DNA from: Candidatus Melainabacteria bacterium
GTDB lineage: Bacteria; Cyanobacteriota; Vampirovibrionia; 2-02-FULL-35-15
DNA: 64,000 nucleotides
Direction: 5' to 3'
Assembly: GCA_016193285.1 (NCBI GenBank)
Contig: JACPSL010000006.1
Span: forward strand, 1-64,000
This document shows positions 1 to 64,000 of this stretch, piece after piece. The notes under the pieces are model-generated. The model was not told the DNA's origin, did no database searches, and was given only the letters and a program-made list of their open reading frames with translations. A program made the translations under genes and the position numbers. Positions within the stretch are counted from its first letter, which is position 1, and every line of letters starts with the position of its first letter.

Positions 1-70
1 TTATTTTCCAGTAATTCCTCAATATGGTTATTTCAAATGGCCTACAGAAAAATCTATTTTTCAGACCTAA
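1..70 (+). CDS. possible C-terminal end of a gene entering from the left edge
   Basis: Reading from base 2, a frame stays open for 22 codons to a TAA at 68-70 and gives a protein-like tail rich in Pro and aromatic residues, starting YFPVIPQYGYFKWP. No start is visible inside the window. The piece is too short to identify and could be a chance open frame. The following 120 bases up to rpmB show no gene. Confidence 0.3.
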   Translation, partial: YFPVIPQYGYFKWPTEKSIFQT

Positions 71-193
71 AATGCTTTATTTGATCCCAATTCTGCATTC
101 TACGAAAAAAATTAATTGTTAAGTTTTAAACTTGCGTAAATAATGGAATTGAACTTTCGGGTGAATTAGAATGGCTTATAATTCCAAAACTAA

Positions 194-460
194 TTAAGAA
201 GTAAGAGCCAAGATCTTTTTTAAATTCTTTCTAGACCTTTTTTTTAATGGTAAAACAATCCCTGCTCTAATTTCTGGATGTGTCTTTAAGAATGAAGCTG
301 CAACTTTTAGTTTTACTCTTTTACCGTTAACCGTGGTTCTAACTGTTTGTAGATTTACTTGAAACTTTCTTTTAGCTGTTGGATTAAAGTGAGCACGTAA
401 AAAAGAATATCTCATCCCATTTTGAGCTTTTTTCCCTGATAAATCACACTTTCTCGACAT
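194..460 (-). CDS. rpmB: 50S ribosomal protein bL28
   Basis: An 88-residue protein starting MSRKCDLSGKKAQNG, the typical bL28 N-terminus with one Cys near the start, followed by a very basic body (KRKFQVNLQTVR, GKRVKLKV) and a Lys/Arg-rich tail. bL28 is a structural protein of the large ribosomal subunit. It lies 29 bp downstream of rpsR on the same strand, so the two probably form a small ribosomal-protein operon. The length suits the longer bL28 variants. Confidence 0.95.
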   Translation of the reverse strand: MSRKCDLSGKKAQNGMRYSFLRAHFNPTAKRKFQVNLQTVRTTVNGKRVKLKVAASFLKTHPEIRAGIVLPLKKRSRKNLKKILALTS

Positions 461-462
461 AG

Positions 463-490
463 TTTTCTAATTCTCAATTCTCCAATCCTT
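463..490. repeat. degenerate heptamer-like repeat between rpsR and rpmB
   Basis: The spacer contains roughly 7-bp units of the type TTCTAAT, TCTCAAT, TCTCCAA. They resemble other short tandem repeats in this window in unit length but not in sequence. The array is short and imperfect, so it could be chance in AT-rich DNA. Confidence 0.3.
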
Positions 491-714
491 CAACTACCTC
501 CATAACTTATATAAGGTAGCAAGCTCATTTGCCTTGCTCTTTTAATTGCTTTAGTTATTACTTTTTGTTGTTGTGCAGAAAGACCAGTAATTTTTCTTGG
601 CAAAATCCTCCCTCTCTCAGTAATAAACCGTGCCAATGTTCTAACATCCTGAAAGTCTACTTCCTTTACACCACCTTCAAAAATTGATGGGGGTTTTCTT
701 TTATGAAATGTCAT
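490..714 (-). CDS. rpsR: 30S ribosomal protein bS18
   Basis: A 74-residue basic protein with the bS18 core: FQDVRTLARFITERGRILPRKITGLSAQQQKVITKAIKRARQMSLLPY. This covers the conserved R-F-(I/V)-(T/S)-E-x-G-K/R-I-(L)-P-R-(R/K)-x-T-G segment and the final helix with the RAR...LLPY ending. bS18 sits on the platform of the small subunit. It is the first gene of an rpsR-rpmB pair; the usual neighbours rpsF and ssb are absent here. Confidence 0.95.
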   Translation of the reverse strand: MTFHKRKPPSIFEGGVKEVDFQDVRTLARFITERGRILPRKITGLSAQQQKVITKAIKRARQMSLLPYISYGGS

Positions 715-822
715 TTTACTTTTAACTTTATACCTCTTGTTCAGAAGAAACTTTATTTCTGCTAAGGAATCTAGATTACCAGAAAAACATAAAAATGTAC
801 AAGTAAATACGATTCGTAAAGC

Positions 823-1536
823 ATGAAAAAAAAAACTAACTCTTATATTATTATTCTTTTAGTTTTTTATTTAGAATCTACAAATTTTGCATTTTCTGCA
901 TTAGCTAATGAAAACTTTAAAAACGATCTTGGTCTATGGACAGCAATAAATGTAAACGCACCAATAAAAGGTAAACTTGAAAGCAGATTTCAAATCAGTC
1001 CTCGCTGGCTTGATAACACAACTGATTTTAACCAGTTTATACTTCATGCTCTTTTAGGTTACAAATTTAATAACCACCTTTCAATTTTTCAGGGCTATGC
1101 CTGGAATACACTACATATCCCAAATTTTAAAAGAGAACAAAGGCCTTATCAAGAGCTAACAATTTCACATGACGCAAATCAAATTTCTTTTGAACACAGG
1201 TTTCGTCTTGATGAACGTTTTTTACAAGACATTGAAGGTATTTCACTTCGTGCAAGATACAGACTTAAAGGAAGTTATCCAATTGATAAGGCAAAAAAAT
1301 GGTTTTTTGTTTTATTTGATGAAATATTTGTTAATTTGAATTCTCATTTTGATGGTCCACAAGCAGGTCTTGATCAAAATCGTATTTATGCAGGAATAAA
1401 TCATAAATTTAATGAAAACATAAGTGCTGATTTAGGATATCAATTACAACACTTTTATAAAAGATCAGGCACTGATAATTTAAATCATTTTATATTTTTC
1501 TATCTTAATTTTTACCTGCCACCATTTGTTAATTGA
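823..1536 (+). CDS. DUF2490-type outer-membrane beta-barrel protein
   Basis: A 237-residue protein. Residues 1-28 form a signal peptide (KKK start, hydrophobic IIILLVFYLE core, SALAN cleavage region). The rest alternates polar and aromatic residues as amphipathic strands (LESRFQISPRWLDNT, FEHRFRLDERFL, LRARYRLKG) and ends in an aromatic-rich strand, typical of outer-membrane barrels. The W...N...LESRFQ pattern matches the DUF2490 family, whose function is unknown. It stands alone and converges with the radical SAM gene 7 bp away. The fold call is firm, the family less so. Confidence 0.7.
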   Translation: MKKKTNSYIIILLVFYLESTNFAFSALANENFKNDLGLWTAINVNAPIKGKLESRFQISPRWLDNTTDFNQFILHALLGYKFNNHLSIFQGYAWNTLHIPNFKREQRPYQELTISHDANQISFEHRFRLDERFLQDIEGISLRARYRLKGSYPIDKAKKWFFVLFDEIFVNLNSHFDGPQAGLDQNRIYAGINHKFNENISADLGYQLQHFYKRSGTDNLNHFIFFYLNFYLPPFVN

Positions 1537-1543
1537 CTAGTGT

Positions 1544-2347
1544 TCATGCTCCATAAACGGAAAGAATTTTTAAGTTTGTTAATTCTTTTAATTTGTTTTC
1601 AATATTAATTGCTTCTTCTTTTGTTAATTGCTTAAGAGGTTTAATTGGATATTTTATCTTCAAAGCATCTTCACCATGAGCTCCTCTTGTAATAATATCC
1701 CAACCACTTGGATATGGACGTGTTGGAGTATTTAATGCTACTTCATCTGGCTTGATTTCATTTAACAATTTTGCAAGTCCTTCTAATTGATTTTTGTTCT
1801 GCGACACAAACATAGTTTGAATCTGCAATATGGGCACGTCGTGGTTTATATCTTTTTTTAATTTTTTAATACCAGCTAAAATTAAATTTAAATTTATTCC
1901 ACTTGCAGGACGATTTATTATTTGAAGATTTTTTTCATCTTGCGCATCAAGTTTTACAGATATTACATTTGCTTTTAAGAGGTCTTTGCGTACCTTATCA
2001 TCATTTAATAAAGTTCCATTTGTAAGAACTATTATTTTTTTATTTGTAATTTTTTTTATTCCACTAATTACTTCACCTAAATTAAAAGCTAAAGTAGGTT
2101 CTCCGCTTCCACTAAAAGTAATTACAGAAGCATTTTTCCAGTCACTTGACTTAAAATCTTGCAAAACTTTTTTAGTATCAACAAAAAGCTTTCTTTCTAA
2201 AGTAATTTTTTGTATAGATCCAAGCTGACAATAAATACAGTTAAAAGAACATGTGGAAGGATCCATTATTAAATCGATGCCAAGAGATTTTCCTAATCTC
2301 CAGGAATTAACAGGGCCATATACTGATGAGATTTCTGTAATATTCAT
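1544..2347 (-). CDS. radical SAM protein, COG0731/TYW1-like
   Basis: A 267-residue radical SAM enzyme. The 4Fe-4S motif is CSFNCIYCQ (Cys-x3-Cys-x2-Cys) near residues 33-40, followed by the GSGEPTLA segment that contacts SAM and VLTNGTLL. The N-terminal SSVYGPVNSWRLGKSLGIDL is typical of the COG0731 group, stand-alone relatives of the wybutosine enzyme TYW1 that are common in bacteria and have no assigned substrate. It diverges from the BtuF-like gene across a 114-bp spacer holding a palindrome. The precise reaction cannot be read from the sequence. Confidence 0.85.
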   Translation of the reverse strand: MNITEISSVYGPVNSWRLGKSLGIDLIMDPSTCSFNCIYCQLGSIQKITLERKLFVDTKKVLQDFKSSDWKNASVITFSGSGEPTLAFNLGEVISGIKKITNKKIIVLTNGTLLNDDKVRKDLLKANVISVKLDAQDEKNLQIINRPASGINLNLILAGIKKLKKDINHDVPILQIQTMFVSQNKNQLEGLAKLLNEIKPDEVALNTPTRPYPSGWDIITRGAHGEDALKIKYPIKPLKQLTKEEAINIENKLKELTNLKILSVYGA

Positions 2348-2359
2348 TATATTTCTATT

Positions 2360-2388
2360 GTAGAGGATGGTTTTAAATCATTCTCTAC
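2360..2388. repeat. GTAGAG...CTCTAC palindromic element
   Basis: A 29-bp near-perfect inverted repeat: 13-bp arms GTAGAGGATGGTT and AATCATTCTCTAC around TTA. The two mismatches would be G-U pairs in RNA. It lies in the divergent spacer between the radical SAM and BtuF-like genes. A second element with the same GTAGAG/CTCTAC ends lies inside alr at 47452-47481, so this looks like a dispersed repeat family rather than a local terminator; no T-run follows it. Confidence 0.55.
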
Positions 2389-2461
2389 GTATATACTGTT
2401 TACAACCATTTAAAGAATTATACATTTTCTATTTTTTTCGATATCATTAATTTTTATCTAT

Positions 2462-3253
2462 ATGAAAGATCCAAAAATTGTTTCATGTTCACCAGCACAC
2501 AGTGAAATTATATGTCTCTTAGGAAAACAAGATTTAATTGTTGGTAAAACCACATACTGTGATTTTCCAAAAGATTTATTAAAAGAAAAACCTACAATTG
2601 GTTCCTGGATGAAGCTTAATTATGATGCTATTGAAAAATTAAAACCTGATTTAATAATAACTAACAATATTGTTCAAGAAAAAATTGCAGTTAAATTAAA
2701 AGATGCTGGTTTTAATGTTTATCATACAGATCCACTTACACTTAATCAAATATATTCAGACATCCTCGAGATTGGCAAAATTACTAGTGCTAAAAATGAA
2801 GCTGAAAAACTTATAAATAAAATGAAGAGTGAATTAAGCGAAATAGAAAAAGATTCTAAAAAACTTGTCTACAAACAAAGGATTTATGTAGAAGAGTGGC
2901 ATGATCCACCAACAATTTCAGGAAACTGGTTACCAGAAATAGTTAACATTGCTGGTGGGAATTATGGTCTTCTTGAAGCAGGAAAAAGAAGTATACCAAT
3001 AAGCATTGATAAGCTCTTTAGTTATAATCCTGAAAAAATAATTATTTCTTGGTGCGGCTTTGGTGAAAAAGTAGACATCATTCAAGTTTTAAACAGATCA
3101 GGTTGGGATTTATTAAGTGCAATAAAAAATAAAGAGATATTTGTAATTGATGATAGTCTTTTAAACCGTCCTGGTCCTAGAATTGTAGCTGGCACAAAAA
3201 AGATTCAAGAAATTTTATTTAAACAAGCTATAGTTAAGACTTCTAATAAATGA
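2462..3253 (+). CDS. BtuF-like cobalamin/iron-complex binding protein without signal peptide
   Basis: A 263-residue periplasmic-binding-protein fold of the BtuF/FepB (COG0614) class: SCSPAHSEIICLLG at the start, YDAIEKLKPDLIIT in the middle and a C-terminal lobe with PEIVNIAGGNYGLL and IFVIDDSLLNRPGPR. No signal peptide is present; the fold begins at residue 5, so the protein should be cytoplasmic, unlike transport components. Its stop overlaps the RNase J start by 4 bp (ATGA), implying translational coupling. No permease or ATPase lies nearby. The ligand is unknown; cobalamin is a guess from the family. Confidence 0.75.
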   Translation: MKDPKIVSCSPAHSEIICLLGKQDLIVGKTTYCDFPKDLLKEKPTIGSWMKLNYDAIEKLKPDLIITNNIVQEKIAVKLKDAGFNVYHTDPLTLNQIYSDILEIGKITSAKNEAEKLINKMKSELSEIEKDSKKLVYKQRIYVEEWHDPPTISGNWLPEIVNIAGGNYGLLEAGKRSIPISIDKLFSYNPEKIIISWCGFGEKVDIIQVLNRSGWDLLSAIKNKEIFVIDDSLLNRPGPRIVAGTKKIQEILFKQAIVKTSNK

Positions 3254-4944
3254 CAAATTCCAAAGAAACACTTAAAGCAATTCCACTTGGTGGTCATGGA
3301 GAAATCGGGAAAAACTCTTGGGTCTTTGAATACAAGGATGAAATTATTATTGTAAATTTTGGAATGATGTTACCAGGAAACAGCTTAAGTGGCGTAGATT
3401 TAATTTTGCCAAGTACTAATTATCTTATTGAAAATCAAAAAAAAATAAAAGGACTAATCATTACTTCAGGACATGATGATTCTTGTGGTGGTGTTTTTTA
3501 CTTGTTAGAAAAAGTAAAAATCCCCAAAATATGGGGTTCAGAACTTGGGATTGAAGTGATTAAAAATCAATTACTTAAAAATGTAACTTTACCGGAAACT
3601 GAAATTATTAAGCCAAGGAAGGAATTGCAAATTGGAGACTCTTTTACCATAAAACCAATTAGAAACACTTTTTGCTTACCTGATACATATGGATTACTTA
3701 TTCAAACACCACAAGGAAATATTTTATATACTGGTTCATATAAAATAGATCAAACTCCATCCGACAAAGAATTACTTGATTACTTTTCTTATGCTCAAGC
3801 TGGCGAAGATGGAGTTGACTTATTAATAAGTGACTCTACAAACATCGAAAGCTCTGGTTACTCTCAGTCAGAAATTAATATCATAAAACGCTTTGATGAA
3901 ATAATCAAAAACTCAAATTCTAGAATAATAATTGTAGGATATGCAAATAGTTTGTTTAAGTATGAAATAATTTTTAAATTAGCACTAAAACATAATAAAA
4001 AAGTATTACTAAGTGGAGAACATTTAATAAACAAAATACAAGCAGCAATTAAAACTAGCTTTATTAAAGTAGATAAAAATTTATTTATTCAATACAAAGA
4101 CATTGCAAATGTAAAAGACAAAGAATTAATAATTATTATGTCAGGAAAATATGGAGACTTTTTATCTTCATTAATAGAAATTGCAAAAGAAAAACATGAA
4201 CATATAAAACTTAAACCTAAAGACATTGTAGTAATAAGTGCAACAGCACCTCCTGGAACTGCAAGAATTCTTGCACACACTATTGATCAGCTTTATGTAC
4301 AAAAGGTCCAAGTAATAAGTAGCAAAGTCCAAGATGTACATGTATCAAGCCATGCAGCTCAAGAAGAAGCTAAGTTTATGCTAACAATAGCTAAACCTAG
4401 ATCTTTTGTACCATCGCATGGAGAAGAAAGACAATTAGTGACCTATGGCAATATAGCAGAATCAATGGAAGTAAGCCCAAATGATATCCATATTTTAAAA
4501 AATGGTGACATATTAGAGCTAAGAGAACAAGTTGCAAGAGCAAGAGGTAAAATCCAAGCACAATCTATTTATTATAATCAAGCAAAAGGATTAGATATCG
4601 ATGAAAGCACAATGAAAGAAAGACAAACTCTCTCAGAAGAAGGCACAATAACTATTGCTTTAACACTAAATGAAGAAAGAAGTATTATAGCTGGTCCTGA
4701 AATTATTGCAAAGGGATGTTCTTTTGCAAAAGGAAAAGATTGGAGAGCTTTTACACTTGGAACAATTGAACTTATAAAAGACACTATAAAACAAGCTTTA
4801 GAAAGAAATGAAAAAGAGCTTCCAAATTTAAAATCACAAATAAGAGATGTTATAAATAAAACGGTGTTAGAGCTTATTAATAAAAGACCACTTATAAATG
4901 TTTCAATACAAGAAGTCAAAAAAGTTATAAGTCATAAGCTCTAA
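3250..4944 (+). CDS. RNase J family protein with degenerate metal site
   Basis: A 564-residue protein with the full RNase J layout: beta-lactamase part, beta-CASP domain (SDSTN at about 195, HVSSHAAQEE, VPSHGEERQL) and C-terminal domain. RNase J degrades and matures RNA with two metal ions. Here the HxHxDH motif reads S-G-H-D-D-S at residues 73-78, the NHSIPD-type His is absent (NTFCLPD, 139-145), and the TGD motif reads TGS (161-163). Only some ligands (H75, D77, H in SSHA) remain. It is probably inactive or weak, perhaps a J2-like partner of another RNase J elsewhere. Confidence 0.85.
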   Translation: MTNSKETLKAIPLGGHGEIGKNSWVFEYKDEIIIVNFGMMLPGNSLSGVDLILPSTNYLIENQKKIKGLIITSGHDDSCGGVFYLLEKVKIPKIWGSELGIEVIKNQLLKNVTLPETEIIKPRKELQIGDSFTIKPIRNTFCLPDTYGLLIQTPQGNILYTGSYKIDQTPSDKELLDYFSYAQAGEDGVDLLISDSTNIESSGYSQSEINIIKRFDEIIKNSNSRIIIVGYANSLFKYEIIFKLALKHNKKVLLSGEHLINKIQAAIKTSFIKVDKNLFIQYKDIANVKDKELIIIMSGKYGDFLSSLIEIAKEKHEHIKLKPKDIVVISATAPPGTARILAHTIDQLYVQKVQVISSKVQDVHVSSHAAQEEAKFMLTIAKPRSFVPSHGEERQLVTYGNIAESMEVSPNDIHILKNGDILELREQVARARGKIQAQSIYYNQAKGLDIDESTMKERQTLSEEGTITIALTLNEERSIIAGPEIIAKGCSFAKGKDWRAFTLGTIELIKDTIKQALERNEKELPNLKSQIRDVINKTVLELINKRPLINVSIQEVKKVISHKL

Positions 4945-4950
4945 TCATTC

Positions 4951-5394
4951 ATGAAAGATCCATATTTAAAACCAGTAATATTAGGAGCTTTGCTAATAAC
5001 ATTGCTTTCAGTTATTTTTGCATTTGGAATTATTCTTTGGGCTATTGTAGGTGGATATGTAGCAGTAAGACTTGCAAATAAAGCTACCAAAGATATCGTT
5101 TCTACATTTGAAGGGTTATTTATTGGCCTGCTTTCTGGAGTATTAGGAGGTGCTTTTATAGACTTACTAACTGTTATCTCATTTAAAGGAGCAGATAACA
5201 AACTTTTATTAATAAGAACTCTGGAAAGGAGCTGGCCAAAAGATAGAGCAGTACCTAATTTTACTGAATTATTACCTTCAATCTTTTTAACTACTTCTGT
5301 AATAGTTATTATAATTACAATGTTTTTCTCAACTATTGGAGGATATATTGGACTTGTAATTTCTAGAAAGAAAAAGAAAAAATTAGATTTTTAA
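4951..5394 (+). CDS. small membrane protein, unknown
   Basis: A 147-residue hydrophobic protein with three or four likely membrane segments: about 7-37 (VILGALLITLLSVIFAFGII, then a Gly-rich WAIVGGYVAVRLA stretch), 50-75 (LFIGLLSGVLGGAFIDLL) and 115-140 (TSVIVIIITMFF, STIGGYIGLVIS), ending in a Lys-rich cytoplasmic tail RKKKKKLDF. It starts 6 bp after the RNase J stop, so it is probably co-transcribed with it. I recognise no family; the repeated Gly-rich helices resemble small DUF membrane proteins. Confidence 0.6.
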   Translation: MKDPYLKPVILGALLITLLSVIFAFGIILWAIVGGYVAVRLANKATKDIVSTFEGLFIGLLSGVLGGAFIDLLTVISFKGADNKLLLIRTLERSWPKDRAVPNFTELLPSIFLTTSVIVIIITMFFSTIGGYIGLVISRKKKKKLDF

Positions 5395-6042
5395 TTTTCC
5401 ATTCTTTATAACTTTATCTTTTGTTTTTTTATTTTCTAAAAGAACTTCTAATCTTTCTATCTCACCTTTTAATAATCTTTTAATTCTTCCTAATCTAACT
5501 TTTAAAGATTGGGTTTCTAATACTGCTTGTTTTTCCTCACTAGTACAAGTTAAATTAGCTGCAATTAAAAATAATAATTCAGTAGGATCTTCAGGTAATT
5601 TTATTTTTTTTGAAAGTTCTTGATCATATACAGAGTCATATATTTCAAAAGCTTTTGTAGATAATTTCATAACTTCATTTAATGTCTTTTTTACCTGCTC
5701 AGTTATTTGTAATTCAATATCATCATATGGTTCAACAATAGCCTGATAAAATGGCTCTTGCTTAATAAAATTAATTATTTTAAATCTGTTTTTTCCTTCT
5801 GTCAAAATAGTCATAGAACCTTCTTCTAGATTTTCCACATCTACTATTTTTGCTACTGTACCAACTTCCTCACAAATATTTCCATCTAAAAGAACTATAC
5901 CAAGCTGACTAGTGGAGGCTAAACATTTTGAAATCATTTCCTTATAACTATCTTCAAGAATATGCAAAGGTAAATTCATCCCTGGAAATAAAACTACATC
6001 AAGAAGTGGAAGCAAAAATAATTCATAACTTGATTCTGGCAT
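5383..6042 (-). CDS. stand-alone LON substrate-binding domain protein
   Basis: A 219-residue protein starting with the Lon N-terminal domain: LFLLPLLDVVLFPGMNLPLHILEDSYKEMI, then GIVLLDG...EVGTVAKIVDVENLEEGSMTILTEGKNRFKI, and a helical tail ending in a Lys-rich coiled coil. It has neither the AAA+ ATPase nor the protease domain of Lon, so it belongs to the COG2802 stand-alone group, of unknown role, found in Cyanobacteria and others. It overlaps the end of the preceding membrane-protein gene by 12 bp in convergent orientation and follows cmk by 14 bp. Confidence 0.85.
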   Translation of the reverse strand: MPESSYELFLLPLLDVVLFPGMNLPLHILEDSYKEMISKCLASTSQLGIVLLDGNICEEVGTVAKIVDVENLEEGSMTILTEGKNRFKIINFIKQEPFYQAIVEPYDDIELQITEQVKKTLNEVMKLSTKAFEIYDSVYDQELSKKIKLPEDPTELLFLIAANLTCTSEEKQAVLETQSLKVRLGRIKRLLKGEIERLEVLLENKKTKDKVIKNGKLKI

Positions 6043-6056
6043 AAAATAAACTTAGA

Positions 6057-6749
6057 TCAATTAGTATATTTTACCTCAGGTAAGAAAAAATAAATATTTT
6101 GCAAGACTTCATTAATTATTAGATTGCTACTATCAATAACGACTGCATCTTGTGCTTTTAAAAGAGGGGAAATAGACCTGGAACTGTCAAAATTATCTCT
6201 AGATTGAATTTCTTTAAGAAGTGTTTTCATATCTTTATACTCTGATAACTCTTGCAGATCTTTTTGTCTTCGTTTAGCTCTAATGTAAGGTGATGCTGTC
6301 AGATATATTTTTAAGTTTGCATTCTTAAAGACATTACTACCTATATCTCTTCCATCCATAACAATTGGGTTTTGCTTTGCAAAAGCTCTTTGTCTTTTAA
6401 CCATCTCAGTCCTAACAACTTTCTTGCTGGATACCTCACTAACATAATTACTAACTTTACTTGTTCTAATCTGTTTTGAAACATCTCTACCATTTAAAAA
6501 GATTAATTGTTTCCCGTTTTTATCCACAAAGTTGATTTTAATTTTTTTAATGTGCTTACTAAGTCTATCTTTAGATTCATTCAATAATTTTTTTTCTATC
6601 AAGTAAAGAGTTACAGCTCTATACATTGCTCCACTGTCAATATAAAGAAAGCCTAACTTTTCTGCAATTAATTTTGCAACTGTACTTTTACCTGAACCAC
6701 TAGGACCATCTATTGCAATTCTATACATTCTGGATTTCAATGTTATCAA
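6057..6749 (-). CDS. cmk: cytidylate kinase
   Basis: A 230-residue (d)CMP kinase that phosphorylates CMP/dCMP with ATP. The P-loop is IDGPSGSGKSTVAK near residue 13, followed by YIDSGAMYRAVTLYLIE and the family motif MDGRDIGSNVF. The start used here lies 29 bp inside panC; an internal Met (MYRIAIDGPSGSGKS, residue 8) is an alternative start that would still overlap by 8 bp. In Cyanobacteria PanC and Cmk form one bifunctional protein in this same order, so the overlap here looks like the separated or pre-fusion state. Confidence 0.95.
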   Translation of the reverse strand: MITLKSRMYRIAIDGPSGSGKSTVAKLIAEKLGFLYIDSGAMYRAVTLYLIEKKLLNESKDRLSKHIKKIKINFVDKNGKQLIFLNGRDVSKQIRTSKVSNYVSEVSSKKVVRTEMVKRQRAFAKQNPIVMDGRDIGSNVFKNANLKIYLTASPYIRAKRRQKDLQELSEYKDMKTLLKEIQSRDNFDSSRSISPLLKAQDAVVIDSSNLIINEVLQNIYFFLPEVKYTN

Positions 6750-7578
6750 TCAATCTTACATTTCCAACTTTTGCAGCAACAAAAAAATGAAAATCTCTTA
6801 ACTCATAATTATCTTTAATTTTTACCAAGGTATCTTTTTGTCTTGCCTCAAAATACTCAACTTTTATTTTAAGAAATTGTGAAAGAAAAACTAGACTTTC
6901 TAAAACACATTCTTGAACACTAAACATCCCACTTATGAGATTTGCCTTTGCCATTTTAAGTGATTTATATAAATTTGAAGCAATTTCTAATTCATCTTTT
7001 TTTAAATATTTATTTCTTGAACTACATGCAAGCCCGCTTTTTTCTCTTATTGTTGGACATGCTTTAATATTTGTCTTATGTTTATAGTTATGTACAAGCC
7101 ATTTAATAACACAAAGTTGCTGAAAGTCTTTTTTACCAAAATACGCATAATCAGGTTGGATTATATTAAAAAATTTGTTTATAACAGTAGCTACACCATT
7201 AAAATGATTTACTCTTGTCTTACCACATAAGATATTTGTTAACTCAACAGGAGGTGAAATAGTTTCTTCATTAAAATCCATCTCAGGATAAATTTCATTT
7301 ACACTAGGAGCAAAGGCAATATCAACTTTATTTTGTTCACAAATTTTTAAATCACTTTCTAAATCTCTTGGATATTTTTCATAATCTTCATCTGGACCAA
7401 ACTGAAGAGGATTAACAAAAATATATACAATAACTGTTTTGCATTCAGTTTGTGCAGCTTGTATTAGAGAAATATGTCCAGCATGTAATGCTCCCATTGT
7501 AGGCACTAAACCTATTGGCTTCGGCAATTCTAACAATTTATCTTTTATTTCTTTTTTTGTTTTAATTAATATTGTCAT
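6721..7578 (-). CDS. panC: pantothenate synthetase
   Basis: A 285-residue pantoate-beta-alanine ligase making pantothenate for CoA synthesis. Visible motifs are VPTMGALHAGHISLI (HIGH-type nucleotide site), FVNPLQFGPDEDYEKYPRDLESDL, YFGKKDFQQL and ACPTIREKSGLACSSRNKYL. It is the first gene of panC-cmk-LON, overlapping cmk by up to 29 bp. Its start codon is only 22 bp from that of divergent secA, so each promoter must overlap the other gene's control region. No other pantothenate gene is in the window. Confidence 0.95.
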   Translation of the reverse strand: MTILIKTKKEIKDKLLELPKPIGLVPTMGALHAGHISLIQAAQTECKTVIVYIFVNPLQFGPDEDYEKYPRDLESDLKICEQNKVDIAFAPSVNEIYPEMDFNEETISPPVELTNILCGKTRVNHFNGVATVINKFFNIIQPDYAYFGKKDFQQLCVIKWLVHNYKHKTNIKACPTIREKSGLACSSRNKYLKKDELEIASNLYKSLKMAKANLISGMFSVQECVLESLVFLSQFLKIKVEYFEARQKDTLVKIKDNYELRDFHFFVAAKVGNVRLIDNIEIQNV

Positions 7579-7600
7579 ATGATATCGTAATTAGAATAAC

Positions 7601-10495
7601 ATGCTCAACTTATTAGAAAAACTCTTTGGTGAAAATAATGAAGCTAAGTTAAAAGCTATTCAACCTATTGTTGAAAGAATAAATAGCTTAGAAGAAGAAT
7701 TTCTTAAGCTTACAGATAATGAGCTAAAAGCAAAAACCTTTTACTTTAAAACCTTAATAGAAAATAAAATCAAAACTATTGAAGATAAGCCTCTACTACC
7801 TGAAGATGCTCCCAAAATCCCAGGAATTATAAGAAATACTAAAGATAAAGCTACGTATGAAATTCTAGATCAAATTTTACCTGAAGCATTTGCAACAGTT
7901 CGTGAAGTTTCAAAAAGAACTTTAAGTATGAGACATTTTGATGTTCAGTTAATTGGTGGAATAGTTTTACATCAAGGAAAAATTGCAGAGATGAAAACAG
8001 GAGAAGGAAAAACACTAGTTGCTACATTACCTGTTTACTTAAATGCTCTAACAGGAAGAGGGGTTCATATTGTAACAGTAAATGATTACCTTGCAAAACG
8101 TGATGCTGAGTGGATGGGTAAAATCTATAGATTTCTTGGAATGGATGTAGGCTTAGTAATTCCACATCAAAAAAAAGCAGAAAAATATCATGCTTATAGA
8201 GCAGATATTACTTATGGAACAAATAACGAGTATGGTTTTGATTATTTAAGAGATAACATGGAAACAAGCTTAAAAGGTTGTACTCAAAGAGAGTATTTTT
8301 ATGCCCTTGTTGATGAGGTTGATAGCATTCTTATAGATGAAGCTAGGACACCTTTAATTATTTCAGGTATGCCTGCAGAAGGACAAAGAGAAATTTATAT
8401 TGTAATGTCTAAGCTCTCTTGTAGATTAAAAAAAGGTAAAGATAAAGACGATCAAAATTGTGATTATTGGGTAGATGAAAAAGCAAGAAATGTTGTTTTG
8501 ACTGATTGTGGAATTAAAACTGCTGAAGAACTTTTAAACATAGATGATTTATGGGACATAAGAGGAAATCTAGCACATCATTTACTTCAAGCATTAAAAG
8601 CAAAAGAGTTATTTAAAAAGGATACAGATTATGTAATCAAACCAAATCCTGAATCAAACAATAAACTTGAGGTAGTTATTGTAGATGAATTTACTGGGAG
8701 ATTAATGATGGGTAGAAGGTGGAGCGATGGCTTACACCAAGCTATTGAAGCTAAAGAAAATGTACCAATTCAAGAAGAAACTCTTACACTTGCTACTATA
8801 ACTTTTCAAAATTATTTTAGACTATATCCAAAATTAGCAGGCATGACAGGAACTGCATATACAGAAAAAGATGAGTTTAGAAAAATATATAACCTGGATG
8901 TTGTTTGTATACCTACAAACAAAAAAAATATCCGCGAAGATTATGATGATCAGGTTTACAGGACAGAGAAATATAAATTTTACTCGGTTATAGAAGAGAT
9001 TGTAAAAACTCATTTAACTGGAAGACCAATACTTGTAGGAACTGTAAGTATTGAAAAATCTGAATTGATTTCTGAGCTATTATCAAAGCCACAAATGATG
9101 ACAAAACTAATGCAAGAAAAAGCTAACCGAGTAATAAAAACATTAAAAGAAAAAAAAATTGAAAATGAAAACACAGGCAAGCTTTTAAAACTTTTAGACA
9201 GACCAGGAAATTTAAAATGTAGTGAACTTAGTCCTATATTAAAAGAATTAAAATCTAACTACCAAGATAATGAATTTGAATATCTGTTAGACAAGCTTGA
9301 ATCACTAGTTGAAGTAGTTGAAGCTATTAGAACTAAGATTCCACACAATATATTAAATGCAAAAAACCATGAAAAGGAAGCGTATATAGTAGCTCAAGCT
9401 GGAAGGTTTGGAGCAATTACAATTGCTACAAATATGGCTGGTCGTGGTACAGATATTATTTTAGGCGGTAATCCAGAATACTTAACAAAAGAAGCTATCT
9501 CTAAGCTAAAACTATCACAAGAAAGTCAAGAGAAATGGAATGAGTTTTATGAAAAATTTAAACAAGAATGTGATGAAGAACATAAAAAAGTTGTTGAACT
9601 TGGAGGATTACATATAGTTGGTACTGAAAGGCATGAATCAAGAAGAATAGATAATCAGCTTAGAGGACGTGCTGCAAGACAAGGAGATCCTGGATCAACA
9701 AAATTCTTTTTATCTCTTGAAGATAATTTAATGAGAATTTTTGGTGGGGACAAGATATCAAACATTATGTCATTTTTAAAAGCAGAAGAAGACATGCCAA
9801 TTGAAGCAAAAATGGTAACAGGTGCAATTGAAAATGCTCAGAAAAGAGTAGAAGCACATAACTTTGACATTAGAAAACATGTTTTACAATACGACGATGT
9901 AATGAATATTCAGCGTGAAGTAATTTACAGAGAAAGAAGAAAAATATTAGAAGGAAGTGATATTAGTACATCAATTGTAGAAATTATAAAAAATCATGTG
10001 GAGTCAACATTATATACTCACATTAATCCTGAAACGCCACAGGAATCATGGTTAGATGAAGCATTGCCTAATTTACATAAAACGCTTGCTGGAGACATCC
10101 CAATATTAACTTCAATTCTAAGACTTGAAGATTTACAAAATAAAGGATTTGAAGAAATAAAAGAAAACTTACTTGAAGCAGCAGAAAATTCATATCTACA
10201 AAAGGTTGAACAATTTGGAAAAGAAAACATTAAAGAAATTGAAAGACAAATAATGCTTCATGTAATAGACAACAAATGGGTAGAACACTTACACAATATG
10301 GATGCACTTAGAGAAGGAATTCATCTTAGAGGTTATGGGCAAAAAGATCCATTAATGGAATACAAAAGAGAAGCATTTGATATGTTTGAACAACTATTAC
10401 TTGATATAAAAAGAGAAACTATAATTTTACTTATGCATGCACAAGTAGAATCAGCTGAAAATTTAGAAAAAGCTGAAGAAGAAGTTGAGGTTTGA
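7601..10495 (+). CDS. secA: preprotein translocase ATPase SecA with an 83-residue NBD2 insertion
   Basis: A 964-residue SecA motor that drives proteins through SecYEG. Walker A is MKTGEGKT, the DEAD-type box is DEVDSILIDEARTPLI, and AGMTGTA, TNMAGRGTDI and QLRGRAARQGDPG follow. Between SIEKSELISELLSK and IPHNILNAKNHE, normally about four residues apart, sit 83 residues (about 497-579, bases 9089-9337), largely charged helix. The C-terminus ends KAEEEVEV without the Cys-rich zinc tail that binds SecB in many Proteobacteria. The gene appears monocistronic. Confidence 0.97.
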   Translation: MLNLLEKLFGENNEAKLKAIQPIVERINSLEEEFLKLTDNELKAKTFYFKTLIENKIKTIEDKPLLPEDAPKIPGIIRNTKDKATYEILDQILPEAFATVREVSKRTLSMRHFDVQLIGGIVLHQGKIAEMKTGEGKTLVATLPVYLNALTGRGVHIVTVNDYLAKRDAEWMGKIYRFLGMDVGLVIPHQKKAEKYHAYRADITYGTNNEYGFDYLRDNMETSLKGCTQREYFYALVDEVDSILIDEARTPLIISGMPAEGQREIYIVMSKLSCRLKKGKDKDDQNCDYWVDEKARNVVLTDCGIKTAEELLNIDDLWDIRGNLAHHLLQALKAKELFKKDTDYVIKPNPESNNKLEVVIVDEFTGRLMMGRRWSDGLHQAIEAKENVPIQEETLTLATITFQNYFRLYPKLAGMTGTAYTEKDEFRKIYNLDVVCIPTNKKNIREDYDDQVYRTEKYKFYSVIEEIVKTHLTGRPILVGTVSIEKSELISELLSKPQMMTKLMQEKANRVIKTLKEKKIENENTGKLLKLLDRPGNLKCSELSPILKELKSNYQDNEFEYLLDKLESLVEVVEAIRTKIPHNILNAKNHEKEAYIVAQAGRFGAITIATNMAGRGTDIILGGNPEYLTKEAISKLKLSQESQEKWNEFYEKFKQECDEEHKKVVELGGLHIVGTERHESRRIDNQLRGRAARQGDPGSTKFFLSLEDNLMRIFGGDKISNIMSFLKAEEDMPIEAKMVTGAIENAQKRVEAHNFDIRKHVLQYDDVMNIQREVIYRERRKILEGSDISTSIVEIIKNHVESTLYTHINPETPQESWLDEALPNLHKTLAGDIPILTSILRLEDLQNKGFEEIKENLLEAAENSYLQKVEQFGKENIKEIERQIMLHVIDNKWVEHLHNMDALREGIHLRGYGQKDPLMEYKREAFDMFEQLLLDIKRETIILLMHAQVESAENLEKAEEEVEV

Positions 10496-10503
10496 TTAAA
10501 ATT

Positions 10504-10537
10504 AAGGTTTCAAGGTTTCGAGGTTTCAAGTTTCAAA
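10504..10537. repeat. short tandem repeat AAGGTTTC downstream of secA
   Basis: Four units of about 8 bp (AAGGTTTC, AAGGTTTC, GAGGTTTC, AAGTTTC) start 9 bp after the secA stop. The array is noncoding. It adds to the short-period repeats of this window but has a different unit from the AGCTCTC/AGCACTC arrays in tsaD and priA. Confidence 0.55.
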
Positions 10538-10600
10538 TTACTCATTGCTTGTTTTATGCTTAAAATAATATTAAAAAGAATGAGATAGTGAGATAGACCC

Positions 10601-10638
10601 TACTTTGACTAAAGATTACTAGAGTATAATAAAAGTAC
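10601..10638 (+). promoter_or_regulatory. candidate hicBA promoter and operator
   Basis: TTGACT at 10605-10610 and a perfect TATAAT at 10625-10630 precede hicB, but the spacer is only 14 bp rather than about 17. CTACTTT at 10600-10606 and AAAGTACT at 10632-10639 form an imperfect inverted repeat spanning the promoter, a plausible HicB operator because HicB proteins usually repress their own operon. The -10 box ends 9 bp before the first ATG, so the mRNA leader would be very short. Confidence 0.4.
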
Positions 10639-10639
10639 T

Positions 10640-10882
10640 ATGATGAAATATAAATTTAAAGTTGTTTTAATGCCAATTCAAGAGCCAGGATTTGAAGGAC
10701 AATACACAGTAACTGTCCCTTCATTGCCAGGAATAGTCACCCAAGGAAAAAATAAACAAGATGCTTTAAAGATGGCAGAAGAAGCAATTGCTTTGCACAT
10801 TGAAGACATGTTAGAAGAAAATGAAATTATTCCTAATGATTTTGAAGATACCGTTGAATTAGAAATAAAGATTAATAAATGA
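10640..10882 (+). CDS. hicB: HicB-like antitoxin
   Basis: An 80-residue HicB-type antitoxin with the partial RNase H fold signature: VVLMPIQEPGFEGQYTVTVPSLPGIVTQGKNKQDALKMAEEAIALHIEDML. It is expected to bind and neutralise HicA and to repress the operon, although no separate DNA-binding domain is visible in this short form. It overlaps hicA by 4 bp. A second ATG (residue 2) is an equally good start. The antitoxin-first order is one of the two common hicAB arrangements. Confidence 0.9.
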   Translation: MMKYKFKVVLMPIQEPGFEGQYTVTVPSLPGIVTQGKNKQDALKMAEEAIALHIEDMLEENEIIPNDFEDTVELEIKINK

Positions 10883-11109
10883 CAAATCTACGCTCCTTAA
10901 AGCCGAAAGAACTTTTATCTATATTAGAAAAGGCTGGATGGAAAATCATTAGGCAAAAAGGAAGTCATATTCAATTAAAACATTCTAACAAACCAGGTTT
11001 CAGAGTAACAATTCCATATCATAATAAAGATCTTGCACATGGAACAATAAATTCTATAATCAAACAAATAGGATTAACCAGAAAGGAATTTATTGAAATA
11101 CTTGATTAA
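10879..11109 (+). CDS. hicA: HicA-like mRNA interferase toxin
   Basis: A 76-residue double-stranded-RNA-binding-like toxin: LKPKELLSILEKAGWKIIRQKGSHIQLKHSNKPGFRVTIPYHNKDLAHGTINSIIKQIGLTRKEF. The catalytic His of the GSH motif is residue 30. HicA toxins cleave mRNA and block translation until bound by HicB. The start overlaps the hicB stop by 4 bp. The pair sits alone between secA and nrdR with no mobile-element ends nearby, so it is probably a settled chromosomal toxin-antitoxin module. Confidence 0.92.
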   Translation: MTNLRSLKPKELLSILEKAGWKIIRQKGSHIQLKHSNKPGFRVTIPYHNKDLAHGTINSIIKQIGLTRKEFIEILD

Positions 11110-11190
11110 TTTTAATAACTTGGCAATAAGATTAAATCGCATTCAAGAATATATCTTACATTCCGCAAGTCAATTGAAAATCGAGAATTA

Positions 11191-11712
11191 TTATGCCTTA
11201 ATCTCTGCCTCTTGTGCTAAAACAAAATCTCCATTATTTAATTTAAAACTTGAATTATCTGACTGAAGATCTTGTAATTCTTTTATAAAATCTTCAACAC
11301 TTCTAAACTGCCTGTAAACTGATGCAAATCTTACATATGCCACTTGGTCTAAGTCTCTTAATTCATTTAAGACTAGTTTTCCTAAGATAGCACTATTAAC
11401 TTCTCTTTTCCCTTGTTTGGATAATTCACTTTCTATATTTTCAATTACATTATCAATTTGCTCTGCAGTTATAAGTGTTTTTTCACAAGCACGTACAATT
11501 CCTGATCTAAGTTTCTCTCTTGAATAAGGTTCTCTTTCACCAGATCTTTTAACTACTAATACTGGCATGACTTCAATACGTTCATAGGTAGTAAAACGTT
11601 TTGCACAGTTTTGATTTTCACATTCTCTTCGCCTTCTAATACTAGTACTTTCTTCTGTTGTTCTTGATTCAAGAACACGACTGTTTTCTGAATTACAAAA
11701 TGGACATAACAT
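11191..11712 (-). CDS. nrdR: NrdR ribonucleotide reductase repressor
   Basis: A 173-residue repressor with an N-terminal zinc ribbon and an ATP-cone (VLVVKRSGEREPYSREKLRSGIVRACE). NrdR senses ATP/dATP and represses nrd genes. The zinc ribbon begins MLCPFCNS (C3, C6), but the second pair is C31-x4-C36 (CENQNC) instead of the usual C-x2-C before RFTTYERIE. The C-terminus (after RSVEDFIKEL) is longer than average. It diverges from thiO over 39 bp. No nrd gene is in the window. Confidence 0.93.
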   Translation of the reverse strand: MLCPFCNSENSRVLESRTTEESTSIRRRRECENQNCAKRFTTYERIEVMPVLVVKRSGEREPYSREKLRSGIVRACEKTLITAEQIDNVIENIESELSKQGKREVNSAILGKLVLNELRDLDQVAYVRFASVYRQFRSVEDFIKELQDLQSDNSSFKLNNGDFVLAQEAEIKA

Positions 11713-11751
11713 TATACATTACCTATAAGTAAGATATTATACACTATTCGT

Positions 11752-12939
11752 ATGGTTCAAAAGTATGATATAGCAATAATTGGTGGTGGAATAATTGGTG
11801 CTTCAATTGCTGCTTGTTTGGCCATAAATGGAAAGAATTTAAAAATTGCAGTAATTGACTCTAAAGACCTAGGTATGAGTGCATCACAAGCTGCAGCAGG
11901 ATTGCTTACACCATTTCAGCCACGTGAACTTGAAAATAAAATATTAAAAGATTTTTCTTTTAGTTCATTTGAATACTTTCAGACTTTTTACAAAATTATA
12001 AAAGATGATATGCCTAATATAGATTTAGGATTTAAACAATCAGGATCATTTTATGTTGTTTTTTCAAACTTAGAATTTGGAGATATAGAAAGCAAATTAA
12101 AAAAAGTAAAAGATATTACAAAAACTATATTTTTAAATAAGCAAGAATTAATAAAACAAGAACCTTTAATTTCAAGAGATGCTATAGGTGCATATTACAA
12201 TCCTTTTGAAAGTTACTTAAATAACCAAAAGTTTTTAAAAGCAATTAATAGTTTTTGTAAAAGAAGAAGGGTTGATTTTTTAAACAATTTTGTTGAAGAT
12301 ATAGATTTCTCAGAGTCAAGAGTTAATTTTATTACTTTATCTAACAAAGATATTATTTCAGCAGATTCTTATGTAATTTGTAATGGTGCTTGGGCAAATA
12401 AGTTTTTAAAAAAGATTTTTAACATAGATAAAATAAATGAAAATATTATTAAAGCAATTAAAGGAGAAATATTACAAATTGAAACAAACCAAAAATTACC
12501 ATTTGAAAAAATTATATTTTCAGAAAAAGGTTATATGTTGCCAAGACCAGCTACAAATAAATTTGAAAAAGATACTATTCTTATTGGTAGTACTAGTGAT
12601 GAAGTTAACTTAGAGAAAGATTGCCATATATTTAAAAATACACCTTTAGGAATTAATTCATTAACAAGCTTATTTAAAAACATGTTTCCTTCTTGCAAGG
12701 ATTATTTTATTACTAATATGTGGGCAGGGCTTAGGCCAAAAACAATTGATGAATTACCAATTTTAGGGAGTTGTTTTAACTTAAAAAACTTGTATTTATC
12801 TCTAGGACATTATAGACATGGAATACTTATGGGCCCTTATTGTGGAAAGATTTTAAGTGATTTAATTTTAAGCAACAATTCTGAATGTAATATAGAAGCA
12901 TTTAAGATTGATAGACTTTATAATAACTGTCTTGTTTAA
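11752..12939 (+). CDS. thiO: glycine oxidase-like FAD amine oxidoreductase
   Basis: A 395-residue DAO-family flavoenzyme. The FAD-binding Rossmann motif is IAIIGGGIIGASIAA at residues 6-20, with SASQAAAGLLTPFQP after it and the C-terminal WAGLRPKTIDELPILG and HYRHGILMGP motif typical of ThiO. ThiO oxidises glycine to iminoacetate for thiamine thiazole synthesis. No thiamine gene lies nearby; gcvT follows 241 bp downstream on the same strand, so a role with another glycine-type amine is possible. The call of the family is firm, the substrate less so. Confidence 0.8.
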   Translation: MVQKYDIAIIGGGIIGASIAACLAINGKNLKIAVIDSKDLGMSASQAAAGLLTPFQPRELENKILKDFSFSSFEYFQTFYKIIKDDMPNIDLGFKQSGSFYVVFSNLEFGDIESKLKKVKDITKTIFLNKQELIKQEPLISRDAIGAYYNPFESYLNNQKFLKAINSFCKRRRVDFLNNFVEDIDFSESRVNFITLSNKDIISADSYVICNGAWANKFLKKIFNIDKINENIIKAIKGEILQIETNQKLPFEKIIFSEKGYMLPRPATNKFEKDTILIGSTSDEVNLEKDCHIFKNTPLGINSLTSLFKNMFPSCKDYFITNMWAGLRPKTIDELPILGSCFNLKNLYLSLGHYRHGILMGPYCGKILSDLILSNNSECNIEAFKIDRLYNNCLV

Positions 12940-13096
12940 TAAGTTTTTTTGCAAGCATTATAAGTAAGTTATAGTTATAACAACTTGGATAATTTTTCTT
13001 TTTTATTGGAATATCAAAATATTTTTCATCGTAATGTGTACAATCTTTACGTTCTTCTAAGAGCTTTTTAGTGATTTCATATTTTACAATTGTCAT
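12902..13096 (-). CDS. possible small hypothetical protein
   Basis: A 64-residue Lys/Tyr-rich open frame fills the spacer between thiO and gcvT on the opposite strand, overlapping the end of thiO by 38 bp. It starts MTIVKYEITKKLLEERKDC and includes a hydrophobic stretch NYNLLIMLAKKLIK. No ribosome-binding site is evident. I recognise no family, and the frame may be accidental; it is listed because the composition is protein-like and nothing else occupies the spacer. Confidence 0.3.
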   Translation of the reverse strand: MTIVKYEITKKLLEERKDCTHYDEKYFDIPIKKKNYPSCYNYNLLIMLAKKLIKQDSYYKVYQS

Positions 13097-13180
13097 ATAC
13101 GTTATAATTTTCGGAGAGTATTAATTAGATTTTATAAATTAAATAATGTATTTAGTCTTCAACAAAGGAATAGCCCCTAA

Positions 13181-14263
13181 GTGCTAACCCTAAGAAAAAC
13201 TCAATTAATTGAAGAGCATAAGAAAGCAAGGGCAAAACTTGTGGATTTTGCAGGTTTTGAAATGCCTCTCCAATATCAAGGAATAATTGCTGAACATAAT
13301 GCAGTAAGAAAAAATGTTGGTGTTTTTGATGTTTCTCATATGGGTGAGTTTTTAGTTTCAGGAAAAGATGCAAGTGAATATTTAAATTATTTAGTTCCAA
13401 ATGATTTAAAAAAGATAGAAGAACCTGGCAGAGGGATTTATACTCAAATTTGTAATCAAAGCGGTGGAACAATTGATGACTTAATTATTTATCATATTGA
13501 TGCAGATTATTTAGTAGTTGTTAATGCTTCAAATATAGATAAAGACTGGAATTGGTTTAATAAAAATAAAGCTAACTTTAATGTAGAGTTAAAAAATATC
13601 TCTAATAATATTTCCCTTCTTGCAGTTCAAGGACCTAAATCACAAAGTATATTAACTAATATCTTAAAAATAGATTTAGAGACACAAAAATATTTCCATA
13701 TTCAAAAATACCAATCTAACTGGATTAGTAGAACTGGTTATACTGGTGAAGATGGATTTGAAATATTTCTTGATAGTCAAAATCAAGCAGTTTTAATTTG
13801 GCAAGAATTAATTAAAGCTGGAGTAGTACCATGTGGTTTAGGTGCAAGAGATACTTTACGTTTAGAAGCTGCTTATCCTCTTTATGGTCATGAGTTAGAT
13901 GAAGAAACATCTCCATTAGAAGCTGGTTTAGGCTGGAGTATAAAACTAGAGAAAGAAAACGATTTTATTGGTAAGGAAACATTATTAAAACAAAAAAAAG
14001 AAGGGCTTAAAAAAAAATTGGTCTGCTTAAAAATTAATGACAGACTAATAGCTAGACAAGAACATAAAGTTTTTACAAAAAATGATGAAGAGATTGGAAT
14101 TGTTTGTAGCGGCTCACAAGGCATTACAGTTGGTTACCCAATTGCAACTGCATATGTATCACCAAAGTTTAGTGAAATTGGCAATGAACTTTTTGTAAGT
14201 ATTAGAGAAAAACTTGTTTCTGCAACTATTGTTAAAAGACCTTTTTATTCTAGACAGTCATAA
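13181..14263 (+). CDS. gcvT: glycine cleavage T protein (aminomethyltransferase)
   Basis: A 360-residue GcvT, which moves the methylene of lipoyl-bound aminomethyl to tetrahydrofolate. The GTG start is chosen because LTLRKTQLIEEHKKARAKLVDFAGFEMPLQY matches the family N-terminus; AAGGAA lies 11 bp upstream. GVFDVSHMGEF, RTGYTGEDGFEIF and LGARDTLRLEAAYPLYGHELD follow. GcvH and GcvP are absent from the window. No glycine riboswitch core is visible upstream. The end overlaps frr by 14 bp, convergent. Confidence 0.93.
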   Translation: MLTLRKTQLIEEHKKARAKLVDFAGFEMPLQYQGIIAEHNAVRKNVGVFDVSHMGEFLVSGKDASEYLNYLVPNDLKKIEEPGRGIYTQICNQSGGTIDDLIIYHIDADYLVVVNASNIDKDWNWFNKNKANFNVELKNISNNISLLAVQGPKSQSILTNILKIDLETQKYFHIQKYQSNWISRTGYTGEDGFEIFLDSQNQAVLIWQELIKAGVVPCGLGARDTLRLEAAYPLYGHELDEETSPLEAGLGWSIKLEKENDFIGKETLLKQKKEGLKKKLVCLKINDRLIARQEHKVFTKNDEEIGIVCSGSQGITVGYPIATAYVSPKFSEIGNELFVSIREKLVSATIVKRPFYSRQS

Positions 14264-14810
14264 CTTCTTTTTCTTTATTTATGCTTAATTCATCAATTTC
14301 TTTTGAATGTTTATCAGTTAGTTTTTGAATTTGTTCTTGTTGTTTTTTTGATTCATCTTCTGAAACTTGTTTTTCTTTTTCTAATTTTTTAATTAATTCT
14401 AGCGCGTCTCTCCTTAAATTTCTTATTCCAATTTTTCCATCTTCTGCAAGTTTCTTTATTAGTTTAACTAATTCTTTTCTTCTTTCTTCTGTTAAAGCTG
14501 GAACTACAATTCTTATTACGTTTCCATCATTGTTTGGAGTCATTCCAAGATCAGATTTATTAATTGCAACTTCAATATCTTTTAATGAGTTTTTATCATA
14601 AGGATGAATAACTAAACACTTTCCATCTGGGGTAGAAATATTTGCTAATTGTTTTAAGGAAGTAGGAGCTCCATAATAATCAACAATTACTTTATCCAAA
14701 AGAGCTGGATTAGCTCTTCCTGTACGGATGCCTTGTAATTCTTTTTGGGTACTGTTAACTGTTTTTTTCATTTGTTCTTCAGTATTTTTTAAAACATCTG
14801 TTGCTTGCAT
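14250..14810 (-). CDS. frr: ribosome recycling factor
   Basis: A 186-residue RRF that splits post-termination ribosomes with EF-G. The family signature is clear: TGRANPALLDKVIVDYYGAPTSLKQLANISTPDGKCLVIHPYD, then IRNLRRDALELIKKLEKE and an acidic/helical tail. pyrH, the usual upstream neighbour, is missing; uppP lies 65 bp upstream on the same strand. The coding end overlaps gcvT by 14 bp in convergent orientation. Confidence 0.97.
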   Translation of the reverse strand: MQATDVLKNTEEQMKKTVNSTQKELQGIRTGRANPALLDKVIVDYYGAPTSLKQLANISTPDGKCLVIHPYDKNSLKDIEVAINKSDLGMTPNNDGNVIRIVVPALTEERRKELVKLIKKLAEDGKIGIRNLRRDALELIKKLEKEKQVSEDESKKQQEQIQKLTDKHSKEIDELSINKEKEVMTV

Positions 14811-14875
14811 TTTTTTGCCTCTCCTTCAATGAATATAATACAACATGTAAGAGCAAGGTTACCTCGCCCCTCCGT

Positions 14876-15664
14876 TTAATGAATGAACCTTCTGTAATTA
14901 AGATACATAATAATTATTCCTAACAATACTCTGTAAATTACAAAAATATATGTCTTATGTCTTTGTAAATATTTTAATAAAAAATCAATTGCAATATAAC
15001 CTGCTATAAATGCACTAACTGCTCCAATAATTACATTTACATAGCTACAATTATAAGAATTATCTCTTATGCTAGAAATAAAAGTATTCATTTCAAAAAC
15101 ACCACTTAAAAGAATTGAAGGGATGCTTAACAAGAAAGAAAATCTTGCAGCATCGTATCTTTTAAGTCCTAAAAATAAACCTGAGCTAATTGTAATTGCT
15201 GATCTAGATACTCCTGGGATTAATGCTAAAGATTGAGCTAAACCAATAATAAAAACATCAAGGAAATTTAATTTTTCAATTTTTTTTTCTTGTTTTGCTA
15301 AAAAGTCACTTAAAAATAAAACAACTCCAAAAAAAATCAATGAAAAAGATACTATTTTGAAGTCTCTAACATAACCTAATTCAATTTGTTCTTTAAACAA
15401 GATTCCAAAAAAACAAATTGGTAGTGTGGCAATAATAATCCAGAATGCTAATTTGGAAGTAAAAACATTTTTTAAGTCTTTCCAAAAATAAATTAAAATA
15501 CTAAACATAGATCCTAACTGAATTACAGCAGAAAACGCAGTGCCTGGATCTTTCCAATGGAAAAGTGCTGGTATAATTCGCAAATGAGCTGTACTGCTTA
15601 TTGGAAGGAATTCAGTTAGTCCTTGTATAATTCCTAAAGTTATTGATTGGAAAAATGTTTGCAT
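14876..15664 (-). CDS. uppP: undecaprenyl-diphosphatase
   Basis: A 262-residue BacA/UppP membrane enzyme that dephosphorylates undecaprenyl diphosphate for cell-wall carrier recycling. The two active-site motifs are present: LTEFLPISSTAHL at residues 16-28 and LIPGVSRSAITISSGLFLG near 147-166. Seven or eight membrane segments are predicted by eye. It starts inside the 3' end of trmD (25-bp overlap), so the two genes are probably co-transcribed and coupled. Confidence 0.96.
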   Translation of the reverse strand: MQTFFQSITLGIIQGLTEFLPISSTAHLRIIPALFHWKDPGTAFSAVIQLGSMFSILIYFWKDLKNVFTSKLAFWIIIATLPICFFGILFKEQIELGYVRDFKIVSFSLIFFGVVLFLSDFLAKQEKKIEKLNFLDVFIIGLAQSLALIPGVSRSAITISSGLFLGLKRYDAARFSFLLSIPSILLSGVFEMNTFISSIRDNSYNCSYVNVIIGAVSAFIAGYIAIDFLLKYLQRHKTYIFVIYRVLLGIIIMYLNYRRFIH

Positions 15665-16326
15665 AGTAAGTCTGGTCTATTTTTTTTTGTTTTTAGTTTG
15701 CTTTGTTCCTCTCTCCACTTTTTTATTTTGGCATGATGACCACTTAATAAAATATCTGGCACTTTATAATCTTTAAACTCTTGAGGCCTTGTATATTGTG
15801 GATATTCAAGAAGTTTATTTTTAAAAGATTCTTCTTCAAATGTTTCTTCTTTTTTTAATACTCCTGGAAGAAGCCTTGAGACTGAATCAATTATTGCTAG
15901 TGATGGAAGTTCTCCTCCAGTTAAAATATAATCTCCCATTGAAATCTCATAATCAACAAAGTTTAATATTCTTTCATCATATCCTTCATAACGACCACAT
16001 ATTATAATTATTTGTTCTTCATTTTTTAGTTTGCCTGCAAAATCTTGATCCCATTTTTTACCACTTGCAGATGTAATTAAAACTTTTGATTTCTTTTTTC
16101 TTGAAATACTTTCTAGTGCTTTAAAAACGGGCTCTACCATAAAAATTAAGCCAACCCCACCACCATAAGGTAAATCATCTGTTTTCTTGTGTCTGCCAAT
16201 ACCAAATTTTCTTAAGTCAACAGTGTTTACCCTTATTTTTCTTTCTTTACAAGCACGTCCAACAATACCTAATCCACAATAAGTTTTTATAATGTCTGGG
16301 AATAAGGTTATAATCTCAAATTGCAT
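15640..16326 (-). CDS. trmD: tRNA (guanine37-N1)-methyltransferase
   Basis: A SPOUT methyltransferase that methylates G37 of tRNAs. I place the start at 16326 (MQFEIITLFPDI, the standard TrmD N-terminus); a longer frame reaching 16359 adds 11 residues unlike the family and would overlap tsaD. Motifs: RKFGIGRHKKTDDLPYGGGVGLIF, IIICGRYEGYDERI and EISMGDYILTGGELP, forming the deep trefoil knot. The start is 25 bp from divergent tsaD, another tRNA-modification gene. Confidence 0.96.
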   Translation of the reverse strand: MQFEIITLFPDIIKTYCGLGIVGRACKERKIRVNTVDLRKFGIGRHKKTDDLPYGGGVGLIFMVEPVFKALESISRKKKSKVLITSASGKKWDQDFAGKLKNEEQIIIICGRYEGYDERILNFVDYEISMGDYILTGGELPSLAIIDSVSRLLPGVLKKEETFEEESFKNKLLEYPQYTRPQEFKDYKVPDILLSGHHAKIKKWREEQSKLKTKKNRPDLLCKHFSNQ

Positions 16327-16351
16327 AAAAAAATTATACAATGTTATTTCT

Positions 16352-17332
16352 ATGTACATTTTAGGGATTGAGACAAGTTGTGATGAAACTGCAGTAGCTA
16401 TTGTTCAAGATGGCAAGAGAGTTATTGTAAACAATGTTATTTCTCAAATAGAACTTCATAAAGAATTTGGTGGCGTAAAACCAAGTGTAGCAAAGTTTGC
16501 TCACCAAGAAGTTATTGATGGGTTGATTGATAAAACCTTATCAGATGCAAGATTTCAAATGAGTAACATTAATGCAATTGCAGTAACACTTGGACCAGGT
16601 TTAATAATTTCACTTTTAGTTGGATTTAAAAAAGCAAAAGAACTTGCTCTAAAATATAATAAAAAATTAATTGGAGTAAATCATTTATTTGGACATATTT
16701 GTTCAAACTATTTAGAATCAGATCTTGAGCCACCATTTGTGTGCTTACTGGCTAGTGGTGGTCACACACAAATAATTAATGTAAAAACTTATACTGATTA
16801 CGAAATTCTTGGTACAACATTAGATGATGCTTGTGGAGAGGCTTTTGACAAGGTTGGAAGACTACTTGGATTACCATATCCAGGAGGACCACATTTAGAA
16901 AAATTAGCTAAAGATGGTAATCCAAATACTTATTTACTTCCTGAAGCAAAAGTCAATCCTTATGATTTTAGTTTTAGCGGACTAAAGACAGCTGTTTTAA
17001 GATTAGTACAAAAACTTCCTTCTGATTTTAACAAAGCAGATCTTGCAGCAAGCTTTCAAGAAAATGTAACTAATACACTTGTAAAAAAGATAGTACTTTG
17101 TGCAAATAATCTTGGTATAAATAAAATTGTAATTGCAGGTGGAGTTTCAGCAAATAAAACTCTAAGAAAAAAGCTCTCAGCTCTTAGCTCTCAGCTCTCA
17201 TTCTCCCTCTATATGCCAGATTTAAGATATTGTACTGACAATGCTGCAATGATTGCTAGTGCGGGATATTTCTTAAGAAATGTTCAACAAGACATAGAAA
17301 TGCTGGATGTTTTTGCAAGGTCACCCAATTAA
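16352..17332 (+). CDS. tsaD: tRNA threonylcarbamoyladenosine biosynthesis protein TsaD
   Basis: A TsaD/Kae1 enzyme that completes t6A37 in tRNA. The start at 16352 (MYILGIETSCDETAVAIV) is the family N-terminus; the frame extends 20 unlikely residues upstream. The metal-binding pair lies in NHLFGHICSNYL, followed by ASGGHTQI, DACGEAFDKVGRLLGL and AGGVSANKTLRKKL. Directly after ANKTLRKK an AGCTCTC heptamer array encodes LSALSSQLSFS, a low-complexity linker at a surface position. The 3' end overlaps convergent miaA by 77 bp. Confidence 0.96.
   Translation: MYILGIETSCDETAVAIVQDGKRVIVNNVISQIELHKEFGGVKPSVAKFAHQEVIDGLIDKTLSDARFQMSNINAIAVTLGPGLIISLLVGFKKAKELALKYNKKLIGVNHLFGHICSNYLESDLEPPFVCLLASGGHTQIINVKTYTDYEILGTTLDDACGEAFDKVGRLLGLPYPGGPHLEKLAKDGNPNTYLLPEAKVNPYDFSFSGLKTAVLRLVQKLPSDFNKADLAASFQENVTNTLVKKIVLCANNLGINKIVIAGGVSANKTLRKKLSALSSQLSFSLYMPDLRYCTDNAAMIASAGYFLRNVQQDIEMLDVFARSPN
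17172..17199 (+). repeat. AGCTCTC heptamer array inside tsaD
   Basis: Four consecutive 7-bp units (AGCTCTC, AGCTCTT, AGCTCTC, AGCTCTC) read in frame as part of the peptide LSALSSQLS. The same unit and the same peptide occur near the 3' end of priA (60376-60410), and a sister unit AGCACTC fills priA at 61834-61899. Both hosts carry the unit in the same orientation relative to coding. Confidence 0.85.
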
Positions 17333-18164
17333 TTTTTTTATTTGCTTTAAACCAAGTCATTTGTCTTTTTGCAAACTGTCTTGTATGGAGAATAATTTTT
17401 TCAATCATTGTTTCTTTGTTTATTCTGTTTTTTAAAAAATCAATTGCTTCAGAGTAACCTATAGTTCTTTTAAAAAGATTTAGCTCTCCATACTTATCTA
17501 AGAGACTTTTTACTTCATCTATAAAACCATTATTGCAAAATAATTCAGTACGATCTTTAATTTTTTCAATATGGTCTTCTTTGCTTTCATATCTTAAACC
17601 AATCCAAATTACATTAAAGGGTATTTCTCTGACTGACTTTAATTTTGAGAAAAGTTTGTTGGTTTTATATATAACTTCAAGTGCTCTTATTGTTCTAAAG
17701 TTATCATTTTTGTGAATTATTTCAGTAGCCTTTGGATCGAGTTCTGTAAGCCTCTTGTAAAGCTCTTCTTGTGTATATTCTTTTAACTGTCTTCTAAAAT
17801 TTAAATCTGGCTTTACTTCTGGAATTGAAAGACCTAAGAGCACAGAATTTAAATAAAGTCCTGTCCCACCAACAAAAAGAGGGATTTTTCCACATGAAAA
17901 AATATCCTGAATTAATTTTTCTGTTTCTTTTTTATATAGTCCTACTGAATAATCAAAATCTGGCTCAGTAATATCTATCATGTGATGAGGAATTTCTTTT
18001 CTTTCTTCAAGTGTTGGTTTTGAGGTCCCAATATCCATACCTTTGTATATAAGTCTGGAATCAGCAGAAATAATTTCAAACGGATATTTTTTTGTAAGCT
18101 CAATTGCAATTTTTGATTTATAAGTACAGGTAGGTCCTACTAATGTACATATTGTCTCTTTCAT
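17256..18164 (-). CDS. miaA: tRNA dimethylallyltransferase
   Basis: A 302-residue prenyltransferase that adds dimethylallyl to A37. P-loop GPTCTYKSKIAIEL (an unusual version of GPTAxGKT/S), then ISADSRLIYKGMDIGTSKP, ITEPDFDYSVGLYKKE, FVGGTGLYLNSVLLG and the C-terminal TRQFAKRQMTWFK. The start at 18164 has a GAAAGG ribosome-binding site upstream, part of which is the MITE target duplication CCTTTCTT. Its last 25 codons are antisense to the end of tsaD, a long convergent overlap. Confidence 0.95.
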   Translation of the reverse strand: MKETICTLVGPTCTYKSKIAIELTKKYPFEIISADSRLIYKGMDIGTSKPTLEERKEIPHHMIDITEPDFDYSVGLYKKETEKLIQDIFSCGKIPLFVGGTGLYLNSVLLGLSIPEVKPDLNFRRQLKEYTQEELYKRLTELDPKATEIIHKNDNFRTIRALEVIYKTNKLFSKLKSVREIPFNVIWIGLRYESKEDHIEKIKDRTELFCNNGFIDEVKSLLDKYGELNLFKRTIGYSEAIDFLKNRINKETMIEKIILHTRQFAKRQMTWFKANKKINWVTLQKHPAFLCLVEHFLRNIPH

Positions 18165-18177
18165 TCATACCTTTCTT

Positions 18178-18334
18178 GTAACTACTCAGGTGGCTCTGCG
18201 GTGACATAGCTCCTCGAGCCACCCTTCCATAGACCGCTCAGCTTGCCCAAATGAATTGGATCAAGCCTTGCTTTATTAGATAGCATAATTCCGTGAAGGA
18301 TAACCTAGGATAAATTAACATGCTGAGTAGTTAC
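18178..18334. mobile_element. 157-bp MITE, IS66-like (GTAA ends, 8-bp target duplication)
   Basis: Perfect 12-bp terminal inverted repeats GTAACTACTCAG (18178-18189) and CTGAGTAGTTAC (18323-18334) bound a noncoding 157-bp segment. An exact 8-bp direct repeat CCTTTCTT flanks it at 18170-18177 and 18335-18342. Ends starting 5'-GTAA with 8-bp duplications are the known hallmark of the IS66 family. The interior is richer in G+C than the surroundings and can fold (GGTGGCTC/GAGCCACC; GCTTGCCCAA/TTGGATCAAGC). No transposase is present, so it must have been moved in trans. Confidence 0.88.
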
Positions 18335-18349
18335 CCTTTCTTAAACCTA

Positions 18350-18420
18350 GCGGAAGACGGGGCTCGAACCCGCGACATTCTCCTTGGCAAGGAGACATTC
18401 TACCACTGAATTACTTCCGC
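18350..18420 (-). tRNA. tRNA-Gly (GCC), copy 1
   Basis: The minus strand folds into a 71-nt cloverleaf: acceptor GCGGAAG/CTTCCGC, anticodon arm CTCCTTGCCAAGGAG with anticodon GCC, T arm CGCGGGTTCGAGCCCCG. The copy at 22645-22715 is identical over the full gene plus four following bases. The two copies, in the same orientation, bound the accessory island. CCA is not encoded. Confidence 0.95.
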
Positions 18421-18546
18421 AAAATAGGATTGAACTTTTGTAATTACTAATCACTATTTTCTTCGTTTTCTTCGTAAGCCTTTCAACCTTTAATCATAAC
18501 TAATTTTATTTATGTTGTATATGCTAGTAATTAAAAAGGGTTATAA

Positions 18547-18615
18547 ATGGTTAGATCTTTTCACCTTGATAAGATTAACAACGGTTTCAACATTACAAAA
18601 GATTTTAAAAAGTAG
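18547..18615 (+). CDS. possible 22-codon leader ORF
   Basis: ATG at 18547 opens a 22-codon frame (starting MVRSFHLDKINN) ending TAG, six bases before the ATG of the AlbA_2/ATPase gene. The spacing would allow translational coupling or a leader peptide. It is too short to judge and may be chance; the rest of 18421-18621 shows nothing else. Confidence 0.25.
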   Translation: MVRSFHLDKINNGFNITKDFKK

Positions 18616-18621
18616 GCAGTA

Positions 18622-19944
18622 ATGAAAAAACTAAAAGAGACTGAAATATTAGAACTAAAAAAGTCAACTTCAGAATTAAAAGAAGCTATTATTTCTATGG
18701 CTTCTATTCTTAATAAACATCAAAAAGGTAAAGTTTATTTTGGAGTGAAAGACAATGGTGAAGCAGTAGGTCAAGATATATCAAAAAATACAATAAGAGA
18801 AGTTTCACAGCGAGTACTAGAAAATATTGAACCAAAGGTTTATCCAAAAATTGCAAAAACAAAAGTCAATAAAAAAGACTGCCTACAAGTTGAGTTTGAA
18901 GGGAATGATGTCCCATATTTTGCTTTTGGCAGAGCTTATTTAAGAATAGGTGATGAGAACAGACAATTAAGCTCAAAAGAATTGGAAAACATATTCTTAA
19001 AAAAGAATAAAGATGAGCTTCGCTGGGATAATAAATATTCAGATAAATCAATAAATCAAGTAAATGTCAAAGTGCTTAGAGAGTACATAAAAAGAGCTAA
19101 CTTAGCAAAAAGAATAGATTACAAATTTAAAGATGTAAAAACAACACTGTCAAAATTAGATCTAATAAAAGATAGAAAACTCTTAAGAGCAGGAGAGGTT
19201 TTATTTTGTAACAAAAATTCTTTGGAAGTACAGCTTGCAATTTTTGCAGGTACAGACAGGATAAAGTTTCTTGACATAAAAATGCTAAAAGGTAACCTCT
19301 TTGATCTACTTGAACAGTCAGAATTATATATAAAAGAACATATAAACTGGAGAGTTGAGTTTAAAGATTTTAAACGTGTAGAAATTCCTGAGATTCCTGT
19401 AGATGCATTAAGAGAAGCATTAGTTAATTCACTTTGTCATAGAGATTACTGGAGAGGAGAAGGAAATCAAATAGCTATATTCAAAGATAGAGTTGAGATA
19501 TTTAATCCTGGCAAGTTTCCTGAAGGACTTTCACCCCAAGACTTTATTAAAGGGGAAGAAAGATCTGTTTTAAGGAATCCTCTTATTGCTACTGTACTTT
19601 ATTTAAGCAAAGATATTGAAAAATGGGGTTCCGGTTTAAAGAGGATATATGGGGAATGCAAAGAAAACAAAGTAAGGGTTGAGTTTAAAGTACTTAAGTC
19701 TGGCTTCTTGACTACTTTTTACAGGACAAAGGAAAGCAAAGGCATAACTACCCAGAAAACTACCCAGAAAACTACCCAGAAAATATTGGCGTTTATAAAA
19801 GACAATCCTTATATTACAAGAGGCGAATTAGCTAGTCGCTTAAATTTAACCGAAGATGGAATAAAATATCATATTAATAACTTAAAGAAAGAAAAAAAAC
19901 TCAAACGCATTGGCCCTGACAAAGGCGGGTATTGGAAGGTGTAA
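18622..19944 (+). CDS. AlbA_2/Schlafen-type domain plus ATPase C-terminal regulator with winged helix
   Basis: A 440-residue protein of the 'RecG-like/divergent AAA4' group (COG2865). Residues 5-125 hold the AlbA_2 (Schlafen-like) fold (ELKKSTSELKEAIISMASILN, GKVYFGVKDNG, VPYFAFGRAYLRIGDENRQL). Residues 255-360 hold the HATPase_c_4 part (IPVDALREALVNSLCHRDYW, ENKVRVEF). Residues 385-440 form a winged helix (ITRGELASRLNLTEDGIKYHINNLKK). A TTQK x3 linker joins them. Such proteins are frequent in mobile and defence islands; their function is regulatory or unknown. Here it is the first gene of the tRNA-Gly island. Confidence 0.85.
   Translation: MKKLKETEILELKKSTSELKEAIISMASILNKHQKGKVYFGVKDNGEAVGQDISKNTIREVSQRVLENIEPKVYPKIAKTKVNKKDCLQVEFEGNDVPYFAFGRAYLRIGDENRQLSSKELENIFLKKNKDELRWDNKYSDKSINQVNVKVLREYIKRANLAKRIDYKFKDVKTTLSKLDLIKDRKLLRAGEVLFCNKNSLEVQLAIFAGTDRIKFLDIKMLKGNLFDLLEQSELYIKEHINWRVEFKDFKRVEIPEIPVDALREALVNSLCHRDYWRGEGNQIAIFKDRVEIFNPGKFPEGLSPQDFIKGEERSVLRNPLIATVLYLSKDIEKWGSGLKRIYGECKENKVRVEFKVLKSGFLTTFYRTKESKGITTQKTTQKTTQKILAFIKDNPYITRGELASRLNLTEDGIKYHINNLKKEKKLKRIGPDKGGYWKV
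19748..19783 (+). repeat. three 12-bp in-frame tandem repeats
   Basis: ACTACCCAGAAA is repeated three times, encoding TTQK TTQK TTQK between the ATPase and winged-helix domains of the island regulator. The copies are identical at the DNA level, so the array is recent or slippage-prone; 12-bp steps keep the frame and would change linker length only. Confidence 0.85.
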
Positions 19945-20138
19945 TGTACTGAAGCTTTAACTGGAGAACCATCTTTAGTTTGTAATGTCACATGACCTAC
20001 ATTTTCATACAAAGTTTTATCATTTACACGTGTTCTTCCAACCGGAGAGAGTAAAGCGTCAAGGTTTACTTGAGGATTACTTCCTTAAATGAATGGACTT
20101 GATAGTACTGTTCTTACGACTTCATTAACTTGTGGCAT
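19945..20138 (-). pseudogene. broken ORF fragment of unknown family
   Basis: Reading the minus strand from ATG at 20138 gives MPQVNEVVRTVLSSPFI, an in-frame TAA, then a continued protein-like frame (GSNPQVNLDALLSPVGRTRV, then KTLYENVGHVTLQTKDG) up to the end of the neighbouring gene. One stop interrupts an otherwise open frame, as in a decayed gene. It cannot be matched to a family from sequence alone; it lies between the regulator and the first integrase remnant. Confidence 0.5.
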
Positions 20139-20428
20139 AATTTTTTTCTACCTTACTTAATTTATACAGATTATAATATTCTTTCTTTTTTAAGTGTTTC
20201 AATTGAACTGGATTTCTGGTTTGATAATAGCTATTAACAAGGTTTATTGTAAATGAAATCTTAATCAAAAACAGATTAATTTTTTTTAAGGTTTCTTCTT
20301 TGTAAAAAATCAGGTGATTTAGTATAAAAAACAAAGACACTTTTATAATTCTTTTATGTTTGCCTCTCTACGCCATCAGCCTTAACCTTCTAACTTGCTT
20401 TTCAAGTGTCTGTAACATAATTTTTCAA

Positions 20429-20482
20429 TCACCACCCCTGCATTTCTTTAACTACTTCATCTTGTGTAGTCATCAAGTAATC
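20429..20482 (-). pseudogene. tyrosine integrase C-terminal remnant 1
   Basis: The minus strand encodes DYLMTTQDEVVKEMQGW followed by TGA, preceded directly by an in-frame stop. It closely matches the end of the longer remnant at 22409-22585 (GYLMTSQEEVIKGMQGW), whose Tyr is the recombinase nucleophile position. So only about 17 codons of a second, related integrase gene survive here. Confidence 0.75.
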
Positions 20483-20489
20483 TTAAATG

Positions 20490-20575
20490 CTTATTATAGT
20501 TGCTTTTTAGATATAAAGGCATACTTTATATACCTTTATGCCTATAAACCAGCCATAAGAAATATTTTATCTTAA
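20490..20575 (+). repeat. 86-bp imperfect direct repeat, unit 1
   Basis: This unit (starting CTTATTATAGTTGCTTTTTAG) is similar along its length to 20612-20697, which runs into the abiEi start codon. Both share the CTTATTATAGTT start, TTTAGATATA, a central CCTTTA block and a CCATA(A/G)GAA block. Internally AGGCATA...TATGCCT forms an inverted repeat. A tandem copy of the control region or operator array is the likely meaning. Confidence 0.6.
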
Positions 20576-20611
20576 GTATAATGCTTTAATTCTTTTAAAT
20601 AAGTTATTTTT

Positions 20612-20697
20612 CTTATTATAGTTATTATTTAGATATATGGGTATAATATTACTACCTTTACATCTAATAAGTAACCATAGGAACAATATCTCTTTAT
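20612..20697 (+). promoter_or_regulatory. abiE control region, direct repeat unit 2
   Basis: The second unit of the imperfect 86-bp repeat lies immediately upstream of abiEi and includes GGGTATAATATTACTACC, with a TATAAT-like box and flanking inverted GGTA/TACC elements. AbiEi antitoxins are known to repress their operon by binding inverted repeats in the promoter, so these units are candidate operators. The assignment is by position and symmetry only. Confidence 0.45.
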
Positions 20698-21442
20698 GAG
20701 CAAAATCTATAAACAATTTAAAGACAAGCAAATAATTACTCTTCGTGAAATAAAAAAACAATTTCCAGAAATGAATCACAGAGTAGCTGTTAAGTATTTG
20801 CTAAAGACTGGATACCTAGAAGTTCTAAAAAGAGGAGTTTATTTAAATAAAGCATTTCAATCCCCAGACAAATTTTTACTTGCACACAAAATAATTCCTG
20901 ATGGAATAATAGGATATCATGCTGCATTAGAACTTCATGGACTAGCCCAGTCATCATATAACATTGTTCACATCATCACAGATGAACCATATAACGTTAA
21001 ACCTTTTACAGCTTATGGAATTAACTATAAGCCTGTTAAGCAGGATGTTAGCTTTGGTAAAACTAAAGTTATACGAGGTTCTGAAGAAGTAATAGTTACT
21101 GATATAGAACGAACATTGATTGATTGCATAGATAAACTAAAATATGCTGGTGGACTTGAGGAATACTTTAAAAGTATTAGCAGTGAAAGTTATATAAATG
21201 AAAAGAAAATAATAAAATATCTAAAAAAATACGACAAAGTAGCCCTTTATCATAAAGTTGATTTTGTGCTTGAATACTTCAAAGACAAATGGAATATTAC
21301 TGACTACACCTTAAAAAGCCTACTTAGTGGGATTAGCCTACTAAATACCGTTTACTTAGACCCTAGTAATAAAGAAATAAAACATAATCCCAAATGGAAT
21401 TTATATATCCCTAAAAACTTTGAAGCTTTGATTTCCAGTTAA
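20696..21442 (+). CDS. abiEi: AbiEi-family antitoxin (type IV TA)
   Basis: A 248-residue AbiEi-like protein. The N-terminus is a winged helix (IITLREIKKQFPEMNHRVAVKYLLKTGYLEVLKRGVYLN), the usual AbiEi DNA-binding part; the middle carries the family segments GIIGYHAALELHGLAQSSYN and VIVTDIERTLIDCIDKLKYAGGLEEYFK. In type IV systems the antitoxin counteracts the toxin without a lasting complex and represses transcription. It precedes abiEii by 9 bp, forming an operon inside the tRNA-Gly island. Confidence 0.88.
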   Translation: MSKIYKQFKDKQIITLREIKKQFPEMNHRVAVKYLLKTGYLEVLKRGVYLNKAFQSPDKFLLAHKIIPDGIIGYHAALELHGLAQSSYNIVHIITDEPYNVKPFTAYGINYKPVKQDVSFGKTKVIRGSEEVIVTDIERTLIDCIDKLKYAGGLEEYFKSISSESYINEKKIIKYLKKYDKVALYHKVDFVLEYFKDKWNITDYTLKSLLSGISLLNTVYLDPSNKEIKHNPKWNLYIPKNFEALISS

Positions 21443-21451
21443 AATTAACTT

Positions 21452-22405
21452 ATGTATGAAAACAAATATTTAAATAAACTTTCCAAAGAACTTGGATTTT
21501 CACATGTAGATGAACTTGAAAAAGTTTTAAGACTGAAAGAAATATTAAAACTTATTTCTGAGGATAATGCTCTGTTAAAACAACTTGTCTTAAAAGGAGG
21601 AACTGCAATTAATTTACTGTGGTTTGATTTGCCAAGACTGTCCATTGATATTGATTTAAATTATATTGGTGCTATTGAAAAAGACAAAATGGAAAAAGCA
21701 AGAACCACAGTAATTCAACCAATACTGGAAAATATACTTAAGTCATTGAAATATAAAATAGAAACCAAACTTGAATATGCAAACAACACTTATGAACTTA
21801 GGTATACAAACAGCAATAATGGAAACGGTGTAATAAAACTTGATATAAATTATCTGCACAGAATTCCAGTACTTGGAGTAACAGAAAAGAAATTTAAAGC
21901 TTTAGGTGAAGAAAGTGATTTTACTGTAAGAACCCTAACACTTGAAGAACTTTATGCAGGAAAGTTAAAAGCACTGTTTGATAGAAATACACCCAGAGAT
22001 TTGTTTGATGTTTATATGCTTGTCAAAAACTATGCAAATGAAATTGATGAACAAAAATTAAAAAAGGCTTTTATCTTTCTTGGAACTATTGGAATGGCTG
22101 ACTTCGACAAATTAAATGCTGAAAAAATTAACAGGATTAATCAAGCTGATTTTAGGAATGTACTAAAACCAATGCTAAGAAACGCTAATGAAATTAATTT
22201 GCCTGAAATGCTCAATTATGTGAAACCTTTTCTTGAAAAAATGATTACATTTAATAAAAGTGAAAAACTGTTTATAAATACTTTTTATGACAAACAAGAA
22301 CTTGTACCAGAAATACTTTTTGAAAGCAAAGACTTTGATTTTCTCAAAAACTATCCAGCAGCTCTCTCAAAATTACATTCATTAAAAACAGTAGGCAAAT
22401 TATAA
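21452..22405 (+). CDS. abiEii: AbiEii/AbiGii-family nucleotidyltransferase toxin
   Basis: A 317-residue nucleotidyltransferase toxin. The core motif is KGGTAINLLWFDLPRLSIDIDLNYIG near residues 50-75, with the G-G-T and D-x-D of DNA polymerase beta-like enzymes, followed by FTVRTLTLEELYAGKLKALFDRNTPRDLFDVYML, the second conserved block. Relatives in AbiE abort phage infection and some modify tRNA 3' ends. It pairs with abiEi. Three bases after its stop lies the stop of an integrase remnant on the other strand. Confidence 0.9.
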   Translation: MYENKYLNKLSKELGFSHVDELEKVLRLKEILKLISEDNALLKQLVLKGGTAINLLWFDLPRLSIDIDLNYIGAIEKDKMEKARTTVIQPILENILKSLKYKIETKLEYANNTYELRYTNSNNGNGVIKLDINYLHRIPVLGVTEKKFKALGEESDFTVRTLTLEELYAGKLKALFDRNTPRDLFDVYMLVKNYANEIDEQKLKKAFIFLGTIGMADFDKLNAEKINRINQADFRNVLKPMLRNANEINLPEMLNYVKPFLEKMITFNKSEKLFINTFYDKQELVPEILFESKDFDFLKNYPAALSKLHSLKTVGKL

Positions 22406-22408
22406 CTA

Positions 22409-22585
22409 TCACCACCCCTGCATCCCTTTAATTACTTCCTCTTGAGATGTCATCAAATAACCTTGTGTTGTCTTTAAATCTGAGTGTCCCAGTGCTAGAG
22501 AAATAATATTAATCGGCTTGCCAGCATTTGCTGCAATGGTAGCAAAAGTTCTTCTAAGACCATGTACATTAACAACAAAGTCCAT
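22409..22585 (-). pseudogene. tyrosine integrase C-terminal remnant 2
   Basis: The minus strand encodes 58 residues: MDFVVNVHGLRRTFATIAAN, then GKPINIISLALGHSDLKTTQ, then GYLMTSQEEVIKGMQGW and stop. It keeps the HxLRR box, the LGHSD box and the Tyr of the catalytic set, but the rest of the recombinase is missing; an in-frame TAA lies three codons before the Met. It sits 60 bp downstream of tRNA-Gly copy 2, on the same strand, the classic place for an integrase next to its attachment site. Confidence 0.85.
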
Positions 22586-22644
22586 CCTTATTTAGAAGCA
22601 CAATAAATTGCGACACAAATTAAAATCAAAAGTCTTAAAAAAAA

Positions 22645-22715
22645 GCGGAAGACGGGGCTCGAACCCGCGACATTCTCCTTGGCAAGGAGACATTCTACCA
22701 CTGAATTACTTCCGC
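22645..22715 (-). tRNA. tRNA-Gly (GCC), copy 2
   Basis: Identical in all 71 bases to the copy at 18350-18420, same orientation, anticodon GCC. With the integrase remnant just past its 3' end, this looks like the attachment site of an integrative element, and the other copy like the far boundary. Complete duplication of the gene, not only its 3' part, is notable. Confidence 0.95.
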
Positions 22716-22760
22716 AAAAGGGAGAAATGATATGTTAAATTTAACATATCATTTAGTACC

Positions 22761-23645
22761 ATGCTAGATAGCAATTATTTAGTAAAAGCAATTTCAAGAA
22801 ATAAGTCATTTAGAGCTATTGCAGTTTCTACAAGTAATCTAACTGAAGAGGCTAGACAAAGACATAATTTATCTCATACTGCAACTGTTGCAATTGGCAG
22901 AACATTTGCTTGTGGAATTTTACTTTGTAATATACTTAGAAAAACAAAAGGGCATTTAACATTAAAAATTAAAGGCAATGGCCCACTAGGCAGTATAGTT
23001 AGCGATGTAAGTAATGAAGGAACAATACGTGGATACGTTGATAAACCACAAATAGAATGCTTCGATGAAAAAGGATATGTTGATATTGATAAAGCAATTG
23101 GAAAAGTAGGTTATGTGCATGTTAGTTATGACAATGATAAAGGGCTTCCATATAGTGGCTCTGTTGAAATTACTTCAGGTGAAATTGCAAAAGATATTGT
23201 AAACTACCTTGCAAAGTCAGAACAAATACCCTCATTTTTATCCTGTGGAGTTTACTTAGAACCCGCTAGTGGAAAGGTTTTACAGGCTGGAGGGATAATA
23301 ATACAAGCTCTGCCAGAAGCGTTGGAAAAAGATATAAAAGTTTTAGAAGAAACGACAGCTAGGCTTGATCCATTCTCAATTTTACTAAGATCTGGGCTAA
23401 CTTTAGAACAAATAATAAGAAAAGCCCTTAAAGGATTTGACATAGAAATACTTTCAGAATTTGAAGGATTATGTTTTTATTGTGGCTGTAGTTTAAAAAA
23501 ATTTGAAAGTGCAATTGCATCTTTAGATAAAAAAGAGATTCAATACATAATTGACAAAATTGGATATGCAGAAGGAAGATGTCATTTTTGTAATAATACT
23601 TACATTATAAAAAAAGAAAATTTAGTAGACTTACTTAAAAAATAA
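22761..23645 (+). CDS. hslO: redox-regulated chaperone Hsp33
   Basis: A 294-residue Hsp33 holdase, activated by oxidation that releases zinc. The N-terminal domain (ATVAIGRTFACGILLCNILR, LTLKIKGNGPLGSIVSDVSNEG, YSGSVEITSGEIAKDIVNYL) and linker are intact. The zinc site is CGCS near residue 243 with CHFC near 278, matching the C-x-C and C-x2-C pairs. Two extra Cys lie just before the first pair (CFYCGC). It stands immediately outside the tRNA-Gly island. Confidence 0.95.
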   Translation: MLDSNYLVKAISRNKSFRAIAVSTSNLTEEARQRHNLSHTATVAIGRTFACGILLCNILRKTKGHLTLKIKGNGPLGSIVSDVSNEGTIRGYVDKPQIECFDEKGYVDIDKAIGKVGYVHVSYDNDKGLPYSGSVEITSGEIAKDIVNYLAKSEQIPSFLSCGVYLEPASGKVLQAGGIIIQALPEALEKDIKVLEETTARLDPFSILLRSGLTLEQIIRKALKGFDIEILSEFEGLCFYCGCSLKKFESAIASLDKKEIQYIIDKIGYAEGRCHFCNNTYIIKKENLVDLLKK

Positions 23646-23648
23646 GAA

Positions 23649-24419
23649 TTAATAGCCTTCAATTACTGGTTGAAACATATAATCTCTAGGCTGAGTTCTT
23701 GCTTGTTCATATTGTGTTTCATCAAATCTTGAATCTGCATAAGTTGCAGCAGCACTAATACCAATAGGGATATTAGGTAAAAGTAAGGATGAAAATAAAC
23801 TGCCTTTATTATTTTGTCCAGAAAAAGCATTAAAATACCCAGGATATTGAAACACTGTGAAGCTAGCTAATGTTGCTAATTTTAATAAATGCCTAGGCAG
23901 GTTTCTACCTTTTGGAGGTTGCACATAACCAACTCCTCCATGAGGAACTGATCCTGTTTCTAAACCAGGATAATAAACATTTTGAAAATATCCATTATAT
24001 GAATTTGGTGGCTGAATTATACTTGGCACTTCAGAGTTAGGATAAGTAGAAATTTCAGATCCTCCTTGTGTTTCAACACCTCTTATTAATTGTCCCTCTG
24101 TAGAATATAATCCAACAAAACCACTTGGATGCTTTATTATTACTTGCGAGGGTTTTATTTCTTGTACTAAAGCTACAATATCTGCTCTATAAGGCACACT
24201 AAAAAAATCAAAACCAGAAAGGCTTGAAATTTCTCTGTAAGACAGTTCATTATTACTTAAACCAACAAGTAAACATACTGGATTTTTAAATGCAAGTAAT
24301 GGAGATGAATTATTACTATCACTTTCAGGCAAGTGATTTAGTTCAGTTGAAAATGAAGGAGCTTGTATAAAAGCTATAATTAAAAACAAAACTATAAATT
24401 GTAAGTAATTAATTTTCAT
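23649..24419 (-). CDS. secreted protein of unknown function
   Basis: A 256-residue protein with an N-terminal signal peptide (residues 1-25, LQFIVLFLIIAFIQAPSFS). The mature part has no Cys, is rich in Pro, Gly, Ser and Asn and includes a short structured region (DIVALVQEIKPSQVIIKHPSGFVGLYSTEGQLIRG). I recognise no family. It ends 3 bp from convergent hslO and stands alone otherwise. An envelope or periplasmic location follows from the signal peptide only. Confidence 0.65.
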   Translation of the reverse strand: MKINYLQFIVLFLIIAFIQAPSFSTELNHLPESDSNNSSPLLAFKNPVCLLVGLSNNELSYREISSLSGFDFFSVPYRADIVALVQEIKPSQVIIKHPSGFVGLYSTEGQLIRGVETQGGSEISTYPNSEVPSIIQPPNSYNGYFQNVYYPGLETGSVPHGGVGYVQPPKGRNLPRHLLKLATLASFTVFQYPGYFNAFSGQNNKGSLFSSLLLPNIPIGISAAATYADSRFDETQYEQARTQPRDYMFQPVIEGY

Positions 24420-24518
24420 TGGACATTCAATTTAATAATACAAAGTAGTATTATTGACCTGCTAAGTCTAGAGAAAAGAATAAACCTAAAAGGTTATGAA
24501 AATGTAAAATTAAGAAAC

Positions 24519-25286
24519 ATGAAATCAATTAAAAATCTAGTAAAAACTGTAGAAAAATTAAGAAGCCCTAAGGGTTGTCCCTGGGATAAAGAACAAACTC
24601 ATAAAACACTTAAAAGATATCTTATTGAAGAAGCATACGAAGCAATTGATGCAATAGATAAAAACAATTTACAAGCACTTAAAGAAGAGCTTGGTGATAT
24701 TTTGCTTCAAGTAGTTTTACACTCACAAATTGCAAAAGAAAATAAGAAATTTTCATTTGATGATGTTGCAGCCTATATAAACAAAAAAATGATTTCGAGG
24801 CATCCACACGTGTTTGGGAAGACTGTTGTTAAAAACACTCAGGAAGTTTTAGCAAACTGGGAGAGCTATAAAAAGAAAGAAAAGCCTTACAGAAAAGAAA
24901 TTTTAGATGGTATTCCTCTTTCACTACCTGCATTACTTAAAGCATTAAAGGTTTCTAAAAAAGTAGCAAAGGAAGGTTTTGATTGGAAAAATAGTAATAA
25001 TCTATGGAACACATTTGAAGCTGAGCTAAAAGAATTTGAAGAAGCACTTAAAAGTAAAAACAAAAATAAGCAAATTGAAGAATTTGGAGATTTATTGTTT
25101 ATGATTACTAATATTGCCAGATGGTACAAAATTGATCCAGAAGATACATTAAATAAGGGGATAAAAAAATTTATTGCTAGATATAACAAAGTAAAAAAAC
25201 TACCTCGATCTAAAAAAAGAATTAAAGACCTAAGCTCAAAGGAATTAGACACATTATGGAGAAAAGCTAAAAATAATAGCAGATAA
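24519..25286 (+). CDS. mazG: nucleoside triphosphate pyrophosphohydrolase MazG
   Basis: A 255-residue, two-domain MazG that hydrolyses NTPs to NMP and PPi as a house-cleaning enzyme. The first domain reads LRSPKGCPWDKEQTHKTLKRYLIEEAYEAIDAI with the metal-binding EExxE helix and ALKEELGDILLQVVLH; the second has QIEEFGDLLFMITNIARW. The length matches E. coli MazG. It is followed by a basic helical protein 53 bp downstream with its own ribosome-binding site. No MazEF is present. Confidence 0.95.
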   Translation: MKSIKNLVKTVEKLRSPKGCPWDKEQTHKTLKRYLIEEAYEAIDAIDKNNLQALKEELGDILLQVVLHSQIAKENKKFSFDDVAAYINKKMISRHPHVFGKTVVKNTQEVLANWESYKKKEKPYRKEILDGIPLSLPALLKALKVSKKVAKEGFDWKNSNNLWNTFEAELKEFEEALKSKNKNKQIEEFGDLLFMITNIARWYKIDPEDTLNKGIKKFIARYNKVKKLPRSKKRIKDLSSKELDTLWRKAKNNSR

Positions 25287-25339
25287 AATAATATATACAA
25301 ACCACTTCGGGTATACTTAAACACAAGGAGTATAAAAAA

Positions 25340-25753
25340 ATGCAAACAAATGGACTTTTAATAACAAAAGACAGAGTAAAAACAATTCAAAAGGCAATAA
25401 TGGCTGGTATTGGTGCAGCTTCATCAAGAGAATTAATACAAAAAGCAGCTAAAAATATTTATTCTGATGCTCAAAAAATTGCACACAATTTATTTGAAAG
25501 ACTTGAAGAACAAGGTGAACTAAAAACACAAGAAACAAAAAGACTAATCAAACATTTACAAAAGCAATCAGAAAGTGAAAAGAAAAAAATATATATAAAA
25601 CTTCAACATGACTGTAAGAAATTAATAAGTTCTATTGCAGATACAATATTAACTCCATTTGTATTTGCAAAAAATGCATCAAAAAGTTTAAGAAATTCTA
25701 AACCTAAGACAAAAAAATGGAAAAATATTAAAAAGCCAAAAGCAAAAAAATAA
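25340..25753 (+). CDS. basic helical protein, phasin-like, unknown
   Basis: A 137-residue all-helical protein preceded by a clear AAGGAG site eight bases before the ATG. Residues 10-110 look like an amphipathic coiled coil (ELKTQETKRLIKHLQKQSESEKKKIY), and the last 25 residues are a Lys-rich tail (KKWKNIKKPKAKK). The layout recalls phasin-like or nucleoid-binding proteins, but no motif supports either. It lies between mazG and the convergent ANTAR regulator. Confidence 0.6.
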   Translation: MQTNGLLITKDRVKTIQKAIMAGIGAASSRELIQKAAKNIYSDAQKIAHNLFERLEEQGELKTQETKRLIKHLQKQSESEKKKIYIKLQHDCKKLISSIADTILTPFVFAKNASKSLRNSKPKTKKWKNIKKPKAKK

Positions 25754-25763
25754 AGCGACTTTT

Positions 25764-26366
25764 TTATTTACACTGTTCAAGGATATTTTCTGCAACTTGT
25801 TTAATAGGGATTCTGTCATCCATGGATTTTTTTTGTAAATAATGCATTGCTTTTGATTCATCAAGTGACATTGTTTTCATAATTATTCCTTTTGCTTTTT
25901 CAACAAGCTTCCTGATTTCTAATTTTTCTTTTAAGTCAGAGATATCCTGATGTAAAGCCTCAAATTCCTTAGCTCTATATTTAGCTGTTTCTATTGAAGC
26001 AATTAAATCTTGTGGCTTCACAGGTTTTGTTAAAAAAGCAAAAGCTCCAACTTCACCTGCTTTTTGAATTAATTCAGTTTGATTAAATGCAGTAAGAATA
26101 ACTGTAGGGATTCGTTTATTTAAGGCAACTTGAATTTCTTCTGCTGCATCTAACCCATTAATATTAGGCATCTTAATATCTAATACCATAAGATCTGGAA
26201 GAGTCATCTTTGCTAATTCAAGAGCATGATAACCATCTTTAGCTTCAGCTACAATATCATATCCAGCTTCAGTTAATATTTCTTTTAAATCTTGACGAAT
26301 CAACGCTTCATCATCTGCAATTAATATTCTTGTCTTAGAGTTTGTAGGATTATTATTTTTTTGCAT
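25764..26366 (-). CDS. ANTAR-domain response regulator (PdtaR-like)
   Basis: A 200-residue regulator. The receiver domain (RILIADDEALIRQDLKEIL, phospho-acceptor Asp in LMVLDIKMPNINGLD, FLTKPVKP) is followed by an ANTAR RNA-binding domain (VEKAKGIIMKTMSLDESKAMHYLQKKSMDDRIPIKQVAENIL). Phosphorylated ANTAR regulators bind paired RNA hairpins and prevent termination. It overlaps the histidine kinase gene by 14 bp, so the two form a two-component pair at the end of a five-gene operon. Its RNA targets are not known. Confidence 0.93.
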   Translation of the reverse strand: MQKNNNPTNSKTRILIADDEALIRQDLKEILTEAGYDIVAEAKDGYHALELAKMTLPDLMVLDIKMPNINGLDAAEEIQVALNKRIPTVILTAFNQTELIQKAGEVGAFAFLTKPVKPQDLIASIETAKYRAKEFEALHQDISDLKEKLEIRKLVEKAKGIIMKTMSLDESKAMHYLQKKSMDDRIPIKQVAENILEQCK

Positions 26367-27801
26367 TAACTTGTGCTTCTATCTTTATTTCTGTACCACT
26401 ATTACCATTTGCATTTAAATAAATCTTACCATTTAAGTCTTCAGTTACTAAAGTATTAATTATATGCCAGCCTAACCCTTTTGGATTTTCTTTATTAAAG
26501 TCAGGAGGTAAACCAACACCATTATCTTTTATAACTAGTAAAAAATTATTCTCATTATTTTCATTATAACTAATATCAATTGTTATTTTGCCTATATTTA
26601 AATTTGTAAAAGCATGCTCATAACAGTTTGAAATTAATTCATTAACAATTAATGCAACTGTAATTGCTTGCTCACTATCTAAAAAAAAGTTAAGAGGGCA
26701 ATTTATGTCTACATTAACAACCTTGTCTTCAAGACCCATTGCATGCTGTAAGTTTCTAGCTATGTCTCTAATCAATCGATCTACTGCTACGATTTGGACA
26801 TTATCAGATTGAGCAAGAGATTCATGAACTACAGTAATACTATCTAATCTTAAAATTGCCTGTCTAAATGCTTCTTTAACAGCTTGATCATTTGATCTTC
26901 TAAGCTGCATTCGTAAAAGAGCAGCAACAGCATTTAAGTTATTTTTAACACGATGATGAATTTCTTTAAGTAATGCACCTTTTACTTTAATTTCTTTTTC
27001 TTTAAGTGATAATTCTGATATGTCTCTTAACACATGAATTTTATTATTTTCAGACAAATCAAAACTTGTAATTTGTAAAGTACCACCAATTCCAGAATAT
27101 CTTTTCTGCACTAAATTAATGACAGGTTCTGTATGTAAAATATCTGGATGAAAATCTTTTAAAAGTAGAGAAAATTTTACCCCTTTTGATTTTCCATGTA
27201 TTCCTAACACAGACACTAAAAGATTTTGAGCCATATAACTTACATATAAAAGCTCATCTGCATTATCAGTTAAAATAAAACCTTCTTGTCCTACTAATTT
27301 AGGCCAATGCTTAAGCCTGTGTCTTTTTTGGTTTAGTGCTCCAACTAAATCTTCAGCAACTTGATTCCAGTTTTCCCCAAGTAAACTTTCTGTAAGATAA
27401 AGATCTTTTTCAAAGCAAATAGCTGCAATAATTTTTTCATAGTGATAAATAGGATAAATAACCTGCTGAGTTGGCCTGCCAGCAAGCATTACACCATAAA
27501 CCCCAACAGCTTTCTTGCCAGTATCAAATGCTTTTTTTACAAAAGGCTCTGACTGTGCACTTACAATTTTACCTACAGAACTGTCTAAAAATAATGTTGG
27601 ATGACCATGTGGTCTTTTAATATCAATTAAAACATAATGCTCTTCTTTTTTAGCTTCAGTGTATACCATTAAGTCAGTTGCTAAAAGATCACTTATAAAC
27701 TGAAAATTATCCATTATACTTTCAAGTCTTCCAATTTCTTCATTATTAAGTGAAGAACTTGATAAACATATCTCTTTTACTTTGGAAGCTTCTAAAACCA
27801 T
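26353..27801 (-). CDS. PdtaS-like sensor histidine kinase
   Basis: A 482-residue soluble kinase. Residues 30-160 are a GAF-like H_kinase_N domain (LLATDLMVYTEAKKEEHYVLID...GVMLAGRPTQQVIYPIYH), 170-270 a PAS-like region, then a HisKA_2 box with the phospho-acceptor His (LLKEIHHRVKNNLNAVAALLRMQ) and an ATPase domain (NELISNCYEHAF, DNGVGLPPDF, GLGWHIINTL). No membrane segment. It matches the PdtaS class that signals to ANTAR regulators. It starts 1 bp after the tyrS stop. Confidence 0.92.
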   Translation of the reverse strand: MVLEASKVKEICLSSSSLNNEEIGRLESIMDNFQFISDLLATDLMVYTEAKKEEHYVLIDIKRPHGHPTLFLDSSVGKIVSAQSEPFVKKAFDTGKKAVGVYGVMLAGRPTQQVIYPIYHYEKIIAAICFEKDLYLTESLLGENWNQVAEDLVGALNQKRHRLKHWPKLVGQEGFILTDNADELLYVSYMAQNLLVSVLGIHGKSKGVKFSLLLKDFHPDILHTEPVINLVQKRYSGIGGTLQITSFDLSENNKIHVLRDISELSLKEKEIKVKGALLKEIHHRVKNNLNAVAALLRMQLRRSNDQAVKEAFRQAILRLDSITVVHESLAQSDNVQIVAVDRLIRDIARNLQHAMGLEDKVVNVDINCPLNFFLDSEQAITVALIVNELISNCYEHAFTNLNIGKITIDISYNENNENNFLLVIKDNGVGLPPDFNKENPKGLGWHIINTLVTEDLNGKIYLNANGNSGTEIKIEAQVNAKK

Positions 27802-29022
27802 TTATACTAACCTTAAAAATTTTCTCTTACCAATTTGTAAAACAGAATTTCTATAATCCTTTGTTATCATAAAATTTGGATCTTTAATTTTATTTGACTG
27901 CAACTTAACCCCACCACCTTCTATTAATCTTTTTGCTTCAGTTTTAGACAAGACCATTTTTGTCACGTACATAAGATCAACAATTTTTAATGATTCATTT
28001 AATTGGTATTCGTTTACATCTTCAGGAATTTTATTTAATCTAAACTGCTTAACAAAGGCTTCCTGAGCTTTAGATGCTACTTGCTTGTCATAGAGCTCTG
28101 AAACCAGCTTATCAGCCAATAACATTTTAATATCCCTAGGATTTACATTGCTTTTTAAAGAAGCTTCTAATTTTTTTATTTCATTAAAAGATAAATTAGT
28201 CACTAAGCTAAAGTAATGAATTATTAGTTCATCTGGAATACTCATTGTTTTTCCAAAAATATCATTAGGAGCATCATTTAAAGAAATAAAGTTATTAAAT
28301 GTTTTAGACATTTTTTTTAAACCATCTAAACCAATTAGTAGAGGCAGAAGTATTACAACTTGTTCATCTTGCATAAAATGTTTTTGTATGTGTCTGCCAA
28401 ATAAAACATTAAATGTCTGATCAATACCACCAATTTCAATATCTGCTTTAATCATTACAGAGTCATAGCCTTGTAAGATTGGATATAAAACTTCATGCAA
28501 ATATAATGGTTGCCCTTCTTGTACTCTATTTCCAAAAGCTTCCTTACCAATTAATTGATTAATAGTAACTAAGTGTGCAAGTTTTACAAGATCAACTGCT
28601 GTAAGTTTATTTAGCCAGTCATGATTATTTACAACTTCTATGTTGTTTAAGTCAAGTATTTTTCTTACTTGCTCTAAATAGGTTTTAGAATTTTGTTTTA
28701 CATCTTCATATGATAAAGAAGGTCTTGCTTCATTTCTCCCACTAGGATCCCCAACTGTTGCTGTAAAACCTCCAATTACTAAAATTGGTTTATGTCCAAG
28801 TTCTTGAAAGCATTTAAGTAAATGTAGACACACTGTATGACCTAAATGTAATTCTGTGCTAGTTGGATCAATTCCTAACTTAACTCGTAATTGTTTATTT
28901 TGTTTTTCTGCTTTATATAAAAGAGCTGCTAACTCATTAACTCCATTAGGTAACACTACTGCACCTCTAGACTCAGTTATTTCTTTTGCTTGTTTTAAAT
29001 ATTTATCAGAGATGTCATTCAT
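27802..29022 (-). CDS. tyrS: tyrosyl-tRNA synthetase
   Basis: A 406-residue class I synthetase charging tRNA-Tyr. HIGH-like motif HLGH at about residue 57 (GIDPTSTELHLGHTVCL), GFTATVGDPSGR, QGYDSVMIKADIEIGGIDQTFN and the KMSKS-like KKMSKTFNN; an S4 domain closes the C-terminus (LSKTEAKRLIEGGGVKLQSNKI). It sits in a tight operon between a TPR protein and the PdtaS/PdtaR pair, an unusual setting with gaps of 4 bp and 0 bp. Confidence 0.96.
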   Translation of the reverse strand: MNDISDKYLKQAKEITESRGAVVLPNGVNELAALLYKAEKQNKQLRVKLGIDPTSTELHLGHTVCLHLLKCFQELGHKPILVIGGFTATVGDPSGRNEARPSLSYEDVKQNSKTYLEQVRKILDLNNIEVVNNHDWLNKLTAVDLVKLAHLVTINQLIGKEAFGNRVQEGQPLYLHEVLYPILQGYDSVMIKADIEIGGIDQTFNVLFGRHIQKHFMQDEQVVILLPLLIGLDGLKKMSKTFNNFISLNDAPNDIFGKTMSIPDELIIHYFSLVTNLSFNEIKKLEASLKSNVNPRDIKMLLADKLVSELYDKQVASKAQEAFVKQFRLNKIPEDVNEYQLNESLKIVDLMYVTKMVLSKTEAKRLIEGGGVKLQSNKIKDPNFMITKDYRNSVLQIGKRKFLRLV

Positions 29023-29026
29023 AAAT

Positions 29027-30961
29027 TTATGCGGGCGGTTGATTAGTTATTGGCTTTGAAAGTAATTCTTTAAGTTTTGCTTGTACAGTTTCTTTAAATT
29101 CACCATTTGGATCTAACAAAAGATATTTTTCAAATAACCCTTTTGCCTCATTACCATTATTACCTGACAAATATGTTAATCCTAGAGCATAGTATGCTGG
29201 TGCAAATTTCTCATTTAACTCAATTGTTTTTAAAAAAGAATTTTTAGCTTCTTCAAATTTTTTATTTTGCTCGTAAATTAATCCTAAATTGTAATAAGCC
29301 ACATGATTGTCAGGTTGAATATTTATAATCTTTTTATAAATACTAGAAGCTTGTTCTATTATTCCTAAATCTTTATATGCATTCGCTAAGAGAATTAGTG
29401 CATTTATATCTTCAAGTTCATGTTTTAAATATTCCTGTAATTGATCAACTGCACCATAAAGATCTTTTTCTTCTAATAAAAACTTTGCATAAGAAATTTT
29501 TGCTTCTACATTATCTTTTTCTAGCTGAAGCCATTTTTTATAAGTTAGTTTTATGTTATTTGTATCATTAATCTTAGTATATGCTTCTAATAAAGCTTTA
29601 TAAGCCCTGCTAGAAGGTTTAAACCCTAAGTTTATTGATTTTTCATAATAACTTATAGCTTCAGAATATTTCCCTTCTTGTGACAACAGAACACCAACGT
29701 TATACCAAGATATTGGCTCATCTGGATTTTCTTTAATAACTGCTTCATAAAAATCTTTTGATTTAGAATAATCTTTAGTTTTATAAAAACAGTAAGCAAG
29801 CAAAGATTTTGACTCAAGATCTTTGTCATTTACTACAACAAGCAACTTGGTATAGTTATCAATTGCAGAATCATAATTTCCTTTTTCTTGATAAATTTTT
29901 GCTAAATCAAATAAAGCAAGAGGTAAAATTTGATTCTTTTCATCATTTTTAAGAACTTCTTCCCAAAGAGGAATAGCTTCATCTTCATGTCCAGCCTCTT
30001 GTAATAAATATGCTCTGTGTGTTAGTAGATTCAGGTTACCAGGCTCTAGTTCTAATGCTAACTTGTACATATCTGCAGCTTTTAAGTAAGCACCTGTTTT
30101 TTCTAAAAAAGAAGCATATTCAATTACAACTTCAGGATTACTTGGTTCTACTTTTAGTGCGGTTAGGTAATCTGTTTCTATATCTTGAAGTTTGTTTAAT
30201 TTAAAATTAATAACCGCTCTGTCTAAATATAAATCAACAAAATTATTATTTAATGAAATTGCTTTACTTAAACTCTCTACTGAATGCTCATATTCTCCTA
30301 AAGAAAATTGGGTTTTTGCTAAGTTATACAACAAATTATAATCACTTGGAAGATATTCAAGCACATAATTATAATGTTCTTTAGCTAAATCATATTTTTT
30401 TAAATAATGATTCGCACTTGCTAAAGTAGCTCTTGCCTTAACAAAAGACGGATAGCTATCTATAACTTTTAAGAGATTTTCAACAGTACATTCATAATCT
30501 TTATTTATATAACAAAATAATCCAACATTTGATTTTAACAATGTATTTTCTGGTTCGAGCTTGAAAGCTAAATTGATCTGTGATGTTGCTTCTTTTAATT
30601 GTTTATTTTCCAGATATGCAAGCCCTAATAAAATGTGAATAAATGGGTCTGAAGGTTCAATATTTACAGCTTTTTGCAGGGCATTTATTGCAAGATCTGA
30701 CTTTGATAGTTTAAGTAAAATTTGACCTAGCTCAACTAATGAAGAAACATCATTTGGATTAATAGCTAACACATTATTAAAACTTACTACTGCTTCTTTA
30801 AGTTGATTATTTTTATAATACTTAAGACCTTGATTATAATAAATTGAGGAATAAACAATATCTTGTTTTTCAGAATAAGCAGGAAGAGAAATAAAGCTTA
30901 AACATAAAATTACAATAAAACATTTAAAAAAAATATTTAAAAAGCACATGTAAGTTTTCAC
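29027..30961 (-). CDS. exported TPR-repeat protein
   Basis: A 644-residue protein with a signal peptide (FFKCFIVILCLSFISLPAYS, about 11-30) followed by about 16 tetratricopeptide repeats, e.g. YNQGLKYYKNNQLKEAVVSFNNVLAINPND, SWYNVGVLLSQEGKYSEAIS and AYYNLGLIYEQNKKFEEAKNSF. TPR arrays bind other proteins. It should act in the periplasm or at the membrane as a scaffold. It overlaps the upstream aminotransferase gene by 4 bp and precedes tyrS by 4 bp. No enzymatic domain is seen. Confidence 0.85.
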   Translation of the reverse strand: MKTYMCFLNIFFKCFIVILCLSFISLPAYSEKQDIVYSSIYYNQGLKYYKNNQLKEAVVSFNNVLAINPNDVSSLVELGQILLKLSKSDLAINALQKAVNIEPSDPFIHILLGLAYLENKQLKEATSQINLAFKLEPENTLLKSNVGLFCYINKDYECTVENLLKVIDSYPSFVKARATLASANHYLKKYDLAKEHYNYVLEYLPSDYNLLYNLAKTQFSLGEYEHSVESLSKAISLNNNFVDLYLDRAVINFKLNKLQDIETDYLTALKVEPSNPEVVIEYASFLEKTGAYLKAADMYKLALELEPGNLNLLTHRAYLLQEAGHEDEAIPLWEEVLKNDEKNQILPLALFDLAKIYQEKGNYDSAIDNYTKLLVVVNDKDLESKSLLAYCFYKTKDYSKSKDFYEAVIKENPDEPISWYNVGVLLSQEGKYSEAISYYEKSINLGFKPSSRAYKALLEAYTKINDTNNIKLTYKKWLQLEKDNVEAKISYAKFLLEEKDLYGAVDQLQEYLKHELEDINALILLANAYKDLGIIEQASSIYKKIINIQPDNHVAYYNLGLIYEQNKKFEEAKNSFLKTIELNEKFAPAYYALGLTYLSGNNGNEAKGLFEKYLLLDPNGEFKETVQAKLKELLSKPITNQPPA

Positions 30962-32172
30962 CTGAAAGCCAATCCAGCTTTTTCAATTCTTTGGAGTGCT
31001 TCTAACAACCTTTCTTTTTTATCAATTAGTGCTATTCTTACATAACCTTCTCCATAAGTACCAAAAGAATCTCCAGGGATGGTAGCAACATTTGCCTTAT
31101 GTAAAAGACAAGAACAATATTCAAAACTTGTCTTAAATCTTTCAGGTACTGGCAGCCAAATATACATTGCTCCACCAGGTTTAGGAATATCCCAACCTAA
31201 CTCTACAAGCTTTGCAAGCATAACATCTCTTCGTTCTTGATAAATCATTGAAGTTTTTTTATGCTCAGAAAGTGGAATAGAAAAAGCTTTAGCTCCTGAA
31301 GCTTGCATTATATTACAAACCCCATAATCTGTATTAGTTTTAATTTCATATAAAGCATTAATTACACGACTATTTCCAATAGCAAAAGCAATCCTCCAGC
31401 CAGCCATACTATAAGTTTTTGACAAGCTATGAAATTCTACTGCAATATCTTTTGCTCCATTTACTTGTAATATGCTTGAAGCTACAAAGCCATCAAAAGT
31501 TAATTCAGAATATGCTAAATCACTTACTAAGAGTATTTCATGCTTCTTACAAATTGAAACAACTTTTTCTAAAAATTCAAAATCACAAATAGCACCTGTT
31601 GGATTATTTGGAAAATTAATAAAAAACAATTTTGCTTTATCTAAAATATTTTTTGGTATAGTACCTAAATCCGGTAAAAACTTATTTTTGCTTAATAAGG
31701 GAACTTCATAAATACTTCCTCCAGCAAGCAATGTACCTCTGGCATGAACAGGATAATAGGGACTAGGAACTATAGATAGATCCCCAGGATTAATAATTGC
31801 AAAAGCAAGATGAGTAATTCCTTCTTTAGAACCTGATAATGGAAGTATTTCAGTTTTTGGATCAAGTTCTAATGAAAACCTTTTAAATAACCAAGCACCA
31901 GCAGCTTCTTTAAATTTTGTTTGCCCCCAAAATGGTGGATATCTATAATTTGATGGATCTTGTGCAGCTTTTATACATTCTTCAACCACTACACTGGGAG
32001 ATGGTAAATCCGGGCTTCCAAGGCTTAAATCAATAATATCCTTGCCAAGTTTCTCAAGTCCTTTTTTTTCTACATCTAGCTTTGCAAAGACATAAGAAGG
32101 GACATAACTTAGTCTGTCTGCAAACCGAATGGTTTCCTTACTAGTTTTTAAATTTTGATTTAAATTTGACAT
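30958..32172 (-). CDS. PLP aminotransferase, LL-DAP aminotransferase/AlaC-like
   Basis: A 404-residue fold-type I aminotransferase: YVFAKLDVEKKGLEKLGKDIIDLSLGSPDLPSP, NFPNNPTGA, and the PLP-binding Lys in FHSLSKTYSMAGWRIAFAIG. It resembles LL-diaminopimelate aminotransferases and AlaC-type enzymes. A paralogue lies at 50450-51658, more DapL-like (MGIGDPDQP). Substrate cannot be fixed from sequence. First gene of the TPR-tyrS-pdtaSR operon, divergent from the proC fusion over 98 bp. Confidence 0.85.
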   Translation of the reverse strand: MSNLNQNLKTSKETIRFADRLSYVPSYVFAKLDVEKKGLEKLGKDIIDLSLGSPDLPSPSVVVEECIKAAQDPSNYRYPPFWGQTKFKEAAGAWLFKRFSLELDPKTEILPLSGSKEGITHLAFAIINPGDLSIVPSPYYPVHARGTLLAGGSIYEVPLLSKNKFLPDLGTIPKNILDKAKLFFINFPNNPTGAICDFEFLEKVVSICKKHEILLVSDLAYSELTFDGFVASSILQVNGAKDIAVEFHSLSKTYSMAGWRIAFAIGNSRVINALYEIKTNTDYGVCNIMQASGAKAFSIPLSEHKKTSMIYQERRDVMLAKLVELGWDIPKPGGAMYIWLPVPERFKTSFEYCSCLLHKANVATIPGDSFGTYGEGYVRIALIDKKERLLEALQRIEKAGLAFR

Positions 32173-32270
32173 TTTAACATCAAGTAGAATTTGAAAGTTT
32201 AAACTATAATTAACATGAGCTTTTATTTTAACAAAAATGTTTCACTACGTATAGCTAAATATCATTAACT

Positions 32271-33824
32271 ATGAAAAAACTCATAATAATCGGCGGTGGA
32301 AGAATGGGTTATGCCATTGCATGTGGAATTACACAAAACAAGCTATATAAAAAGCATGAAATCAACTTTGTAGAAAACTCAGAAGATAGAATTTCTTTTT
32401 TAAGAAAAAAAGGATTTACTGTTTATAAAGATTTTTACAGTAAAAATATTAGTGCAATTTTATTAGCAGTAAAACCTCGCGAGATAAAGGAAGTACTAAC
32501 TTCTTTAAAAAGAGTTAAATTAAAAAAAAGTATTCCAATAATTTCAATTGCAGCTGGCATAAAAATTAAAACAATTTCTTCTAACCTAAGCTTAAAACAA
32601 CCAATTGCAAGGGTAATGCCTAACACTCCATGTCAAATTGGAGAAGGCATGAGTGTTATAACATTCAACAAGCACATTTTTAAGAAAGATAAAAACAAAA
32701 TTAAAAATATTTTTAAATCAATTGGAAGAGTTGTTGAACTTAAAGAAGAAAATTTCGACCTCATTACTGCTCTTAGTGGTTCAGGACCTGCATATTACTG
32801 TTATTTTATTGAATGTATGACTAAAAGCATAATGAAACTAAGAACCAGTAAAGCAATTACTAAAAAAACAGTTAATCAATTAGTTTTACAGACAGCTCTT
32901 GGAACAATAAAACTATTAACAGAAGGAAACATCCCGCCAGAAAAATTAAGAGAAAGTGTTACCTCCCCTCATGGCACAACAGAAGCAGCATTAAACGTAT
33001 TTAAAAAAAGAAATTTATATAACATTATTTCCTCAGCAATTAAAGCAGCAAGAAATAAATCAATTCAGCTTAGCAAAATTTTTCTTATAGTAATTGCATT
33101 ACTTGGCTTTTATAATTATTCTTTAGCTCAAGACCCAATTAAACTAAGTACTAAAACAGAAGATATTGCACTAACTGATGATATTAATATTGCTAGAGCA
33201 CAAGTTGTTAAATACCCAGACAATCCTGAAGCTCATTTTAATTTAGCAGTTGCACTTAGCAAAACAAGTCTTGTTGAAGAGGCAATTAAAGAACTTTACA
33301 AGACAAAAAAACTAATTAGAAAGGATGAAAATAAAAGAATTATTGATAAAAAGATAAACGAATACCTAACTATATTAAAAGAAAGCCCTGAAGCAAACAA
33401 TGTAAAGTACAGATTAGCTTTTAGCCATTATTTAAAAGCTTATTTAATAGCTAAAGAATATGAAAAAAAAGAAAAAGAAAATAAAAACTTTTTTGAATCA
33501 CAAAGCTTTTTATCAATAAATAAAAAATATAAAAAATTCCCTGAAATAAAAGAAAATGTTAATTTAAGTTTAAATTACTTTAAAGAACTAATTGAAGAAA
33601 ACCCACATGACAGCTGGAGTAAAATTTACTATGCTTTTATTATTGCTGAACAAACGGGTGACACTAGTAAAGCAAAAGAGCTCTGGAAAGAAGTAGTAAA
33701 CAAAGATCCTAATAATCCGGCTCCTCATTTTTTCTTAGGTGAATTACACATTAAAGAAGGAAATTTAAAAGAAGGGGTTTTAGAAATTTCTCAGGCACTT
33801 TTACTTAGAACAGCTGGTTATTAG
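32271..33824 (+). CDS. proC: pyrroline-5-carboxylate reductase fused to signal anchor and TPR domain
   Basis: A 517-residue fusion. Residues 1-269 are a complete ProC (IIIGGGRMGYAIACGI at the NADPH site, LLAVKPREIKEVL, ARVMPNTPCQIGEG, ALSGSGPAYYCYFIE, ESVTSPHGTTEAAL), the last enzyme of proline synthesis. At the usual ProC end a hydrophobic segment follows (270-287, IFLIVIALLGFYNYSLAQ), like a signal peptide with an LAQ|D cut site, then TPR-like helices to the end (ARAQVVKYPDNPEAHFNLAVALS, APHFFLGELHIKEGNLKEG). Most likely two genes joined by loss of a stop; a sequencing error is possible. Confidence 0.85.
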   Translation: MKKLIIIGGGRMGYAIACGITQNKLYKKHEINFVENSEDRISFLRKKGFTVYKDFYSKNISAILLAVKPREIKEVLTSLKRVKLKKSIPIISIAAGIKIKTISSNLSLKQPIARVMPNTPCQIGEGMSVITFNKHIFKKDKNKIKNIFKSIGRVVELKEENFDLITALSGSGPAYYCYFIECMTKSIMKLRTSKAITKKTVNQLVLQTALGTIKLLTEGNIPPEKLRESVTSPHGTTEAALNVFKKRNLYNIISSAIKAARNKSIQLSKIFLIVIALLGFYNYSLAQDPIKLSTKTEDIALTDDINIARAQVVKYPDNPEAHFNLAVALSKTSLVEEAIKELYKTKKLIRKDENKRIIDKKINEYLTILKESPEANNVKYRLAFSHYLKAYLIAKEYEKKEKENKNFFESQSFLSINKKYKKFPEIKENVNLSLNYFKELIEENPHDSWSKIYYAFIIAEQTGDTSKAKELWKEVVNKDPNNPAPHFFLGELHIKEGNLKEGVLEISQALLLRTAGY

Positions 33825-33855
33825 CTTTAAGAAGCACTATAATATCCCTATACAA

Positions 33856-34887
33856 ATGGCTAAAATAAAAAAGACAAAGGATCTTAAACTTATACCCTTA
33901 ATTGTAGTATTAGGATTATTATTGTTTTTTATAATTTCATTTGTTAAAGGGACCTTTTTAGTAAATAAATCAGAGAAAGAATTAAATCCTAAAAACCAGT
34001 CAAGCGAAGCACTAGCACAATCCTACAACTTAAAAGAGATAGATTCAAAAACTGGTCTTATACGATGGCAATTAGTTGCTAAAGAAGGTAAAACTGAAGA
34101 AAATTTACAAGCAGCCATAATTAAGGATATTAAAGCAGAAGTATTTAAAAACAATCAAATTATATTCAAGCTCAATGCCCCATACGCAAAAGCAAATGCT
34201 GGTACTAAGGAAATATATTTATTTGGAGATGTGACAGCTAGTGATATTAAGGGAGATCTTTTATTAAAATGTAATGAACTTACACTTGGCATGGGAACTT
34301 CAATTGAAGCTAGAAAAGGATTTAATTTATTACTAAAAAACAATGGCAGTGTAATTGGAGAGAATGTACTAATAAATGATGATCAAACAAAAATTATTGT
34401 TACAAACTTAAAAGAAGCATCATTTAAAGACATTTTACTTAGTGGAACCAATGTCCATATAGAAAAAAATAAAGACGGTGAAATAACAAAAGCAATTATT
34501 TCAAATGGTGGAAACATAATCTTAAAGAATGAGAAAAATAATAAGTTATCAGCAGAAATTTTAAAGTGGGAATTAAATGGCAACACCGAAGCAATTAATA
34601 ATGTAAGCTACACTTCAAGTGATAAAACATTTAAAGCAGAGCACTTAATAATCAAACCAAATAAAAACATATATGCTGACAACAACGTAACTATAATACA
34701 TGGAGAAACTAAATGTTTTGGTACCTTGCTCTCTTTTGAAAATAATTCTGACATAGTACTTAGTGGAAAATCAAAAGCAGTTCAAGGAAAGAAACAAATA
34801 AGTGCAGATAAAATTGTATATAACATAAACACTGGTAAAGTCCAAGCTCTTGGAAATGTAAAAACTACAATAATTAATAAGGTATAA
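33856..34887 (+). CDS. lptC: LptC-like LPS export protein
   Basis: A 343-residue single-pass protein: one N-terminal membrane helix (LIPLIVVLGLLLFFIISFVKG, about 11-31), then repeated OstA/LptC-type beta-jellyroll strands (SKTGLIRWQLVAKEGKTEEN, IYLFGDVTASDIKGDLLLKCNELTL, ADNNVTIIHGETKCFG). LptC links the inner-membrane LptBFG exporter with the periplasmic LptA bridge. It is longer than the E. coli protein (191 residues) and contains extra OstA-like turns. TATAAT lies 12 bp before the ATG. The next gene starts 1 bp after the stop. Confidence 0.75.
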   Translation: MAKIKKTKDLKLIPLIVVLGLLLFFIISFVKGTFLVNKSEKELNPKNQSSEALAQSYNLKEIDSKTGLIRWQLVAKEGKTEENLQAAIIKDIKAEVFKNNQIIFKLNAPYAKANAGTKEIYLFGDVTASDIKGDLLLKCNELTLGMGTSIEARKGFNLLLKNNGSVIGENVLINDDQTKIIVTNLKEASFKDILLSGTNVHIEKNKDGEITKAIISNGGNIILKNEKNNKLSAEILKWELNGNTEAINNVSYTSSDKTFKAEHLIIKPNKNIYADNNVTIIHGETKCFGTLLSFENNSDIVLSGKSKAVQGKKQISADKIVYNINTGKVQALGNVKTTIINKV

Positions 34888-34888
34888 A

Positions 34889-35878
34889 ATGAAAACTGTT
34901 TTTTTTAAAGCAATAAATCTAACAATAATTATTCAGGTGATTTTTTGCACTGTTTTATATGCTGAAGACTTTCAAGTAAAACATGCAGATTCACTTGAAG
35001 CTGACAAAGAGAATATTTATATTAAAGGAAATATTTTAGTTAATTATAAAGATGCAACATTAGAAGCTCCTGAAGGTAAGGTTGAAAATAACACAAATGG
35101 AGAAGTGGATAAGGCAATATTTACTGGCAGAGCAAAAATTAATTTAAAAGATAGAAAAATTGAAGCAGATAAAATAACTATTTTAATTAAAGAGCAAATA
35201 ATAATTGCAGAAGGTAAAACCATTTCTCAGTTAAAAGACAAAAAAAATGAAATTTTAACAATCACTTCTGACTACCAAGAAATAAAATGGACAGGAGAAA
35301 ACGCAAATGCAAAAGGAAATTTACAAACAAGTTATAAAGAAACTAAGGTTACTTGTGATGAAGCTCAAGTCATTTATAAAAACAATAAACCAATTCAAGC
35401 ATTATTTTGGGGAAAGGGCAAACAAGGATTTCTTGAACAATCAACAAGCAAGACAAAAGCAAATAAATTTATTTTTGATATAAATTCACAAAATGTAGAA
35501 GCAACAGGTAATGTACTTAGTACAGTTTGGCCAGACAAAAAAAAACCAATCAAGGAACAAGAACCTGTTTTGCTTAAAACTGACTATTTATATATAGATC
35601 AAGGCTCCGGTACAATTACAGCAGCAAGCAATTATAATAATAAAGTAAGCATTACTTACGAAGATACAAACGGAGAAAGTACTGAAGCTTTTCTTCTAAG
35701 AGATAAAATAAATAACAAGCCTGAAAAAATTATATTTAAAGGAGATGCCAGCGTAAGCCAAAAAGACAAACAATTATCATCTGAAGAGGTTGTATTTAAC
35801 TTTAAGAGCAAAAAACTAAGCAGCAATACTACAACCAATAAGAGACCTAAAACAATAATATTTAAATCAAATGATTAA
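34889..35878 (+). CDS. lptA: LptA/OstA-like periplasmic protein
   Basis: A 329-residue protein with a signal peptide (INLTIIIQVIFCTVLYAEDF, cut near 25) and OstA beta-jellyroll repeats: VKHADSLEADKENIYIKGNILVNYKDATLEAPEGKVEN, IFTGRAKINLKDRKIEADKI, ATGNVLSTVW and KADKIVF-like turns. LptA forms the periplasmic bridge for lipopolysaccharide. It follows lptC by 1 bp and overlaps the sensor kinase gene by 8 bp. With lptC it implies an outer membrane. Confidence 0.78.
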   Translation: MKTVFFKAINLTIIIQVIFCTVLYAEDFQVKHADSLEADKENIYIKGNILVNYKDATLEAPEGKVENNTNGEVDKAIFTGRAKINLKDRKIEADKITILIKEQIIIAEGKTISQLKDKKNEILTITSDYQEIKWTGENANAKGNLQTSYKETKVTCDEAQVIYKNNKPIQALFWGKGKQGFLEQSTSKTKANKFIFDINSQNVEATGNVLSTVWPDKKKPIKEQEPVLLKTDYLYIDQGSGTITAASNYNNKVSITYEDTNGESTEAFLLRDKINNKPEKIIFKGDASVSQKDKQLSSEEVVFNFKSKKLSSNTTTNKRPKTIIFKSND

Positions 35879-37841
35879 AATGAACATACCTAAATTAAAC
35901 AATCACAATATCTCCATAAGAAAAGCACTAGTATTAATTCAGATTTTTTTTAGTAGTTTAAGCTCTCAAGCAAGATTAATAACATCATTAGTATTTGGAA
36001 TCTCTGTTTTTATTACACTATCTGCATTTTTAATTATAAGCAACATACAATCAAATATTGATCGTCAAGTATTACAATTAAATTACAATCTCAAAGCAGC
36101 ACAAGTTTTATCACAGATTAGTGGACAAGCATTAATAATGAACTACAAAACTGCCTGGCATAGAAAAGAAAGATTAAATGCTCTGATTAAAAACTTTTTA
36201 AAAGAACATCCAGAAATTTGCTATATCATTTTTACTGATAATGCAGGTAATATACTTGCTAAGAGCCAGCTTGCCCACCTTTATTGGGCTCCAACAAACA
36301 ATTTACAAAAAATTCTTCCGCCACGTCATGTGCCTTTTATTGAAATGTCTTACACTAAAGGTGGAAAGACCCTTACAATAGCAGAGCCAATTCAATTTCA
36401 ATCTAACTTTCTTGGATGGGCTTGGTTAGGAATTCCTGATTCAGGATTTACAATTGTTGGCTCAAAAAAAGAATTAATGGTATTTCTTCTGGAAATATTT
36501 TTACTTGTTTGGGTTCTCTCAATAATTGGTGCAATAATTAACTCATTAATCATTACTCAACCTCTTAGAAAGCTAGAAAAAAGTGCAAAAGCAATTTCAG
36601 AAGGAAGATTTGGATTTCAACTGCCACTAAAAGGATTTTTAGGGAAAGAATTATCCCAATTAGTCAAAGCATTTAACAGAATGTCCAAAAGGTTAAAACA
36701 ATATGAAGAGTCAAATCTAGCAATACTTGGTTCTGAAAGAAACAAGTTTGAGTCAGTAATTATGTCAATTGCAGATGCTGTAATTGTTTTAGATAAAGAA
36801 AACATTATTCAAATTATTAATCCAAGAGCTAAGAGCCTTTTAAATAAATCAGGTGATGAACTTATAGGAAGAAATATTATTTCTATTTGGGGTAAAGAAA
36901 TAAATAAAGACTTATTTGATCACATAAGTAATCTAACAAATCCTAATGATGGTGGAGTCATAGAATATACCAATTTTGAATTAGTTAATGAAAATAAAAA
37001 CTTAAAAATAGTCATTAGTCCTTTATATGATTCAAACAATGAAAAGCTAGGAACAGTAATGATAATTCAAGACAGAACAAAAGAAGCTGAAATAGAATTA
37101 ATTAAACAAGAATTTATAAGTAACGTAAGTCACGAATTAAGAACACCTATAACAAGCATAAAATGTTACATTGATACACTTTGTTCGCATGATGATCAAA
37201 TTGATATTAAGACTAAAAATGAATTCCTTCAAATAATAAATGAAGAAGCAGACAGATTAAGCAATCTTGTCAATGACGTACTTGAATTATCTAAACTAGA
37301 ATCTACCAGTGCTAAATTACAACTTACACTTCAAGAGATTTATCCATCTATCGAATTTTCTTTAAAATCAATTGCTGTTCTTGCAAGTAAAAAATCAATC
37401 TGGTTAGTAAAAGACATTGAAGACAATCTCCCATCTGTTTATATAAACCAAGAAAATCTTGAAAGAATATTAATTAATCTTTTATCAAATGCTATCAAGT
37501 ACACCCCAGGAAACGGCATGGTTAAACTTGTTGTTCAAAAAGATAAAGACAATGTGTTATTTCAAGTAATTGATAATGGTATAGGAATTTTAGAAGAACA
37601 TATTCCATTAATCTTTGAAAGATTTTACAGAATTGAGAACAAAGTCCACACAATTAAAGGAACAGGACTTGGTTTAACTATCGTTAAAAAATCCATTGAA
37701 CAACATGGTAGCAAGTTATCAGTAAGGAGCAAGTTAGGTGAAGGAAGCATATTTGAATTTGCTTTGCCAATACCAACTCAAGAGAGTAGTACAGAAATAA
37801 CTAACTTAGAAAACAAACCTAGCCTAGCCAAATCTGCATAA
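35871..37841 (+). CDS. membrane sensor histidine kinase (VicK/NblS-like)
   Basis: A 656-residue kinase: membrane helix 1 (about 38-60, RLITSLVFGISVFITLSAFLII cut short here), an extracytoplasmic domain (65-200), helix 2 (about 205-228), HAMP (LRKLEKSAKAISEGRFGFQL), PAS (VIMSIADAVIVLDKENIIQIINPRA), HisKA with the His in FISNVSHELRTPITSIK, and ATPase (NLLSNAIKYTPGNG, DNGIGI, GTGLGLTIVKKS). The layout is that of VicK/NblS-type envelope-stress kinases. It is the last gene of proC-TPR, lptC, lptA; no response regulator is adjacent. Confidence 0.9.
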   Translation: MIKMNIPKLNNHNISIRKALVLIQIFFSSLSSQARLITSLVFGISVFITLSAFLIISNIQSNIDRQVLQLNYNLKAAQVLSQISGQALIMNYKTAWHRKERLNALIKNFLKEHPEICYIIFTDNAGNILAKSQLAHLYWAPTNNLQKILPPRHVPFIEMSYTKGGKTLTIAEPIQFQSNFLGWAWLGIPDSGFTIVGSKKELMVFLLEIFLLVWVLSIIGAIINSLIITQPLRKLEKSAKAISEGRFGFQLPLKGFLGKELSQLVKAFNRMSKRLKQYEESNLAILGSERNKFESVIMSIADAVIVLDKENIIQIINPRAKSLLNKSGDELIGRNIISIWGKEINKDLFDHISNLTNPNDGGVIEYTNFELVNENKNLKIVISPLYDSNNEKLGTVMIIQDRTKEAEIELIKQEFISNVSHELRTPITSIKCYIDTLCSHDDQIDIKTKNEFLQIINEEADRLSNLVNDVLELSKLESTSAKLQLTLQEIYPSIEFSLKSIAVLASKKSIWLVKDIEDNLPSVYINQENLERILINLLSNAIKYTPGNGMVKLVVQKDKDNVLFQVIDNGIGILEEHIPLIFERFYRIENKVHTIKGTGLGLTIVKKSIEQHGSKLSVRSKLGEGSIFEFALPIPTQESSTEITNLENKPSLAKSA

Positions 37842-37904
37842 ATAATTAATGCAGTATAATAAATAACCTAGTGTTGAAATGCACTTTAAAAAGCAAAAAC
37901 TCCC

Positions 37905-37976
37905 GGATTCGTAGCTCAATGGTAGAGCAGAGGACTCATAATCCTTTGGTTGCAGGTTCGAATCCTGCCGGATCCA
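37905..37976 (+). tRNA. tRNA-Met or tRNA-Ile2 (CAT anticodon)
   Basis: A 72-nt cloverleaf: acceptor GGATTCG/CGGATCC, D arm GCTC...GAGC, anticodon arm AGGACTCATAATCCT with CAT, T arm GCAGGTTCGAATCCTGC, discriminator A. A CAT anticodon can be elongator Met, or Ile if C34 becomes lysidine; the acceptor does not look like an initiator (G1 pairs with C72). Only identity elements or a TilS test would settle this. Confidence 0.9.
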
Positions 37977-38307
37977 AAAGATCCAAGCTATTCATAAGTT
38001 AACAGCAAAGGTTTTTCTGAAAACGAAAAACCTGAGCGTTGATAAGGAGACCATCGGTTTAGCCCATTCATGCAATTAATATTTCAAAAATAATATCTTT
38101 AAAAAAGTAAACTTTTTCCCTTAAATTGAATTTATTCTTAGCAATTAACCAACAGCCCCCATAAGTATCTCAGGGCTACCCCTTTCCAATCTTAGATAAA
38201 ACTTAAAATTCTATCTCTACCCAATACTCTGTTAAAAAAAAATAAGAGAGGGTAAAACCTATATTAGGGTTTTTAAATTTTCTAGGTACTTATGGAGATA
38301 GAAATCA
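37977..38307. other. 331-bp noncoding spacer with hairpins
   Basis: No gene is visible. A 7-bp hairpin GGTTTTT/AAAAACC lies at 38010-38032, one copy of a 22-bp direct repeat at 38054-38075, and an AAAACCT/AGGGTTTT hairpin followed by a T-run near 38254-38274, about 35 bp before the Cys-rich gene, which could act as an attenuator or terminator. GGAG lies before the ATG of that gene. Confidence 0.5.
38054..38075 (+). repeat. 22-bp direct repeat, left copy
   Basis: TCGGTTTAGCCCATTCATGC plus AA occurs here and again at 40112-40133, with no mismatch. The pair encloses the Cys-rich secreted protein gene and its upstream region (about 2 kb). Such an arrangement can mark the ends of an inserted or cassette-like segment. 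Confidence 0.75.
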
Positions 38308-40104
38308 ATGAAACAAATATTAATTACAGTTAGTACCTTATTAATTGTAGACTTCTTAAACCCAGCTTATGCAGATCCCACTGGACTACTACCAACCCAG
38401 AGCTATTATGGACTAACACTAACCTCTAACGTATACACACCACCAAAAAAAATCCAGATATCAGTTCACCATAGAGTATACTACTATAGAACACCAGTGT
38501 ACATCTGGAATCTAATTACAGGGAATGGGTGGTCACCTTGGGCAGAAAAGGGTTCTAGTTGGGCTGAACCAATAGCTCCTCCTAAACTAACCCCCAACAA
38601 TCCTGTCATAGACAGCTTTCAATCAAGTCATGGGGTATACATTAACGATATTATACCTGTAGGTAGTCCATTTAAGGTTGCATCCGACCTTCACTGTACT
38701 GACAATGCGGGTGTGGACATAATTGCTAGCCACAAAGAAGACGAATTTCTTATTCCTACTGGGCAAGATACAAACATAATTACAGAAAGGACATTTTACC
38801 ATGGACTTGATTGGTGGGCCCCTTGTGCCATAGTATCACCAGTTACAGTTGATGATGCTGACACCGATGAAAGCACGAGTACAACACCAACAGAAGAACA
38901 ATCACCAACGCCAGCATCACAGCCAGTTACAGTTGATGATGCTGACACCGACTCTCCTACTCCTACTCCTTGTTTAATTACATACTGCGCACAATGTCCA
39001 ACCGAACCAAATACTAACCCAACTCAATGCCGATCATGCTGTGATAATTGTTGTGCAGTATCAGGTCTATATTACAACTGCCTTGCACAATGCCCTACTC
39101 CTACTCCTACTTCTTCTCCTTCTCCTTCTCCAACCCCTTCTCCAACTCCTAAATACGAAGACATAGTATCTTGTAGCAGTACAACAGCTGGTTTATGTAG
39201 TGAAGTTAATGCAGCTTGTTCCTATAAGAATACTTCTAACGGTGATGTATTCAAGGGTAAGTGCAAGAATGAAACAACCACAGATGGCCTAAAATTTTGT
39301 GGGTGTAGCTTAATAGAAGATACTGCAGAAGGTTGTACACAATGGATTAGTGAGCCTCTAGCAGGAAGGTGTCTTAAGAAAGATCAAACATGTACTATTC
39401 AAGGTAGTGGTCCCAATGGAGGTAAAAAAGGTATTTGTACTAATATAGATGAAGTAAATGCTGAAGGCCTACCTGTATCAACTTGCTCATGCCAGTTACC
39501 ACCATTTGAAGACATCGTATCTTGTAGCCGTACAACAGCTGGCTTATGTAGTGAAGTTAATGCAGCTTGTTCATTTAGGAATAATTCCAATGATCAAGTG
39601 ATTAATGGAAAGTGCAAGAATACAGACAGTGGGATTTGTATTTGTGACATAACAGAAAATACTGCGGACGGTTGTACTTATTATATAGGTGGTGGTGCTG
39701 CAACAGGAGCATGTTTTATACCAAATCAAGAATGTACTTATCAAGGTCCTCCTGGTGATCCTAATAATGGTAGTCGAGGTGTTTGCGTAACTAGGACTGA
39801 AATAGATATAGATAGTAGTAATGAGGTTCTAAGATGTAGGTGTAATGAAAAAGCAGTTTGTGGAGATGATCGAATTGACAAAGAGCAAGGAGAAGTATGT
39901 GATCCTCCAGACAGAGTAGGAACTGGTTGTTATGAAGATTGGAATTGCAGTCCAGATTGTAAATCCTGCATTCCATCTGATCCTTGTTTAGAACATTCTG
40001 GTGCTGCCTCCTGTGGATTTACACAATGTGGGTCAGGTGGTACGCAGAGAAATTGTGCCTATGATGAAGATACAGGAATGTGCTACTGCCCAGTGGTATT
40101 TTAA
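38308..40104 (+). CDS. secreted cysteine-rich multi-domain protein
   Basis: A 598-residue protein with a signal peptide (1-22, cut near AYA|DP). An N-terminal region of about 180 residues lacks Cys pairs, followed by Pro/Thr/Ser linkers (PTPTPTSSPSPSP), two duplicated Cys-rich domains (EDIVSCSSTTAGLCSEVNAA and EDIVSCSRTTAGLCSEVNAA, each about 110 residues) and a C-terminal Cys motif (CGDDRIDKEQGEVCDPPD) shared with the protein at 48046. The near-identical DNA of the domain starts shows recent duplication. Likely disulfide-rich and extracellular; function unknown. Confidence 0.8.
   Translation: MKQILITVSTLLIVDFLNPAYADPTGLLPTQSYYGLTLTSNVYTPPKKIQISVHHRVYYYRTPVYIWNLITGNGWSPWAEKGSSWAEPIAPPKLTPNNPVIDSFQSSHGVYINDIIPVGSPFKVASDLHCTDNAGVDIIASHKEDEFLIPTGQDTNIITERTFYHGLDWWAPCAIVSPVTVDDADTDESTSTTPTEEQSPTPASQPVTVDDADTDSPTPTPCLITYCAQCPTEPNTNPTQCRSCCDNCCAVSGLYYNCLAQCPTPTPTSSPSPSPTPSPTPKYEDIVSCSSTTAGLCSEVNAACSYKNTSNGDVFKGKCKNETTTDGLKFCGCSLIEDTAEGCTQWISEPLAGRCLKKDQTCTIQGSGPNGGKKGICTNIDEVNAEGLPVSTCSCQLPPFEDIVSCSRTTAGLCSEVNAACSFRNNSNDQVINGKCKNTDSGICICDITENTADGCTYYIGGGAATGACFIPNQECTYQGPPGDPNNGSRGVCVTRTEIDIDSSNEVLRCRCNEKAVCGDDRIDKEQGEVCDPPDRVGTGCYEDWNCSPDCKSCIPSDPCLEHSGAASCGFTQCGSGGTQRNCAYDEDTGMCYCPVVF
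38840..38960 (+). repeat. duplicated linker coding for PVTVDDADTD
   Basis: The coding sequence for PVTVDDADTD is repeated about 91 bp apart with essentially identical bases, bracketing a Ser/Thr/Pro-rich linker in the Cys-rich protein. This is an in-frame internal duplication, separate from the duplicated Cys domains further on. Confidence 0.75.
39159..39575 (+). repeat. duplicated Cys-rich domain DNA
   Basis: The starts of the two Cys-rich domains (from about 39159 and 39509) share a stretch of about 65 bp with only a few differences, coding EDIVSCS-TTAGLCSEVNAACS. The remainder of the domains diverges more strongly. Selection or gene conversion may keep the starts alike. Confidence 0.75.
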
Positions 40105-40111
40105 GGGACTG

Positions 40112-40133
40112 TCGGTTTAGCCCATTCATGCAA
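40112..40133 (+). repeat. 22-bp direct repeat, right copy
   Basis: Exact second copy of the repeat at 38054-38075, eight bases after the stop of the Cys-rich gene. Same orientation as the left copy. Confidence 0.75.
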
Positions 40134-40348
40134 ATTATGAGGTGTACTGAAAATTTAAACCAATCTATAGTGTGATACTTTTCGTTTTTTATTCATAGAA
40201 TTTATTACAAGTTATATTGTAACAAGCAATTCCTCCTTTCTTAGATTTTGGTTTTTAAGATTTATGTTTAGATAAATTTTTAAGCTTTCTACTCCTTAAC
40301 CTAAAAACATCATTTTTTGCTTAAAAACCTAGGCAATAACAAATTTTG

Positions 40349-40378
40349 AGCTGCATTTTTGCTAAAAGAAATGCAGCT
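40349..40378. promoter_or_regulatory. 10-bp perfect hairpin upstream of the sigma factor gene
   Basis: AGCTGCATTT and AAATGCAGCT pair around a 10-base loop. A short T-run follows seven bases later on the plus strand, so it might terminate transcription from the Cys-rich gene, or act as an operator for the sigma gene. The sequence does not decide between them. Confidence 0.4.
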
Positions 40379-40444
40379 TAGAGTACTTTTCCTTAATTTG
40401 AAATTGCCTGTAAGTTATAATTGATTTTAATTAAAATATATTTT

Positions 40445-41296
40445 ATGAAAGTTCATCGAAACAATATGTCTCTAATGCCTATGTATATTTCTGATATTAA
40501 TAGAGTAGAGAATAGAGATAAGGATAAAAGATGTAATCTAACTCGAGAAGAGGAAGCTAAGTTATCTTCAAGAATAGCACTTGGTGATAAGGAAGCAAGG
40601 ACTAAACTTATAAACTCAAATTTAAGACTTGTAGTATACATTGCTAAAAAATACAATGGGCTTGGTATTGATCTAGAAGACTTAATACAAGAAGGTAATG
40701 TTGGTTTAATACGTGCAGTTGATAAATTTGATGGGGATAGAAATATTAAGTTTTCAACTTATGCAGCTTATTTGATAAAGCAATCAATACAAAAACTATT
40801 TCAAGATAAAGCAAAGATGATAAGCATTCCTCGTTATATGTATAAGTTAATTAGTAATTTAGAAACGGTATTAAAACAATTTGGGGAATCTAAGAAATCA
40901 ACATTAGTAGAAATTGCAAAAAAGCTTGGAGTCTCACTAAAGAGATTAGAAAGTATAATGCATGCAAAAGTAGTAAAAGATCTTAAGAGGGCTTTTGGAA
41001 ATGAAAAACCTGATGATAATGATGAAAATTTTCTTGATACTTTAGTTCTTGCTCCAGAATCTGATGAACCGGAAGCATCTGTGTTTCAAAATGAGTTAAG
41101 GGAAGATGTTCATCAAGCTTTAGGAGCGCTTGATGATAGAAGTCATATGATATTAGTAAAACGTTATGTTGATAAATTAACACTTAAGGAAATAGGACAG
41201 GAATTCGGTATAAATAAAGAAAGAGTAAGACAACTTCAGGATATGGCTTTGGAGAAATTGGGAAGAAACAGACAACTTACTAAATATACAGAATAA
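40445..41296 (+). CDS. RNA polymerase sigma-70 family factor
   Basis: A sigma-70 factor of about 283 residues without region 1.1. Region 2 is clear (LINSNLRLVVYIAKKYNGLGIDLEDLIQEGNVGLIRAVDKF, FSTYAAYLIKQSIQKLFQDK), region 3 follows, and region 4 ends it (LTLKEIGQEFGINKERVRQLQDMALEKL). It is an alternative, group 2/3-type factor. The ATG at 40445 is preferred over TTG at 40421; a third ATG at 40466 is possible. Promoter specificity is unknown. Confidence 0.88.
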   Translation: MKVHRNNMSLMPMYISDINRVENRDKDKRCNLTREEEAKLSSRIALGDKEARTKLINSNLRLVVYIAKKYNGLGIDLEDLIQEGNVGLIRAVDKFDGDRNIKFSTYAAYLIKQSIQKLFQDKAKMISIPRYMYKLISNLETVLKQFGESKKSTLVEIAKKLGVSLKRLESIMHAKVVKDLKRAFGNEKPDDNDENFLDTLVLAPESDEPEASVFQNELREDVHQALGALDDRSHMILVKRYVDKLTLKEIGQEFGINKERVRQLQDMALEKLGRNRQLTKYTE

Positions 41297-41344
41297 ATAG
41301 TTAGCTCTAATGTTTTACTCTAGCTTGTAAGTGGTTACAGGTTT

Positions 41345-41406
41345 AACTCCTCGGAGGCAAGTCCCCGAGATCGCCGTTGGCGGCTCGATCTAAGAGATTT
41401 TTTAGA
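41345..41406 (+). terminator. two GC-rich hairpins and T-run
   Basis: Within AT-rich DNA, CTCGGAGG/CCCCGAG (41350-41369, with one bulge) and GATCGCCG/CGGCTCGATC (41370-41390) form two adjacent hairpins, followed by AAGAGATTTTTTA. This looks like a Rho-independent terminator for the sigma gene, convergent with the 71-residue protein gene. Two hairpins in a row next to a T-run also recall ANTAR-type antiterminator targets, but the loops do not match the ANTAR hexaloop pattern. Confidence 0.55.
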
Positions 41407-41622
41407 TTAATTTTCTGTATTCTTTTGATAGAAACGTACATCATCTCTAAGTCTTGTATGTGCAAGATCTAAGAGTTTATAAGCAACTTCTTCACTGTTA
41501 TGATCAAGGATATATCTTATTATCATTTGCCTTAATGTGTTTACCTGCTCTTGTGGCACAGCTGTTGTAATTTCAATCACATCTACAGGCTTTATATCTT
41601 TAATTTTAGATGCTACAACCAT
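41407..41622 (-). CDS. small conserved-looking protein, unknown
   Basis: A 71-residue protein starting MVVASKIKDIKPVDVIEITTAVPQ (cut for display) and continuing with a helical segment (LRQMIIRYILDHNSEEVAYKLL, DLAHTRLRDDVRFYQK). No motif or signal peptide. It converges with the sigma gene, and its 5' side faces a 156-bp spacer before def. I recognise no family; an anti-sigma or other small regulator is only a positional guess. Confidence 0.55.
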   Translation of the reverse strand: MVVASKIKDIKPVDVIEITTAVPQEQVNTLRQMIIRYILDHNSEEVAYKLLDLAHTRLRDDVRFYQKNTEN

Positions 41623-41778
41623 AACTTATTTCTATGTTATATAGACTATAGCTATCCTACATTAATAATTTTCAAATTTATAAAGCCTTAATTTTATTTT
41701 TATTATTGACTTAGAAAAACTTTACATTCATTAAACCAAGCATAAAATTATATACAGCTATTTAAATCTTGGAACAAA

Positions 41779-42351
41779 TTATCCTACTAATATAGGAGGA
41801 GGTGGTGAATTAATCCCACCAAAACCATTTTCTTTTAGAATCTTTTTTACTTCACTCTCATTTGCAGGCTTATCTACAAACAACTTTCCATCCAAGTGAT
41901 CTATTTCATGTTGAACACATCTACATAATAAGTCTTCTTCAGCCAGCAATCTTCTTTCTTTACCTAAAAGATCTTGATATTTAACTTGTATCTTCTTATA
42001 GCGAATAACTTCTATATAAATATTTGGAAAACTAAGGCAACCTTCCTTAGAAATGATTTCCCCTTCCTTTTGTATAATTACAGGATTTATTAAAACAAGT
42101 GGATTATAAGAAATCACTTCTTTTTTTGTTTGTTCATCAATATATCTTTTAGAAGGATAATCTACATCCAAAACTAATACCCGCTTACTTACACTAATCT
42201 GAGGAGCTGCTAGACCAATACCTTCAGAAGCATACATAGTTTCAAACAGATCCTCCACAAGCTTCCTCAATGATTTGTCAAATTTTATAACCCTGCTTGT
42301 GACCTTTCTTAGAACTGGATCGCCATATATTGCTATTTCACATTTTGCCAT
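41779..42351 (-). CDS. def: peptide deformylase
   Basis: A 190-residue metallopeptidase that removes formyl from nascent N-termini. All three motifs are present: GIGLAAPQ (near 45), EGCLSFP (near 105) and QHEIDHLDGKLF (near 147), giving the Cys and two His metal ligands and the catalytic Glu. It ends with a Pro-rich tail (INSPPPPILVG). It follows a hydrolase gene on the same strand by 46 bp. Confidence 0.96.
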   Translation of the reverse strand: MAKCEIAIYGDPVLRKVTSRVIKFDKSLRKLVEDLFETMYASEGIGLAAPQISVSKRVLVLDVDYPSKRYIDEQTKKEVISYNPLVLINPVIIQKEGEIISKEGCLSFPNIYIEVIRYKKIQVKYQDLLGKERRLLAEEDLLCRCVQHEIDHLDGKLFVDKPANESEVKKILKENGFGGINSPPPPILVG

Positions 42352-42397
42352 AGGTATTAAAATAATACCACAAAAAAACTTTTAATGCATAATTCTT

Positions 42398-43147
42398 CTA
42401 TCCAACACTTTGTGTGATTGGTGTATTTAAAATTGATAAGACCCACTGATTAAACTCTTCTGGTACATCTTCCATACAATTGTGACTTGCCCACTTGAAT
42501 AATTTATAGTTTGAATTAGGTAATTCTCTATGAAGTTTCTCAACCATACTTTTTAGGGCAACATAATCAAATCTTCCAACTGACAAATACACTGGACAAC
42601 TTAAACTTGGCAAAGGATTAAATAAATCCCAGTTCAATGATTCTCTCCATATATCTCTAATTACATTTATGTCAGTAGATATTGCAAGTCTTATTCTTTT
42701 TTTAAGTGGTAATTTTAAAATAATATTTAATTTATTTTTTATAAATTCTAGTGGCTTACCTACAAACCACTTATAATATCCCTGTAATATTTTTGATACT
42801 CGTGGTGGCAAACTAACAAGCAATAGCCTGGCAACCAATTTAGGATACTCCTCTGCCAATCTTACTGCTAATACTGCTCCAAATGAATGACCAATAATTG
42901 TAATTGGTTCATTAAGTTTTAATAGATCAAATGTTTCTTTTAAATCATTAATATGGCTTTGAATAGTTGAAGTACCACCAGGATTTTTAGATCTTCCATG
43001 ACCTCTTAAATCTATACCAATAACTCTATAACTAGAGTTACTTAAAAAATGAATTTGCTTATACCAGATTTCACTTGCACTTGCTGTACCATGTACAAAA
43101 ATTACAACAGGTCCAGCTTTTTTATTGTCAAAATAATGCAAAATCAT
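42398..43147 (-). CDS. alpha/beta hydrolase
   Basis: A 249-residue alpha/beta hydrolase. FVHGTASASEIW supplies the oxyanion region, GHSFGAV the nucleophile Ser (about residue 90), GRFDYVA a candidate acid Asp (near 201) and KWASHNCMEDVPEEFNQWV the His (about 228), so the triad is complete. No signal peptide. The family is broad and the substrate cannot be inferred. It lies between def and the PlsC-type gene on the same strand. Confidence 0.85.
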   Translation of the reverse strand: MILHYFDNKKAGPVVIFVHGTASASEIWYKQIHFLSNSSYRVIGIDLRGHGRSKNPGGTSTIQSHINDLKETFDLLKLNEPITIIGHSFGAVLAVRLAEEYPKLVARLLLVSLPPRVSKILQGYYKWFVGKPLEFIKNKLNIILKLPLKKRIRLAISTDINVIRDIWRESLNWDLFNPLPSLSCPVYLSVGRFDYVALKSMVEKLHRELPNSNYKLFKWASHNCMEDVPEEFNQWVLSILNTPITQSVG

Positions 43148-43236
43148 TTATAAATTTAATTGATTAATTAAATCCCTAATTTAATTATTCCCATTAAATT
43201 TATTTTTAATCTCAAAGTTTAAGAAAAGGATAAAGG

Positions 43237-43965
43237 CTAAACGTTTGCTATAGGTTCAACAACTGGAATACTATAAATTGTTTCCTTTAGACTTACATCA
43301 AAAGATTTTTCTTTTATTCCACTTAAAGCAATAATTTTTTCTTTTAAGATAGCTGACATTTTTTCCAAATCATTTTCAACTAAAGTTGCATAATTATATA
43401 GTTCAACTGGCTTACCAACTGTTATTAAAATTTCAGGTCTGGTTAACAAATATTTAAAATATCTTAAATTAAATGTGCCTTTTAAATATACAGGTATAAC
43501 TTTTGTTTTAGAATCAATTGAAAGTTTTGCTACACCACCTTTAAATTTTCTAGGTATATTACTTCTAGATACATCACCTTCTGGAAATATTCCAACTGGC
43601 TCACCGTGAGATAAAATCCTGTTTAATTTTTTTAGAGCTTTTTGATAATCCTCAACTTCTCTGCCAATCAATACTGAACCAATAAGCCTTGCTATTAACC
43701 GATAGAATCTATACTTTAAAGCTCTTTTAGCAATTACAAAGCTTACCTTCTTAAAAGGGTTAACAGTAAACGATAGGAAGAAACCATCAAAAAAATTCTG
43801 GTGATTTCCAGCCAGTATAAATCTACCCCTCCTAGGGATGTTCTCCCTACCTTCAATCTTAATTTTGCAAAAAAATGAAAAAAAACAATAAAACAAAGAC
43901 CAAACTATAAAATAGAAAATTGCCTGGGTAAATCTGGTTAATCTAGCTTCAATCCTTTTTAACAT
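43237..43965 (-). CDS. PlsC-type 1-acylglycerol-3-phosphate acyltransferase
   Basis: A 242-residue acyltransferase of the LPLAT/PlsC family, acylating lysophosphatidate in phospholipid synthesis. An N-terminal membrane helix (AIFYFIVWSLFYCFFSFFC) is followed by the HX4D catalytic motif in GNHQNFFDGFFLS, the FPEGD box (usually FPEGT) and KGGVAKLSIDSKTKVIPVYLKG. The exact acceptor could differ from lysophosphatidate. Upstream gene on the same strand is none; def and the hydrolase follow. Confidence 0.85.
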   Translation of the reverse strand: MLKRIEARLTRFTQAIFYFIVWSLFYCFFSFFCKIKIEGRENIPRRGRFILAGNHQNFFDGFFLSFTVNPFKKVSFVIAKRALKYRFYRLIARLIGSVLIGREVEDYQKALKKLNRILSHGEPVGIFPEGDVSRSNIPRKFKGGVAKLSIDSKTKVIPVYLKGTFNLRYFKYLLTRPEILITVGKPVELYNYATLVENDLEKMSAILKEKIIALSGIKEKSFDVSLKETIYSIPVVEPIANV

Positions 43966-44110
43966 AATTCTCTAATTTACAATTATTAATATTTTATTTT
44001 ACCTTTTTTTAACCTTTTTCAAGGATTATTTAAAGGATTTAAAAAAACTACCGAATGCAATTAATATATTATATCTAATATAAAACAAATTAAAAGGAGC
44101 AAATTAAAAT

Positions 44111-44416
44111 ATGACTGTTAACCCAATAATACCATCAAAAGGATCTCCATCTCAGGTTTCAGGTACACAAAACCAAGATGGCGAACAAGCCTTCAATAAT
44201 ATGACCAAATCTGAAGGATATAACAAGGGGGCCCTTGAACAAGCAGTTACAGAAAGGACACGATTAACAAGAAATAAAAGAGTAGATAGAACAAAAAAGA
44301 AACATTCATCTTTATTCTTAGTTTCTGATGATGATGAACTTTTTGAAGAAGCAGTATATAGAACTGTAATGGTAGATGGAATTTTGTTTACGCTTAGATT
44401 ACTGGCAGTTGCATAG
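44111..44416 (+). CDS. small protein of unknown function
   Basis: A 101-residue protein with a good ribosome-binding site (AAAAGGAG, eight bases before the ATG). The N-terminal 60 residues are polar and look disordered ([20 protein letters not shown]), followed by a basic stretch ([15 protein letters not shown]) and a more hydrophobic end ([28 protein letters not shown]). The last 18 bases overlap convergent glyQ. No family is recognised; the Shine-Dalgarno site supports a real gene. Confidence 0.6.
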
Positions 44417-45268
44417 TTTTTTTTCTTCAATATTAAGATATAATCTTGCAGCTTGCTCTGCTAATTTTCTAATTTTTAAAATAAATGCCATTCTTTCATC
44501 ACGACTTACTGCACCTCGTGAATCAAGCAGATTAAAACAATGTGAACACTTTAAAATATAATCATAAGCTGGCATTAGAAGTTTATTTTTAAGACAATTA
44601 CTTGCTTCATCATAATAAATATCAAATCTTTTTAACAAAGAATCAATATTTGCAATTTCAAAGTTATATTTGCTTTGCTCATATTCATTCCTCTTATATA
44701 TTTCAGAATATTTAATATCTTTTGTCCAGAGTAAATCAAAGACATTATCCACATCCTGAAGATACACTGCAATTCTTTCCAAGCCATAAGTAATTTCTAC
44801 TGAAATTGGTTTTAAATCAAATCCACCTGCTTGCTGAAAGTAGGTAAACTGAGTAATCTCCATGCCATCAAGCCACACTTCCCAACCAACCCCCCAAGCA
44901 CCTAAGGTAGGTGATTCCCAATCATCTTCAACAAATCTAATATCATGTTCTGTTATTTTTATGCCAATTTTTTCAAGACTATTTAAGTATATTTGCTGAA
45001 TATCATCTGGAGAAGGTTTCATAATAACCTGATACTGGAAATAATGTTGTAATCTGTTTGGATTTTCTCCATATCTACCATCAGTTGGTCTTCTACAAGG
45101 TTCAATACAAGCCATATTCCAAGGCTTTTCTCCAAGCACATATAAAAATGTAGCAGGATTCATTGTACTGGCCCCTTTTTCAATATCATAAGGCTGCATA
45201 ATTACACAGCCTTGATCTGACCAAAACTGGTTTAGCGTTAGATATAATTCTTGAAAAGTTAGTGACAT
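44399..45268 (-). CDS. glyQ: glycyl-tRNA synthetase alpha chain
   Basis: A 289-residue class II alpha subunit of bacterial glycyl-tRNA synthetase: [86 protein letters not shown] and RLARSYC-like end. It needs the beta chain (glyS), which is not in this window, so the usual glyQS pairing is broken here. It follows purH by 26 bp on the same strand. Confidence 0.96.
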
Positions 45269-45270
45269 GT

Positions 45271-45299
45271 TTCGATTTTCGATTTAATTCTTAATTAGT
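45271..45299. repeat. short TTCGATT-type repeat between purH and glyQ
   Basis: TTCGATT is repeated twice followed by weaker AT-rich units, partly overlapping the last bases of purH. It is too small to interpret alone but is another heptameric run in an intergenic spacer. Confidence 0.3.
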
Positions 45300-46860
45300 G
45301 TCTAAAATGCCTCATCCCAGTAAACACCATTGCAATATTATACTTATCACAAGCATCAATTACTTCCTTATCTTTTATACTTCCACCTGGTTGAATGATT
45401 GTACTGATCTTGGCAGATGCTGCAACTTCAATACTATCTTTAAATGGAAAGAAAGCATCAGATGCCATAACAGCATCCCTTGATTCATAGTTTGCTTTAT
45501 TTAAAGCAATCTCTACTGAAGCAACCCGACTTGTCTGACCAGCACCAATTCCCAATGTTTTCCCACCCTTTGCAACTACAATTGCATTTGATTTAACATG
45601 TTTACATACTTTCCAAGCAAATATAAGATCAATCATCTCTTCTTCAGTTGGTTTTTTCTTTGTTACTACTTTTAAGTTTTCTAGCTCTAAAGTTTGAGAG
45701 TTTAAATCCTGAATTAACAAACCTTCACTAATTGTTTTTATGTCAAAGCAATTAATAACATTTTTATTCATGTTAATCTTTAATACTCTTAAGTTAGATT
45801 TAGTTTTTAAAACTTGTAATGCCTCCTGTGAATAATCTGGTGCAACAATTGCTTCTAAAAATATTGTTGTAAGTTCAACTGCAAGTTCTTTTTCAACTTT
45901 ATTATTAAAAGCAACAATACCACCAAATGCACTTACAGAATCAGTATTAAAGGCTTCAATATATGCATGATGTAAATTTGGTGCAATAGCTACACCACAA
46001 GGACTGTTGTGCTTAACAATTACTGCTACAGGTGTTTTAGTATCAAACTCAGAAGCAATATTCCAAGCTGACTCTAAATCTAAATAATTATTAAATGAAA
46101 GTTCTTTCCCTTGAAACACTTCTGCATTTGCTAAACCATATTTAGAATTTAAAGGAAGATATAATGCTGCTTTTTGATGTGGATTTTCTCCATAACGAAG
46201 TATTTTTTTTAATTTTAAGCTTAATGTTAAGTTTTCAGGAAAACTGTTTTCTGCACCATTTTTATTATCCTTAAAATAATTCGATAAAAAAGATGTAATT
46301 AATGCGTCATAAGAACTTGTTTTTTGAAATGCTTTTAAGGCAAGTTTTTCCCTAAGCAAGAGTGTTGTAGTCCCATTGTTAGAACTTAGTTCATTAAGAA
46401 CTAGTAAATAATCACTTGGATCACACACAACAGTAACACTAGAATAATTTTTTGCAGCACTTCTTATCATTGAAGGTCCACCAATATCAATATTTTCAAT
46501 AGCATCTTCTAACAAAACATTTGGTACTGAAGTAACTTTATCAAAAGGGTACAAATTAATGACTACAAGATCAATTGGCCTTATATTGTGTCTTGAAATT
46601 GTTTGCATGTGTTCTTCTTTATCTCTCCTTGCAAGGAGTCCACCATGTATAGCAGGATGTAAAGTTTTAACTCTACCTTCAAGCATTTCAGGAAATTTCG
46701 TTAACTCGCTAACTTCTGTTACAGAAATATTATTTTCTTTTAAAAGCTTACATGTGCCACCTGTTGAAAGGATTTCATAATTATATTTTTTAACTAACTC
46801 TTGAGCTAGATCTACAATTCCATCTTTGTTATATACACTTATTAATGCAAGCTTTTTCAC
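45295..46860 (-). CDS. purH: bifunctional AICAR formyltransferase/IMP cyclohydrolase
   Basis: A 521-residue enzyme doing the last two steps of IMP synthesis. The N-terminal MGS-like cyclohydrolase domain starts ALISVYNKDGIVDLAQELVKKYNYEILSTGGT, the formyltransferase domain has KILRYGENPHQKAALY, VIVKHNSPCGVAIA and VWKHVKSNAIVVAK-like segments, ending in the DAFFPFKDSIEVAA and QPGGSIKDKEVI motifs. It diverges from alr over 31 bp. Next gene downstream is glyQ. Confidence 0.97.
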   Translation of the reverse strand: MKKLALISVYNKDGIVDLAQELVKKYNYEILSTGGTCKLLKENNISVTEVSELTKFPEMLEGRVKTLHPAIHGGLLARRDKEEHMQTISRHNIRPIDLVVINLYPFDKVTSVPNVLLEDAIENIDIGGPSMIRSAAKNYSSVTVVCDPSDYLLVLNELSSNNGTTTLLLREKLALKAFQKTSSYDALITSFLSNYFKDNKNGAENSFPENLTLSLKLKKILRYGENPHQKAALYLPLNSKYGLANAEVFQGKELSFNNYLDLESAWNIASEFDTKTPVAVIVKHNSPCGVAIAPNLHHAYIEAFNTDSVSAFGGIVAFNNKVEKELAVELTTIFLEAIVAPDYSQEALQVLKTKSNLRVLKINMNKNVINCFDIKTISEGLLIQDLNSQTLELENLKVVTKKKPTEEEMIDLIFAWKVCKHVKSNAIVVAKGGKTLGIGAGQTSRVASVEIALNKANYESRDAVMASDAFFPFKDSIEVAASAKISTIIQPGGSIKDKEVIDACDKYNIAMVFTGMRHFRH

Positions 46861-46891
46861 AATAAGTTAATTATATCGTAAGATATACAAC

Positions 46892-47974
46892 ATGACTATT
46901 ACTCATCGAACTCAATCTATAACTTCAACTCAAAGAGATGCATGGCTAGAGATTAATTTAAATGCACTTGAAAGAAATTATAAGAAGTTAAGTAGTCTTG
47001 TTAAAACAGATATAATGGCTGTTCTTAAAGCTGATGGATACAGTCATGGTGCAACAACAATTGCTCCAATATTACAAAGCTTAAAAGTAAATTCTTTTGG
47101 TGTTGCAACAGTAGATGAAGGTATTGCACTTCGTAATTCCGGGATAAAGATTCCAATTGTCATATTAGGTGCAACACCATATTGGGCTTATGAAAGCTGC
47201 TTACAAAACAAATTAACAATAACAATATATTCAGAAGAACAATTACAACAATTAGAAAATTTTTACGGTAATGTTCAATTAAAAATTGATACAGGAATGA
47301 ATCGATTAGGGGTAGATTATAAAGAAGCAAATAAAATAATTAAAAAAATCCTAAAATCATCACACTTAAAACTTGAAGGAATATTTACACATTTAGCAAA
47401 ACCTACTGATTACAATTTTTCAAAAACACAAAAAGAAAGATTTGATTTTGTTGTAGAGGCATGCCACGGCATGCCTCTACAGAAGCATATTGCAAATAGT
47501 TATGCTGCAATTAATTATCCCGAATTCAGATATGACTTAGTAAGGCTTGGAATTGCATTATATGGGCAAGAATTTAATTTTTTAGAGCCCTTAATTTCAC
47601 TTAAAGGAAGAATTACTGAGATTCATAAAATACAATCAGGCGAATCAGTAAGTTACGAATGTACTTGGAGGGCTAAAAAAGATAGCATCATTGCAACAGT
47701 CCCAATTGGCTATGCTGATGGAGTAGACAGAAATTTATCAAATAAAATTTCAGCTATTTACAAAGGCAAAGAAATAAAACAAGTTGGATTAATAACAATG
47801 GATCAAATGATGTTTGATATAACAGAAATTACAAATCCACAAGTTAACGATGTCGTCACACTGTTGGATAACAAACTATCAATTAGCTCATGGGCAAAAG
47901 GATTAAATACAATTTCATATGAATTGCTTTGTAGATTGAAAATGCGATTACCAAGAATTTATACAAGAGACTGA
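46892..47974 (+). CDS. alr: alanine racemase
   Basis: A 360-residue fold-type III PLP enzyme making D-Ala for peptidoglycan. The PLP Lys is in MAVLKADGYSHGA (near 45), with LKIDTGMNRLG, GIFTHLA, HIANSYAAINYPE, RLGIALYG and the second-subunit motif VSYECTWRA and VPIGYADG...LITMDQMMFDIT. Bases 47452-47481 are a perfect-armed palindrome read as residues 187-197. It converges with nothing; the next gene starts 71 bp downstream. Confidence 0.96.
   Translation: MTITHRTQSITSTQRDAWLEINLNALERNYKKLSSLVKTDIMAVLKADGYSHGATTIAPILQSLKVNSFGVATVDEGIALRNSGIKIPIVILGATPYWAYESCLQNKLTITIYSEEQLQQLENFYGNVQLKIDTGMNRLGVDYKEANKIIKKILKSSHLKLEGIFTHLAKPTDYNFSKTQKERFDFVVEACHGMPLQKHIANSYAAINYPEFRYDLVRLGIALYGQEFNFLEPLISLKGRITEIHKIQSGESVSYECTWRAKKDSIIATVPIGYADGVDRNLSNKISAIYKGKEIKQVGLITMDQMMFDITEITNPQVNDVVTLLDNKLSISSWAKGLNTISYELLCRLKMRLPRIYTRD
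47452..47481. repeat. 30-bp palindrome inside alr
   Basis: TGTAGAGGCATGCC and GGCATGCCTCTACA are perfect 14-bp arms around AC. The sequence is in frame and codes VVEACHGMPLQ, a stretch usually variable in alanine racemases. Its GTAGAG/CTCTAC ends match the intergenic palindrome at 2360-2388. A palindrome this long in coding DNA is unlikely by chance and suggests insertion of a short mobile repeat. Confidence 0.85.
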
Positions 47975-48045
47975 CAATGTCATTCTGAGAAACTACACAC
48001 CCTTTGCTGTTAGAATGATAAAGTCTTGAGGTATAATCATTCTTA
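47975..48045 (+). promoter_or_regulatory. short spacer with hairpin and TATAAT before the Cys-rich gene
   Basis: TGTCATTCTGAG and TTAGAATGA pair partly (7-bp core TCATTCT/AGAATGA) right after alr. TATAAT at 48032-48037 lies 8 bp before the ATG of the Cys-rich protein, so the transcript would be leaderless or nearly so. No good -35 box is at 17 bp. Confidence 0.35.
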
Positions 48046-49344
48046 ATGAAGAATTATCTTTTAACTTTATTTATTTTCTTATTTTGTTTCATTTTTTTTA
48101 TTGATAGTAACCAGTGTATGGCAGCTGAGTGGGAGTGTTCTCCAGTAGCACAGGCTTGTTGCGGTTCCTGTCCTTCATCGGTAGGTGGTCCTATACAGGT
48201 TCCAGTCGGTGATGCTGAGCATGCTACCCCATCTTGCGCATGTACAGGTAATATGTGTTATCCTTGTGGTTGCTGTAATCTTTTTGGATTTGCTACGTGC
48301 TATCTAATTACGATGCTGATTGGTATGGCTCCGGCGGCACCAATACCACCACAGTGTATCCCATGTTCCTGCTGTGGTGATGGAGAAAAAGAGGGTACTG
48401 AAGAGTGTGATGGAGAGCATGATACATGTCTTTCACAATTTCCACAATTTGATCCAGATTCTGTTTTTTGTACCTCTAGCTGCACATGTGGAGCACAAGC
48501 AGTCTGTGGGAATAGTCGCATAGAGCCTGGCGAACAATGCGATCCACCAGGTGATGAACCTGCATGTGATCCTGCAGGTCAGTCTGGTGTTTGTACCTTT
48601 AACTGTATGTGCATAGCAGCAAACAATTGTGTGAACAGTCTTAATGGTGTATACCCTGGTGATGGACAGATATGTGGTGGAGTTTGTCCAAATCCCAGTG
48701 AACAATGTAGAGTAGTTCTAGTACCTGGTGGAGCGTATACTGGATGCGAATGTTATACACCTTGTGGGCTTCCGCCAGGAGGCCTCTTATGTATGGGTGA
48801 GTGTCCTCCTGGACAACAATGTAAGCCCGATGCTAGCCCTCCAACTGGATGTAGCTGTGTTACAACTTGTGAGCAAAGTGTTTCAACTGGTTGTGATGGT
48901 TGGTGTTCTCCTGGATTCAATTGTACTGCTACTGCATTTTCAAGTGGTAATCCAACTGCATGCGGATGTATGCTAATACCTGTGTGTGGAAACGGTGTGA
49001 TTGAACCTTCAATTGGTGAGGTATGTGATGATGGAAATACAGTTGATAATGATGGCTGTTCTGCTGACTGCTTATCTGATGAATCTTGTGGAAATGGCAT
49101 TGTAGACACAATAATAGCTAATCCAGAACAATGTGATGATGGAAACTATTATAACGAGGATGCCTGTACAAATCAATGCCTAAATGCAGTATGTGGAGAC
49201 TCCATAATCAGACAAGATGGTCCTGAAGATTGTGATCCACCAGGAAGTTTTACATGTGCCTCAGGAGTGAAATGTGACGCAGGTTGTGGGTGTCCTTCTG
49301 TACCCACTCCCACACCATCTCCAACCACCCCTCCAAATACCTAA
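48046..49344 (+). CDS. secreted Cys-rich protein with DUF4215-like repeats
   Basis: A 432-residue protein with a signal peptide (1-27, [18 protein letters not shown] core, cut near MAA|EW). The mature part has about 60 Cys in repeats, including Myxococcus-type DUF4215 motifs ([52 protein letters not shown]) and ends in a [11 protein letters not shown] linker. The base composition is less AT-rich than in neighbours, possibly from the Cys/Gly/Pro content. It shares [16 protein letters not shown] with the protein at 38308. Extracellular or surface role; function unknown. Confidence 0.82.
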
Positions 49345-49473
49345 ATCAATGGCAGAGCTAATAAATCATACTTTTGATTGTTCACAATGAAGGATTAAAA
49401 TCCTTTGTGGGTTGTATACTAACCATCGTTATAAGTTTCTTTAGTTTTGTTTGAATAAAAAGGACTAACTAAA

Positions 49474-49824
49474 ATGATAAAAGTTATTTTTTCAACATTG
49501 TCTGTAGTATTGTTTCTAGCTTTTGTACAAGCTAATTTTGCAAAAGGTGCCCTTTCTGGCAAAGAAATCTTTTCTTCTGTTAAAGGTTCATATGGAGCAT
49601 GTAATACTTGCCACCCAAATGGTGCTAGTGCTGGCAGATGGGATAGTGAATTAAAAGAAATATCTGCTGATGGTGACAGGATGATTCCATCATTAAAAGG
49701 AATAGGAAAAAGAAAAACTCCTGAGCAGCTTGAAAAAATAATTGGTTTAATGAGTAAAAAATATAAAGTACCTGTTACAGCAGAACAAATTAAAGCATTA
49801 ACACAATATGTCTCAGGTCTTTAA
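49474..49824 (+). CDS. small c-type cytochrome
   Basis: A 116-residue exported cytochrome c: signal peptide (VIFSTLSVVLFLAFVQANFA), heme motif CNTCH with C43, C46 and H47 as the fifth ligand, a Trp-containing loop (GASAGRWDSEL), a candidate sixth-ligand Met in RMIPSLKGIG, and the terminal helix QIKALTQYVSGL. It transfers electrons in the periplasm. The next gene, a CxxCH/IPT protein, starts 25 bp downstream, so both may be one redox-related unit. Confidence 0.85.
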   Translation: MIKVIFSTLSVVLFLAFVQANFAKGALSGKEIFSSVKGSYGACNTCHPNGASAGRWDSELKEISADGDRMIPSLKGIGKRKTPEQLEKIIGLMSKKYKVPVTAEQIKALTQYVSGL

Positions 49825-49849
49825 AAGATAAGTAAAGGATGGATATGTT

Positions 49850-50383
49850 ATGAAGATAAAATTTTTAATGTTGTTTTTTGTTTTGTTTTTTCTTTTTCCA
49901 TTAACTGCGTTTTCTACTCCGCAATATATGGAAATATTTAATAAGGATTCTTTTGCAAAACCTGAAAAGAAGAGTAAATGTAGTGTTTGTCATGTTTCAC
50001 CAAGTGGTGGTGGCCCTCTCAACGATTTTGGAAAAGCTTTTAGTGGAAATGGAAAAAAAATAACAAGCAATATTAGAGAACAATTCCCGGAATTATTTGA
50101 CCTTTTAAAATCTTTAGCACCTAAGATTACTCGAATTAAGCCTAAAATTGCTTTTGCAGGACAAGAAGCTCAATTTATGATTTTAGGGAAAAACTTTGCT
50201 AGTGACAGTATTGTAAAAGTTGATGGTATAAGTGAAAATATCCAGTCAACATTTGTTAGCTCAAAAGAAATTGATTTAACTATTAGTTTTAGTGAAACTG
50301 GAGTACATACTATCCAGGTCGTAAGTGCAATCGGACAGGTCTCGAATATTTTTAAGATTAAAGTAAAACCTGCAAAGACCTAA
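49850..50383 (+). CDS. exported CxxCH protein with IPT/TIG domain, paralogue A
   Basis: A 177-residue protein: signal peptide (KFLMLFFVLFFLFPLTAFS), a short N-terminal domain with one CSVCH motif (C44, C47, H48) inside SKCSVCHVSPSGGGPLNDFGKAF, and a C-terminal IPT/TIG immunoglobulin-like domain (about 95-177: PKIAFAGQEAQFMILGKNFASDSIVKVDG). CxxCH could bind one heme c. A closely similar paralogue is encoded at 57582-58109. The GGGP-N-FG motif is the distinctive shared element. Function unknown. Confidence 0.78.
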   Translation: MKIKFLMLFFVLFFLFPLTAFSTPQYMEIFNKDSFAKPEKKSKCSVCHVSPSGGGPLNDFGKAFSGNGKKITSNIREQFPELFDLLKSLAPKITRIKPKIAFAGQEAQFMILGKNFASDSIVKVDGISENIQSTFVSSKEIDLTISFSETGVHTIQVVSAIGQVSNIFKIKVKPAKT

Positions 50384-50449
50384 TAGAGATCTCCTACAAG
50401 CTATAATTTAAAAGTTCAGTAAAAACGGAGGTGAAACGGAGATTTTAAA

Positions 50450-51658
50450 ATGAGATTTGCAAAAAGAATTAAATCATTGCCACCTTATTTATTTGCTGAA
50501 ATAGATAAAAAAAGACAAGCAGCAATTGCTAGGGGTGTAGACATTATAAATATGGGTATTGGAGATCCAGACCAGCCTACTTTTAAACATATAGTAGATG
50601 CAATGCATTCTGCAATTGATGATCCAAGTACTCATAATTATCCTCCTTATCAAGGAATGAAAGAATTTAAAGAAGCAGCAGTTAAATGGTTTGAAAATAG
50701 ATTTGGTCAAAAGTTTAATGCTGACACTGAATGTGTTTCATTGATTGGTTCAAAAGAAGCAATTCACAATTGTATTTTTGCAACAATTGATGAAGGAGAT
50801 ATCGCTTTATTGCCAGATCCTGCATACCCTGTGTATAAAAGCTCAACTGTTTTATGTGGTGGCAAACCTTATATTATTCCGCTTCTTGAAAAAAATAATT
50901 GGCTGCCAGATTTAACTAAAATACCAAACGATATTGCTCAAAAAGCAAACATTATAATGATAGATTACCCAAATAACCCTACCAGTGCAATTGCGCCACT
51001 TGAGTTTTATAATGAGCTAATTTCATTTGCAAAAAAATATGACATTATTGTTTTATCTGATAATGCTTATTCTGAACTAACTTTTAATGGATATAAAGCT
51101 CCTTCTGTTTTTGAAGCAAAAGGAGCAAGAGATATAGCTTTAGAATTTCACAGTCTAAGCAAAACATATAATATGACTGGCTGGAGAATTGGATTTGCAG
51201 TTGGAAATGAAAAAATTATAAAAGCATTAGGTACAGTAAAAACAAATATTGATAGTGGTATTTTTAAAGCAATTCAAAGAGCAGGAGTTGCTGCATTTAA
51301 TACTCCTAAAGAAATTATTGAAAAAAATAATTCTTTGTATAAAGAAAGAAGTAATGTTGCGATTAAAGATTTGAAAGAATTAGGCTGGAATATAAGAGAA
51401 CCTCTAAAAGCCACTTTTTATCTATGGTTGCCAATACCACCAAGCTTTAAAACATCTAGCGACTTTGCAACAGCTATGCTTGATAAATGTGGAATTGTTG
51501 TACCACCTGGAAGCGGGTATGGTGAGTATGGGGAAGGTTATTTTAGAATTGCACTAACCATTGATAAAAAAAGAATTGAAGAAGCTATTTTGAGAATGAA
51601 AAAAGAAGGTCTTGCTTATGAACAAAGAAGCTTTAATAGACAAGCTTCAAGAATATAA
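50450..51658 (+). CDS. dapL: LL-diaminopimelate aminotransferase-like enzyme
   Basis: A 402-residue fold-type I aminotransferase close to DapL, which forms LL-diaminopimelate directly from tetrahydrodipicolinate: LPPYLFAEIDKKRQAAIARGVDIINMGIGDPDQPTF, HNYPPYQGMKEFKEAA, YPNNPTSAIA and the PLP Lys in FHSLSKTYNMTGWRIGFAVG. It has a strong GGAGGTGAAACGGAGA region upstream. Its end overlaps comEC by 41 bp. A second paralogue is at 30958-32172; which one is the true DapL needs activity or phylogeny, but this one has the more canonical N-terminus. Confidence 0.82.
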   Translation: MRFAKRIKSLPPYLFAEIDKKRQAAIARGVDIINMGIGDPDQPTFKHIVDAMHSAIDDPSTHNYPPYQGMKEFKEAAVKWFENRFGQKFNADTECVSLIGSKEAIHNCIFATIDEGDIALLPDPAYPVYKSSTVLCGGKPYIIPLLEKNNWLPDLTKIPNDIAQKANIIMIDYPNNPTSAIAPLEFYNELISFAKKYDIIVLSDNAYSELTFNGYKAPSVFEAKGARDIALEFHSLSKTYNMTGWRIGFAVGNEKIIKALGTVKTNIDSGIFKAIQRAGVAAFNTPKEIIEKNNSLYKERSNVAIKDLKELGWNIREPLKATFYLWLPIPPSFKTSSDFATAMLDKCGIVVPPGSGYGEYGEGYFRIALTIDKKRIEEAILRMKKEGLAYEQRSFNRQASRI

Positions 51659-53690
51659 GAACCCTGTTTGTTTAATTACACTTGGAATATTAACTGGTTC
51701 TACTTTTTACTTTAAAAATATAACTATTTATCTTTTACTAGCAGTACTTGTAATTTTTAGTTTATTGTTTTTAGTTAGGACTATTGATAAAAAGAAGACA
51801 CTAATATTTCTAACATTTATTGTTTTTGGATTTACTTATTCAAAGTTTTTTATAAGACTGTCAACTACTAATTTAGACTACTTACTAAATAAGCAAAAAA
51901 TATACATTGGAGAGATATTAAGTACCCCTGAAGTACACAACTTATATAACAAAACATACATTATTAAATTAAATAGTATTTTAGATAAAAACAAAATTCT
52001 CAATTTATCAAAAAATAAAGTAAAAGTTATAGGTTCACATTATGAAGAATATAACATAGGTGATGTAATTCAAATAACTGGAAAGCTTGTAAAGCCAAAC
52101 CATGCATTGTTACCAGGATTGTTTGATGAAAGAAATTATTTATACACTAAAGGGATATTTTATAAATTAATAACAAGACCTGGAACACTTGTCTATTTAG
52201 ATACACCACCTTCAACATTTATTACAAGAAGTATTTATAAAATCAGGAGTAATTTAATTTCTACTAATAAGAAATATTTAAAAAAAGAAAATGAAAGTCT
52301 TGTAAATGCAATCTTATTAGGTTCAAAAGCAAGTAAGATTGATTTTAATTTAAAAGAAAAGATACAAAGTTTAGGTTTAAGTCATATAACAAGTGCATCT
52401 GGTTTTAACATAGCAGTTCTTGTTGGAGGTATTTTTTATTTTTTAAAATTATTTCATATGAGGAGCATATACCTGGTTTTATTTTCAATTCTTGCAGTTA
52501 TTCTTTATTCAATAATTGCAGATTTTTCAGCATCAATTATTCGAGCAAGTATTTTAATTATCTTAATTTTAATTGGAAATCTTTTTAATAAGAAAATAAA
52601 ACTACTACCTGCTATTTCTCTTATAATAATGTTATTTTTTATTTCAAGTCCATTAAATTTACTTGATATTGGTTTACAACTTTCATTACTTGCATTTTTA
52701 GGATTAGCATTGTTTGCAATTTCATTAATTAAGAAAGATAGCAGCCAGCTTAAAATAATAGCTTTGCAATCTTTATTTGCACAAATTATGACAGTACCAC
52801 TTATAATTTTTTACTTTCATAATTTACAAATAATGGCATTAATATCTAATTTAATTGCAGTACCACTTGCTTCAATAATATTAATATTAGGGTTAATTAA
52901 TATTTTGATTAACATTATTCCTCTTCTAGGTTTTTTAAATATAATCACAAGTGCCTTATTAAATATATCTTCTGACTTGTTTTTAAACTGGATAAATTTG
53001 TTAAGTAAAATTACTTTTAAAGAAATATTTATGCCAAGTATAAATTTTTATTTGTTGCTCCTAATCTACGTGTTAATTTTTTATGTTTTAATAATCATCT
53101 TTATTAAAGAGGCAAGAAAGAATCTTGTTTTATATGCAATTTTATTTATTGTTTTATTTTTAACCATTAATATATTAAATAATCAAAGTAACTATGTAAA
53201 AATATTTTGCATTCCAAAATACAACAATGAAGCTATTTTAATAGCACGTCCAAAAGAAAAACCAATTTATTTATCAAATTACATTAATGAAAAAGACAAA
53301 AAACAAATAAAAGATTTCTTAAGATTAAACAATATTCAATCAAATTGCTTATTTTTTAATACAAAAAACTTTAAAGATGAAATATTGATTCAATATAAAA
53401 ATTTTTCCTTTAAGATAATTACTAATTTAAATAAAGAATTTAAAGGAGATGTAGAATTTTTAAAATTACCATTACTAATGAAAGAAGCTCCACCATTAAA
53501 AAGTGTTCTTATGTCTTACCCTAAAGTTTTAATAGTTAATGATTATAAAAAACTTTCTAAAAAATCAAAAAAAGATATTGATTGGTTAAAATCCTTGCCA
53601 ATTAAAATATTATACTTAAGTAAAACTGGTACTATAACAATATTCAGTAATGGAAAAAAATCTTTTTATGAAGAAGGTACTAGTAATTGA
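51618..53690 (+). CDS. comEC: ComEC/Rec2-like DNA uptake channel, degenerate C-terminus
   Basis: A membrane protein of about 690 residues. I take the ATG at 51618 (MNKEALIDKLQEY); a TTG two codons upstream is possible. It has an N-terminal DUF4131 region, an OB-like segment (ILSTPEVHNLYNKTYIIKLN), the ComEC domain (LGLSHITSASGFNIAVLVGGIFYF, ADFSASIIRASILI, PLNLLDIGLQLSLLAFLG) and about ten helices. The C-terminal part (residues 530-691) shows no HxHxDH metallo-hydrolase motif. ComEC imports single-stranded DNA in natural transformation. It overlaps dapL and the ROK gene. Confidence 0.85.
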   Translation: MNKEALIDKLQEYKNPVCLITLGILTGSTFYFKNITIYLLLAVLVIFSLLFLVRTIDKKKTLIFLTFIVFGFTYSKFFIRLSTTNLDYLLNKQKIYIGEILSTPEVHNLYNKTYIIKLNSILDKNKILNLSKNKVKVIGSHYEEYNIGDVIQITGKLVKPNHALLPGLFDERNYLYTKGIFYKLITRPGTLVYLDTPPSTFITRSIYKIRSNLISTNKKYLKKENESLVNAILLGSKASKIDFNLKEKIQSLGLSHITSASGFNIAVLVGGIFYFLKLFHMRSIYLVLFSILAVILYSIIADFSASIIRASILIILILIGNLFNKKIKLLPAISLIIMLFFISSPLNLLDIGLQLSLLAFLGLALFAISLIKKDSSQLKIIALQSLFAQIMTVPLIIFYFHNLQIMALISNLIAVPLASIILILGLINILINIIPLLGFLNIITSALLNISSDLFLNWINLLSKITFKEIFMPSINFYLLLLIYVLIFYVLIIIFIKEARKNLVLYAILFIVLFLTINILNNQSNYVKIFCIPKYNNEAILIARPKEKPIYLSNYINEKDKKQIKDFLRLNNIQSNCLFFNTKNFKDEILIQYKNFSFKIITNLNKEFKGDVEFLKLPLLMKEAPPLKSVLMSYPKVLIVNDYKKLSKKSKKDIDWLKSLPIKILYLSKTGTITIFSNGKKSFYEEGTSN

Positions 53691-54417
53691 TATTGGTGGC
53701 ACAAAGACAAATGTTTCACTTGTCACTGGTACAAATACTAAAATAAAGATTTTAGATTCAGATGTTTTTCCAACAAATAAAAATCCTGAATTAGAAATAA
53801 AAGAAATAAATTCTATTTATACTTCTATGAATAAGCAAGCTAATGACTTATCTTTAAGCTTGCCAGGAAAATGGAATAAAGATGGGGTTTTAAAAGAAAG
53901 CCTTTTTCTTAGTAATTGGATAGAATATCCCTTTATAAAAAAATTATCTGATAATTTAAAAATTAAAAATTATGTGTGGGAGACTGATGTAATTTGTGGA
54001 GCGTTAGGTGAATATCACACAGGGAAATTTCAGAATGGCTCAATGTTGTACATAAATTTAGGCACAGGAATTAGTGCAGCATTAATCAAGAATGGAAAAC
54101 CATTTAAAGATCCAAAACTTACACTAAGGCTACAAAAAATGGTTTTTTCTTCTGGTGAAAAATTATATTCTGCAATAGACATTATTTCTAAGTCACCTTT
54201 TCAACTTGCTAGCTGGCTAATTAATTTATATTATTTATTTGCACCAGATGTAATTGTACTAAATGGCGGGCTAACGTATGACTGGGATGTACTTGCTTCT
54301 AAAGCAGCCCGGATTGCAAAAGAAAAAATAAAGAATGATATAAAAATTCTGCCAAGTAAATTAAAAGAACTAGCACCTATTTATGGAGCTTATTTAAACC
54401 GAAATAACTTCTTTTAA
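53668..54417 (+). CDS. ROK/glucokinase-like sugar kinase
   Basis: A 249-residue kinase of the actin-like ATPase fold: MKKVLVIDIGGTKTNVSLV (phosphate-1 motif), LSLPGKWNKDG, YINLGTGISAALIKNG (phosphate-2 region) and APDVIVLNGGLTYDWDVL (adenosine motif). The start at 53668 places the IDIGGTKT motif at the usual distance; an upstream ATG at 53650 adds six residues. The CxCGxxGCxE zinc motif of typical ROK proteins is absent (VICGALGEYHTG instead), so it is a glucokinase-like variant of unsure substrate. It overlaps comEC by 23 bp and convergent nfu by 24 bp. Confidence 0.75.
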   Translation: MKKVLVIDIGGTKTNVSLVTGTNTKIKILDSDVFPTNKNPELEIKEINSIYTSMNKQANDLSLSLPGKWNKDGVLKESLFLSNWIEYPFIKKLSDNLKIKNYVWETDVICGALGEYHTGKFQNGSMLYINLGTGISAALIKNGKPFKDPKLTLRLQKMVFSSGEKLYSAIDIISKSPFQLASWLINLYYLFAPDVIVLNGGLTYDWDVLASKAARIAKEKIKNDIKILPSKLKELAPIYGAYLNRNNFF

Positions 54418-54954
54418 TTCTGGTATCTGTCTTTTAAGCATTGTTTCAATACCTGCTTTTAAAGTCATTATAGAGCTTGGACAAGAACTACAAGCTCCTT
54501 GTAAATGTAATCTTAGTATCCCGTCCTCATAGCTATCAAAAATTACATCACCACCATCACTAGCTATTGCAGGTCTAATTTGATTATCTAATATGTCTAA
54601 AATCTTTTGTTCAGTATTACTTCTTATCCTATCTTCACTAACATTAACATTCAATACAACAGGCTTTCCTGAAACAAGGTGACTCTCAATAGCTGTACAT
54701 AGCTTATCGTAAATATTTTCCCATGACATATCAGGATTTTTTGTAATAGTAATAAAATTTTTCCCAATAAAAACTTCTTTAACAAATTCAATATTAAATA
54801 ATTTTTCTGCTAAGGGAGAATTTTTAGTACTTTCTTTATTTGGAAAATCATACGTTCCATTTTCAATAAGTATCCTGTCTAAAACAAACTTTAATGCATT
54901 GGGATTTGGGGTACCTTCTGTATAGATTTTAATTTCTTTATTTTGGCCTGTCAT
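54394..54954 (-). CDS. nfu: Nfu-type iron-sulfur scaffold protein
   Basis: A 186-residue protein with an N-terminal Nfu_N domain (IYTEGTPNPNALKFVLDRILIENGTYDF, FIGKNFITITKNPDMSWENI) and a C-terminal NifU-like domain (ILDNQIRPAIASDGGDVIFDSYEDGILRLHLQGACSSCPSS), whose CxxC (C-S-S-C) holds a 4Fe-4S cluster for delivery to client proteins. Two-domain Nfu proteins are known in many bacteria and in mitochondria. No isc or suf gene lies in the window. Confidence 0.93.
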   Translation of the reverse strand: MTGQNKEIKIYTEGTPNPNALKFVLDRILIENGTYDFPNKESTKNSPLAEKLFNIEFVKEVFIGKNFITITKNPDMSWENIYDKLCTAIESHLVSGKPVVLNVNVSEDRIRSNTEQKILDILDNQIRPAIASDGGDVIFDSYEDGILRLHLQGACSSCPSSIMTLKAGIETMLKRQIPELKEVISV

Positions 54955-54990
54955 TTTAAACCTAAGATAATTGTATCAAGTTAAAAACAA

Positions 54991-57393
54991 TTATGCAGCT
55001 GCTTTTACTTCTGCTGATTCAAAACGTCTGTTTCTAACTTTTACTCTTAATTCAGTTTCAAAAGGTATTGTAAGTTTATTAACCTCTTCTTGAGTTTCTT
55101 CATATTGCTTTGGATCCTGATATTTCATAACCCTTTCTCTGTATTCTAGAAATTCCATTTTTCTTCCATCTTCTAAAAGAACCATAATTCTTGTTCTTGG
55201 ATTTTTAGCTGAATAACCACAGTATGCATTTTCACCACCAAACAGTATTCTTATTACAAAGGTATATTCATCACCATTGATACTTTCTAAACCAATTTTT
55301 ACTCTACCATCAAATTCTCTTTCAGTTAATTTCCTTGCTTCTTCAAGAGAAATGTTTGCAGCATCAGCACCTAACAAGTAAACTATTTTTTGAGCTTTGA
55401 GCAATGGGTCGTAATTATATCTTAAGTTAAACTTATATCTGTCATACAGCATTGAAAAAGCTTTAACAGCTCCATCAGGTTTAAATATCTGCAAAGGTCT
55501 TCCATATTCATCTTCTACAAAAGTTATACTCTCAAAGAACTCACTGTAATCATCCAGGCTCCAGGCAGGAAAGTCGTTAGGATCTGTACTATTAAAATCT
55601 CCCCCATTAGATTTTGCATACTCTAAGAAATCAAATATTTTCCATCTAAGTGGTGTTTTATGACCCAGAATATCTTTTACTTTTTCTAAAAGCTCTTTAG
55701 CTTTTCTATTACCATCAACTTCTCCATAGCGTTCAACAAAATCAGTAATTATAGCCTGGCAAATATCTGAATTCGTATCTTTCAATAACTTCATAGTTTC
55801 TTCATCATTGTTAAGTCCTCTAATAGATTCTTCCCCAAGATGTGATCTTGCTATGTGACCAGCATCGTGAACTAACATAGCTACTTTTAGTGCAAGTCTG
55901 TTTTCTAAATAAAAAGTTTTTATGCTTTCTGGAGTGGATGGATTATTTATGATGTTTTTTTTCATAACTTGATCAAATAATATTGCAAGTGTGCAAACTC
56001 TTTTACTATGAGTAAATCTTTCTAAATCTCCCCTGTTTGGAAATAAAGGGCTTGGGAATCCTGCTTGAGATTTCTCTTTCATTTTTTGGAATGTTGGAGT
56101 AGCAGTAATTTGCATGAATAATTTTCCATCTTGATCTTCTTCGATAATTTTATCAAACTTATCGCTCTTGTGAGGTTTTGGACTTGTACTTTGTAAAAAC
56201 TCATAAATTGATTTCCATGCTTCCTTAGGATTTAAGATTACTTCCATTACTCTTTTTTTAAATGGACCAAATGAATCAGGCTTAAAAAACTTAAGTCCTG
56301 ATTGAGCAGTAAAACCTAAGAATGCAAATGCTGCACCACAAGCACGTACTGCCATTGCAAGTGGATATAAAAACCCATTTTGAGAATCTAATCCTAAACC
56401 TTTTAAGGCAAGTAAAAAGTTATTTACACCTAGTACTGGTGATGCTAATTGTTTAAAGTATCCCTCAGAACGCATTGAATAATCTTCAGCTTTTATTCTT
56501 CCACCAAAATCATCTGCTCTTTCAGCAACAACCTTTCCATCTCTAAAAAGTGCAATTAAATTTAAAAGTGAAAATGCACTATAAGGAATATAAGCTAAAG
56601 ATCTCACAGACTCAGACATCTTTTCTGCAAACATAGAACCAACACCTAACAAACCTCCAGCAGCGATTAAACCACCTCCAGCTTTTTGAAATAAAGCATA
56701 TGGCTCATCAACTACCAATCTTTTCCATGACTTGGGAGATGAAATATTTTTTGCAAAATTTATAACTGCTTGTTCAACAGGCATTAAAAATTTTAAAGAT
56801 GAAAAATTAGGATGATTAAATATTGAATGTTGAACTGCAAATGCATTTTGAGAATCACGGTCTCTAACCTGTCCCATTCCTATAGAAGCTATCCCATCAG
56901 CAATTGAAAACCCAGCAAGCCAGTGTATTTTATCTAAACCTAAATAACTAAATAATCCCATTCCAAGATTACCAATACTCCAATAAGGACTTTCATGTGC
57001 AAGTCCAGTTAAGCCACCAGCAATTGAAGATTTTGTATAGCCTTTGCCTAAGAGATTAAATGCTTCATCTTTGTCAGCCATTCCAAACACACTAAGAGCG
57101 AGCTTCCCTGCAGCATAAAACAAACCTAAAACAGCCCAGAAATTTAAAACAACAGCTCCACTTGTAGCTGCTATTCTTCCCATTCTTAAAAGCTTTAGCT
57201 TTTCAGGATCTTCATAGTAGTCTTTTATTGTTGCTATTCCTGGTACAAATTTATTTGTTAGATTTTCTTGTTCTGGACTTAATGTAGTTGGAGTTTTAAA
57301 TTCTTCTTGTGGATTTGGACCGTAAGATTTTTCAGGTACATAAGTACCGGCTTGTTCTTGAACTTTACTTCGGGCAACAGGAGAAAGTTCCAT
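54991..57393 (-). CDS. large membrane-associated protein with SAMHD1/dGTPase-like HD domain
   Basis: An 800-residue protein. Residues 85-380 hold Gly/Ala-rich hydrophobic segments (SGAVVLNFWAVLGLFYAAGK, GGGLIAAGGLLGVGSMFA, FLYPLAMAVRACGAAFAFLGF), plausible membrane or membrane-binding helices. Residues 455-620 carry an HD-superfamily domain: H462 in RFTHSKRVCTLA, H509-D510 in MLVHDAGHIARSHLGEES with H513, and D588 in KIFDFLEYA. The R-F-x-H-S and HDxGHxxxSH-x-x-E pattern resembles dGTPase/SAMHD1-type dNTP or nucleotide hydrolases. No family for the whole chain is recognised. Alone on its strand. Confidence 0.75.
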   Translation of the reverse strand: MELSPVARSKVQEQAGTYVPEKSYGPNPQEEFKTPTTLSPEQENLTNKFVPGIATIKDYYEDPEKLKLLRMGRIAATSGAVVLNFWAVLGLFYAAGKLALSVFGMADKDEAFNLLGKGYTKSSIAGGLTGLAHESPYWSIGNLGMGLFSYLGLDKIHWLAGFSIADGIASIGMGQVRDRDSQNAFAVQHSIFNHPNFSSLKFLMPVEQAVINFAKNISSPKSWKRLVVDEPYALFQKAGGGLIAAGGLLGVGSMFAEKMSESVRSLAYIPYSAFSLLNLIALFRDGKVVAERADDFGGRIKAEDYSMRSEGYFKQLASPVLGVNNFLLALKGLGLDSQNGFLYPLAMAVRACGAAFAFLGFTAQSGLKFFKPDSFGPFKKRVMEVILNPKEAWKSIYEFLQSTSPKPHKSDKFDKIIEEDQDGKLFMQITATPTFQKMKEKSQAGFPSPLFPNRGDLERFTHSKRVCTLAILFDQVMKKNIINNPSTPESIKTFYLENRLALKVAMLVHDAGHIARSHLGEESIRGLNNDEETMKLLKDTNSDICQAIITDFVERYGEVDGNRKAKELLEKVKDILGHKTPLRWKIFDFLEYAKSNGGDFNSTDPNDFPAWSLDDYSEFFESITFVEDEYGRPLQIFKPDGAVKAFSMLYDRYKFNLRYNYDPLLKAQKIVYLLGADAANISLEEARKLTEREFDGRVKIGLESINGDEYTFVIRILFGGENAYCGYSAKNPRTRIMVLLEDGRKMEFLEYRERVMKYQDPKQYEETQEEVNKLTIPFETELRVKVRNRRFESAEVKAAA

Positions 57394-57581
57394 CTATTGT
57401 CCTTTACCTACTATATCTAGTGTTAAATTAAGCTCTCCTCTTTGACTGCACACTAAATATTAGACTATATATATTTTTCAAAGTCAATACTTAAAAACTA
57501 CAAATTTTATAATTTTTTTAGATTTTGAATAAAAAAAATATCAGTTTTGTATGTTAATTGTAGTTTCTAAGCTTTGTAATC

Positions 57582-58109
57582 TTACTTAGCCTTTACTTTA
57601 AAAATATTTGATGTCTGACCACTTGGTGTTACAACATGGAATGTATGTTTTCCAGGTGTATTAAAAGTAACATTTTCAATAACAATTTTCTTTGTGCCTA
57701 TAACCTCATGCTCAATATGTGGTGTGCTTTCAATACTGACACTGTCTATATGTAAAAAATTATCTGCAGAAAAGTTTTTACCCAAGATTGTAACTTTTAT
57801 TTCTTTACCGATGGCAAAAACAGATGGTTTTACACGAACAATTTTAGGTATCATGCCACGTAAGAGGTCAAATAATTCTGGAAACTTTTCTCTTAAGTCA
57901 TTAGTTATTGTTTCATTTGCAGCTTCAAATGCTTCTCCAAATTCATTCCTTGGTCCACCTCCACTAGGATTTATATGACATACGCTGCACATGTTTTTCA
58001 TTTCTGGTCTTGCAAGCTTATCGTTATTAAATATTTCCAGATCATGTGGATTAGAAGAAGCTTTAAGCGGAAAGAAAATTAATACCAAAACCAGGATTAG
58101 AATTTGCAT
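57582..58109 (-). CDS. exported CxxCH protein with IPT/TIG domain, paralogue B
   Basis: A 175-residue paralogue of the protein at 49850: signal peptide (ILILVLVLIFFPLKASS), a CSVCH motif (C41, C44, H45) in NMCSVCHINPSGGGPRNEFG, then a TIG-like domain (KPSVFAIGKEIKVTILGKNFSADNFLHIDS). The same DLEIFN-x4-ARPE start and FPELFDLLRG helix occur in both. This copy stands alone, next to tRNA-Arg, so the pair arose by duplication and dispersal. A single heme c or a redox disulfide is possible. Confidence 0.78.
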   Translation of the reverse strand: MQILILVLVLIFFPLKASSNPHDLEIFNNDKLARPEMKNMCSVCHINPSGGGPRNEFGEAFEAANETITNDLREKFPELFDLLRGMIPKIVRVKPSVFAIGKEIKVTILGKNFSADNFLHIDSVSIESTPHIEHEVIGTKKIVIENVTFNTPGKHTFHVVTPSGQTSNIFKVKAK

Positions 58110-58212
58110 GTTTATTTATACCTCCTTGAATGACTCATAATTCTTTCTCTATTATCTCATACCCCTACCCATAATAGATGAAAATTTTAAATTACCAAGT
58201 TCAATTAAAGAG

Positions 58213-58254
58213 TTTCATTTAAAGCAATATCAAATTTATTTTTATTAAATGAAA
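58213..58254. repeat. AT-rich inverted repeat
   Basis: TTTCATTTAA at 58213-58222 and TTAAATGAAA at 58245-58254 form perfect 10-bp arms with a 22-base loop in the spacer between the CxxCH/IPT gene and tRNA-Arg. Such AT-only symmetry is weak evidence for function; it may be an operator or chance. Confidence 0.35.
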
Positions 58255-58287
58255 AGTAAACAAGAAAAAGGAGAAACATTCTAGAAT

Positions 58288-58361
58288 TACCCTCGACAGG
58301 AATTGAACCTGCGACCTAGGCGTTAGGAGTGCCTTGCTCTATCCAACTGAGCTACGAGGGC
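58288..58361 (-). tRNA. tRNA-Arg (CCT)
   Basis: A 74-nt minus-strand cloverleaf: acceptor GCCCTCG/CGAGGGT, D arm GCTCAGTTGGATAGAGC, anticodon loop CTCCTAA with CCT (Arg, AGG codon), T arm CAGGTTCAATTCCTG, discriminator A; CCA not encoded. One G-T pair in the acceptor. It stands alone between the CxxCH/IPT gene and the TIM-barrel gene. Confidence 0.93.
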
Positions 58362-58472
58362 AAATCCCTAAAACAAATCTATTATATAACCACTACCTTT
58401 ATAGAGATTAGTTAGATAATTAACGTCTATTGGGTATGTATAGTTAAAATGTTTGATTTTATTCTTTAAATT

Positions 58473-59339
58473 ATGGTTAAGAAAAAAAATATAAATAAAT
58501 TACAATTTAGGCCTAAGCATTTTTGTTTTTGTTTGGCTTTAATGTTTTTATTTTTCATGGTTTTACCAACCTATGCAGAAAAACCTGTTACATATGGTAA
58601 AGGAATTTGGCTTAATGTTTGGAATTATCCTCCAAGTCCAGAAATATTTTGTGAATATCTAAAGTCAAAAGGGATAGATACAATTTATCTTCAAATATCC
58701 AGATCAAATATGCCTGCAATTAAAGATCCCTTAAAACTAAATAAGATAATTGCATCTGCACATAGCCGTGATATTAGGGTTATTGGTTGGACATATTCTT
58801 TTTTAAGAGTTCCCATTGCAGATGCCCAGAAATTTATCCGAGCTGTTTTTTATAAAACACCTAATGGTGATTCATTAGATGGTATGGCTGTCGACATAGA
58901 AGAAGTTACTGATTCTCGCTCTATAGAAACTTTTGCAAAAGTAGTTAGAAAATCTGTAGGGAAAAATTATCCTTTAATTGCAATTACTTTTTCTCCGTTT
59001 TTAAAAAGAGGAAGTCCTAAAAGTTATGCTTGGAAAACCATTGCAAATAATTTTGATGTTATTGCTCCAATGATATATTGGCATGGTTTTGTAAAACTTC
59101 GTTCTGAAAAAGGTGCATATAACTATACACTCCAAACAATTGCAAAAATAAAAGAGTACACGCAAAGAAATGATTTAAAGATTCATTTAATTGGCGATGG
59201 ACAAAAGACATCAAGAGAAGAAATAACAGGTTTTTTAAAAGCTGCAAGTAAATATGGTGCAGATGCAGGCATAAGCTTGTATCCATGGTATGTCCCAAAA
59301 GAGCATCAGCTTGATACTTTAGGAATGTTTAACTTCTAA
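58473..59339 (+). CDS. secreted TIM-barrel-like, putative glycosyl hydrolase
   Basis: A 288-residue protein with a signal peptide (FCFCLALMFLFFMVLPTYA, about 17-35). The rest has the alternating strands of a TIM barrel: KGIWLNVWNYPPSPEIFCEY, GIDTIYLQISRSN, IRVIGWTYSFL, LDGMAVDIEEVTD, YPLIAITFSPF, DVIAPMIYWHGF, LKIHLIGDGQKT, DAGISLYPWYVP. D and E in VDIEEVT and the MIYWH segment fit glycoside-hydrolase-like catalytic pockets. The family and substrate are not identifiable from sequence. It converges with the dead recombinase gene 3 bp away. Confidence 0.7.
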   Translation: MVKKKNINKLQFRPKHFCFCLALMFLFFMVLPTYAEKPVTYGKGIWLNVWNYPPSPEIFCEYLKSKGIDTIYLQISRSNMPAIKDPLKLNKIIASAHSRDIRVIGWTYSFLRVPIADAQKFIRAVFYKTPNGDSLDGMAVDIEEVTDSRSIETFAKVVRKSVGKNYPLIAITFSPFLKRGSPKSYAWKTIANNFDVIAPMIYWHGFVKLRSEKGAYNYTLQTIAKIKEYTQRNDLKIHLIGDGQKTSREEITGFLKAASKYGADAGISLYPWYVPKEHQLDTLGMFNF

Positions 59340-59342
59340 ATA

Positions 59343-60188
59343 TTAACCAACTAGTCTACACTTTTTTCCCAAGATCATTTCTTTTGTAGCTTTGTTTATA
59401 TTTTTTTCACTTAAACTTTTTGCAAATAATCTTCTTAGTATGCTTGGTGAGAGTCTAAACTTAAAGTCCATTTCTTTAGCTGTCTTGTCAATTATGAGAT
59501 TTATACTTCTTGTTGAAAGTGGGAGTCTTGAGTTTTTTAAGTCTTGCCATGGTAATACTCTACTAGAGATTAAATAATCATCTAATGAAACTTGTGTTTT
59601 TTTATTTAAGATTAAAAAATATTTTTCAATTAAATTAATAGTCTTTTTATCTAAAAAAGTTAATTGCTCTTTTGAAATTATAATTTGACCACTTGCAAGA
59701 TTAATATCTTTTACTTTTAATGAAAGGAGTTGTTTTATGGTCAAGCCGCTCTTTGCAATAAGGGAGAAAATTAATTTATTCCTGATATTTTTTAAATCAT
59801 CTTCTGGAAGTAATTCAATAAGGTTTAACACGTCTTCATGCTTAGCAGGCAAATTAAAATTTATTTCTGGCATTGGCAATGATATAAAAATAAATGGATC
59901 AGGTACATTTATTCCTGAATCAACTAAATATCTAATAAAGTTTCTAAGGACAGTTATTTTTCTTCTATAAGAAGCATAATTATATTTATTTTGAACTTTC
60001 CCTAAATATTCTTCTATAGCATCTTTGCTTGGTATTTCATTAATTTCTAGATTTAAGAAATATTTTAAAAATTGAGTTAAGTCTACTTGGTAAGCTCTGT
60101 ATGTATGATAAGGTGCTTTTTTTATATTTTTTAACCATGATAAATAGTTTTGGATTGATTCATCTAAGAGTATCATTGTATTAATCAT
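59343..60188 (-). CDS. degenerate XerC/D-like tyrosine recombinase coupled to priA
   Basis: A 281-residue protein with a SAM-like N-terminal core-binding domain (IQNYLSWLKNIKKAPYHTYR, AYQVDLTQFLKYFLN) and a phage-integrase catalytic fold. The catalytic set is gone: the first Arg in the (T/S)G-x-R box is Thr (SGLTIKQLLSLKVKD), the H of HxLR is Ser (SPSILRRLFA), the GH box reads LGKK, and the chain stops before any Tyr. Its ATG overlaps the priA stop (ATGA), so it is translated with priA. It probably binds DNA without cutting; a decayed gene is the alternative. Confidence 0.75.
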   Translation of the reverse strand: MINTMILLDESIQNYLSWLKNIKKAPYHTYRAYQVDLTQFLKYFLNLEINEIPSKDAIEEYLGKVQNKYNYASYRRKITVLRNFIRYLVDSGINVPDPFIFISLPMPEINFNLPAKHEDVLNLIELLPEDDLKNIRNKLIFSLIAKSGLTIKQLLSLKVKDINLASGQIIISKEQLTFLDKKTINLIEKYFLILNKKTQVSLDDYLISSRVLPWQDLKNSRLPLSTRSINLIIDKTAKEMDFKFRLSPSILRRLFAKSLSEKNINKATKEMILGKKCRLVG

Positions 60189-62302
60189 AAAAGATTTATG
60201 GAATCCATATCAACAATCATGCCTACTTTAGCATTTTTGTTTAGTTTTTGGAGTAAGTTATTAAATAAAAAACTTTTTGTTTCTTCATTTGTTGTTTTAC
60301 ATAAAATATGATAACGATATTTGCCATGCAATTTTGTAAAGAAACAAGGTGCAGGACCAAGGAGATGCAAGGTAGGAGCTGAGAGCTGAGAGCTAAGAGC
60401 CGAGAGCTCATTTAATACTTCATTTGCATAATTTTTGCAGGCATCTTCATCTTTGGATTGGAAAATAATTCTTGTAAGAGAAGTAAAAGGTGGATATAAA
60501 AATTGTTCTCTTTGTTTGATTTCTGTATTGTAAAAACCATGAAAGTCATGTTCTTGAATATATTTAAATAATTGGTTTTCTATTTGGTAAGTTTGAATAA
60601 AAACTTTTCCTGGTTTTTGTCCTCTTCCTGCTCTGCCTGTAACTTGAGTTAATAATTGGAATGCTCTCTCGTATGAAATATAATCCGGGAAGTTTAACAT
60701 CGTGTCTGCTAATATGACACCTACAACAGTAACATTTGGTAAGTCTATTCCTTTTGCAACAAGCTGAGTTCCAATTAAAATGTCTGCTTTTCCTGATGAA
60801 AATTCCTGCCAAAGGTTTATATATTCATTTTTTCTTTTTAACTGATCACTGTCAACTCTAATTGTTTTAGCATCTTTAAATATCCTTTTAGTTTCCTCTT
60901 CTAGTTGTTGTGTCCCAAGTCCGAAATAAGTAAAATGAGGGCTTTTACAATTTGGACATTGAGGATGCTCATTTCCATAAGTTGTAAATGATTTTTTATA
61001 ACCACAATGGTGGCAAATAATACTCTGAAGATTTTTATGAAATACAAGAGGGACAGAACAGTTTTTACAATATTGAATAAAACCACAAGCTCTGCAAAAG
61101 ACATGACTTGAATATCCTCGCCTGTTTAATAGTAAAATTGCTTGCTCATTTTTACTTAATGCTTCATTAATATTATTTTCTAGTATTTTTGAGATTATAT
61201 TTTTATTTGTTCTAGGAAATTCATTTTTTAAATCTATTACATAAACTCTCGGCATTGGGACATTTTCAATTCTTTCTGGCAGCTCCAGTATGGTTTGTTT
61301 TTGAAGACAATTATAGTAATCTGTAATATTTGGAGTTGCTGAACCTAAAATAAGTGGACATTTTTCTATTTGTGATCTTTTAATAGCTACTTGTTTTGTA
61401 TCATAGCGGGGTAATGCTAATGATTGTTTGTATGCTGCTTCATGAGCCTCATCTATAATAATTAGGCCAATATTTTTAACTGGAGCTAAAATAGCTGATC
61501 TTGCTCCAAGAATAATATTTGCTTCTTTAAGTTTTGTCCAGTTTTCTAAGCGTTCTTTTTTGCTAAGTGAACTATGCCATATTATAATTTCAGAATTGCT
61601 AAACCTGTTTTTTAATCTTTCGTAAGTTTGAGGTACTAAATAAATTTCTGGTACAAGATAAATTATAGTTTTATTTTCTTTTAAAACTTCTTCGATTAAT
61701 TTTAAATATACCTCTGTTTTGCCAGATCCAGTTACTCCATGAAGTAAAAAAACGTTTGATTCTTTGTTTTGAATTGTTTTTAAAATGACATTAAATGCAT
61801 TTTGTTGAGCAGGATTTAATGTTGGAGGTTGGAGCTGAGCGTTGAGTGCTGAGTGCTGAGCGTTGAGTGCTGAGTGCTGAGTGCTGAGTGCTGAGTGCTT
61901 TTTTAACTGACTTAGAATCTCAGATATTATAGAGCTAGAAAGTACTATTCCAATATTTGTCAGGTAATATTTACTAATCCATTTTGCAAGTACAAGAAAG
62001 TTCTTATCCCATACAGGATCCTTAAAAACTATTTGGTAAATTGGTTTTATTTTAAATTCAGAAGTATTGTTCTTTTGTTCCTTGTCAGTTAGTATTTCTA
62101 AAACATACCCTATTAATTCTTTTTTCCCAAATGGTACTTTTACTATTAAACCTGGTTTAATTTCATTCTTTAATTCTTCTGGTATTGAATAATAAAAGAA
62201 ATCGTTATATGAATAAGGAAGATCAATGGCTACTTTTGCTATAAGAGTTGGAACTTTTGTTTCTAATGAAACATTATTTTCTAAAATACTATTTACGGAC
62301 AT
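60185..62302 (-). CDS. priA: primosomal replication helicase PriA
   Basis: A 705-residue helicase that restarts stalled forks: N-terminal 3'-DNA-binding domain, Walker A (GVTGSGKTEVYLKL), DEAH box, SATPN, LNRRGYSS, the zinc-binding Cys set (CRACGFIQYCKNC, CHHCGYKK, CPNC) and the C-terminal domain. Two heptamer arrays interrupt it: 61834-61899 (residues about 135-156, HSALSTQHSALN) and 60376-60410 (ELSALSSQLSAP). Both are low-complexity linkers. The Xer-like gene begins at its stop. Confidence 0.95.
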   Translation of the reverse strand: MSVNSILENNVSLETKVPTLIAKVAIDLPYSYNDFFYYSIPEELKNEIKPGLIVKVPFGKKELIGYVLEILTDKEQKNNTSEFKIKPIYQIVFKDPVWDKNFLVLAKWISKYYLTNIGIVLSSSIISEILSQLKKHSALSTQHSALNAQHSALNAQLQPPTLNPAQQNAFNVILKTIQNKESNVFLLHGVTGSGKTEVYLKLIEEVLKENKTIIYLVPEIYLVPQTYERLKNRFSNSEIIIWHSSLSKKERLENWTKLKEANIILGARSAILAPVKNIGLIIIDEAHEAAYKQSLALPRYDTKQVAIKRSQIEKCPLILGSATPNITDYYNCLQKQTILELPERIENVPMPRVYVIDLKNEFPRTNKNIISKILENNINEALSKNEQAILLLNRRGYSSHVFCRACGFIQYCKNCSVPLVFHKNLQSIICHHCGYKKSFTTYGNEHPQCPNCKSPHFTYFGLGTQQLEEETKRIFKDAKTIRVDSDQLKRKNEYINLWQEFSSGKADILIGTQLVAKGIDLPNVTVVGVILADTMLNFPDYISYERAFQLLTQVTGRAGRGQKPGKVFIQTYQIENQLFKYIQEHDFHGFYNTEIKQREQFLYPPFTSLTRIIFQSKDEDACKNYANEVLNELSALSSQLSAPTLHLLGPAPCFFTKLHGKYRYHILCKTTNEETKSFLFNNLLQKLNKNAKVGMIVDMDSINLL
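60376..60410 (-). repeat. GAGCTGA heptamer array near the priA 3' end
   Basis: Five 7-bp units on the plus strand (GAGCTGA, GAGCTGA, GAGCTAA, GAGCCGA, GAGCTCA), the complement of the AGCTCTC array in tsaD. In the coding (minus) direction it reads LSALSSQLS, the same peptide as in tsaD. Confidence 0.85.
61834..61899 (-). repeat. AGCACTC heptamer array in priA
   Basis: About nine 7-bp units, on the plus strand mostly GCTGAGT with GCTGAGC and GTTGAGT variants. Read in the coding direction it gives KHSALSTQHSALNAQHSALN, inserted between the PriA DNA-binding and helicase parts. The 66-bp length is 22 codons, so the frame is kept. Confidence 0.9.
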
Positions 62303-62328
62303 ATTTATATCTTAGCTTACGCTATATG

Positions 62329-63288
62329 CTATACACTAGTAAAGATGCCCATTCTTCTAAACTTTTCTTGTCTGTCTTTCTTTAATTCATCACTTGAGAG
62401 CTTGTTTAATTCAGCTAAGTGTTTTTTAATTGATGTTAATAAATTTTCACTGGTTGTTTTTATGTCACGGTGTGCTCCGCCTTCTACTTCTGGAATTACT
62501 TCATCAATTACATTTAAGTTATATAAGTCATGAGCAGTTATTTTTAGAGCACTAGCTGCTTCAGGTGATTTATCTTTTGTGCGCCATAAAATAGCAGCAC
62601 AACCTTCTGCTGATATTACTGAGTAAATAGCATTCTCCAACATTAAAACTCTGTTAGCAACTCCTAAAGCAAGAGCACCACCTGATCCACCTTCACCTGT
62701 TATAACTGAAATTACAGGAACAGTTAAACCTGCAAATTCTCTTAAGTTCATTGCAATAGCTTGGCTTTGATTATGAGCTTCTGCTTCAAGTCCTGGATAG
62801 GCTCCTGGTGTATCAATTAATGTAAGGATTGGCATGTTAAATTTATCTGCATGTTGTACTAACCTAAGTGCTTTTCTATAACCTTCCGGAGATGGCATAC
62901 CAAAATTTCTTTTTTGATTTTCTTTAATGTTTCTTCCTTTCTCTGTAGCAATTACCATCACTGGTTCATTGTTAATTTCAATAAGTCCACCAATAATTGC
63001 ACCATCATCCTTGCTTGTTCTGTCTCCATGAAGTTCATACCATATAGGGCTAATTAACTGAATGTAGTCAATTGGATATGGCCTTTGAGGATGCCTTGCA
63101 ATTTTTATTCTGTCTACAGGAGCAAGGTTTTTGTAAATTTCACTTCTAACTTTTTCATATTGAGTTTTCAAATCATCTACAATTTTTTTATTGCCATTGT
63201 GTAAGCTTTTTTGTTCTAGTTCACTAATTTCTTTTGATAAGACAATTAGTGGTTTTTCAAAATCAAGTGGTAATATTTCTTGTTTCAT
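62329..63288 (-). CDS. accA: acetyl-CoA carboxylase carboxyltransferase alpha subunit
   Basis: A 319-residue carboxyltransferase subunit making malonyl-CoA for fatty acid synthesis: RHPQRPYPIDYIQLISPIWYELHGDRTSKDDGAIIGGL, MPSPEGYRKALRLVQHADKF, LTLIDTPGAYPGLEAEAHNQ and ITGEGGSGGALALGVANRVLML. It follows accD by 6 bp, so the two subunits are made from one message. The accB and accC genes are not in the window. Confidence 0.97.
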   Translation of the reverse strand: MKQEILPLDFEKPLIVLSKEISELEQKSLHNGNKKIVDDLKTQYEKVRSEIYKNLAPVDRIKIARHPQRPYPIDYIQLISPIWYELHGDRTSKDDGAIIGGLIEINNEPVMVIATEKGRNIKENQKRNFGMPSPEGYRKALRLVQHADKFNMPILTLIDTPGAYPGLEAEAHNQSQAIAMNLREFAGLTVPVISVITGEGGSGGALALGVANRVLMLENAIYSVISAEGCAAILWRTKDKSPEAASALKITAHDLYNLNVIDEVIPEVEGGAHRDIKTTSENLLTSIKKHLAELNKLSSDELKKDRQEKFRRMGIFTSV

Positions 63289-63294
63289 TTTTAT

Positions 63295-64000
63295 TTAAGC
63301 CTTTAGAAGAATTTCATCCTCGATTATTTGAAAATCAGAGCTTTTTATTGTTTTTTTAGAATGTAACCTGATTAAATTAGAAATAGTTTGTTTTAAATTA
63401 TGTCTTGGTACTACCATATCTATTTGACCATTTTCAAGTAAATATTCTGCAGTCTGAAAATCTTTTGGTAGCTTTTGTCTTATAGTTTCTTCTATTACTC
63501 TTCTTCCAGCAAAGCCAATTCTTGCTTTAGGTTCAGCAATTATTATGTCACCAAGCATAGCAAAGCTTGCAGTAACACCTCCAAATGTTGGTTCAGTTAA
63601 AAGAGAAATGTAAAGTAATCTTTCTTCATGAAAAGTTCTAAGAGCACTTGCAGTTTTTGCCATCTGCATTAAGCTTAAAATTCCTTCATGCATTCTTGCA
63701 CCACCTGAACTTGGCACAATAATTAGAGGTAATCTATCTTGAATCGCATGTTCTATTAGTTCTGTGATTTTTTCTCCTACAACTGACCCCATACTTCCAC
63801 CAATATATTGAAACTCCATTGTTGCTATTGCAATACCTTGGTTATCTATTGTTCCAACTCCAGTAATAATTGCTTCATTTATACCAGAAGAAATTTTAGC
63901 CTCTCTTAAACGTTCTTTATATGGTTTTAAGTCTACAAAGTTTAATGGATCTGCTGGTAAAATATTTTCACCAGTTTCAGAAAAGCTTCCATAGTCAATT
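63295..64000 (-). CDS. accD: acetyl-CoA carboxylase carboxyltransferase beta subunit, 5' end cut by window edge
   Basis: The frame is open from the right edge: IDYGSFSETGENILPADPLN, KPYKERLREAKISSGINEAI, TGVGTIDNQGIAIATMEFQY and the active-site region GGSMGSVVGEKITELIEHAI, SSGGARMHEGILSLMQMAKT and LTEPTFGGVTASFAMLGDI, typical of AccD. The N-terminal zinc ribbon lies outside the window, so the internal Met at 63819 is not the start. It is upstream of accA by 6 bp. Confidence 0.96.
   Translation of the reverse strand, partial: IDYGSFSETGENILPADPLNFVDLKPYKERLREAKISSGINEAIITGVGTIDNQGIAIATMEFQYIGGSMGSVVGEKITELIEHAIQDRLPLIIVPSSGGARMHEGILSLMQMAKTASALRTFHEERLLYISLLTEPTFGGVTASFAMLGDIIIAEPKARIGFAGRRVIEETIRQKLPKDFQTAEYLLENGQIDMVVPRHNLKQTISNLIRLHSKKTIKSSDFQIIEDEILLKA

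Follow-up and report, generated by a model that had tools for sequence, protein, structure and literature searches.

Bacterial miniature inverted-repeat transposable elements (MITEs) such as MITEAba12 and MITECca01 are short, gene-less sequences with inverted ends that occur in multiple copies (PMC6382973, PMC9769881). The active insertion sequence ISDge4, which belongs to the ISBst12 group of the IS66 family, has the ends GTGACTACTCAGCA and GTAACTGCTCAGCA, an 8-bp direct repeat and a 449-aa transposase (PMC12898284). Dispersed palindromic hairpin modules, often located beside tRNA genes and at gene ends, are described as REP-like repeats and as mitochondrial double-hairpin elements (PMC2800124). 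A brief literature search on IS66 MITEs found none.

We analysed a window, meaning the whole stretch of 64,000 nucleotides, from a groundwater Melainabacterium, a lineage known mainly from metagenomes. A 157-bp element beside miaA resembles the two MITEs in being short, gene-less and multicopy with inverted ends, but its ends are of the IS66 type and, in place of leftover IS sequence, it contains a two-hairpin module that is conserved, shows covariation and varies from genus to genus. Its ends are near-identical to those of ISDge4 and it shares the 8-bp duplication, whereas it lacks any transposase. The module is palindromic and dispersed like the REP-like and mitochondrial elements, but it is bacterial, is packaged in IS66-type ends with 8-bp duplications and, in relatives, is flanked by duplicated gene 3' ends. 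The element thus points to IS66-type MITEs that carry a conserved, exchangeable palindromic module as their interior instead of transposase remnants. This gene-end setting of the module is more surprising than the MITE itself.

The element beside miaA and its copies

An earlier note, made from the window alone, described perfect 12-bp inverted ends and exact 8-bp direct repeats around a 157-bp unit, and this observation is confirmed. A repeat search of the window recovered both arms, 12 nt long and 100% complementary, with CCTTTCTT on either side. The features of the locus are as follows.

17256..18164, minus strand: miaA (tRNA dimethylallyltransferase), downstream neighbour (Pfam IPPT, 250 bits)
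18170..18177, no strand: left 8-bp target-site duplication, CCTTTCTT (repeat search)
18178..18334, no strand: very probable IS66-type non-autonomous element (MITE), 157 bp, without a transposase ORF (own copies; ends match an IS66 element and published ISDge4)
18178..18189, plus strand: left terminal inverted repeat, GTAACTACTCAG, followed by GT (repeat search)
18189..18223, plus strand: hairpin 1, GGTGGCTC / GAGCCACC enclosing the conserved loop TGCGGTGACATAGCTCCTC (repeat search, folding, stem covariation)
18241..18266, plus strand: hairpin 2, GCTTG-C-CCAA / TTGG-AT-CAAGC (covaries in relatives)
18323..18334, minus strand: right terminal inverted repeat, read on the minus strand as GTAACTACTCAGCATG (repeat search)
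18335..18342, no strand: right 8-bp target-site duplication, CCTTTCTT (repeat search)
18349..18420, minus strand: tRNA-Gly (GCC), upstream neighbour (tRNA search)

The element landed 14 bp from the miaA start, as the note had it, and the duplication does take in the likely ribosome-binding sequence: read on the minus strand, as AAGAAAGG, it is Shine-Dalgarno-like and lies 5 nt from the start codon (ATG) of miaA. Because this sequence lies inside the duplication, the insertion retained the likely ribosome-binding sequence beside miaA. The whole unit folds better than shuffled sequences on both strands (z -3.5 on the plus and -4.9 on the minus strand), and since the minus strand folds well, a read-through tRNA-Gly–miaA transcript would carry a structured leader. 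A consensus scan found no promoter-like or terminator-like sites in or near the element. With the Shine-Dalgarno-like sequence kept in the duplication, the insertion between tRNA-Gly and miaA is probably close to neutral, or else provides miaA with a structured leader.

The genome that holds the window (assembly of 1.81 Mb in 39 contigs, 96% complete) contains seven copies of the element by sequence search, six full-length and one internally deleted; the search returned eight rows, the last two being the halves of the deleted copy. Flanking sequences differ at every locus, and at two of the loci the copy overlaps an ORF at its 3' end. Comparison of the 8-bp flanks, with the two ends kept fixed, gave 8/8 matching positions for the window copy and 7/8 for five others, while one copy (L005, at C18:44729) has no duplication; lengths of 5, 6, 7, 9 and 10 bp did not fit the own-genome copies. 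The expectation that several copies would share the ends and differ in their 8-bp duplications was therefore borne out by seven copies, six of them with at most one mismatch. In relatives from other genera, units of 139-168 bp have ends related to these and are likewise flanked by 8-bp duplications: three genera supply the copies with 8/8 (L073, L077, L089, L093 and L102) and 7/8 (L113), and L058 and L078 reach 6/8. Because the same ends and duplications of exactly 8 bp recur at unrelated loci, the pattern in the window is not due to chance, and a single copy conserved at the same locus in relatives, which would have spoken for a structured RNA, is not what we observed. The note's proposal of recent movement holds in part: the window copy is the sole one of the seven in which both ends and the duplication are perfect, but the interiors of the other full-length copies in the genome share no more than 83-94% identity with its own, so that "recent" is to be taken as relative only. 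Plasmid, phage and IMG/VR collections gave no match to the element.

Terminal repeats and the transposase family

No IS66 transposase (PF03050) was detected in the 96% complete genome, and no autonomous partner with the same ends was present in its 39 contigs. Such a partner would add support to the MITE reading but is not needed for it, as autonomous partners are often lost, and multicopy insertion sequences are often missing from metagenome-assembled genomes (MAGs). Across the taxonomic family we found one full-length IS66 transposase only, whose surroundings lack these ends, and no pairs of such ends 1-3 kb apart. We rejected a source within this genome or its family, where no IS66 element with these ends was found.

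A matching element is found in G037, a genome from another family of the same class. On contig C27, a 1460-bp element with the ends GTAACTACTCAGGT and GTAACTACTCATGT surrounds a 444-aa single-ORF IS66 transposase that exceeds the NCBIfam IS66 cut-off (NF033517, 272 vs 180 bits). The window ends, which read GTAACTACTCAGGT and GTAACTACTCAGCA inward, agree with them at 14/14 and 13/14 bases; no matching 8-bp duplication flanks the G037 element. One window end and one published ISDge4 end have 13 of 14 bases in common (PMC12898284). The full-length IS66 with matching ends that the earlier note had looked to for support thus exists in a relative of the same class, but not in the own genome.

Two further genomes show the same ends in fragmentary surroundings. 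In G023, an exact end lies ~110 bp from an IS66 fragment (contig C52), and five other contigs of G023 and G018 run on for 60-90 bp beyond an exact copy of the end and then break off. Contigs ending just inside repeats are what multicopy elements do to assemblies. Other IS66 elements of the class have different ends, of the GTAAGCGTCC or GTAAACGTTCCA type, which confines the end match to the single-ORF group. Two elements with such other-type ends (L176 and L182) are flanked by exact 8-bp duplications, indicating that the end-finding works.

The element thus combines terminal inverted repeats of the group's type, an 8-bp duplication and dispersed copies without a transposase gene, as an IS66-family MITE does, and the note's assignment to IS66 is upheld. 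On the strength of the G037 and ISDge4 ends, we assign it with high confidence to the MITEs of the IS66 family, within the ISBst12-like single-transposase group. As the own genome has neither an IS66 transposase nor a full-length partner, we infer mobilisation in trans: an IS66-type transposase, now lost or absent from the assembly, would have recognised the GTAAyTACTCAG ends, cut the target 8 bp apart and inserted the 157-bp unit.

In two single-ORF IS66 elements (L205:2960-4419 and L204:1642 onward), a REP-like palindrome lies immediately inward of one end, as though it were part of the element's design.

The two-hairpin module and rival explanations

The interior of the element is a family-specific two-hairpin module of ~100 bp, not a shortened transposase gene or debris. 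The GC-rich interior with two hairpins that the note had described is present (18189-18223 and 18241-18266), and its stems covary. Sequences matching element positions 6-114, most of them with 75-88% identity, occur at ~40 sites across seven relatives from the same family. A covariance model detects the module in 10 of the 11 genomes of the family and in 0 of ~285 sampled elsewhere in the phylum, where the search used stricter filters than within the family, and the weakest family matches may be chance. Model matches below ~37 bits, none of which has flanking gene-end repeats, are probably chance or remnants. Exact matches to the loop in named records come almost all from Candidatus Melainabacteria MAGs.

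Stem 1 occurs as GGTGGCTC/GAGCCACC, GCTGGTTC/GAACCAGC, GCCGGTTC/GAACCGGC, GCTGAGCC/GGCTCAGC and other variants, and the loop enclosed by these arms, TGCGGTGACGTTGCTCCTC, is near-invariant. Among 22 different arm pairs, pairing is seen in 171 of 176 stem cells (shuffle mean 112, maximum 128), a count that is somewhat flattered by placing the stem-1 arms by best pairing. Compensatory changes are seen in 7 of 12 predicted pairs, mostly in stem 2. The stems are thus kept by compensatory changes, and RNA or folded single-stranded DNA fit equally. Rfam 15 has no match for the module or the element. One genus has many copies of a diverged version whose first hairpin is different, represented by 28 model matches in G005 (e.g. 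L119-L129). Both G007 and G002 have the module in the stretch separating tRNA-Gly from hslO (L134 at ~9943-10041; L135 on the minus strand, reverse complement 9225-9323).

Same-kind ends can also enclose a different cargo. In G010, two loci (L156 and L158) have such ends and 8-bp duplications around REP-like CATTGCGAGGA...GCAATCTC palindromes, and another family of the class has ~165-bp shells holding similar palindromes. IS66-type ends with REP-like CATTGCGAG cargo were located at L156:1388-1565, L158:1339-1481, L211:842-1005, L223:1042-1208 and L225:1813-1979; such shells span other genera and families of the class, and among these five only L156 and L158 have exact 8-bp duplications. In a tree of the module (support 0.98 and 0.83, ~100 sites), the own-genome copies cluster with end-less modules, apart from other end-bearing copies, and the right ends differ. 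Together, the tree grouping and the differing right ends suggest that IS66-type ends and module were probably combined more than once (at least twice).

Three other explanations of the element were weighed. The first takes the unit for a structured RNA, or for a cis-regulatory element acting on miaA or tRNA-Gly, that is conserved at the locus and has the inverted ends as its closing stem; this would account for the covariation of both hairpins across genera and for the better-than-shuffled fold. It is largely refuted by dispersal, as the copies are scattered over unrelated loci and their 8-bp duplications differ; moreover, Rfam holds no match and the module in G007 and G002 is at hslO rather than miaA, and we consider this explanation very unlikely. 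The palindromic nature of the module, its occurrence also without IS66 ends and the same-end shells with REP-like CATTGCGAGG / GCAATCTC palindromes in G010 and another family might instead suggest a REP-like repeat family moved by a RAYT/HUH enzyme, in which the IS66-like ends are coincidental. For the window copy, the clean 8-bp duplications that flank these ends leave little probability for this explanation, given that HUH transposition is not known to make any of this kind.

The transposase family itself could also be a different one that duplicates 8 bp, e.g. IS256, ISL3 or IS1595, since the own genome has no IS66 gene and the length of the duplication alone is not unique to IS66. Against this stands the agreement of the ends with the IS66 transposase element of the class and with published ISDge4 of the ISBst12 group (PMC12898284), which makes an origin outside IS66 highly improbable and argues for the IS66-family MITE.

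The module at duplicated gene 3' ends

At eleven loci in five relatives, the module, without IS66-type ends, has the intact 3' end of a gene on one side and a diverged duplicate of that end, 30-82 bp in length, on the other. The loci are as follows.

L148 (L097), L098, L151 (L083), L147 (L096), L149 (L101), L150 (L103)
L145 (L104), L146 (L114), L139 (L118), L153 (L119), L144 (L125)

The targets, named by reading of the sequences, are four tRNA genes, including tRNA-Phe, tRNA-Ser and tRNA-Thr, and protein genes, namely fusA, prfA, trpB, YjbQ-like, vanX-like dipeptidase and terminal-oxidase genes, the vanX-like gene being counted in two genomes. The flanking repeats align with scores of 47-119 at these loci, vs at most 25 in all other copies. 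At all eleven, the intact gene has a constant side and orientation relative to the module, which starts ~4-14 bp from the truncated copy of the gene end. In six of the seven protein cases the similarity starts within 4 bp of the stop codon.

In most protein genes, the differences between the two copies of the gene end are mainly synonymous (7/8 and 3/4 in the vanX-like genes, 5/5 in YjbQ-like, 3/3 in fusA and 9/14 in trpB), with low fractions in prfA (1/3) and the oxidase gene (1/3). The displaced trpB end of G007 stays in frame to its own stop, and it is 83% identical to trpB of G009 vs 78% to its own intact gene. From the mainly synonymous differences and the frame and stop kept by the displaced trpB, it seems that both copies were functional at the time of their divergence. 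A simple long target-site duplication does not fit such copies, and we rejected it on these grounds. A large integrative element with the module at one end was also rejected, as no indicative distant flank repeat was present in loci of 8-20 kb.

Integrative elements and some mitochondrial elements replace gene ends with foreign ones. The pattern at the gene ends would fit such a replacement. The module might then be a mobile entity of its own with two routes, travelling as cargo of IS66 ends or entering at gene 3' ends, where it would bring a foreign end that completes the gene and push the old end beyond the hairpins. We put this forward tentatively, as a reading that is somewhat more doubtful than probable. 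If confirmed, these findings would connect palindromic repeats and bacterial insertions that replace gene 3' ends with IS-driven MITEs.

The tRNA-Gly gene adjoining the module in G007 and G002 is the one present twice in the window. The two tRNA-Gly (GCC) copies there (18349-18424 and 22644-22719) are identical at 76/76 bases, and the 4.2 kb between them encode a Schlafen/AlbA_2 protein, an AbiEi-like ORF with no Pfam match and an AbiEii nucleotidyltransferase. This tRNA-Gly-flanked segment next to hslO is a small defence island.
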